From positions 1-28,406 of IMG/VR virus record IMGVR_UViG_3300028610_000271: a stretch of DNA of 28,406 bases; one strand, given 5' to 3'. The DNA is from a virus. The notes beneath the pieces are model-generated. The model did not search any database, had not been told where the DNA came from, and saw nothing but the letters and a program-made list of their open reading frames with translations. Below are positions 1 to 28,406 of this stretch, one piece after another (the first letter of the stretch is position 1; each line of letters starts with the position of its first letter). The position numbers were made by a program, and so were the translations under genes.

Positions 1-1
1 C

Positions 2-55
2 AACTCACCCGACTGCGAATCAGCGGCACGGAAAGCGATAGGAGGTGGAGAATGA
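2..55 (+). CDS. possible 3' end of an upstream gene (partial)
   Basis: One frame is open from the left edge to a TGA at 53-55, giving a 17-residue tail ending in a glycine run and Glu. Its stop would overlap the next start codon as ATGA, the same junction seen at 2998-3001 and repeatedly on the other strand. The fragment is too short to identify. It could be chance, because a second frame closes with TAG at 39-41. The call rests only on the overlap pattern. Confidence 0.3.
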   Translation, partial: NSPDCESAARKAIGGGE

Positions 56-375
56 GCATCGTACAAGTAGCTTGGCTGGCCGAGATTGAGAAACTTATTC
101 AACAAGAACTGGACCACCAGTACGAAAGCGGTAAGCGAGACGGCCAGCAGGAGAGCGAGGACTTCAAGCGTGGTGAATTGATCGGCCATCAGAAGGGATA
201 CCACGATGGCGCAGAAGCGGAGCGCGCGGAGAGCGAGGGCGTAGTGGTGGAGATCGCGAAACGCACTGAAACGCACGGCGACTGCACACTACCGCATTGG
301 ACGTACACGTTCAGATCGTCTCAACGATTTGTAGTAGGGTCAAGCGTCCACCTCACCCGCATAGAGGACAACTAA
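52..375 (+). CDS. hypothetical protein, 107 aa, GC-rich, early arm
   Basis: The ATG at 52 has a near-perfect ribosome-binding site (AGGAGG at 41-46), so the start is well supported. I do not recognise the protein. Residues 10-65 are highly charged and probably helical, rich in Glu, Lys, Arg and Gln with several glycines. The C-terminal third is mixed, with aromatic residues. There is no signal peptide or membrane segment. The stop TAA abuts the ATG of the next gene at 376, so the two are probably co-expressed. Base composition is unlike the rest of the window: 181-240 is 40/60 G+C by hand count, against roughly 40-47% in most neighbours, which hints at separate acquisition. A regulatory or accessory early function is possible, but nothing in the sequence shows it. 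Confidence 0.7.
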   Translation: MSIVQVAWLAEIEKLIQQELDHQYESGKRDGQQESEDFKRGELIGHQKGYHDGAEAERAESEGVVVEIAKRTETHGDCTLPHWTYTFRSSQRFVVGSSVHLTRIEDN

Positions 376-654
376 ATGGAAAAATCAACAGGACAACTTG
401 TAACAATCGAACCAATCCACGATCCTGACTTTGATAACATACTCAAAGCAGACAACTATAGAGAAGCTCACGTTCAATGCGGATGGGTTCGCTCAGTTGG
501 CGCAGATTGTCACGAGGATCTAAACGAAGATGATCTTATTGTATTCGTCGGCTGGAAACAAAAAGGAATCGAACCGCATCAATACGCACAGTGGAAAGAC
601 AATCTCTACGTTCTCCATGAGGACGATATAGAACTCATTGTAAAAGAATGGTAA
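376..654 (+). CDS. GroES (Cpn10)-like co-chaperonin, putative
   Basis: The 92-aa length is typical for GroES-family subunits (about 95 aa). The pattern also fits: an early PIHD segment like the PLHDR strand of GroES; a NILKAD stretch where the mobile loop (GGIVL) lies; GWVRSVGAD resembling the GEVLAVG strand; a DDLIVFVGW segment like GDIVIF; and a C-terminal YVLHEDDIELIVKE closely resembling the LIMSESDILAIVE end of GroES. Family proteins form a heptameric lid that closes the GroEL folding chamber, and phage versions such as T4 gp31 help fold capsid proteins. The first strand and the loop are compressed compared with bacterial GroES. It starts directly after the preceding stop and ends 4 nt before the polymerase gene. 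The assignment is by eye from motif order and needs a profile or structure comparison; another small beta-barrel is possible. Confidence 0.5.
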   Translation: MEKSTGQLVTIEPIHDPDFDNILKADNYREAHVQCGWVRSVGADCHEDLNEDDLIVFVGWKQKGIEPHQYAQWKDNLYVLHEDDIELIVKEW

Positions 655-658
655 AAGA

Positions 659-3001
659 ATGTCCCGTGATCTAACGACGATACGAGTATCTCCAAGCGGC
701 GATCCGAACGCGAGAATAATGCTCGTAGGCGAGGGTCCGGGCCGCTCAGAGGCCGGTGCGGTGCCGCCACGCCCTTTTATCGGCAAGGCGGGGGCGGAGT
801 TGGATCGCAACTTAGCTTCCGAAGGTATACTGCGTGACAAAGTATGGATCACAAACGCGACGAAGTACCTACCAAACACACCTAACAAACAAGACTTCTT
901 TTTCGTCAACAAAGAACCTACGCAAGTTTTACTTGATGGAATCGACGAACTACGAGCAGAGATCAAAGAAGTAAAACCCGATGTAATTATCGCATTCGGT
1001 AACGTAGCCTTGTATGCTCTAACCGGCAAGCTGGAATTCAATAATAAAAAACAACTAACAGGGATTACTAAATGGCGCGGATCTCCTTTACCCTGCGTCC
1101 TTGCATCAAACACCTGGGTCATTCCAACCTTCCATCCATCGTTTATCATGCGCGGCCAATGGCACTTACGCCCGTTCGTCGCTTGGGATATTCGCAAAGC
1201 GAAACGGATTTCCGAAACAAAAGACTTCTCTCTGCCCAAGCGTGAGTATACTATATTTCCAACAGAGGAAAATGTATATGCCGCGATTGAACGACTTACA
1301 GCAGGTCAACCATACGCTGCTGATACAGAATGGTACACACCAGAGGATCTGTCTTGTATAGGATTCTCCGATGATCCTCTATGGGCTATTTGTATCGAAG
1401 CTGGTCATGCCCTTGCAGATGAAGCATACGAAAAGCTTCTCAACAACAACTCCGTTAAGATTTTCCAAAACGGAATGTTTGACGTAGTAAATCTACGCCG
1501 CAAAGGTTGGAATGTCAAGGTTGTAAACGACGATGGTATTCGTATCATCGAGGACACGATGGTTGCTTTCCATTATTCCTGGCAAGATCTACGCAAGAAA
1601 GACCTTGGCACTATTGTATCTGTATACTGTGACCATCCGCATTACAAGGAAGATCTAAAGGTATCCCGCGAGACTGGTGATCCTGCACTTGAATACAGAT
1701 ACAACTGCGACGATAACGCATTGACGTTTGAATCGTGGGAAGGAATCAACGACGACATGGACTGGATGGGAACTCGTAAAGCCTACGAGATTTCCATGAT
1801 GAACTTTGACATAATGGCTGATGCCGCATTGACAGGTATTCGTATCGACATGGAAATCCATGCGAAGATACGCGAGCAGCTAATCAAAGAAGCAGGTATG
1901 TTCCAAGAAGTCTTGAACAACGGACTAAGTGGTGAGATTAATGTCCGATCTCATGTGCAAGTAAAACACGTTGTCTACGAACTTCTTGGCTGCAAAGTCC
2001 CGCGCGGACGTAAACGCGACAGCAGACAAGAAACATTAATGGACATATGTGCTAGTACCGATGATTCTGTGACAAAGAACCTGCTCATGTTAATCATAGC
2101 AGTACGTCACAGGCTTAAATCACTCAGTTCGTATATGAACGAGGATTTCATCGACGACGATGGTTATATGCGATTCAGTTGGAACCTTGCTGGCACTAAG
2201 AACGGACGTTACTCCGCAAGTAAAACCTATTGGGGATCTGGCGTACCTATTCAACAGATACCACCTGTCCTGCGTCGAATGTTTATCCCCGACGATGGTT
2301 TCGTATTCGCAATCCCTGACGCAGAGCAAGCAGAAGCGCGAGTTGTTGCCTACCTAACCGAAGATAACACAGTTCTCGATTGGATGGAAGAAGGACTAGA
2401 CATTCATAATATGCTCGCAGTTGAAATGTTCGACTTAGAATACGACGATATTGAAAAAGGCAGCAAGAAACGATTCGTCGCCAAGAAATCACGTCACGCA
2501 TTCAACTATAAAATGGGCGCGAGTACATACCGATTCAGCTTCAATAAGGAGCTAATGGAAACTGGATTTGGTATTAACCAACGCGAAGCAGAAGAACATC
2601 GTAGGCTTTACATGAACGTCTCCCCCAATCTACGCTTCTGGTGGAAGCAGGTTGAAAACGAACTACGCAAGAACAGCGCGATCACCAACGCCTTTGGTCG
2701 TCGTCGTCGTTTCTATCAAAGTTGGGGAGATCAACTCATTCGCGATGCAATTGCCTGTGAGCCTCAAGGTACAATTGCGGACCTAATCCACTACGGAGTT
2801 CGCGCTGTTGCAGACAACATTCCCAAAGCAAACATACTCGTCAACACACATGACGGTGCTTTAATTCAAATCCCTGAGAAGAATGCGGAGAAAACAGCCG
2901 AGCGCATAACCGAACTAATGACTATCCCATTCAATCTCCGTGGAAAGAATGTAATCATCCCAATCTCCACTCCAATTTCAAATTCCTGGAGTGGAGAATG
3001 A
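659..3001 (+). CDS. DNA polymerase A with N-terminal uracil-DNA-glycosylase-like domain and 3'-5' exonuclease
   Basis: This is a replicative family A polymerase of 780 aa. Residues about 18-185 form a UDG-superfamily domain: GEGPG at 24-28, RPFIGKAG at 38-45, a VWITNATKYLP strand, and HPS at 159-161. Family 4 enzymes carry four Fe-S cysteines, but none is present near the N-terminus here. The proofreading exonuclease has Exo I D222-T-E224, Exo II N271...D275 and Exo III Y348...D352. Polymerase motif A is D554 with E559 and R561. Motif B is R605, K609, H613, Y617. Motif C is H731-D732-G733. H613 aligns with E. coli Phe762, and G733 replaces the usual Glu. The start has only a weak SD, but the UDG fold needs nearly this N-terminus. 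The ATPase gene overlaps its stop by 4 nt (ATGA). Fusions of this kind are known in some phages. Catalytic residues for all three metal-binding polymerase and exonuclease sites are present, so polymerase and proofreading activity are expected; glycosylase activity is uncertain. Confidence 0.95.
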   Translation: MSRDLTTIRVSPSGDPNARIMLVGEGPGRSEAGAVPPRPFIGKAGAELDRNLASEGILRDKVWITNATKYLPNTPNKQDFFFVNKEPTQVLLDGIDELRAEIKEVKPDVIIAFGNVALYALTGKLEFNNKKQLTGITKWRGSPLPCVLASNTWVIPTFHPSFIMRGQWHLRPFVAWDIRKAKRISETKDFSLPKREYTIFPTEENVYAAIERLTAGQPYAADTEWYTPEDLSCIGFSDDPLWAICIEAGHALADEAYEKLLNNNSVKIFQNGMFDVVNLRRKGWNVKVVNDDGIRIIEDTMVAFHYSWQDLRKKDLGTIVSVYCDHPHYKEDLKVSRETGDPALEYRYNCDDNALTFESWEGINDDMDWMGTRKAYEISMMNFDIMADAALTGIRIDMEIHAKIREQLIKEAGMFQEVLNNGLSGEINVRSHVQVKHVVYELLGCKVPRGRKRDSRQETLMDICASTDDSVTKNLLMLIIAVRHRLKSLSSYMNEDFIDDDGYMRFSWNLAGTKNGRYSASKTYWGSGVPIQQIPPVLRRMFIPDDGFVFAIPDAEQAEARVVAYLTEDNTVLDWMEEGLDIHNMLAVEMFDLEYDDIEKGSKKRFVAKKSRHAFNYKMGASTYRFSFNKELMETGFGINQREAEEHRRLYMNVSPNLRFWWKQVENELRKNSAITNAFGRRRRFYQSWGDQLIRDAIACEPQGTIADLIHYGVRAVADNIPKANILVNTHDGALIQIPEKNAEKTAERITELMTIPFNLRGKNVIIPISTPISNSWSGE

Positions 3002-4170
3002 GTCGAGTTGCAGGAAATTTCCTACAAGCCTACGGCGAATACACATCTGAGCTTGAAGCTCCCGAAACCTATCACCTATGGGTTGGACTAAGCATACTTG
3101 CATCTGCCGTGCGCCGCAACGTGTGGATTGACCAAGGGATGTATACTGTCTATCCTAATCTTTACGTCATTCTAACCGCACCACCGGGTAAGCTAGGCAA
3201 ATCAACCTGTATCCGCGCAGGTCGAAAGATCCTAACGTCCGTTAAAGATGTAATAATGGGACCAGATTCCATATCCGCAGAAGAACTAATGCGCGCTATG
3301 GCAAAGGCAGGTAAGGATAAAGTAAACAGCGCCCTGACAATCCACTCATCCGAGGTATCCAGCCTAATCGACACATCTGGCCTCAAGATGATTCAATTCC
3401 TAACCGATATATACGATTGCGAGGACTCCCCTTATGGCTGGCGACGACAAACAAAAACTGCTGGTAGTGATACCATTAACAACCCCGTACTCAATATACT
3501 TGCAGGAACTACGCCTTCATGGATTGCTGAAAGTATGCCAATCCAAGCGACAGATCACGGATTCACTTCAAGGACTATTTTCATTTATGAGGAGTCTCCA
3601 AGATTTGCTAATCCTAGACCTAACGCTCCAGATCCGAAATTAGTTGAAGCACTCAAGCTAGACATTAATCATATCTCACAGATCGAAGGGATCTTTGAAT
3701 GGACCGAGGAGGCTCAGGATCTGTACGACACTTACTATAAAAAATGGCTCATGTCAACCCCCGACGATCATCGCATCGCTGGTTACTTCAACCGCAAACG
3801 TACCCATGCACTAAAGATCGCCCAACTCATACACCTTGCAGAGTCAGACGATCTTATCATCGAAGCTCGTGACATTGAAACAGCCGTACAGATTCTCAAC
3901 ATGATCGAAGCGTCGATGGCTAAAACATTCTCCGGTGTAGGCAAATATGCTCATACAGCCGATACCGAACGAATCTTACTAGATATTACTAAAAGTGGTG
4001 GTATGCCTTTTTATGAAGTATTCCGCCGTAACGCTATGGTTGGTAACGCAGACGACGTTTTCAAAATTCTCCAAACTCTTATCAAGATGAAACGCATCAA
4101 GGTTGAGCCACGGGACGGCGACCAGTGGGCTGTTCCTATAACTGAATCCCCTCTCAAGGTTGTGAAGTAA
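2998..4170 (+). CDS. P-loop ATPase, DUF3987-like, replication-associated
   Basis: The 390-aa protein has a clear phosphate-binding loop, APPGKLGKST at residues 61-70, preceded by a hydrophobic strand (NLYVILT). A Walker-B-like strand follows with TIHSSEVSSL, where the Glu would be the acidic residue. Further on are an ILAGTTPSW segment and a GFTSRTIFIYE segment, both typical of the DUF3987 group of AAA-type ATPases often found with phage primases and helicases. The C-terminal about 75 residues (HTADTERILLDI onward) look like a winged-helix module. The 4-nt overlap with the polymerase gene implies coupled translation and a shared replication role, perhaps as helicase or loader; no primase motif is visible. 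Its last 17 nt overlap the end of the convergent 1513-aa gene. Confidence 0.8.
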   Translation: MSRVAGNFLQAYGEYTSELEAPETYHLWVGLSILASAVRRNVWIDQGMYTVYPNLYVILTAPPGKLGKSTCIRAGRKILTSVKDVIMGPDSISAEELMRAMAKAGKDKVNSALTIHSSEVSSLIDTSGLKMIQFLTDIYDCEDSPYGWRRQTKTAGSDTINNPVLNILAGTTPSWIAESMPIQATDHGFTSRTIFIYEESPRFANPRPNAPDPKLVEALKLDINHISQIEGIFEWTEEAQDLYDTYYKKWLMSTPDDHRIAGYFNRKRTHALKIAQLIHLAESDDLIIEARDIETAVQILNMIEASMAKTFSGVGKYAHTADTERILLDITKSGGMPFYEVFRRNAMVGNADDVFKILQTLIKMKRIKVEPRDGDQWAVPITESPLKVVK

Positions 4171-7100
4171 GTGGACGTTCACCGATTGACGGATCTAGCG
4201 TAGTTTGTGGCGTACCTACTATATTATCCAATGGCACATTTGTTATAGCTCGTCCGGTTGAGAGTTCAAAATGCGCCTTCTTATCTTCTTCATCAAGAAG
4301 GTCACTGAAATCAATTTCAATTCCACGGTCTGTCTGCCGTCCAAGTAACAAACCTAAAACCATATCCTGTGGATCACTTGTATCTGAAAGAACACGAGTA
4401 ATATCCCTTGCAGCTTGCTGACCGGGAAAAGCCATTCTTCCGATCTCCCTCGCCACACGTTGAACAGCACCAACTTTCTGATTAAACGGCTTGTCAACTA
4501 TATCTCTTATACCTTCCGCAACATCTACAGGAGGTCCACCAGAGTAGTTTATAATCGCAGTTGGCGACACCCAACTCCATAGATTATATCCAAGTGTTGA
4601 CCCTGTAATTCCAATCGCCGCACTTGTGATAGATGTTCGTGCAATAAACACTCTTTTCTGCGCAGCAGTCATGTTCATAAACCTAAAGGTATAAAACTCC
4701 TTCGCCCACAACGGCCAGCTTGAGAACATTCCCGCAAGCTTACCCGCAGTAGTTTGTAAATAAAGCGGCTGTGTAGCCAAGCCATATTGAAATTGATTCT
4801 CGTCCGTTACCATCCTACCTGCAAACTGTAACGCACTCTCCTCTGAAACCTTGAACTGCTTGAAAAATGCTTCCTTCAATTGAGGCGTAAATCCAATCAT
4901 TGCATTATCCATAAACTCTTGTTCAGTAATCTTGCCTGCTTTAAAGGCAGCAATCTCATCTGCTACATTAAGCCTCGTGTTAAAATAATCCCTAACTCTA
5001 TTTATATCATCCGTCGATGAGAATGGAACAAGCACCTTCCGTGCAAATCCCGCAGATATATGAGCGCCCTTCATCTGCAATCTAACCATCGGAGCTATCA
5101 AACGTCCAAAAGCATTAGTTGCCTCAACTGCCTGTTCACCGGGAGTAAAGTACCGCTTAAACAATACATCTCCACCGGCAACTCCACCTTCACGCAAACC
5201 TAAAACTCCATCTGCAAATGTTTTATCATACCCTGCGCGTGTACCTGCAATTCTAATCGCCTCACCAAGATGCTTACCACCATAACGCACATAAGTCATG
5301 AAGTTAATCTGAGTCGTTGCATTTCTCGCAACTGCCTTACCCGAACCAACCAACGCACCGAAGCTTGAACTAAGCATATCGTTAAACATCTGCTTCAATG
5401 CAGGCTCTGTCACATCCACGCCCATCATTCGATACATACCCATAAAGATCTTCGTAAGCGCACTAGCCTGCCGTGCTTGTCCACCTTGAAGATTCATCAG
5501 CATTGTATTATAAACATCTGTAATCTGTTGCGGCAATACAGGACCGTTTATATCAAACGGGATTCCTGTCTCCTCAAATAACTTCTTCAACCCTGCTTGT
5601 TGACCTTGGGGTAAATCTCCCATCTTCATTGGAGTAATTCTTGTTCGACCAAATCCAGTCAATGTTGCCATTTTATCAAAAGCTTTACTGACAAATTTCT
5701 CTTGTGCTTCTGACCTAAACCATGAGAGTTGAACGAGTAATGGATCCATTTCAATCGGGTCCATGTTCCCTCTACGAATATGCCTAAAGAATGCTTCCGC
5801 AGCAGGTGGAACAGGCTCATTTCCATAAAGCGCAACCCTCGTTGCATCCGAACCCGCTTGAACCTTTGGCTGAATTCTACCGAAATATTGCAAAACAAAC
5901 TGATCTGGTGGTATTCCTGCTCTGATCCCACCTACATTGAAAATATCCATAGCGCGATTCATTACAGCAATTTCTTTGGCATCCAAACCAGCACGACTTG
6001 CTCTTATGTTAAGTGTTTTTCTCGTAATATCCTTTCCTTCAATAGACCTCCAGAACATTGCAACTTTAAGCCTTCGCATCTGTCCAGTCTTACCTCTACC
6101 TAACTGCATCAAATTTTTCTCAATATTTGGAAAGTCAAGCGAGGTTGAGTTACGCATTTCTCTAGTACCCTTCAATACATCATCAACGTAACCTGTAAAT
6201 AATGGAAAACCTGAGTCGCGCTCAAATTTCTTCGCTAAATCAGCAAGGTTGTTAGTTAACTTTGCATCACCAAGTTCAGCAAGTTGAGCTTGCGCCACAG
6301 ATTCATTACTTATCGCAACCGTACTTGGTACTTCTCCTGTAGGCATCAAATTAGGCGAATGTGGTGGTGCAATAACAGCAAAATCAGCCGGTAACATAGT
6401 AGACTCAACTAAGTCTCTCCGTGTTCTTGCAACTCTCAACGCATTCCTAACACCCTTCTCGTTTGTAAAGAAAAACTCCGCGCCTGTGGTTGCATCAGTC
6501 AACGTAGCCGTACCACCTACACCACGTTGAAACTTAAACCCTTGTGACGTAGCCATAAATTCCAAATCAGTCCTACCTTGATTCAGAATATCAGCATACT
6601 GTTTGCGAAGATTTGTAATCAACGTCTTTTCTGTCTCAGGTAGAGATTCAAAAAGCTCCCTACGCATACGCTGTGCAGCAAATTCCTTAAATATCTGTGC
6701 ATCCGCACCAGCGATACCTTGCTCACGCATCCACACAGCAACCATTTCATCGAAACCACCTAACGTCTGAGGTGGAACAACAAAGAAATCATTCGCACCC
6801 CTAGCTACGTTAGATTGAATAGTTTCAAACACCGGGTTACGAATACCTAACATTTCAATATGTTGAACATCAGGTATAATCTCTGCAATTCTTTCTGCCA
6901 ACACCTTTGCAGTTCTACGCGGTACACCCTCCAAACTAGCTCCATCCAAACCTGTAACCAACAACCCGCGTTCCGTCTGTCTAATCTCAAGCATAGCATT
7001 AACAGGCTGATCTCCACGCAAGATCTGCAAGAAAGCCTTACCTTCTGCTTGTTGTGGGGACAACTGCAATTCCGCAGGTGACACAGGTTTAACATTCAAC

Positions 7101-8695
7101 CTAACACCTGGTTGTTTACCTACATCAAACACAATTTTCTGTGACGCATCCATCCCGGCTTCAAATGGGGAGATAATCACATCCCCAACAGTCTCGCGAA
7201 GTCTTACTTCATCCAACGTAAACTTACCTTTTAACACATCATCAATAAGTTGGTCTTTTGAAACTCCATGAGCAGCATTTCTAGCTACATTATCCAAACG
7301 TGAATTAAACCATTCACTAAATTCTTTATACAATCCATCATTTCCAGGAACAATTTCCAAGCTTCTTCCCGAACCATGTATCGACAAGTTTTCAATCATA
7401 ACATCTCTCGGCTTACCACCATCGAGAGGTCTTACTTTAATAAATCCCGGTCTTGTACTCAAACCAGCAACTTCCCTCTCAACTCCACCATGCGAAACAC
7501 GCATACCTTCAAACATTCCAGTCTTTTTGAGCATAGCTCTTTGTGGATTATTCAATCCTCGTTTACCAAAGCTTATAACTGCATTAAACCCTTCCGCACC
7601 TTTCACTATATCCACACCCATACCAGGAAATAACTCAGCCATTCTAGTCTTAAACGCAAACTGATCTCCGATACGTTGAATAAGAACATGACCTGTACGA
7701 TCACTAGCTACATCCCGCAAGCCTGCTACAACCGCATCTATATCCGCATTCTTAACAAGAATCTCTCGTGCGGCTACAGACTGTGCAATTATCTCCTCAT
7801 CCTTCATTACATCAAACACAATAGCTTCTTGACCATCTTTAATTGCAGCCTTCCCCGCAGCAATTTCCACATTCGCTTCGGCTACTTTTTCTGGACTAAA
7901 TCTTTCCCGTGTCAACCCTCTCTTACTTCTAAATCCAGCTACCCAAGGAAATGCAGCACCAAGCAAAGCAAAGCCACCAAACAAACTACCCTCAACAATT
8001 GCGTGCTTACCTCGTTCCTCAAGATCTCCTTGGGTATTAAACAACCCAAGTACATTACCAGCGACAAAATCTCTTGTAATATTTGAACCAAGCCGTGTAT
8101 GCAACCCTGTCAAACCTGTAGCAACTTTCAAACTTGCGGAAAGTGGAGCTAAAAATCCAACTAAACCACCACCAACTCTAATCTTTGCGACAGTTCTTTC
8201 ATCAAAGCCCACACGAAGTGCAATATCTTCTGCTTGCGTAATCAATCCACCTAACGTACTACGGAGTTCATCAGTTTGCTGACGAATATCAGCTTCAATT
8301 TCATCCAAGCCTACAACATCTGCAATCTCTGCAAGAAATTCAATCAAATTAGCCGTCGGCTGTACGAAACCTTGATTTATTCCTTCAAGCAAAAACAATC
8401 CTTCTTGTGATACAAGCCTAGCTTGTGATCTTACATCCCCACGAAAGGCACCTTTAACATCACGACTGAAACCACCGCCAGCAAAGCGATCAATACCCGA
8501 AGCTATGGCACTACCTACTTCACCGGCAATTCTACCAACAGATTCAAAAACTCCCGGTCCTCTATCGTCTGGAATCACACCCGCAATTCCCGGTACGAAA
8601 TCATCAGACGCTAGGGTTTCGTTAATAATACGCCTAATACGTTCTTGTCTTTCTAGTGGATCTTCTTGTGGAATTTTATCTTCCGGTGTGCTCAT
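4154..8695 (-). CDS. large internal virion/ejection-type protein, 1513 aa
   Basis: This is the largest gene of the window and the last of the late arm. I infer an internal virion or DNA-ejection role from size, position after the tail nozzle, and composition, by analogy with T7-like gp15/gp16 and the large polyvalent proteins of podoviruses. The N-terminus is charged and helical. Two Gly/Ala/hydrophobic stretches (about residues 170-215 and 235-260) could interact with membranes. Near the C-terminus a WPLWAKEFY motif is followed by a hydrophobic segment, which resembles some large polyvalent-protein domains, but I cannot confirm the family. No lytic transglycosylase or protease motif is obvious. 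ATG at 8695 lies 7 nt after the preceding stop, behind GAGTAG. The reading frame is intact. Confidence 0.7.
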   Translation of the reverse strand: MSTPEDKIPQEDPLERQERIRRIINETLASDDFVPGIAGVIPDDRGPGVFESVGRIAGEVGSAIASGIDRFAGGGFSRDVKGAFRGDVRSQARLVSQEGLFLLEGINQGFVQPTANLIEFLAEIADVVGLDEIEADIRQQTDELRSTLGGLITQAEDIALRVGFDERTVAKIRVGGGLVGFLAPLSASLKVATGLTGLHTRLGSNITRDFVAGNVLGLFNTQGDLEERGKHAIVEGSLFGGFALLGAAFPWVAGFRSKRGLTRERFSPEKVAEANVEIAAGKAAIKDGQEAIVFDVMKDEEIIAQSVAAREILVKNADIDAVVAGLRDVASDRTGHVLIQRIGDQFAFKTRMAELFPGMGVDIVKGAEGFNAVISFGKRGLNNPQRAMLKKTGMFEGMRVSHGGVEREVAGLSTRPGFIKVRPLDGGKPRDVMIENLSIHGSGRSLEIVPGNDGLYKEFSEWFNSRLDNVARNAAHGVSKDQLIDDVLKGKFTLDEVRLRETVGDVIISPFEAGMDASQKIVFDVGKQPGVRLNVKPVSPAELQLSPQQAEGKAFLQILRGDQPVNAMLEIRQTERGLLVTGLDGASLEGVPRRTAKVLAERIAEIIPDVQHIEMLGIRNPVFETIQSNVARGANDFFVVPPQTLGGFDEMVAVWMREQGIAGADAQIFKEFAAQRMRRELFESLPETEKTLITNLRKQYADILNQGRTDLEFMATSQGFKFQRGVGGTATLTDATTGAEFFFTNEKGVRNALRVARTRRDLVESTMLPADFAVIAPPHSPNLMPTGEVPSTVAISNESVAQAQLAELGDAKLTNNLADLAKKFERDSGFPLFTGYVDDVLKGTREMRNSTSLDFPNIEKNLMQLGRGKTGQMRRLKVAMFWRSIEGKDITRKTLNIRASRAGLDAKEIAVMNRAMDIFNVGGIRAGIPPDQFVLQYFGRIQPKVQAGSDATRVALYGNEPVPPAAEAFFRHIRRGNMDPIEMDPLLVQLSWFRSEAQEKFVSKAFDKMATLTGFGRTRITPMKMGDLPQGQQAGLKKLFEETGIPFDINGPVLPQQITDVYNTMLMNLQGGQARQASALTKIFMGMYRMMGVDVTEPALKQMFNDMLSSSFGALVGSGKAVARNATTQINFMTYVRYGGKHLGEAIRIAGTRAGYDKTFADGVLGLREGGVAGGDVLFKRYFTPGEQAVEATNAFGRLIAPMVRLQMKGAHISAGFARKVLVPFSSTDDINRVRDYFNTRLNVADEIAAFKAGKITEQEFMDNAMIGFTPQLKEAFFKQFKVSEESALQFAGRMVTDENQFQYGLATQPLYLQTTAGKLAGMFSSWPLWAKEFYTFRFMNMTAAQKRVFIARTSITSAAIGITGSTLGYNLWSWVSPTAIINYSGGPPVDVAEGIRDIVDKPFNQKVGAVQRVAREIGRMAFPGQQAARDITRVLSDTSDPQDMVLGLLLGRQTDRGIEIDFSDLLDEEDKKAHFELSTGRAITNVPLDNIVGTPQTTLDPSIGERPLTSQP

Positions 8696-8702
8696 TATCT
8701 AC

Positions 8703-10007
8703 TCATTCGTTGGTTGTACCAAATAAAGTAAGCTCAGTTGTATCTTTTGCAGCTTTTGCTGCCCTTGCAGTATTCACAATTGATTCATCAAGCTCAAAGG
8801 AAAGGAAATCTTCCTCAGTTAATCTGCCAGATACAAATGCACTCACCACAGCATCAATCTGATTTGGCTGCAATTCTGCGGGGTTAAACGAGCTAAATTG
8901 TGGATCGCCAAGTGATATAAAACCAAGTATTCTTTCAGTCTCAACTGTAGGCATGATACGACCAAAACCATTTGCTCTTGAAAGATTATCAGCTTGACGA
9001 TAAAGAACTTCTAACTGCTCTTCAAATTCTTGACTGTCAATAATCTGTTTGTCGAACAAATCTCGTAGTTGATCCAGTTGTAAATTCGTTGCAGCTCCAC
9101 GTGGACCCATTTGATTAAGCAATAACCTAGCATTTCCTAACTGTCCAACAGATGCTTCTGCTGCAATTCTAATTGCTGGAAGTAGTTGTGGACTACTTGC
9201 CGCTAACTCACCTAACGTACCGTTTAACTTTGCCTGTGCAATACGTCTTGCGTCAATAGGATCAATCGCCAAGCCACCTTCGGCAAGTGTTAACGCAACA
9301 CCAGAAGCCACAGCACGAAAATCAGTTTGATCGAATATATCTTTAGTTTGACGAATTTGCATAAACCGCGCGTTCATATTCCCCGCAGATTCGGTTATGT
9401 CAACAACCGATCCATCAGGAAGCTGAACAGTTAAAAGCTCATCAAAACCAAATGCTCTCCTACCTGTATTCTCACGTATTAATGCAGACTGAGTAGACAA
9501 ATCTGGATTATTCAACGCCGCAGCATATGCCTGAGTAAAGACTGCCGATGTTCTGTCAACTTCTTGACCAGCTACAACACCTTCTAACGTAGTAGTGCCT
9601 TCACCTACTTTCTTGGCAACTGATGCTTCTCCAAATGCAAGTTGAGCTTCTGGACTAAGTGTTCCTATAAATGCAGCTTCCAACGCTTTTACAGGATCTA
9701 GCTGTCCAGAACTCCTAGTAGGAATTGTTGCATCTTTAAAAGACTCTAAACCTTCATCACTAAGCAAAAAGCTTACAGGTTCAAATAAAAATGCGTGATC
9801 CCCTACCTTCGTGCCCGGCTCAGGAAATTGACTCAACAAACGTAACGCACCTAATGCAATTTGCTGTTCGTCATTTATCCTTCTCTGATCCAAACCTTGT
9901 TCTTGCAAATCCAACTGACGTTTGCGTAGGAAGAAAGACATTATTGTATTCGTAGAAGCAGCTAACGCATCTCCCAAAGCCGCACCTGTCGTCTGTCCAT
10001 TAGCCAT
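8703..10007 (-). CDS. probable internal virion protein, 434 aa
   Basis: No specific family is recognised. The N-terminal about 60 residues are Ala/Gly-rich and then strongly helical and charged (FFLRKRQLDLQEQ onward). The rest is predominantly helical with many Ala, Leu, Gln and Glu and no membrane segment. A middle-sized helical protein between a 231-aa and a 1513-aa protein, downstream of the tail nozzle, is the arrangement expected for podoviral internal or ejection proteins (compare T7 gp14-15-16). The start ATG at 10007 follows an AAAGGTG ribosome-binding site, 11 nt after the upstream stop. The function is inferred from context only. Confidence 0.65.
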   Translation of the reverse strand: MANGQTTGAALGDALAASTNTIMSFFLRKRQLDLQEQGLDQRRINDEQQIALGALRLLSQFPEPGTKVGDHAFLFEPVSFLLSDEGLESFKDATIPTRSSGQLDPVKALEAAFIGTLSPEAQLAFGEASVAKKVGEGTTTLEGVVAGQEVDRTSAVFTQAYAAALNNPDLSTQSALIRENTGRRAFGFDELLTVQLPDGSVVDITESAGNMNARFMQIRQTKDIFDQTDFRAVASGVALTLAEGGLAIDPIDARRIAQAKLNGTLGELAASSPQLLPAIRIAAEASVGQLGNARLLLNQMGPRGAATNLQLDQLRDLFDKQIIDSQEFEEQLEVLYRQADNLSRANGFGRIMPTVETERILGFISLGDPQFSSFNPAELQPNQIDAVVSAFVSGRLTEEDFLSFELDESIVNTARAAKAAKDTTELTLFGTTNE

Positions 10008-10018
10008 CGTAACACCTT

Positions 10019-10711
10019 TTATTTAAGAATTGCAGCTCCACCTAAAGTAGCACCTGCCTGTAACAATCCCGGCAAGAACCCTGGATCTTCTTGACTAGCA
10101 CCCGGCTGTAAGAAAGCAAGAATAGTCCTTAACAACTCCTGCTGACTACCCGCACCAATCTGTGCCGACTGATTGATCCCCGGAATAATCTCACCTAAAG
10201 CTGCAATTCTACGTTCTTCCGCACTCTCAAAACTGGTGCGAGCAATCTCCTGCCTACGTCTTGCAAATTGATCTGCAAGCGCACCGCGAGTAAAGCCCTC
10301 AGCATTACTTAACTCTCGTGAGAACCTACCACCCGCAGAGCCGAATTGATTCCGAACGCCGCTAATTGTCAGATCTCTCTCACGATCTTCAAACGGTTGC
10401 AACGCTGCAAACCCTGCACTTAAATCAAACCTTGGTGCATTCAACGCAGTCTGTGCAGCCGACCCAATACCTAACGAACTTGGATCGAAACCTAAAATTC
10501 CCTCCGTTGCACCTTGTTGTAGTCGCCCTGTCGCTTCGGCAATACGTCCAATTAGATCTTCAAACGAAATTGGCGTAGATACAGTCCGATTAAGCCCAAA
10601 CGATCCACGCTCCGTAGTTGTGTCTGCAAACAAATCCTTAAACGTATCACCCGCCGCTGCTGTTGCTCCACGGGTTTCCAGCGGGGTTCCACTCTTTGTT
10701 CCACCGGCCAT
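10019..10711 (-). CDS. probable internal/tail-associated virion protein, about 230 aa
   Basis: The protein is Gly/Ala/Ser-rich at the N-terminus, with a conspicuous middle part of RNQFGSAGGRFS followed by a long Arg/Glu/Ala-rich helix, and it ends in a short hydrophobic glycine-rich tail (LLQAGATLGGAAIL). Such GRFS-plus-helix proteins are frequent near ejection-protein genes of podoviruses, but I cannot give a named family. Two adjacent ATGs exist at 10714 and 10711. The AGGAGG at 10718-10723 leaves 3 nt to the first and 6 nt to the second, so I chose the second. The gene begins inside the end of the acetyltransferase gene (about 65 nt overlap). It is the first of three presumed ejection genes. 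Confidence 0.65.
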   Translation of the reverse strand: MAGGTKSGTPLETRGATAAAGDTFKDLFADTTTERGSFGLNRTVSTPISFEDLIGRIAEATGRLQQGATEGILGFDPSSLGIGSAAQTALNAPRFDLSAGFAALQPFEDRERDLTISGVRNQFGSAGGRFSRELSNAEGFTRGALADQFARRRQEIARTSFESAEERRIAALGEIIPGINQSAQIGAGSQQELLRTILAFLQPGASQEDPGFLPGLLQAGATLGGAAILK

Positions 10712-11285
10712 CATTGACCTCCTCGTATAAGATGCCGAACATTATAGCATCCAGCCAATCGTTATTGGTATGTAAAACCGCATCTCTCCTAACACCTTCT
10801 TCAGAGAAACCGAGTCTCCTAACCATTCGTATCGTACCACTGTGTGACGCAGGTATCTCACAACTCATTCGTTTCAAATGATACCGATTCATAGCCCATT
10901 TGATAAGCTCTACAAACACAGGCTCTCTACCCGAACCAACTCCATCCCATACAGCAAAGTGTGCATCTGCGTCAAAGTGAAGAAGAACATCTGTCATATA
11001 CGCACATCCAACAGTCTTACCGTCAGTCTTGCGTACAATCTCCAACCAAACACTTCGAGGGTTCATAAACATATCCAGAAACGCCTCTGGATCGCCGCGT
11101 GTATAATCCGAAAACAACACATCATGCTCTGCTGATTCAACATACAACGCCGCAATCTTACGCTTCAATGCATTAGGATCGGCTCTAAATTCTTCCGATA
11201 CAAGTCCAAACTCGTGAAGCATATTAACCTCATACTCATGCGTTCCTGTCTTTCGATCCGTCGCCTCGACATTGGCGATAATCAT
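10647..11285 (-). CDS. GNAT-family acetyltransferase (RimJ/RimL-like)
   Basis: The 212-aa protein shows the GNAT acetyl-CoA-binding region at about residues 145-185: S-GTIRMVRRLGFSEEGVRRD followed by a DWLDAIMFGIL strand, as in RimJ/RimL-type N-acetyltransferases. Upstream strands (VWLEIVRKTDGKTVGCAYM) fit the central sheet. The substrate is unknown. Its place among tail and ejection genes suggests modification of a virion protein or a host component late in infection, but that is inference. ATG at 11285 overlaps the preceding TGA as ATGA. The 3' end runs into the next gene by about 65 nt, the longest overlap in this part of the operon, so the C-terminal Trp/Asn-rich tail is encoded together with the next protein's N-terminus. 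Confidence 0.85.
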   Translation of the reverse strand: MIIANVEATDRKTGTHEYEVNMLHEFGLVSEEFRADPNALKRKIAALYVESAEHDVLFSDYTRGDPEAFLDMFMNPRSVWLEIVRKTDGKTVGCAYMTDVLLHFDADAHFAVWDGVGSGREPVFVELIKWAMNRYHLKRMSCEIPASHSGTIRMVRRLGFSEEGVRRDAVLHTNNDWLDAIMFGILYEEVNDGRWNKEWNPAGNPWSNSSGG

Positions 11286-11491
11286 GTTATCCTCTTTTCT
11301 CCTCCTGAGTGAGTAATTACCAGTTCACTTGTGGTAGCGTCTACATAAATATCTGAGATCTGGTTACGATTCGTCCCCGCAACCGATCCAACCATCGAAT
11401 TCAACTCTGTATATATCCGCTGAAACTCAGCACGAATGTCTCTAAGAGAAACTTTTCTAACTCTCGAAGCTTTTGGTACAAGAAACGTCAT
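11282..11491 (-). CDS. small virion-region protein, 69 aa
   Basis: This is a short protein with a basic N-terminus and a helix of about 20 residues (DIRAEFQRIYTELNSM), then a short beta-type C-terminus (ELVITHSGGEKRI). A helix followed by strands is reminiscent of small trimeric fibre or coiled-coil tip proteins, but I do not recognise it. Both ends are ATGA overlaps (start at 11491 with the 138-aa gene, stop at 11282 with the acetyltransferase), which supports a real, coupled gene rather than a chance frame. Confidence 0.65.
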   Translation of the reverse strand: MTFLVPKASRVRKVSLRDIRAEFQRIYTELNSMVGSVAGTNRNQISDIYVDATTSELVITHSGGEKRIT

Positions 11492-11904
11492 TGCCCTATT
11501 GTCCCTAGCTCATTCGACGGAGCTTGTTCAGTGATATAGCCAAAGATTGAAACCGCATTACGCTTCGGCAAACTAAGACGAAAGCGAACATCATACCCTG
11601 TCAGGTTGACGTGAATCAACTTCTGTCTCGTCCCACCGGCTGTTCTAGGCATCCGTGCTTGTAACGCAGACGACCACTTACGTCCACCATCACGAGTGAA
11701 TTCTATATTAACAATCGAATCCGCATCTGCTTGATATAGTAAAATCAACTTAACAAACCGATGCACTGTCGGACCACCACGATTTAACGTGGGCGATTCC
11801 CAAACTCCAGCTACGAGAAGGGTTTCATCCAAACGTTTAACATTCGTTCCATTACTTGTTATCAACGTCCTAACTGCTGATGGCGTTGTCGGTAGAATAG
11901 TCAT
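11488..11904 (-). CDS. beta-rich virion-associated protein, 138 aa
   Basis: The family is not recognised. Alternating hydrophobic strands (VHRFVKLILLY, SIVNIEFTRDGG, KLIHVNLTGYDVRFRLSL) suggest a compact beta sandwich without signal or membrane segments. ATG at 11904 overlaps the nozzle gene's TAA (TAATG), and its stop overlaps the next ATG (ATGA). Its position directly after the nozzle suggests a tail component or tail-tip accessory protein. The sequence shows no enzymatic motif. Confidence 0.65.
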   Translation of the reverse strand: MTILPTTPSAVRTLITSNGTNVKRLDETLLVAGVWESPTLNRGGPTVHRFVKLILLYQADADSIVNIEFTRDGGRKWSSALQARMPRTAGGTRQKLIHVNLTGYDVRFRLSLPKRNAVSIFGYITEQAPSNELGTIGQ

Positions 11905-13526
11905 TAAAACTTACTCACAACTGAGGCAACTTTGAAAATCTCCGAACGAGTATGCCATTCCAACCTCTGCTCGTCGATAAACTTTCCAAGAGCTAACACC
12001 CACGTTCCAACAGGTGTGACTAACCAGTAATCCTCGTGAATTGGATCAAACGTTGAAGTAACTTGATCCAACTTTGATGTTAGTCTCTCAACCAACTCTT
12101 GATGAATTGGCACACCCACTGGAATAGGTATAGAACCACCATCCCAATAGTAAACCATCAGATTATGAGCCAGCCACATGATTCCATCTCGCGTTTGAGA
12201 TATAGACTGTGGTGACTCTGTGCCAATTCCTTCAATCCACGGTTGTACCGCAAGAGGTAAAAGTGGATCACCTGTTTCACTAACCCGCATGATATTCCGC
12301 GAGCGAATCAAACCTGCTTGGTTATCCGACAGCATTCCAAGTGACATAACCGGGTCAAGTGGATCGTGAACAGTGTCTAACAAACTCACAGACTGTGTAT
12401 CTATACCTGTCCACAAGGTTATATCTCCATCCGCACTTGCGGACAATCTCTGTGGATCACCCACAGCACCCAAAGCAAGCAACCTATCTTCAAACGGGAA
12501 GATAAAATGTGCTTTAGGAGCGTTACCACTAAGTTGCGAGATCGTTCCACCGGGATCATCGAATGCGTTATACTCCACAGACTGTCCTTGAAAAGCTGTC
12601 CTCCAACCAAAGACGTATAAATTTACAGGAAACAACGGATCATTTGCAACAACTTGTAAGTTCTCCATCCGCGCTCTGACAAACGTAGTACCAATTCTAG
12701 TAAATGACTTAACAATAGCACCTAGATCAATTTCTTTTTCAACATCAACAACACCATCCCAAACAAAATTACCTTGATAAGCTGTATCATCCAACAGATC
12801 CCATATTTGTCCATCATCTGAACCTTCGAGGATTATACGCCCGGATACAGTCCAAGATGTATCAATATTTGGTTCGGGATCTTTAACACTATTCCACTTA
12901 TTTGTAAGGAAAAACTTGCCGCTATATTTAATATCAAACTCACCATCAATCGGCTCTTTGCTTAACTGTCTTGAAAATCTATGCGGATCTGGCGAGTCAA
13001 CAGTGTTTTGTGTAATCACCCAAATCCACGTATCTACAACTTGGATAGTACCCGGCAATGCAACAGGCTCATTCCAGATATAAATAGGATTTAAACCATC
13101 AGCAATTACAAATTTATTCTGTGTCGAAACCATACTGACAAGTGTATCTGCAATTGGAAGGAGACTTGTTGCCGCAGTTACCCAATCAGTACCGTCCCAC
13201 GATTCAAGTTCAAGAAATCCTGCACTCGTCCGCGTGACACGAAAAATCCGTTGAAATTCAATGTTATCAATTATATACCTATGCTCCGCAAGACCGAGGA
13301 TTGTATTCGCACTATCCGCGCCGATCTTCGTCAAACCAAAGTCCTGTCTAAGCGACTCTCTTTCAATCCGTACATCCTCAATTCGTGGTGAAGCGTCAAG
13401 TGGCATAGATCGAGTGTTTAAATCTCCACGAAACCCCTGACGAAAGCCCATTTGTTCTTGACGTACAGGTTGTATTGGTTGCTGTGGTCTGAATAATCCA
13501 CGCTGGTCATAACCATGACGCGGCAT
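11904..13526 (-). CDS. tail nozzle-like protein (T7 gp12 / P22 gp10 type beta-propeller)
   Basis: The 540-aa protein has the repetitive strand pattern expected for the beta-propeller-bearing tail nozzle of podoviruses. Examples are NKFVIADGLNPIYIWNE, HFIFPFEDRLLALGAVGDPQRL followed by SADGDITLW, and a late TRDGIMWLAHNLMVYYWDGG segment. In T7 and P22 this protein caps the adaptor ring and forms the tail channel. The N-terminus is Arg/Gln/Pro-rich and starts MPRHG, the same five residues as the 606-aa fibre. ATG at 13526 sits in a TAATG junction with an AGAGGAG ribosome-binding site 8 nt upstream. The assignment rests on motif style, size and position; a sensor-type propeller protein of other function is less likely here. 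Confidence 0.7.
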   Translation of the reverse strand: MPRHGYDQRGLFRPQQPIQPVRQEQMGFRQGFRGDLNTRSMPLDASPRIEDVRIERESLRQDFGLTKIGADSANTILGLAEHRYIIDNIEFQRIFRVTRTSAGFLELESWDGTDWVTAATSLLPIADTLVSMVSTQNKFVIADGLNPIYIWNEPVALPGTIQVVDTWIWVITQNTVDSPDPHRFSRQLSKEPIDGEFDIKYSGKFFLTNKWNSVKDPEPNIDTSWTVSGRIILEGSDDGQIWDLLDDTAYQGNFVWDGVVDVEKEIDLGAIVKSFTRIGTTFVRARMENLQVVANDPLFPVNLYVFGWRTAFQGQSVEYNAFDDPGGTISQLSGNAPKAHFIFPFEDRLLALGAVGDPQRLSASADGDITLWTGIDTQSVSLLDTVHDPLDPVMSLGMLSDNQAGLIRSRNIMRVSETGDPLLPLAVQPWIEGIGTESPQSISQTRDGIMWLAHNLMVYYWDGGSIPIPVGVPIHQELVERLTSKLDQVTSTFDPIHEDYWLVTPVGTWVLALGKFIDEQRLEWHTRSEIFKVASVVSKF

Positions 13527-14143
13527 TAGAAAAGCTCCTCTGCGAGTTTAATAACTCCGTATCCGCCTAATAGTTTAATAGGTATGTTAAATAGACTACT
13601 CGGCTCTTTGCGATTTTGCCAGAATTCTAGTTCCGTTCTAAGCAATGATCGTTCGGTACGCATGGCATTTATCACTATCGTCTGTGTGTCAATCTTGCGG
13701 TATAAAAGTGCAATCATATCGTCTTTCGCTTGACTCACCGCCGTGAGGTCTAGCACCACCGCGAAAGCCATTTCGTTCATCGAGTCCAGTACGACCTTCG
13801 CAGAGTCGCTTATCATAGCCTCAAGGCGCACGGACAGCGCAGACTGCAACGCAAGCTCTCTATCAGCCTCTTGCTCTGCTTCGTCCGCAACTACCTCAAG
13901 AAACTGAATGGCTACTAGGTGTTCCGCTTCGCTCCGCTCATCTTCTAACAGTAACGAATCAACCAGAACAGACACGCTATCTAGTTGAACCTGCCGGACA
14001 GCTTGGATTGCCTCTGCCGCAACCCTTGCGTCTCGTGCATTTACAGCGTTGACCGCGAATGCAGCGAGCAACACGCCAGCCCCACCTAGTAGCCAATTCT
14101 TCAATCCAAAACTACCTAACAACCTAATGATCGACGTTCCCAT
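13526..14143 (-). CDS. spanin-like membrane-anchored coiled-coil protein
   Basis: Residues about 13-34 form a hydrophobic N-terminal segment (LLGGAGVLLAAFAVNAV), followed by about 140 residues of charged heptad-like helix rich in Ala, Glu, Val and Leu, and a hydrophobic C-terminal tail (PIKLLGGYGVIKLAEELF). An N-terminal anchor plus a periplasmic coiled coil is the inner-membrane spanin design, which fits its place at the end of the lysis cassette. No lipobox partner (outer spanin) is seen in or beside it; the hydrophobic C-terminus might replace one, which would make this unusual. The middle of the gene is richer in G+C than its neighbours (13741-13860 is 69/120 by hand count; 14521-14580 is 24/60). 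A tail-tube or tape-like role is an alternative. Confidence 0.55.
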   Translation of the reverse strand: MGTSIIRLLGSFGLKNWLLGGAGVLLAAFAVNAVNARDARVAAEAIQAVRQVQLDSVSVLVDSLLLEDERSEAEHLVAIQFLEVVADEAEQEADRELALQSALSVRLEAMISDSAKVVLDSMNEMAFAVVLDLTAVSQAKDDMIALLYRKIDTQTIVINAMRTERSLLRTELEFWQNRKEPSSLFNIPIKLLGGYGVIKLAEELF

Positions 14144-14381
14144 TCTTCACCGATCCAATCGCTTTACTGGCTACGTTACCAATATACGGTAACGTGGTTA
14201 CAAACACGAAATCTCTACCCCATGTCAATGCACCATCGAATCGTGTCCACGGCCACTTATCCCAAAACAATCCCATCACCACAATTACAAATACAGATCC
14301 AATCAATGACACTCCCGCGAGTAAAATCATCCGACTCATGCTTTTCTGTCCATCTGCTTCACTCAACGCTTCGTTAATCAT
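14124..14381 (-). CDS. holin-like small membrane protein, 85 aa
   Basis: The protein has a short charged N-terminus, a strong hydrophobic segment (MILLAGVSLIGSVFVIVVMGLFW), a loop with Trp residues, and a second weaker hydrophobic stretch (FVFVTTLPYIGNVASKAI). This two-helix layout and length fit a phage holin, which would permeabilise the inner membrane and release or activate the endolysin. ATG at 14393 gives four extra residues, but ATG at 14381 overlaps the endolysin stop as ATGA, the operon's usual junction, so I chose it. It lies directly after the M15 peptidase gene. No holin family can be named from the sequence. Confidence 0.6.
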   Translation of the reverse strand: MINEALSEADGQKSMSRMILLAGVSLIGSVFVIVVMGLFWDKWPWTRFDGALTWGRDFVFVTTLPYIGNVASKAIGSVKNGNVDH

Positions 14382-14698
14382 TTTGGATCCCATTCGATGT
14401 GGTAGTGGATGTTTGATCCTTTACCGTGTAATACAACATCATATCCTGGTAGTGCTTCTTTCAACCTGCGAAGTATCCTCTGCTGTTGTGCTTTAGTAAG
14501 ATCATTTGCACGACAGTCAAGAGCTTTTCCTTTATAATGAAAGCTCCAAGTAGCGTGTGTACCATTCCGAACAGTTGTAACTATACAATCTCGTCCAGCT
14601 TCCTCGCGAAAAATCTGATCAAGAATCGAATCATCCATCAACAACGTAAAGATTTGATCGACGAGATTAAAAGTCACACAACCAGTCTTGAAAATCAT
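14378..14698 (-). CDS. M15-type D,D/L,D-peptidase, minimal endolysin
   Basis: The 106-aa protein carries the M15 metallopeptidase signature SxHxxGxAxD as S52, H54, G57, A59, D61, and a C-terminal HYHIEWDP with H98/H100, matching the zinc ligands of VanX/DacB-like and phage endolysin peptidases that cut peptide cross-links of peptidoglycan. It is a bare catalytic domain: no cell-wall-binding domain and no signal peptide, so export would depend on a holin. A TTG start at 14722 would add eight residues, but ATG at 14698 overlaps the previous stop as ATGA with a GAGAG motif upstream, so it is preferred. Membrane-protein genes on both sides make a lysis cassette. Confidence 0.8.
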   Translation of the reverse strand: MIFKTGCVTFNLVDQIFTLLMDDSILDQIFREEAGRDCIVTTVRNGTHATWSFHYKGKALDCRANDLTKAQQQRILRRLKEALPGYDVVLHGKGSNIHYHIEWDPK

Positions 14699-14940
14699 GA
14701 CCGTCTCTCTTTTCCATTCCAAAGACCGGGAACATTGCCTAGTTTAGTCTCGATAACTGCGAGTCTTTCAGACATTTTTCCGCGTTGACTAGAGCCTGTC
14801 TTATTGTCTGCTTTCAACTCTTGTATATCTTGCTTCATACCATTCATACCAATACGAACTCCAATCCACGCCGCACTTGTCGGCCCTCCAACTATTGCAA
14901 GTAATGCAGCTATTACAAGCCAAGCTGGAAAATCACCCAT
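14695..14940 (-). CDS. single-pass membrane protein of lysis cassette, 81 aa
   Basis: An N-terminal hydrophobic helix (WLVIAALLAIVGGPTSAAWIGV) is followed by a charged, probably coiled-coil segment (MKQDIQELKADNK, ERLAVIETKL) and a basic tail. This is the shape of one-helix phage membrane proteins annotated as holins, antiholins or hemolysin-XhlA-like. ATG at 14940 overlaps the fibre gene's stop as TGATG, so I prefer it to a TTG at 14961. Its stop overlaps the endolysin ATG. With the two-helix gene at 14124-14381, the cassette has two holin candidates flanking the peptidase; one may act as antiholin. Confidence 0.65.
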   Translation of the reverse strand: MGDFPAWLVIAALLAIVGGPTSAAWIGVRIGMNGMKQDIQELKADNKTGSSQRGKMSERLAVIETKLGNVPGLWNGKERRS

Positions 14941-16760
14941 CACACACCACGCCGTTTCCAAAGATTTGATTTAACCATTCGTGTAAATCCTTTCTCGACA
15001 AAGTTATAACTCTCTTGAACTATCAAAACTAAATTCTCTCCGAAAGCATGAAGATTAGTTTCAGTTATGTTCAAAGCTTCGCTAACAAGTTCTACAAGAG
15101 CAGCACCCTCACCGACTACAAGCTTGACAATTCCTTCAACAACATTCACAACCTCTGAAACCAAGCGAACTAACACCTGTGTTGGTAAGGTAGCTTCCAC
15201 GAAATTAAGCGTATTGGCCTTAAATCTAACCATCACTCGTACAGGTAGTGACACTTCGACAAAATTTACAGCCTCATCTAAAATACGTAACAACACTAAA
15301 ACTGGTAATTTATCCTCAACAAAATTAACAATCTCCGCGATGTTCTTAGCAAGTAACTCTGTTTTATTCTTATCCTCTACGAAGTTAACAATCTCGTCAA
15401 CAGCCTTCGCTATACCGAGAACATTTATTGCACCCTCAACGAGATTTAAAACCTCATCAATAATCTGAGCTATTAAATTCGTATGGTTTATATCCTCAAC
15501 AAGGTTAAGTATCTCCGCTGGTAGACGGAACAATGCTAATGGTCTAAGCGGTGCTGGTTCGTTAAAGTTTACAACCTCCGCAGGTAAGCGGAATAAAGCT
15601 AACGGACGTACCTTGTCCTCGACAAAATTTAATACATTGTCGATAATCTGCTTAATCCCGATTGTATGAATCTCGTCCGCAACGAAGTTTACTACATTTG
15701 AAATATCTTTCGCAATCAACTTTGTTTTAAGCGTATCCTCGACAAGATTTTCAACCTCATCTATGATTCTAAGTAGAATTGCTGATTCAAACGCTCCTTC
15801 GTTGAAATTCGTAATCTCACCAAAAATTTTAACAAGTGCTTCACCGGCTGCAAATGAATATACATCCCCGCCAACGATTCTCTTTCCACCCGTAACAGGT
15901 TGGAAAACTTGGACGATATTATCAGAGGCATCGGTGACTACGATTCGTACTATAGCGGACAAATTCACATCAAGTACATCAAGTGTTGCTGTTCCGCTTA
16001 CTTCTGTTGCCGACTTTATAATTGCGCTGGTAATATCTAAGATTTTTAGTTTGAATCCAGTCGTTAATCCCGAACAGAGTATGTTTCGATCTGCTGTATC
16101 CCACCATTCTTTCCAGTTCGCCCAATCGGTTCCGCAACAACCACCGATCCCCGCATGACCAGCAGTAAGAGTTGATGGTGTAGCGTTTAAAGTTTCTGCT
16201 TCAGCAAAATCATAACCTGTCGCTTGACCAGCCCCGTCTACGAAAGTAGACAACCTATAGTCAGTATCAACAGCTTTATACGGGAGACTTCCGGTTGTTT
16301 GCGCTCCAACAGTATTATCATCACGCTCAGTAAAGGCAAAACCATAACCCGAACCATCGTCCGTGACTACAACATTAGCACCAAGAGAATCGTCACCGCC
16401 AACCCCCGTTTCCATATGAGCAATCAAAGATGGATAGTCCATCGGAAAGCCAGCGGGCGGCGAACTCGGTGAGTAAAATACTCCTTGCAACATTCGTTTA
16501 GCACGGCTAGTCGCACCTGTACCACTGTGCCGCATATAACCGATACCACCAGTTTCGACTTCTAACTCTCCTGTCGTTCCGTCTACTTGAACCGTAGTTA
16601 GGTTAAACTGCTTCTCCCAATCACCGGCATTGAACGGGACGGTAAGATGATTAGCGATATAATAAGCAAGTAACCCCTCGCTAGTTCTTTCAAGAACAGC
16701 CCCAATTCCTGCACGCGGAACAATGGGCCGATATTGAAAACTACGCCCATGTCGGGGCAT
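14940..16760 (-). CDS. tail fibre-like protein: lectin-like domain plus 14 tandem 20-aa repeats
   Basis: The 606-aa protein has three parts. Residues 1-25 are an Arg/Pro-rich N-terminus starting MPRHG. Residues about 25-300 look like a concanavalin/LamG-type beta sandwich followed by a small beta module; the segment GHAGIGGCCGTDWANW, then a GLTTGFKLKILD strand, is typical of the end of such lectin modules. Residues 308-594 are about fourteen degenerate repeats with consensus I-x-x-E-V-V-N-F-V-E-D, then a short basic tail. I infer a receptor-binding or surface-binding fibre with a repeat stalk or adhesive arm. It starts in a TAATG junction with the preceding gene and is followed by the lysis genes. 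No catalytic residues are recognised. Confidence 0.7.
   Translation of the reverse strand: MPRHGRSFQYRPIVPRAGIGAVLERTSEGLLAYYIANHLTVPFNAGDWEKQFNLTTVQVDGTTGELEVETGGIGYMRHSGTGATSRAKRMLQGVFYSPSSPPAGFPMDYPSLIAHMETGVGGDDSLGANVVVTDDGSGYGFAFTERDDNTVGAQTTGSLPYKAVDTDYRLSTFVDGAGQATGYDFAEAETLNATPSTLTAGHAGIGGCCGTDWANWKEWWDTADRNILCSGLTTGFKLKILDITSAIIKSATEVSGTATLDVLDVNLSAIVRIVVTDASDNIVQVFQPVTGGKRIVGGDVYSFAAGEALVKIFGEITNFNEGAFESAILLRIIDEVENLVEDTLKTKLIAKDISNVVNFVADEIHTIGIKQIIDNVLNFVEDKVRPLALFRLPAEVVNFNEPAPLRPLALFRLPAEILNLVEDINHTNLIAQIIDEVLNLVEGAINVLGIAKAVDEIVNFVEDKNKTELLAKNIAEIVNFVEDKLPVLVLLRILDEAVNFVEVSLPVRVMVRFKANTLNFVEATLPTQVLVRLVSEVVNVVEGIVKLVVGEGAALVELVSEALNITETNLHAFGENLVLIVQESYNFVEKGFTRMVKSNLWKRRGV
14979..15839 (-). 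repeat. 14 degenerate tandem repeats of about 60 nt (20 codons)
   Basis: The repeats encode residues 308-594 of the fibre-like protein. Typical units read KNIAEIVNFVEDKLPVLVLL and RILDEAVNFVEVSLPVRVMV, with the E-x-V-N-F-V-E core strongest. The DNA is also repetitive (a complement of CCTC-ACGAAATTAACAATCTC recurs), and two adjacent units near 15508-15545 and 15574-15611 encode LALFRLPAE twice, suggesting recent duplication. Average unit length is 20.5 residues. Related units occur in the gene at 25234-25947. Confidence 0.85.
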
Positions 16761-17221
16761 TAGCCTTCCTCAACCTCCAAATAAGCCTGACAATTAACAG
16801 CGGCGGGAGCAGTACATCTAATACAAAGCCCATCGGCTGTAACTACCTGTTCTGGCTCTCGTCCAAGCGGGAAAGGTAAGACAAGCAATCCACCATCAGC
16901 CCGAACAAGCCAACGTTTCAAGACAGTTAAAACCGTAGGTTCAATCGAGTAAGCTCTTTCCGCAGATCCTTCCGGTGTTCGAGTTGGGCCACCTGTTTGA
17001 ACAATCGTATGCGTAGTTGACGTTCCCCCTGTTGCCTGTGTCGAGGAACATAACTCAACTGTAACTGGCTCTGCTGTCGAGCTTGTTCCGTCAAAGCTGA
17101 CAGCAAGTTCAATTGCCCTAACTAACGCATTTGCTCCATTGATCCAATTAACGATTGTCTTTGCAGTAGCGGCAACAAGTGCAACATCGCCATTCGACTC
17201 TACCGTATACCTAGCTGGCAT
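16760..17221 (-). CDS. beta-rich virion protein, 153 aa
   Basis: The protein consists of alternating beta strands without membrane segments: an N-terminal ATAKTIVNWINGANALVRAIELAVSF-type strand pair, a Thr/Ser-rich central loop, and a C-terminal VNCQAYLEVEE strand. This arrangement recurs in small tail- or head-surface proteins of many phages, but I cannot give a name. The start ATG at 17221 has AAGGAG and AAGGA upstream. Its TAA overlaps the fibre gene's ATG, so it may supply a base or adaptor for that fibre. Confidence 0.65.
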   Translation of the reverse strand: MPARYTVESNGDVALVAATAKTIVNWINGANALVRAIELAVSFDGTSSTAEPVTVELCSSTQATGGTSTTHTIVQTGGPTRTPEGSAERAYSIEPTVLTVLKRWLVRADGGLLVLPFPLGREPEQVVTADGLCIRCTAPAAVNCQAYLEVEEG

Positions 17222-17233
17222 TTTTCCTTCTCC

Positions 17234-17956
17234 TTAATAGTAACTTGCTCTTATTGGAGCGTGATTCACAACTACGGGTGTTGGACCTCGACCTAGAACG
17301 GTTGATACGAAGCCAATCTTAATCGGGTTAGTATCGCCTGTGTCACCGAATGTATATGTATCCAGATTCGCACCTGCATTTGTAACACGAAAGAAAAGTT
17401 CGTCAAGATTTGCAAGCCCCGCTGCTAGGCTTTTAAACGACCACTCTACAATTACTGAGTCTTGTTCCGTAGCGGGCCAATTTATAACTGCCGCCGATGC
17501 GGACGTTTCTTCCTGCGTACCCGCGACGAATGTATATCCACCTGTTTTTGTAACTCCATGATCTGTGGTCGCCGCTTCATCAACTAATTGAGAAGCAACT
17601 ATTTCAACTTCCGTACCAGATCCCGAGTCAGGAACAGCCGCATATGTCCCACCAGTGTTAAGCTTAAAATCTAGCCTTGGTGTTGTTGTTTCACTTTGGT
17701 CATGTAAAACATTATTCTGTTCAAGCAAAATTCTCAATCGAAAGATTACATCACTATCTGCATCTTGGTCTGTTAGGTTTATATTCTCAGCTGCAAGAAA
17801 ACTTGCCCCTCCAGAACTTTCATTTCCATCATCATCCCGCCAACGAAATCCATCAAGATCAACGTCGGCGAACTCAGGCATTCCACCACGTTCATCAACC
17901 CAAATCCGACTAGCACGTTGACGCCAACGAGGCGAAAGAGGTTTAAGGTATCTCAT
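17234..17956 (-). CDS. beta-sandwich virion protein with RWRxDDGxE motif, 240 aa
   Basis: After a basic N-terminus (RYLKPLSPRWRQRASRIW), residues about 30-45 contain FRWRDDDGNESS, a motif I associate with a widespread beta-sandwich family in phage tail proteins and cell-surface proteins. Later strands (FRLRILLEQNN, DSVIVEWSFKSL) fit that fold. It probably belongs to the tail or fibre apparatus, given its neighbours. The gene overlaps the 114-aa gene by 14 nt, has a weak ribosome-binding site, and stops 12 nt before the next start. There are no enzymatic motifs. Confidence 0.65.
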   Translation of the reverse strand: MRYLKPLSPRWRQRASRIWVDERGGMPEFADVDLDGFRWRDDDGNESSGGASFLAAENINLTDQDADSDVIFRLRILLEQNNVLHDQSETTTPRLDFKLNTGGTYAAVPDSGSGTEVEIVASQLVDEAATTDHGVTKTGGYTFVAGTQEETSASAAVINWPATEQDSVIVEWSFKSLAAGLANLDELFFRVTNAGANLDTYTFGDTGDTNPIKIGFVSTVLGRGPTPVVVNHAPIRASYY

Positions 17957-18287
17957 TCAAAGTCCATGTGTGTTTCTGACCAAACTCCTGAGCGGAAATC
18001 ACAACTTTGTTATATACATCATTTGAAACATATCGACCAAATAGAACACATTTAAAACCCGGTTGAAACATATGATCCCAAAAGCCTGCCATGTCCATCA
18101 TACGCCAACGTGGTTCATCCCAATCACGACGATAGATGTAAAGATCTCCACGCTTATGAACAACGTAACCGATACTATGTGCTCGTTCTACAACTGCAAT
18201 AACGCCGCGCTTAGGTGCATTTTCAACATCACCATCGAGATTGTCAAAGGTACTTTCATCGTCGTAGAAAATCTTCCAATCTAACAT
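17943..18287 (-). CDS. hypothetical late protein, 114 aa
   Basis: I do not recognise this protein. It is acidic at the N-terminus and rich in Trp, Tyr and Asp, with a central strand pair (KRGVIAVVERA, DLYIYRRDWD) and a WDHMF segment. It has no signal or membrane helix. ATG at 18287 shares a base with the TAA of the small membrane-protein gene (TAATG) and has no good ribosome-binding site, so it is probably translated by reinitiation. It could be a small tail or completion protein. Confidence 0.65.
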   Translation of the reverse strand: MLDWKIFYDDESTFDNLDGDVENAPKRGVIAVVERAHSIGYVVHKRGDLYIYRRDWDEPRWRMMDMAGFWDHMFQPGFKCVLFGRYVSNDVYNKVVISAQEFGQKHTWTLNEIP

Positions 18288-18457
18288 TAGAATTTGTTAA
18301 AAATAGAAGAGAAAAACTTTGCGGCTATGTCAGCAAGTCTTTCCAGTTCATCCATATTAATCCAACCAAGACCGAGAGCAACTAATATAAGTATCGGACC
18401 CCATACCCACGGAGTTCGGATAAAATCTAACGTGATCTCATACTTAGATTTAGCCAT
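18287..18457 (-). CDS. small single-pass membrane protein, 56 aa
   Basis: This short gene was found by reading the gap. ATG at 18457 opens a 56-codon frame ending TAA at 18287-18289. Residues about 17-33 form a transmembrane helix (WVWGPILILVALGLGWI), flanked by a basic N-terminus and a charged amphipathic C-terminal helix (MDELERLADIAAKFF). It overlaps the preceding gene by 8 nt and the following one by 1 nt (TAATG). Those junctions and the clean membrane helix support it. Its role is unknown; a holin or ejection-related membrane peptide is possible. Confidence 0.6.
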   Translation of the reverse strand: MAKSKYEITLDFIRTPWVWGPILILVALGLGWINMDELERLADIAAKFFSSIFNKF

Positions 18458-18599
18458 TAGATCCTACAATTGGAATGATTATAACAGACTCATCCGCAAC
18501 TTGTTCGTCTTTGGTATCTTTCCAATCACCCTGTTGAGGAGTCCGTTTTGTATACGTCCCCGTGCTTGGTACTTTCTTATCCCACGTTGGGTTCGCCAT
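18450..18599 (-). CDS. small hydrophilic protein, 49 aa
   Basis: ATG at 18599 opens a frame of 49 codons closed by TAA at 18450-18452. The peptide is polar, rich in Thr, Lys, Asp and Pro (ANPTWDKKVPSTGTYTKRTP), with a hydrophobic C-terminal strand (SVIIIPIVG). It begins 23 nt inside the end of the adaptor gene and ends 8 nt inside the membrane-protein gene. Together these two short genes fully occupy what would otherwise be a gap of about 290 nt in a densely packed operon. The family is not recognised; it may be a small tail-joining peptide. Confidence 0.55.
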   Translation of the reverse strand: MANPTWDKKVPSTGTYTKRTPQQGDWKDTKDEQVADESVIIIPIVGSNG

Positions 18600-19242
18600 A
18601 CAACCTCTTTAGATCTTTTGTGTTACGGATGAATCGAACGCCCGCTTGCATTGCCGGGGTGGATTCTTTATCCTCAAGATCCAATCTTGTACGAAGGTAT
18701 ACAATTGCTTTGTTAAGCCATTCAACTGCGCGAATCTCCTCACCTAGATCGGACAAGGCCGCATTCATTGCAAACATATGAATAGCTCTGTCATAGGTCG
18801 AAGGTAGCACAGTTGTATCTGAATCAGAGCTAAGTATCAAAGGCTCTGCGTTGTAATGAATTGCGATAACTTTATCGGTTACGAACGGTGGTTGAATGTA
18901 AAGCGCATCACCATCGCGGGTGTAATATCGATCATCTCTATCATCATCCGCAACATCTTCCATAGCGTGCAAATGCTCAGAGGCCATTTTCAAAATCTGC
19001 CACTTATCCGTCACGTTCCAAACAGCTCTAACCCACTGGAGATCATCTGGTAGTGTTATTCCAATACTCGTACCTACAAGCGTGACGGTAGAAACCGCGC
19101 GCAGTTGTACCAAATCATGCGATCCAGTTAGATCTAAATACCCGTCATTAATAGCAGCATCAAGGAATCCTTTACCTAAATCCCTATCACCTAGAGCAAA
19201 ATTCAAATTCGACCGAAACATCGCCAGCGTTCTTTGTCCCAC
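18577..19242 (-). CDS. head-tail adaptor/connector-like protein, 221 aa
   Basis: The pattern fits the adaptor proteins that sit under the portal ring: an N-terminal helical segment with FLDAAINDGYLDL; a strand ending in the GITLPDDLQWVRAVW motif (LPxD preceding a hydrophobic strand); a YTRDGDALYIQPP hairpin; and a C-terminal helix pair (YDRAIHMFAMNAALSDLGE onward). P22 gp4 and T7 gp11 play this part. The start is GTG at 19242 in a TAGTG overlap with GGAG 8 nt upstream; an ATG at 19221 would shorten it by seven residues. The location between capsid and tail genes agrees. Confidence 0.7.
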   Translation of the reverse strand: MGQRTLAMFRSNLNFALGDRDLGKGFLDAAINDGYLDLTGSHDLVQLRAVSTVTLVGTSIGITLPDDLQWVRAVWNVTDKWQILKMASEHLHAMEDVADDDRDDRYYTRDGDALYIQPPFVTDKVIAIHYNAEPLILSSDSDTTVLPSTYDRAIHMFAMNAALSDLGEEIRAVEWLNKAIVYLRTRLDLEDKESTPAMQAGVRFIRNTKDLKRLYGEPNVG

Positions 19243-19487
19243 TAGATTAACTCCACGTTAGCAAATTCATCACCTTCAAGATACTCAACCTTAATCCACT
19301 GTGTATCTCCAGCAAGTGTTATAACCGGAAGATGTTCAATTTCACTGTCAAACATAGATCCATCTACTCGTCGTTCAGTTACTTTAAATCTCCCCGAATT
19401 AGGGAGCCGAATCTGGTCAAAACCGTTCCGACCGATCCAACCAGAAACAGCCCCCGCTTTCGAGTGAATTAGAACAGGAATCATCAT
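19242..19487 (-). CDS. hypothetical head-region protein, 81 aa
   Basis: The 81-residue protein is beta-rich, with an N-terminal strand (MIPVLIHSKAGAVSGW), a middle RLPNSGRFKVTERRVDG and a C-terminal WIKVEYLEGDEFANVEL. It has no membrane or signal segment and I do not recognise it. Two ATGs are adjacent (19487 and 19484) behind an AAAGGGAAG ribosome-binding site. It lies 15 nt after the capsid gene and overlaps the adaptor start. A head-completion or stopper role is possible from position only. Confidence 0.6.
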   Translation of the reverse strand: MMIPVLIHSKAGAVSGWIGRNGFDQIRLPNSGRFKVTERRVDGSMFDSEIEHLPVITLAGDTQWIKVEYLEGDEFANVELI

Positions 19488-19502
19488 CTTCCCTTTCTAA
19501 GT

Positions 19503-20399
19503 TTACGCGCCTGGAGATGCGTACAAAGAACGCCAATCGGCACAAGTTGCGCTGAAACGAGACTTGATTAGATAGATAACAGAACTATCAATCTCGTCAA
19601 CAACAGTTGCATCCGTAGGGGTCTTACGCCAGAAGAACGTAGGACCAAGATCGTTCGACGAATCTCTACCGAACCAAGCATCTACATCAGTGAGATACTT
19701 GTAAGAGAACGGTGCGATGTTGAAATCCTGCTTGAGTATGTTGACGTCATTTGTGTCAACACCTGGCTTCATATCTGCACGGAGAGTTTCACGCACAAGC
19801 CAGTAATTCGATGGATGGTGGATTAACATATCTGCCATCGCATCAATCTTCAAACCACGATCATCCTCAAGAAGCATGAAATGCTCAATCATTGCTTGGA
19901 TAGCTGTGAGAGTGAAGTCCGTAGCTCCTGCATTACTTACATCTGCAACACCTACACGAACATGAGCAGCATTGATTAGCGACACGCCATCATAGCCAAG
20001 TTGTGTAGAAAAAGCGTTGTTGTAAATACCTGCGGCCAAGCGTTCCTCTGCGTCACGATGCGAGCGAGCGAGATTAGATCCCGCCTTTGGTGCAAGCACA
20101 GCATACAGTTCATCGTCGATTACTTCTTCGGAGAACTCAACTCCGAGTCCGTAACTACGATGTGAAACGCGGATTGAACCACGAGCATACGGTTTGTCCA
20201 TCGCAATTCTTTCCAGTTCCGGCTTCTCAGGCACTGTGCCTAGTCCAGCAGCGATCAAGATATCCTCAAAAGCTCTTTGACTAGATTCAACACCCATTAC
20301 GGTTGGAAATTGCGATGCTAATTCTTTGTAATCACCTGCGAATGCTTTCCTAGCACCGGGAGTGATGTATTGATCCCATGATTGTCTTGCAACAGCCAT
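19503..20399 (-). CDS. major capsid protein (HK97-fold, Mu gpT-like family)
   Basis: The 298-aa protein matches the Mu-type major head subunit pattern. The N-terminus has ARKAFAGDYKELASQFP followed by SSQRAFED. A RVSHRSYGLGVEFSEEVIDDELY segment follows. The middle has SLINAAHVRVG, then LTAIQAMIEHF..EDDRGLKI. The end is DVDAWFGRDSS..PTFFWRKTP and the diagnostic DWRSLYASPGA. It forms the capsid shell around scaffold. There is no long N-terminal delta domain, consistent with the separate scaffold gene upstream. It has the strongest ribosome-binding site in the late arm (AAGGAG, 7 nt spacing) and is preceded by a decoration-like gene. Confidence 0.9.
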   Translation of the reverse strand: MAVARQSWDQYITPGARKAFAGDYKELASQFPTVMGVESSQRAFEDILIAAGLGTVPEKPELERIAMDKPYARGSIRVSHRSYGLGVEFSEEVIDDELYAVLAPKAGSNLARSHRDAEERLAAGIYNNAFSTQLGYDGVSLINAAHVRVGVADVSNAGATDFTLTAIQAMIEHFMLLEDDRGLKIDAMADMLIHHPSNYWLVRETLRADMKPGVDTNDVNILKQDFNIAPFSYKYLTDVDAWFGRDSSNDLGPTFFWRKTPTDATVVDEIDSSVIYLIKSRFSATCADWRSLYASPGA

Positions 20400-20406
20400 T
20401 GTTATA

Positions 20407-20412
20407 CTCCTT
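20407..20412 (-). promoter_or_regulatory. strong ribosome-binding site of major capsid gene
   Basis: On the minus strand this reads AAGGAG, 7 nt before the ATG at 20399. It lies in the 18-nt spacer after the decoration-like gene, one of the few real gaps in the late arm. This fits independent, high-level initiation of the capsid protein rather than reinitiation. Confidence 0.75.
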
Positions 20413-20417
20413 CCCGG

Positions 20418-20840
20418 TTAGGCTTGAATGTTCGCTGCAACAACGTCACACTCGAACAAACCGCGTTCAATGTCTACGTCTACAACGTGCATTGGTTTAG
20501 TGGTAGCTTCGGTTGTATCCAAACCCCAAACACCACCGACAGCAGCCGTTCCAAAGACTTTACCAATATCATCTTTGGTAGGAACCCGTTCCGCTTCAAC
20601 CCAAAACGTCCTATTTGCTCCTGCTAGATGAACAAGCGTTTTGCCGGCGTCAACGGTACGACCTGCGGCTGGCCCTGCGGCAAATCCAAGAATAGCAGCC
20701 GGATCTGCCGAGGCTTCGATAATATCCTCACTCGCGTCTTTCAACACGATTGCTCCATCCAGAAAAGTAGCCGCACCTTCTACGTCAAATTCCTGCGTTC
20801 TACGATTCTGGGCTGGAATAATGCTCCTTCGCAAAGCCAT
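20418..20840 (-). CDS. putative head decoration/cement protein, 140 aa
   Basis: The protein is Ala/Gly/Val-rich and beta-type. Its core GAIVLKDASEDIIEASADPAAILGFA resembles the small decoration proteins often encoded just before HK97-fold capsids, in which a strand ends in ADP-x-x-ILG. The N-terminus is basic (ALRRSIIPAQNRR). There is no signal or membrane segment. ATG at 20840 shares one base with the upstream TAA (TAATG), and the gene stops 18 nt before the capsid start. The role of stabilising the shell is inferred from position and pattern. Confidence 0.6.
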   Translation of the reverse strand: MALRRSIIPAQNRRTQEFDVEGAATFLDGAIVLKDASEDIIEASADPAAILGFAAGPAAGRTVDAGKTLVHLAGANRTFWVEAERVPTKDDIGKVFGTAAVGGVWGLDTTEATTKPMHVVDVDIERGLFECDVVAANIQA

Positions 20841-21346
20841 TATTCCTCATCCTTTTTCAAAGTAATCTCCTCACTGTGATCTGTTATACTACCCACTGGA
20901 CGAGCAACATTCCCATCCATATCACGTCGAGTGTCACTTTCGTAAGCTTCACGCGACCGACGTGATTCTGCTAGTGCGAGTTCATTTTTCTCCTCAATGA
21001 TTTCGTCTCGCCATTCGGTCGGAATTGACATCAAAACAGCGTCACCAATCCGAACCACTGAACCAATCTCACCCATTACGCGCTTAATGCCCTCGCTTTG
21101 AGCATCAACAAGTTCATATCCCATCATCTGACGTTTAGGTACGTTGGAGAACTTTTTATCATGTTCTGGATCTGCAACCCAGTAAGTTGAACGATCTGGA
21201 TTCTCTGCTTTATATGCTGCTTCGCATTCAGCCATCATTGTTGTATACATTCCACGACCACGAGCGCGGATGTATGGTGGACGTTTACGCGCCTTTGCCT
21301 TAGTAGGCTTAGTTTCTTTAGCTGCTGCTTCTTTTTGAGTAGCCAT
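20840..21346 (-). CDS. hypothetical head-region protein with basic N-terminus, 168 aa
   Basis: I do not recognise this protein. The first 30 residues are Lys/Arg/Ala-rich (KEAAAKETKPTKAKARKRP), which could bind nucleic acid or the acidic scaffold. The middle has aromatic and Met-rich segments (GRGMYTTMMAEC, KRQMMGYELVD) and a predicted helix-strand mix, and the C-terminus is charged and helical. It sits between scaffold and decoration genes with 1-nt TAATG overlaps on both sides, so it is probably a head-assembly or minor head protein. Confidence 0.6.
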   Translation of the reverse strand: MATQKEAAAKETKPTKAKARKRPPYIRARGRGMYTTMMAECEAAYKAENPDRSTYWVADPEHDKKFSNVPKRQMMGYELVDAQSEGIKRVMGEIGSVVRIGDAVLMSIPTEWRDEIIEEKNELALAESRRSREAYESDTRRDMDGNVARPVGSITDHSEEITLKKDEE

Positions 21347-22116
21347 TATAATCCTGGAACCTCCACAACGAGTTCACCTGTGCTGAATTCTAAGAATTCT
21401 TCTTCTGTCATACGAGTTCCTAGCTGAATTTCCTTAGCCAAGCCGGTTAGTTTACCCGGTAAATCTGACTCATTTACTTCCGGTGTAGGCTCAGGAGTTT
21501 CTATAGAAAGCTTCGCTGCTGCTTTATCCTTTTGAACAGAAGCAGCTCCTCGGGCCATTAGATAAGCACCATGAACTGCTCCTTCTGTAACTGGTCCTGA
21601 TTGTTGAGATAAGATTAACCTAACTGCATCTTCATGCTCATCGAAATCAGCACCAATTGAACGAGATGCTTTAATCAACTCCGTCTCACCAATTCCCTTT
21701 TCTAACCTATTAACCGTAGTGCTATAACGCCGATTAAGCATTATATCCATAGCTCGCTCAGGATCGTCGAGCATTAGTTCTTTCAAATCCACATCTGCAT
21801 CTGGATCTGGTTCATCTGGTGGAACGGGTCGTTCAAACGCCTGTGACTCAAGCTGTGCAATTCGATTGTTCAGAGAGTCCGTCTCAACATTCTTCGATTG
21901 CAATACTCTCGTAGCTGCTCCCCACATTGAAGAAATCTCAGCAGAAGTTTTTCCACGCATTTCCTCGGGCAATTCGGAACGTTTTATCGAGTCAGTGTCC
22001 TGCGTTCCCGCTGAATCGCCGCCCTTCTGTCCACCACTCTCTGCTGTCCCTTCGTCTGCACTTTCTCCAACTGTTCCTTCGCTTCCAATTCCCTTAACTC
22101 CGCTCTCCTCAACCAT
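21346..22116 (-). CDS. probable capsid scaffolding protein, 256 aa
   Basis: This is an acidic, hydrophilic protein with a Gly/Ser/Glu-rich disordered N-terminus, a central coiled-coil segment (LQSKNVETDSLNNRIAQLESQ), a helical middle, and an acidic C-terminus. It has no catalytic motif. This composition and the position between portal and capsid are those of podoviral and siphoviral scaffolds, which template procapsid assembly and then leave. ATG at 22116 follows GGAGAAAAAGA. The first 133 nt are shared with the nested 122-aa gene in another frame, so both protein ends are constrained by the same bases. Confidence 0.7.
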   Translation of the reverse strand: MVEESGVKGIGSEGTVGESADEGTAESGGQKGGDSAGTQDTDSIKRSELPEEMRGKTSAEISSMWGAATRVLQSKNVETDSLNNRIAQLESQAFERPVPPDEPDPDADVDLKELMLDDPERAMDIMLNRRYSTTVNRLEKGIGETELIKASRSIGADFDEHEDAVRLILSQQSGPVTEGAVHGAYLMARGAASVQKDKAAAKLSIETPEPTPEVNESDLPGKLTGLAKEIQLGTRMTEEEFLEFSTGELVVEVPGL

Positions 22117-22352
22117 TCTTTTTCTCCATTCTCAGCAGCGAATACTAAATCCTCCACGAGTAATTCTACCTTCTCTACAGCCTCAAAATACCCTTGACGT
22201 TTCCAAAACTCACGGGTTGATTGAGTCCTCACCACCCACATTAACGAGTCCTGTTTCATCTGTTCCAGGTGGGCTAAGTAAAGCTTCCAACCGGGCGAGG
22301 TTATCAGCTTCTTTAGCTCTGTCAGCTGCTTTCTCGAAATCTTGAGATCCAC
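21984..22352 (-). CDS. nested 122-aa gene overlapping both portal and scaffold genes
   Basis: A GTG at 22352 preceded by GGAGG (22359-22363, 6 nt spacing) opens a 122-codon frame that ends TGA/TAA-side at 21984. It overlaps the portal end by 143 nt, fills the 93-nt space between portal and scaffold, and overlaps the scaffold start by 133 nt. The product is helical and charged: an ELKKLITSPGWKLYLAHLEQM start, a RQGYFEAVEKVELLVEDLV middle, and a Glu/Lys/Arg coiled-coil end. The SPGWKLY type of N-terminus recalls small phage proteins encoded beside portals. The open frame continues further upstream, so the start is chosen by the ribosome-binding site. Function is unknown; a portal-scaffold link is plausible. 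Confidence 0.65.
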   Translation of the reverse strand: MDLKISRKQLTELKKLITSPGWKLYLAHLEQMKQDSLMWVVRTQSTREFWKRQGYFEAVEKVELLVEDLVFAAENGEKEWLRRAELRELEAKEQLEKVQTKGQQRVVDRRAAIQRERRTLTR

Positions 22353-24192
22353 CGAGATCCTCCGATGCAGGTAGTATTCGTTCAAGAACCCGTAGACCCG
22401 CAACAATGTCGTCCGGGTTTGTAACATCAAACCGATCCAAAATTTGCTGCATGAACTTCTCAGACGATTTAACAAACTCAACCGCCACAGGCGCAAGAGC
22501 TTCCGGCGGAACACCAACTCGTTCGATAAAGTCGATAATCTGCGTGTACATCGTGAGAGATAGGTTGAATATCTGAATAGCATTTTGTCTCTGCAATTCT
22601 TTGTTTTGCTGACTTGTAGGACTCGCAGCACGGAATCCTAGGCCATTCTCTATTGCGGAAAGTGGAAGGTTAAAGATTCCAACCATTATCCTTCCGCGAT
22701 CTCCTAGCCATTGAACAACTGTACTTTCCTCTACACCGAATTGGAAATAGAGAGAGAAAACCATGTCACCTACTTCTGACAGGCCATTGCGGATTGATCT
22801 AACTGTTTGATCGAAACGCTTGGCTTGTTCTTGGAGTAAGGCTATTTGTGCTGTCGCGGTTGTTCGTGATACTGGTTGACCTCCACGAGAGTTTGCATCA
22901 TTCACACCGCTTAGACGTTCAATAACATCGCGAGTAAGATTTTCGTTGACTATTGTTGAAGGTGAAACTGTACCGAGTTGAAGCGGGGTTACGTCTTGAA
23001 AATGATCTACAGGGATTATTTGCCCTGAGAATAACGGATCGCCGGGCTTCAAGCTTTTTGATGTTCGCGTTACAAGCAACGGGCGTGTGTTGATTATCGT
23101 TGTATTGTCAATACGTTGGTTATGCATTTCGGAAATTTCATCCTGTAATGCTTCCAACATTTCACACAAGCCGTGGTCGTAAAATCTATGTTCTACCGGG
23201 AAGAAGGAGAACTTAACAAAAGGACGCTTCATATGCCAGAATTGATTGTAATTAATCCTAAGCATAGTCCCGGTGCGTAGATGGTAATGAACGATAAGTT
23301 CTTCCATTTCCCCATCACCATCTGCATCGAACGCAAGATAGATTTCGTAAATTTCAAAGGTATCTCTTTCACGAGGTTCCGCACTTTGCAGTTCTTCATG
23401 AAGTTCTTGAACTTCGTTATTCTGGTCATTGTCCGTTTCGTTAAGCGGAGAGTCTATGTCGATCAACTTCTCCACATCGGATTTTTTGTAATACCCTCGT
23501 TTTACATCGTGCATTAACTGGCGTTTGTTGCGTCGAAAACGCTTTCCACACCAACGAGCATCTTGAATATTAGTGGATGTAAAGGGGATTATGAAATCCT
23601 CAAGTGGGATATGAAAGACAACAGGGCCAGTGTTTTTGATGTTCTTGACCTTAGTTGGCTTTATACCATCGCGGTTGTAGAGGTAATGTGTTCGTATATC
23701 TTCTCTATAACCAACCTGTAAGATGGATGTACCATACTTGGTTCCTTCAAGAATCCAACCCTCTGCAAGTGGGCCTATTTTGATCTCACGTTTCGCGGCT
23801 ATGTCCATAAACCGTTCAATCGTAGGAACGAAAGGTGCCCATTCGTCCGCGATAGCTTCCATGTTCCATTGCGGAGTAGGAGTTAAGGTAGTTTGAGTTA
23901 GCTGTGCAACCATTGTATTTACGATTTCTTTAATCACAGGAATCGTAAGGTTCGATGCATTGCGAACAGGAAAATCCTTCGGCTCAGTTGCAGGTGGAGC
24001 GTTGTAAGCAAACTGCCAGCGTTTGAGATTATTTACAAACTGACCACGCTCACCAAGAGCGAGTTCGATCTGCTGTTGGAGAAACCAACCTAGCTCCCTA
24101 CGCGATTCACGAGAAAGTGAGACTTCTCCCACAATGGAAGTCTCCTGCTTTCTTATCTTTGCAAATTCGCTAAATTCTACAACCCTAGCCAC
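22210..24192 (-). CDS. portal protein, 660 aa
   Basis: Portal features are clear: an early helical region followed by FPVRNASNLTIPVIKEIV; an alpha/beta region with a SFFPVEHRFYDHGLCEML segment and then the long helix with EISEMHNQRIDNTT at about residues 350-363; a VSPSTIVNENLTRDVIERLSGV segment; and a RTTATAQIALLQEQ helix typical of podoviral and Mu-like portals. The protein forms the dodecameric DNA channel at one capsid vertex and receives terminase and adaptor. The start is GTG at 24192 behind CGGAG, 2 nt after the previous stop. The final 143 nt also encode the start of the nested 122-aa gene. Length is at the larger end for portals. Confidence 0.88.
   Translation of the reverse strand: MARVVEFSEFAKIRKQETSIVGEVSLSRESRRELGWFLQQQIELALGERGQFVNNLKRWQFAYNAPPATEPKDFPVRNASNLTIPVIKEIVNTMVAQLTQTTLTPTPQWNMEAIADEWAPFVPTIERFMDIAAKREIKIGPLAEGWILEGTKYGTSILQVGYREDIRTHYLYNRDGIKPTKVKNIKNTGPVVFHIPLEDFIIPFTSTNIQDARWCGKRFRRNKRQLMHDVKRGYYKKSDVEKLIDIDSPLNETDNDQNNEVQELHEELQSAEPRERDTFEIYEIYLAFDADGDGEMEELIVHYHLRTGTMLRINYNQFWHMKRPFVKFSFFPVEHRFYDHGLCEMLEALQDEISEMHNQRIDNTTIINTRPLLVTRTSKSLKPGDPLFSGQIIPVDHFQDVTPLQLGTVSPSTIVNENLTRDVIERLSGVNDANSRGGQPVSRTTATAQIALLQEQAKRFDQTVRSIRNGLSEVGDMVFSLYFQFGVEESTVVQWLGDRGRIMVGIFNLPLSAIENGLGFRAASPTSQQNKELQRQNAIQIFNLSLTMYTQIIDFIERVGVPPEALAPVAVEFVKSSEKFMQQILDRFDVTNPDDIVAGLRVLERILPASEDLGGSQDFEKAADRAKEADNLARLEALLSPPGTDETGLVNVGGEDSINP
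22359..22363 (-). promoter_or_regulatory. ribosome-binding site deciding the GTG start at 22352
   Basis: GGAGG on the minus strand lies 6 nt before GTG, inside the coding region of the portal. It is the main reason to begin the nested gene there and not at the upstream end of the long open frame. Confidence 0.6.
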
Positions 24193-24194
24193 GA

Positions 24195-24758
24195 TTAGAC
24201 TCCGAGTGCTTCGTGGTTGACGAATACCTTGAGCGTATCATCGGCAGTTTTACCAAATCCCGCTGCGAAAGCATAGACGGTCAAACAAACTTCTGACGCG
24301 CCTGGAGTTGGATTAGTGATAATCCCGTGAGTGATTGAAGCTGCATTGAAATCAGCTTTGGCGTAGGATGCTAGATGAGAAACAATATCCACACCCGCAC
24401 CTGTGTTATCCGCGTCACCATCATTCGTTTTCGGATAACCAGCAGTTTCTAGCTTCTGCGTTGAACCGATAACTGTTACGTTAGAACGATTCGCAGTCTT
24501 ACCGGGCGTTCCGGCTGAAGCTAGTTCATGCGTAGTAAAGGTTTGAGTTGTGGCTTCCGCAGCCATTTCCTGCGCGTAGAAAAGATCTCCGTCATTCGTG
24601 ACAATGTTATGTCCAAGATGAAGAAACTTTCCACGAGGCGTACCTAGAACAGCCATGATGTTCATGTGCTTCGGTACAATAAGATCTCGGGTCCAAATTC
24701 CATGCGCGCTCTTGTAGACGCGATCTTGGAATCCATAAACCCTTTCTCTGAGCAACAT
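24195..24758 (-). CDS. virion-type beta protein upstream of portal, 187 aa
   Basis: The family is not recognised. The N-terminus (RVYGFQDRVYKSAHGIW) is followed by a GHNIVTNDGDLFYAQEMA segment, a form I associate with beta-rich phage structural proteins of unknown role. A Thr/Ala/Gly-rich middle and a C-terminal strand (CLTVYAFAAGFG) follow. There are no membrane helices. ATG at 24758 has AGGAG 8 nt upstream. The stop lies just before the portal GTG. A head or surface protein is the best guess. Confidence 0.65.
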   Translation of the reverse strand: MLLRERVYGFQDRVYKSAHGIWTRDLIVPKHMNIMAVLGTPRGKFLHLGHNIVTNDGDLFYAQEMAAEATTQTFTTHELASAGTPGKTANRSNVTVIGSTQKLETAGYPKTNDGDADNTGAGVDIVSHLASYAKADFNAASITHGIITNPTPGASEVCLTVYAFAAGFGKTADDTLKVFVNHEALGV

Positions 24759-24761
24759 AAG

Positions 24762-24920
24762 TTAATCTCCTACCACTGAAATTACACTTTCTTTGAGCCG
24801 TTCTCTGGAATTCTGCCCATCTTTAGGCTTATTAGTAACAGCTTTCCAAACAGCGACAACGATCAGAATAACAAAAGGTGTTGCAAACCCTGCAAAGTAA
24901 ATTCCCAATTCTTTAATCAT
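24762..24920 (-). CDS. small single-pass membrane protein, 52 aa
   Basis: ATG at 24920 opens 52 codons ending TAA at 24762-24764. The protein has a clear transmembrane helix (FATPFVILIVVAVW at about residues 12-25) and a charged cytoplasmic-type tail. Its ATG overlaps the previous TGA as ATGA, which strongly supports it in this operon. It fills the 160-nt space between the Ig-like and 187-aa genes. Its role is unknown; a third small membrane peptide in the late arm besides the lysis cassette and the 56-aa gene. Confidence 0.65.
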   Translation of the reverse strand: MIKELGIYFAGFATPFVILIVVAVWKAVTNKPKDGQNSRERLKESVISVVGD

Positions 24921-25237
24921 GGTTGACGATCCGTTATTACGAGTTCATGATTTTCGACCAGTTTTTTCCCCACGCCAGCATCAACAATTATCTCTGCGCG
25001 GTAAACCGAGCCGATTGCGAATACAGCATCATCGCTAAGTACGCCGATGTAATCTCCTTCCGAGTTAGGGATATAGTTAAGAACAATAGGCCAAGCAATT
25101 CCAGCTACTACCACATCTGCATCGTCGTAGATTGTAACTGAAATCGTAGCAGCATTTTCAAACTTATCATTTATAATATCAAATAGATTATCAACTCGTA
25201 AGATATTATCCGATCCAGTTAATACAACTCTCATCAT
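24917..25237 (-). CDS. Ig-like beta-sandwich virion protein, 106 aa
   Basis: The pattern of alternating strands (NAATISVTIYDDADVVVAG, WPIVLNYI, GDYIGVLSDDAVFAIGSVYRAEI, ENHELVITDR) is that of small Ig-like or carbohydrate-binding-like modules common in phage head and fibre proteins. The N-terminus SDNILRVDNLFDI is typical of such proteins. The start is ATG 25237 in an ATGA overlap with the repeat-protein gene, and a second ATG follows at 25234. It probably decorates the particle or accompanies the repeat protein. Confidence 0.65.
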   Translation of the reverse strand: MMRVVLTGSDNILRVDNLFDIINDKFENAATISVTIYDDADVVVAGIAWPIVLNYIPNSEGDYIGVLSDDAVFAIGSVYRAEIIVDAGVGKKLVENHELVITDRQP

Positions 25238-25947
25238 TGTTCCATATCCCTGTTGATCCAGAAGGTCATTCTCATCGCCGTGATGGAAACAAACTTCATG
25301 ATAACCTGACCGATTACGAATGCGAGTCCTATTACTTGGTCTAGTAATGTCAATGATTCAGATACAACTCTGACTTTACCTAATGCTAAGATTGTTGATT
25401 CTGTTGAGTTGACTATTTCCGACACAGTTTGAGCTATCTCTAATCCAATGTCTTTTACGGCACTGGCAGATGTAGTTACGAAGTTTACAACCTCGTCAAT
25501 TACCTTAGAGAATAGCTTGTTCGGATCTGCCGTCTCAGAAATCTGGAAACGGTTTACAAACTGGCGAACTAAAACCCTCACAGGAGTTTGAGTGGATACG
25601 AAGCTGAATACCTCCGCAACTGCGCGGACAATCGCCTCACCGATCTCTACGCCGATTACATGATCTTCTGAGAATACGAGATTGATAACTTCGTCGATTA
25701 CCTTGACGAGAAATTCTTCTGCGATACTAAGCAAATGATTTACCGACTCGACGTAGTTTAATACCTCACTCTCGATGAATAACCACGCAACTGATGGATC
25801 TTCGGTTTCTGACAAGCGTAATGTACTATTTATAATCTGAATTATCGCATCAGCGAGGATTTGAAATTTATTGACAACCTCGTTATTGTTTAACGATTCA
25901 TCAATGATTCTATTCCGCTGTAATGCAACTACGAGAATATCAGGCAT
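25234..25947 (-). CDS. repeat protein related to fibre repeats, 237 aa
   Basis: Almost the whole protein is built from degenerate units of about 20-25 residues containing E-V-V/L-N-F/Y-V-E-like cores: IESEVLNYVESVNH, KVIDEVINLV, KVIDEVVNFVTTSASA, IAQTVSEIVNSTES. These match the array in the 606-aa fibre (14979-15839). Two segments are nearly shared: the KVIDEVVNFV core, and TPVRVLVR compared with LPVRVMVR. There is no N-terminal domain of its own. It begins in TAATG with the beta-helix gene, whose last residues form one more unit, so the pair may have arisen from one split protein. Its role is probably a stalk or adhesion arm. Confidence 0.65.
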   Translation of the reverse strand: MPDILVVALQRNRIIDESLNNNEVVNKFQILADAIIQIINSTLRLSETEDPSVAWLFIESEVLNYVESVNHLLSIAEEFLVKVIDEVINLVFSEDHVIGVEIGEAIVRAVAEVFSFVSTQTPVRVLVRQFVNRFQISETADPNKLFSKVIDEVVNFVTTSASAVKDIGLEIAQTVSEIVNSTESTILALGKVRVVSESLTLLDQVIGLAFVIGQVIMKFVSITAMRMTFWINRDMEQ

Positions 25948-25985
25948 TAGAAGTTCACGCTTTCATCGAGAACTTTTACAATATC
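25267..25985 (-). repeat. second array of about 20-codon repeats crossing a gene boundary
   Basis: Units run from the last 12 codons of the beta-helix gene (IVKVLDESVNF) through the repeat-protein gene. The D-E-S core of the last unit before the stop (Asp codon at 25967) lies 65 nt from the next D-E-S core (Asp codon at 25902), about one unit length but one frame off. The repeats are degenerate and vary in spacing more than in the array at 14979-15839. Confidence 0.6.
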
Positions 25986-26999
25986 TCCTCCTGTGATTGA
26001 TAATTCATGCGCGCCTATATCCCACGGTACATCACGGGCGTTGTCAAGAATATCAACCCCGAAGTTGGCACTTAAATCAGCGGCAGCCTCGTAGCCAGAA
26101 TCGCTGGAGGAATTTATTCGATAATCTCTATTGATAAATACAGCATTGGTATCATCTACATAATCAATCACCGGGCTGTCGGCGGAATCGAGCGAGTTCG
26201 TACCCCAGTTCACATCACTGTTCGCTTCTCTATCTGTGAGGTTAAAATCACTAGCCGCGTCCATTACATCGGGAAGGCTTGCGTCGGATATATCGAAGCG
26301 TATATTCGTAGCGCGACAATTCTTGTGAGTTAGCGTAGTTCCGGCGTCTGCTATGAAGTTTAGTGTTGTCCATTCGTCGAAGGTACAATTGTCGAAGAAT
26401 AGAGTGGGTCCGCCCGAACCTGCCGGTACATCAATGGCAGGACTAAATACGTTCTCTTTATCACCGCCATACGCTATCCAGTTACGCCAACGACAGGTAA
26501 CAGCGGCATCTATCTTAAATCCACGCCAAGCAGTACCGGAATTGTGGTCTACGATCATAATACCGCCACCATCGAAACGATTCCAACCACCACTTGCCGA
26601 ACTTACTTTGAATACGGCTGCTGTACTTGTTCCCGTACCCAAGTTGTCCCTCATTTGGAACGTGCCTTCAGTGTGCCAGAGATGATCTACTTGATTGTTT
26701 TCAAATACATTACTAAGGGCCGAAAGTCGATAGCCTAATGTAGACCAGACGGCGGTATAGAATGGATCACCCCCGCTGTCGAGGAAACGTAACTCGACGT
26801 AATTTGTTGGGCTAGTTTTCCAGGCTGTATCATCTATAACACACTTTACGGTATCCTCAAATGGATAACAGTCAATTCGTAGGATTTCATCCGAACCTGT
26901 GGCGGCTGTTATATCAGCGGCTTCACCACCGAACGCGGCATCAAGTCCTGCATAATCTCCGCCAGATGCTTTAACTGTTACTGTTCTGAGTGTAGCCAT
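25947..26999 (-). CDS. parallel beta-helix protein with one terminal repeat unit, 350 aa
   Basis: The N-terminus RTVTVKASGGDYAGLDAAF and the succession of short strands with Asn/Asp/Gly turns (WNRFDGGGIMIVDHN, TLFFDNCTF, TTLTHKNCRATNIRFD) are those of a right-handed parallel beta-helix of the pectate-lyase/tailspike type, and DIGAHE near residue 333 is the usual closing motif of such proteins. Polysaccharide binding or cleavage is possible, but no catalytic triad is recognised. The last residues DIVKVLDESVNF form a unit of the repeat family found in the next gene. ATG at 26999 overlaps the upstream TAA (TAATG). It probably belongs to a tail-spike or surface structure. Confidence 0.65.
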   Translation of the reverse strand: MATLRTVTVKASGGDYAGLDAAFGGEAADITAATGSDEILRIDCYPFEDTVKCVIDDTAWKTSPTNYVELRFLDSGGDPFYTAVWSTLGYRLSALSNVFENNQVDHLWHTEGTFQMRDNLGTGTSTAAVFKVSSASGGWNRFDGGGIMIVDHNSGTAWRGFKIDAAVTCRWRNWIAYGGDKENVFSPAIDVPAGSGGPTLFFDNCTFDEWTTLNFIADAGTTLTHKNCRATNIRFDISDASLPDVMDAASDFNLTDREANSDVNWGTNSLDSADSPVIDYVDDTNAVFINRDYRINSSSDSGYEAAADLSANFGVDILDNARDVPWDIGAHELSITGGDIVKVLDESVNF

Positions 27000-28406
27000 T
27001 ATGGATTCACTCGATTAGAGCTAGTTGAAACATACCAATCGTCGATTAGGATGTATTGCTCTTGTGGTACAGGTAAATTCTGTCCTCCGCCCCACGTTGG
27101 ATTCCAACGAGCGGTACTGAATGCTCTATCGTTATCTGCCGAGTCGAAGTAGTATACTGTATCTACTGATGCGATTTTTTGTTCGATTCCATCGAAGTAA
27201 ACACGATATTTACCATCTTTAACACCCGGACCAGAGTTAGCTACAAAAAGCCATTCTGCTCTAAACCATCTTCCGATTGGAATATTAGCAAGTGGCAAAC
27301 CGGGGTAGCGAACATTTGAACTAACTAAACCATCAGGAGGTCCATCGTTGAATTGTAAAAACATTCCAAAGTATACAGAGCTATCTTTGGATAAATAGAC
27401 AAAGTGATTATTGCTTTGATTTTGTGATACCCAAAAACCTTTAGTTGTAGTAGGATGCCAAGTAAATGCAGGGTCTATATACATCCACACAGACCAATAC
27501 ATTGAAGCACGTTGTGGTTGTCCTGCCCATGAACGATTGTATTCGTATGAAAACGGAGCAGACCCTACACCGAAGTTTAACGGCCAACGGCCTACAGCAA
27601 CGGTATCAGAACCGCTTGGAGGTAGAGGAAAGCCTATATCTCTTGGATCACCCGCGAAGAAGTTTAATGGATTTGTAGATCCTGCACGTCTCCAGCCGAA
27701 AGGATCTTGAGTTAGATGGTCTATGAAACTAAAGTTATTCGGCCCTGCTTGATCTGTGAAGTTTGTGTTGAATGCATACATCTCCGTCATGCCAAGAGGC
27801 TCATTTGGATAAGGTAGAGGATCGTTTAATTCTTCGCCAATCCAACCTGGCCCACCATTACCCGTATCTGTCCAGATTTTAAACGCATCTAAACGAAACT
27901 GAGCATCGTGATTCGTCCAATGATTTCGATTCAAGCCAACTTGCATACGTTGCCAGCCGAGGGGTTCGTGCCAGATATCAAGTTCATCGCTTGGAACGTA
28001 TGTAAATGTACTTCCTGTGTTGTTAAGTAATACTCTACTTCCATTTCGATCTATGGTAAAACGCCCTATTCCATCAAGTACGCCTTGAGCCGAGGAACGT
28101 TTTTGATAGATACGAAACGTATGCCATTCATTATCCCAATCAGGATTGGAACTTCCCATTGATCCACTACCCATGAGAGTATCACCAGCAGTAGGAGAGG
28201 GATGATTTGTCCAGTGTTGAGATCCTTCGTGACCATCTTTTACTGCAATATATGCATTTGGGAAATCAAACCTAGAATGCATTCGTAGGAGTTTGTGGTC
28301 TGGTGCGCTTGAACAACTCCAAGCAGGATCGGGTAGAGTTCCCCACGGTGCGGTAGATGGAGCGGCGTCGAATTTCACACGAAACTCAACCCAAACTTCC
28401 GTAGCT
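26999..28406 (-). CDS. partial protein with two concanavalin-like (LamG/lyase-type) domains
   Basis: The frame stays open to the window edge. The GTG at 28378 is not a necessary start: codons upstream continue ATEVWVEFR, matching the strand order of the domain, so the gene is cut by the boundary. Two jelly-roll domains are seen. The first includes VEFRVKFDAA, a DNEWHTFRIYQ strand and a FRLDAFKIWTD end. The second includes YWSVWMYIDPAF, an IGRWFRAEWLF strand, KYRVYFDGIEQ and the closing EQYILIDDWYVST. This W-x-RAE...DDWY layout is common to LamG-like lectins and polysaccharide-lyase-like domains. It is probably a glycan-binding fibre or spike component. Its TAA overlaps the next gene's ATG. 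Confidence 0.7.
   Translation of the reverse strand, partial: ATEVWVEFRVKFDAAPSTAPWGTLPDPAWSCSSAPDHKLLRMHSRFDFPNAYIAVKDGHEGSQHWTNHPSPTAGDTLMGSGSMGSSNPDWDNEWHTFRIYQKRSSAQGVLDGIGRFTIDRNGSRVLLNNTGSTFTYVPSDELDIWHEPLGWQRMQVGLNRNHWTNHDAQFRLDAFKIWTDTGNGGPGWIGEELNDPLPYPNEPLGMTEMYAFNTNFTDQAGPNNFSFIDHLTQDPFGWRRAGSTNPLNFFAGDPRDIGFPLPPSGSDTVAVGRWPLNFGVGSAPFSYEYNRSWAGQPQRASMYWSVWMYIDPAFTWHPTTTKGFWVSQNQSNNHFVYLSKDSSVYFGMFLQFNDGPPDGLVSSNVRYPGLPLANIPIGRWFRAEWLFVANSGPGVKDGKYRVYFDGIEQKIASVDTVYYFDSADNDRAFSTARWNPTWGGGQNLPVPQEQYILIDDWYVSTSSNRVNP

Follow-up and report, generated by a model that had tools for sequence, protein, structure and literature searches.

Does a reading frame that lies across the end of a portal gene and the beginning of the adjacent scaffold gene encode a protein of its own and, if so, what could that protein do? 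The question arises from the window, a 28,406-nucleotide stretch of DNA corresponding to positions 1 to 28,406 of the IMG/VR virus record IMGVR_UViG_3300028610_000271. A sequence-only reading had pointed there to a 122-codon, GTG-initiated ORF with a GGAGG at the right spacing, overlapping the two head genes by 143 and 133 nt, and we confirmed these coordinates in the sequence (Table 1). The comparisons reported below show, at the level of nucleotide and predicted protein sequence, a conserved coding gene that occupies a set position among the head genes.

Layout of the nested ORF and its surroundings

Table 1. Coordinates of the nested gene, its segments and the neighbouring head genes in the window.
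Feature	Position	Strand	Details
Nested gene	21984..22352	minus	GTG start; 122 codons, then stop; +1 frame of portal
Shine-Dalgarno GGAGG	22359..22363	minus	Inside portal codons; spacer ATCTCG (6 nt) to GTG
Overlap with portal 3' end	22210..22352	minus	143 nt; nested residues 1-47; dual-coding
Nested-only segment	22117..22209	minus	93 nt; shared with no other gene
Overlap with scaffold 5' end	21984..22116	minus	133 nt; C-terminal part of nested protein
Portal gene	22210..24192	minus	660 aa; GTG start; Pfam SU10_portal 1.9e-34; PHROG 1216 5.4e-37
Probable scaffold gene	21346..22116	minus	256 aa; between portal and capsid; LPEEMRG-type motif
Major capsid gene	19503..20399	minus	298 aa; PHROG 371 major head protein 6.5e-9; Pfam Mu-like_gpT 1.4e-4

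The gpT-like capsid gene is located four ORFs after the nested ORF. For the probable scaffold ORF, searches of Pfam and PHROG returned no family match; its sequence motif is common to the ORF at the same position in relatives. The nested frame had been described as filling the only sizeable gap between the two genes. It does cover the sole gap between portal and scaffold; elsewhere the operon contains a longer one (24759-24916). GTG22352 is not the first possible start of the nested frame, which stays open for about 280 nt further upstream (215 codons counted from the first possible start). Recognisable Shine-Dalgarno sequences are also found on about half of the remaining minus-strand genes of the window.

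Elsewhere in the window, a plus-strand gene (659-3001) encodes a 780-aa protein whose N-terminal domain (residues 13-167) belongs to the uracil-DNA glycosylase superfamily (1.5e-22) and is fused to a DNA polymerase domain of family A (residues 405-777, 7.3e-35). Three minus-strand ORFs (14940-16760, 25234-25947 and 25947-26999) carry recurring 'EVVNFVED'-like motifs (e.g. ..DEIVNFVEDKN..) and are possibly repeat-rich fibre or surface proteins; the 606-aa product of the first had no Pfam match. A 114-aa TTG-start ORF with a HIEW motif (14378-14722, minus strand), whose likeness to M15-type peptidases was judged by eye, is a possible endolysin, and its sole Pfam match was a sub-threshold Hedgehog-signal domain (0.0058).

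Conservation of the nested frame and constraint on the portal gene

Single-sequence searches of viral contigs found only one near-identical contig (L001), which at 99.9% identity is useless for selection tests. The nested protein had no tblastn match in phage records, and a scan of genome contigs found no relatives. Searches based on the portal yielded 17 distinct close relatives, whose portals are ~40-49% identical to that of the window. Related phages with stops in the nested frame but an intact portal and scaffold had been named as the observation that would speak against a gene; we found the opposite. All 17 close relatives keep the +1 frame open across and past the portal end, with translations homologous to that of the window: a conserved tryptophan segment, usually S.GW[K/R], is followed by ~24-36% identity over 75 residues. 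In the portal frame, the tail that this DNA encodes is similarly conserved (20-37% identity), so that identity alone cannot separate the two frames. Synonymous recoding of the portal does separate them, as the observed similarity of the window +1 translation to those of L096 and L097 was reached in none of 20,000 recodings (for L096, ~4.8 SD above the mean).

Reduced synonymous change in the portal gene, one of the checks proposed by the sequence-only reading, was evident both in the window clade and family-wide. Within the window clade, mean synonymous change per portal codon fell from 0.52 upstream to 0.27 in the overlap. The step coincides with the GTG codon (0.49 immediately upstream, 0.26 immediately downstream), with one unexplained dip 21-30 codons upstream of it. 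The corresponding overlap with the scaffold gene did not hold as a general feature, as the nested gene ends before the scaffold start in most close relatives.

We then considered 98 distinct loci with a recognisable portal, in which the small ORF was picked by an automated rule; its first-start calls overstate some N-termini, and it may take unrelated ORFs in the most distant loci. The small ORF adjoins the portal end in 96 of the 98, and 66 start at least 60 nt inside the portal, all in +1. Three of these (L022, L034 and L074) looked spurious and were dropped; in more than 60 deeper relatives the ORF starts ~120-330 nt before the portal stop in this same +1 frame. An earlier 11-member HMM had been marginal and was replaced by a profile of 61 deep ORFs (window, L096 and L097 excluded), which recovered the window nested ORF at E = 7.9e-10, the next window ORF scoring 0.34.

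Across 13 independent pairs, portal synonymous change amounted to 55/390 (14%) under the nested ORF versus 2897/6157 (47%) upstream (Fisher p ~4e-41). Since codons from one pair are partly dependent on one another, more weight falls on the consistent direction (lower under the nested ORF in 13/13 pairs) than on the p-value. The portal amino acids behave in the opposite way, being less conserved under the nested ORF than upstream (65% vs 87%). For control portals without a deep overlap, the values for synonymous change were 35% vs 48%, or ~47% vs 56% when one near-identical pair was omitted. The nested-only part of the relatives differs by 0.21, 0.14 and 0.445 at the first, second and third nested codon positions, a periodicity that is the usual mark of coding sequence. 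The window ORF thus shares the traits of the family: profile homology, a deep +1 start with an end past the portal stop, and dual-coding constraint on the portal.

Synonymous constraint by itself cannot distinguish RNA from protein, but an RNA element in the portal tail, whether a structure or a signal, is barely credible as its cause, given the +1 amino-acid homology, the third-position periodicity in the unique part of the nested ORF and the relatives free of stops.

A frame left open by chance, with no product, has slightly more to recommend it. When the portal tail was recoded synonymously, the 47 +1 codons stayed open in 6.5% of cases (P = 0.065, given the portal amino acids), which is not significant, and the portal bodies of 63 relatives contain 52 chance ORFs of at least 80 aa in +1 against 19 in +2. 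Openness is therefore weak evidence, and we let the claim rest on comparison (homology and constraint) rather than on length. For the same reason, the finding that 66 of 66 deep ORFs lie in +1 was discounted as strong proof. Homology across more than 60 lineages, a frame open in 17/17 close relatives, reduced synonymous change and nested third-position periodicity all need protein-level selection, and these comparisons effectively refute a chance frame, which we consider very improbable. The nested frame is almost certainly a real coding gene. It is not universally required, as such a small ORF is missing from Mastigocladus phage CHP58, whose portal is related.

Start codon and C-terminal end

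GTG22352 is the probable start codon. The element CGGAGGA..GTG is retained in four other relatives (L193, L194, L195 and L197), and L198 has an ATG two codons on from the aligned GTG. At the aligned start site, L184-L192, L196 and L199 read GGG, and no convincing canonical start was seen there. L096 (5709-5723) and L097 (3228-3240) have GAG at this site and no ATG, GTG or TTG at the expected start; in both, GGAGGA is followed after ~5 nt by ACG or ATT. The nested frame is conserved in all of these relatives, which include members of a sister clade (L184-L199), despite the missing canonical start; translation in them may begin at a non-AUG codon or farther downstream, or depend on translational coupling.

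Such loci lend some weight to a different route of expression, in which a +1 ribosomal frameshift would append the nested frame to the portal as a C-terminal extension and no start of its own would be needed. Consistent with this, the deep overlaps are always in +1 and the frame is open upstream of the GTG. The first of these arguments is weakened by the intrinsic openness of +1 (52 vs 19, see above). Furthermore, synonymous constraint begins at the GTG and not far upstream, apart from the dip 21-30 codons before, and 46 of 63 deep-overlap relatives have an ATG as first start, 35 with a Shine-Dalgarno sequence there. We regard a frameshift product as improbable and internal initiation as the better reading.

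At the other end, the main HMM match stops near residue 80, and residues ~79-122 over the scaffold gene fall outside it. The coding status of these C-terminal ~40 residues is suggested by the open frame and a predicted helix.

Predicted structure and counterparts in known phages

The sequence-only reading had taken the product for a genuine helical protein, and structure prediction agrees. AlphaFold2, run with 51 family members, gave a mean pLDDT of 94.3 and a pTM of 0.62, with helices at residues 7-17, 20-42 and 46-121. The model thus predicts a small helical protein composed of a helical hairpin and one long helix. Searches of Pfam, PHROG and NCBIfam returned nothing for the window protein and, across the family, only isolated single-member matches, none of them convincing. 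Against the PDB, no sequence match was better than E = 0.79 and no fold match better than 1.3; among predicted viral structures, no match passed E = 0.001. The best of the latter is a 76-residue protein, the same length as CHOED_090 of Vibrio phage CHOED and possibly identical to it.

CHOED_090 (YP_009021756.1) and MQM1_05 of Aeromonas phage MQM1 (WFZ78488.1), both hypothetical proteins encoded just after the portal, are homologous to the nested family (family HMM 34 and 38 bits). Together with ctKR88 they form a group that aligns to the nested family with an hhalign probability of 96.6% (E = 5.6e-10). Like the window gene, both are situated between portal and probable scaffold gene, but they are shorter (76 and 70 aa) and overlap the portal by only 0-20 nt. 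The CHOED capsid is annotated as P22-like, a further difference from the window phage. Aeromonas phage 1233 (L182, 4001-4231) contains an unannotated homologue that is closed by an in-frame stop close to its end, at a point where the CHOED_090 frame continues.

Two further phage records hold unannotated, small, helical-looking ORFs between portal and scaffold. The ORF of vir526 (BK063670.1; L003, 5579-5845) overlaps the portal by 209 nt in +1, whereas that of ct7ZZ929 (MW202601.1; L005, 5078-5356) shares 1 nt with it and scores weakly against the family HMM (6.8 bits). In line with the earlier suggestion that such a gene is easily missed, the vir526, ct7ZZ929 and Aeromonas phage 1233 records carry no annotation of their own copy; gene callers penalise long overlaps.

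A small gene follows the portal in N4, EcP1, DSS3phi2, RG-2014, SU10, CHOED and MQM1. Escherichia phage N4 gp58, EcP1 gp58 and DSS3phi2 orf68 lie directly between portal and gp57, RG2014_077 lies just after the portal, and EcP1 gp58, in +1 like the window ORF, shares 89 nt with the portal gene. The N4 gp58 family has the same location as the window gene, following the portal and preceding the scaffold-type gene. Structure matches to Schitoviridae proteins of EcP1, RG-2014 and DSS3phi2 (138, 138 and 127 aa; Foldseek probability 0.87-1.0, E 0.1 to 0.85) were assigned to genes by organism and length, each of these phages having a gene of exactly that size directly after the portal. At the profile level, no homology between the N4 gp58 family and the nested family was detected (hhalign probability 0.3%; N4 gp58 HMM 2.8 bits). 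In position, and perhaps in its modelled fold, the nested protein is similar to proteins of the N4 gp58 type.

Escherichia phage SU10, a phage of the portal family from which SU10_portal takes its name, encodes gp7 (78 aa) between portal gp6 and scaffold gp8, the same place as the window gene. SU10 gp7 differs in having no portal overlap, and its score against the family HMM (3.4 bits) is not significant, being equalled by 11 of 300 shuffles.

In four distant relatives, the small ORF next to the portal and the gene at the scaffold position are separated by a gene for a GroES-type co-chaperonin (L175, 3079-3402; L176, 3124-3528; L177, 3336-3677; L178, 3130-3465).

Possible role in head assembly

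Conserved position, predicted fold and one published proteome suggest what the protein may do. Ribosomes would start at the internal GGAGG...GTG inside the portal ORF of a late mRNA, and translation in the +1 frame would run past the portal stop and end inside the scaffold ORF. The product could be a non-virion prohead-assembly factor acting where portal meets scaffold; it might, for example, help to incorporate the portal as its chaperone or adaptor. Nesting would keep its synthesis in step with that of the portal. Absence of such a factor from virions is suggested by two observations: distant phages retain the position, and SU10 gp7 was missing among the 34 proteins detected in a preparation in which portal, scaffold and capsid were found (PMC4281155), a weak indication, as most SU10 proteins went undetected. 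On this evidence, we consider the chances evenly balanced that the ORF is a real gene of the late head module and serves in head assembly, and we judge a role of the nested protein in prohead assembly to stand at the same midpoint. A link between portal and scaffold, in line with the coordinating factor suggested by the sequence-only reading, would be the most obvious guess. Its narrower description as a specific portal-scaffold adaptor, based on the conserved position, the predicted fold and the absence of SU10 gp7 from the proteome, is tentative and rather doubtful.

The gene could also be real and do another job. Its product would then be a minor component of the virion, a protein for tail joining or packaging, or a factor that is directed at the host and whose gene just happens to lie in the head operon. 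This is a serious contender, if somewhat short of an even chance. No family match assigns a function, and location alone is no proof of role, since adaptor and packaging genes also occur near portals. Retention of the portal-scaffold place across very different phages speaks against it and, as a weak argument against a virion protein, so does the SU10 proteome. We found no literature on the function of N4 gp58. Sp5 ORF61, which is linked to head formation and whose antibody did not bind particles, was set aside because its correspondence could not be shown.

Significance for phage head genes

As a case of overlapping phage genes, the arrangement is widespread yet absent from catalogues. This portal type comes with the gene in most of the phages examined, so a probable component of head assembly has been left uncatalogued. 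Portal C-terminal tails evolve under dual coding where the overlap is deep, which matters for portal alignments. Taken further, and speculatively, the nested ORFs may constitute a widespread, largely unannotated class of head-assembly proteins whose genes sit within that of the portal, always in +1. Each protein would bridge portal and scaffold to start prohead assembly, nesting would tie its dose to portal synthesis, and N4 gp58 and SU10 gp7 would be less nested or un-nested counterparts; we hold this to be rather unlikely. What secures a single portal ring in each head is an old question, and N4 gp58 and the MQM1_05 protein are candidate factors available in cultured phages.

Follow-up and report, generated by a model that had tools for sequence, protein, structure and literature searches.

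Results

Gene organization at the junction

The window, meaning the whole stretch of DNA analysed here, comprises 28,406 nt of an uncultured phage contig (IMGVR_UViG_3300028610_000271, positions 1 to 28,406). Its minus strand carries a run of structural-type genes that includes the two genes of interest, gene 1 and gene 2.

25947 to 26999, minus strand: gene 1, an ORF of 350 aa with a beta-helix-like adhesin domain and one terminal repeat-unit strand
25950 to 25982, minus strand: terminal repeat unit of gene 1, IVKVLDESVNF, positions 0-10 of a 20-residue unit
25945 to 25949, minus strand: TAATG, a stop/start overlap of 1 nt (TAAATG at the homologous place in locus L008)
25234 to 25947, minus strand: gene 2, encoding a 237-aa repeat-array protein with 5 units by profile
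24917 to 25237, minus strand: gene for a 106-aa neighbour, in ATGA overlap with gene 2
24195 to 24758, minus strand: gene for a conserved 187-aa neighbour, the synteny anchor (72% to locus L065; for L008 see below)
14940 to 16760, minus strand: gene for a 606-aa protein, a single-ORF counterpart in the same genome with N-domain, linker AAGEALVKIFGEITNF and array
15039 to 15836, minus strand: array within the 606-aa protein, with 12 scored units and a period of ~20 aa

Gene 1 is recognized by its full-length alignment to a fused protein in locus L130 and by relatives in L059 and L002 that lack repeats, and gene 2 by an end-to-end ortholog in L008. The 106-aa neighbour is conserved in L008 and, weakly, in L065. 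Gene 1 ends in PWDIGAHELSITGGDIVKVLDESVNF, closing with IVKVLDESVNF at the stop codon, and this end resembles the linker of the 606-aa protein. Gene 2 begins MPDILVVALQRNRIIDES.

The label beta-helix, given to gene 1 in a sequence-only reading of this DNA, has indirect support only. Gene 1 itself has no Pfam match of note, and its structure model has a pLDDT of 37.9. It aligns with the L002 and L059 proteins, which are of the right-handed beta-helix type ending PWDIGA[HD]E[YL]..GG, and the L002 relative (27% identical) scores 25.1 bits against PF13229 Beta_helix, where the curated cut-off is 25.9. Proteins with this motif end in short unrelated tails, whereas gene 1 ends in a repeat unit.

Within TAATG, the stop of gene 1 and the start of gene 2 share one base (A), and because of this one-base overlap gene 2 lies in the -1 frame. 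The DE codon pairs at 25967 (gene 1) and 25902 (gene 2) are 65 nt apart; the units of gene 2 do begin one unit-length on in the -1 frame, as the sequence-only reading had it. Overlaps of 1 nt occur in 8 of the 26 same-strand neighbouring gene pairs of the window, and overlaps of 4 nt in 3 of the 26, by a gene list and start choices that we picked from the ORF list. The same reading saw no slippery heptamer, and we agree: none of the 13 heptamers in gene 1 phase, from 25990 down to the stop, has the form X-XXY-YYZ.

Locus L001 is a near copy of the window (99.92% over 6,561 nt). The junction is the same in both, and five differing positions lie elsewhere. L001 lacks two bases at window positions 24050-24051, which leaves its portal ORF in two; the portal of the window is intact.

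The end of gene 1 is a repeat unit

The repeat family, as defined in this analysis, is a 20-residue phage repeat array of the E[TS]VN[IL].E type, with tandem units of ~20 residues. A DNA pattern of two units spaced 20 residues apart hit 47 viral stretches, and a minority of these hold the genuine family. Many of the 47 were judged by eye to be chance matches or members of an unrelated QARDQQ... protein family. Eleven of the matched loci, none of them the window, L001 or L008, supplied the 79 distinct units for the repeat profile. Judged by tandem profile-matching units, gene 2 (with 5) and the 606-aa protein (with 12) belong to the family.

Against this profile from other phages, the C-terminal 11-mer of gene 1 scores 18.1 bits, a value reached by 0 of 1,005,750 shuffled 11-mers. 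The best other 11-mer in the window scores 12.4 bits (6,504 11-mers from 21 proteins, gene 2 and the 606-aa protein excluded). We also ranked 1,876 distinct C-termini from ORFs of at least 100 aa in the fetched loci. Gene 1 came first (18.1), the gene upstream of the split in L008 second (10.5), and the third scored 0.9; the L008 tail score was reached by 11 of 349,760 shuffled 11-mers. Gene 1 ends in a genuine unit of the 20-residue repeat family, and the unit that the sequence-only reading had noticed at its stop is real.

The tails of the window and L008 genes are identical at 6 of 11 residues. When the gene 2 alignment is scanned in gapless windows of 11 residues, 27 of 187 reach this figure, so the better stretches of gene 2 match the tail in conservation. 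The array of the 606-aa protein was modelled (pLDDT 51.8) as all-beta, each unit contributing about one strand; this predicted strand covers the part of the unit kept by gene 1, in a model that is too weak for a fold claim.

Fused and repeat-only relatives

With the 187-aa neighbour as an anchor, 75 viral loci were collected. Directly upstream of the 187-type gene, a single fused ORF is present in seven of them (L065, L067, L080, L083, L093, L111 and L130), with 223-456 aa before the first unit. The N-domains vary from one fused gene to another, and the one in L065 hits a PHROG family of minor tail proteins (E 1.8e-7). In L130, the first part of a 576-aa ORF aligns with gene 1 residues 1-350 (27% identity, pairwise E 9e-17), and the ORF continues unbroken into 11 repeat units. 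The search of related phages for a fused version, as proposed in the sequence-only reading, thus found one that matches gene 1. The 606-aa protein, to which a likeness was drawn there, and six further syntenic loci also have domain plus array in one ORF. The longest fused array found, with 39 scored units, is in a 1270-aa protein of L067 (L067:1860-5669) and follows an N-domain of ~456 aa.

Two other loci (L010 and L041) have a repeat-only gene at the 187-type position and an upstream gene without a unit; a separate array gene can therefore have an origin other than this split. The split form occurs in two lineages, one made up of the window and its near copy L001, the other of L008. Nine other 187-type loci have the repeat gene on the downstream side of the 187-type gene and were excluded from the count (L070, L084, L100, L101, L103, L118, L119, L120 and L122; some are near copies). 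These were read from coordinates, L100 and L101 through L042 and L039.

In a tree of the 187-aa protein (72 rows), one supported clade unites the window with fused L065 and split L008, and the other fused forms fall outside it. Fused first and split later is the simpler reading of these loci. The tree gives no branching order within that clade of three, so two separate splits or a re-fusion could also have occurred.

Neither gene 1, gene 2, the 606-aa protein nor the 187-aa protein had a tblastn match in 50,697 phage records, where the portal had 9 distant matches. For genes 1 and 2, Pfam and PHROGs offered no informative match, and a PDB profile search with the repeat arrays returned 0 matches. 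A first DNA pattern for fused genes hit 0 stretches. A wider one hit 8, namely L001 and seven others, with a repeat fusion in 0 of the 7; it missed L130, whose first unit reads ETAQ. Genome contigs searched with the 187-aa protein yielded 18 stretches and 0 relatives, and with the repeat pattern 30 stretches, none with at least 3 profile units.

A distant relative is cut at the same place

L008 and the window share a gene order that includes TerL (48%), the 106-type gene (45-46% identity), the 187-type gene (63-65%) and portal (48%). The upstream gene of the L008 pair encodes 410 aa, ends in GEGIVKVQNETVRC at its stop, and is unrelated to gene 1; among the fetched loci no relative of its domain turned up, nor did PHROGs give a match. 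At the junction, TAA is followed in frame by the ATG of a 257-aa gene. Gene 2 aligns with this ortholog from end to end, residues 1-237 with 1-257 (30% identity, E 3e-20), and the two share the start MP[DE]...AL..NRI.DE and the end IN.D.EQ. The upstream genes of both phages stop at the same position of the unit, with the 11th residue as the last.

The corresponding unit spacing across the L008 junction is 66 nt. Stop and start overlap in the window (TAATG) and abut in L008 (TAAATG), and this difference of one base alters the relative frame and neither protein. Because the L008 junction is in frame, no frameshift could rejoin the parts there. Together with the absence of an in-phase slippery heptamer in the window, this means that the two phages have no mechanism of frameshifting or read-through in common. 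L008, a single contig, is the only diverged split relative among our loci. Since it has the same cut at ~30% identity, a fresh mutation or an assembly error in the window cannot account for the split. On the comparison of these genomes, the split is probably an old, stable two-gene design common to the window and its distant relative.

Two other features of this region were seen. Between TerL and the split gene, L008 has two adjacent, similar genes of ~650 aa (reverse complement, 6258-10117), which from their appearance may encode polysaccharide lyases; at the corresponding place a single 687-aa gene, unmatched in PHROGs, is found in the lineage of L001 and the window. A small gene (L001:3450-3863; L008, reverse complement, about 6081-6264), located upstream of the window end at 28406, has in both phages the head MPAVL...TG..Y.HR.GI and a lone repeat unit, NGIVKVVNEGQN in L001 and GGLIVKVIDEEVN in L008. 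Single units therefore also exist outside arrays.

Discussion

We consider it likely that a modular phage surface protein is present here in a two-gene form, genes 1 and 2, which was split in a common ancestor and is linked by coupled translation. The protein is probably a tail fibre or an adhesin, as its structural-gene neighbours and the minor tail match of the L065 N-domain suggest. In the usual form, one polypeptide would carry a variable receptor-binding or enzyme-like domain followed by the 20-residue repeat array. In the ancestor of the window phage and L008, the gene would have been divided within the first repeat unit, just past its predicted strand segment. With a stop followed at once by an ATG, the upstream domain would have kept one terminal unit and the array would have gained its own start. 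We infer that one ancestral split is shared by both phages.

Ribosomes would reach gene 2 by termination-reinitiation at TAATG (TAAATG in L008), and both proteins would be made together in a fixed ratio. Two products that arise in this way and work in the same fibre are the most likely outcome. We also infer that gene 1 docks on the gene 2 array through its terminal unit, its tail strand packing with the array, because the array model has about one strand per unit; the pair would still work as one fibre. That parts of gene 2 are as well conserved as the tail speaks against such docking. The sequence-only reading had likewise proposed an original fused protein that was later cut. The undivided equivalent in L130 speaks for that part of the proposal, but the frame change finds no support as the cause of the cut. 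Its suggestion that occasional frameshifting could give two products is not supported either, since the cut in L008 is an in-frame TAA and then ATG.

Split fibre genes are mostly read as damage, and one case is the side tail fibre gene of phage lambda. It is read as two ORFs, ORF401 and ORF314, in PaPa lambda as opposed to Ur-lambda, and is whole in relatives (PMC9659904). A similar case is a minor tail deletion in Gordonia phages (PMC4929510). On this model, a fused fibre would have been broken by a recent inactivating frameshift and gene 2 would be a relic. Fused relatives do exist, and the intact single ORF found in relatives of lambda has its equivalent here in the L130 fusion. However, the lambda event is a frameshift loss in a laboratory line, and both published cases are private mutations. 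Genes 1 and 2 are split as in a remote relative, with their parts intact: gene 2 is open over 237 aa, has its own start and a conserved C-terminus, and has kept both termini at ~30% identity. We rejected a private frameshift of the lambda type, given the cut shared with L008 and the in-frame stop there, and hold a recent break to be quite improbable. Still less credit is due to a sequencing or assembly error that hides one fused gene. The indel that breaks the L001 portal ORF shows that such contig differences occur, yet the junction is identical in the window and L001, and L008 reaches the same cut by a stop with no indel. Programmed recoding, in which both a short and a fused product would be made, fares hardly better than such an error. 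The unit spacing is nearly kept across the junction in both phages, as recoding would have it, but no heptamer lies in phase, and L008 would need stop read-through where the window would need -1 shifting, with no signal common to the two.

More weight than any of these, though still a small share, goes to the idea that gene 2 is an independent repeat gene, never joined to gene 1, and that gene 1 gained its terminal unit by recombination within unit-coding DNA. Repeat-only genes adjoin the 187-type gene in L010 and L041, the lone units of the small gene in L001 and L008 show that units can sit in another gene, and the upstream domains of the window and L008 are unrelated. Such recombination is harder to square with two upstream genes that end inside a unit at the identical residue, with a next half-unit that opens gene 2 at unit spacing, and with seven loci fused at the 187-type position. 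The persistence of the same within-unit cut over deep divergence, with the front domain replaced, points to a working two-part fibre.

An ancestral split with coupled translation has partial parallels in other systems. The pair may work like dual receptor-binding systems, such as that of Klebsiella phage KP32, where a short conserved peptide attaches RBP2 to RBP1 and so one surface protein to another (PMC13082707). The KP32 peptide is N-terminal on RBP2, whereas gene 1 would attach by a C-terminal copy of the repeat unit of its partner. Short overlaps permit termination-reinitiation and are over-represented in genes that encode the subunits of complexes (PMC10666635). The 1-nt stop/start overlap of genes 1 and 2 is of this kind, but it falls within a single repeat unit of the protein that relatives encode. 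In the literature open to this analysis, searches on split, repeat or coupled tail-fibre genes listed nothing on this repeat family.

It is tempting to go further and regard the pair as a plug-in fibre, in which exchangeable domains end in a single repeat strand that completes the first unit of a separately encoded shaft. We offer this tentatively and think it somewhat doubtful. The terminal strand of gene 1 would complete the first unit of the gene 2 shaft. A split within the unit would permit the head to be swapped (the beta-helix in the window, the 410-aa domain in L008) over the same shaft gene, and translation through the overlap would set the ratio of head to shaft. Were the terminal unit such a plug, uncultured phages would have a simple natural rule for exchanging heads. 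Annotators should bear in mind that adjacent repeat genes can differ in frame through a mere one-base stop/start overlap. Finally, in L118 (L118:6641-8359) three repeat units lie between two non-repeat domains, so the array can also serve as a connector inside a protein.
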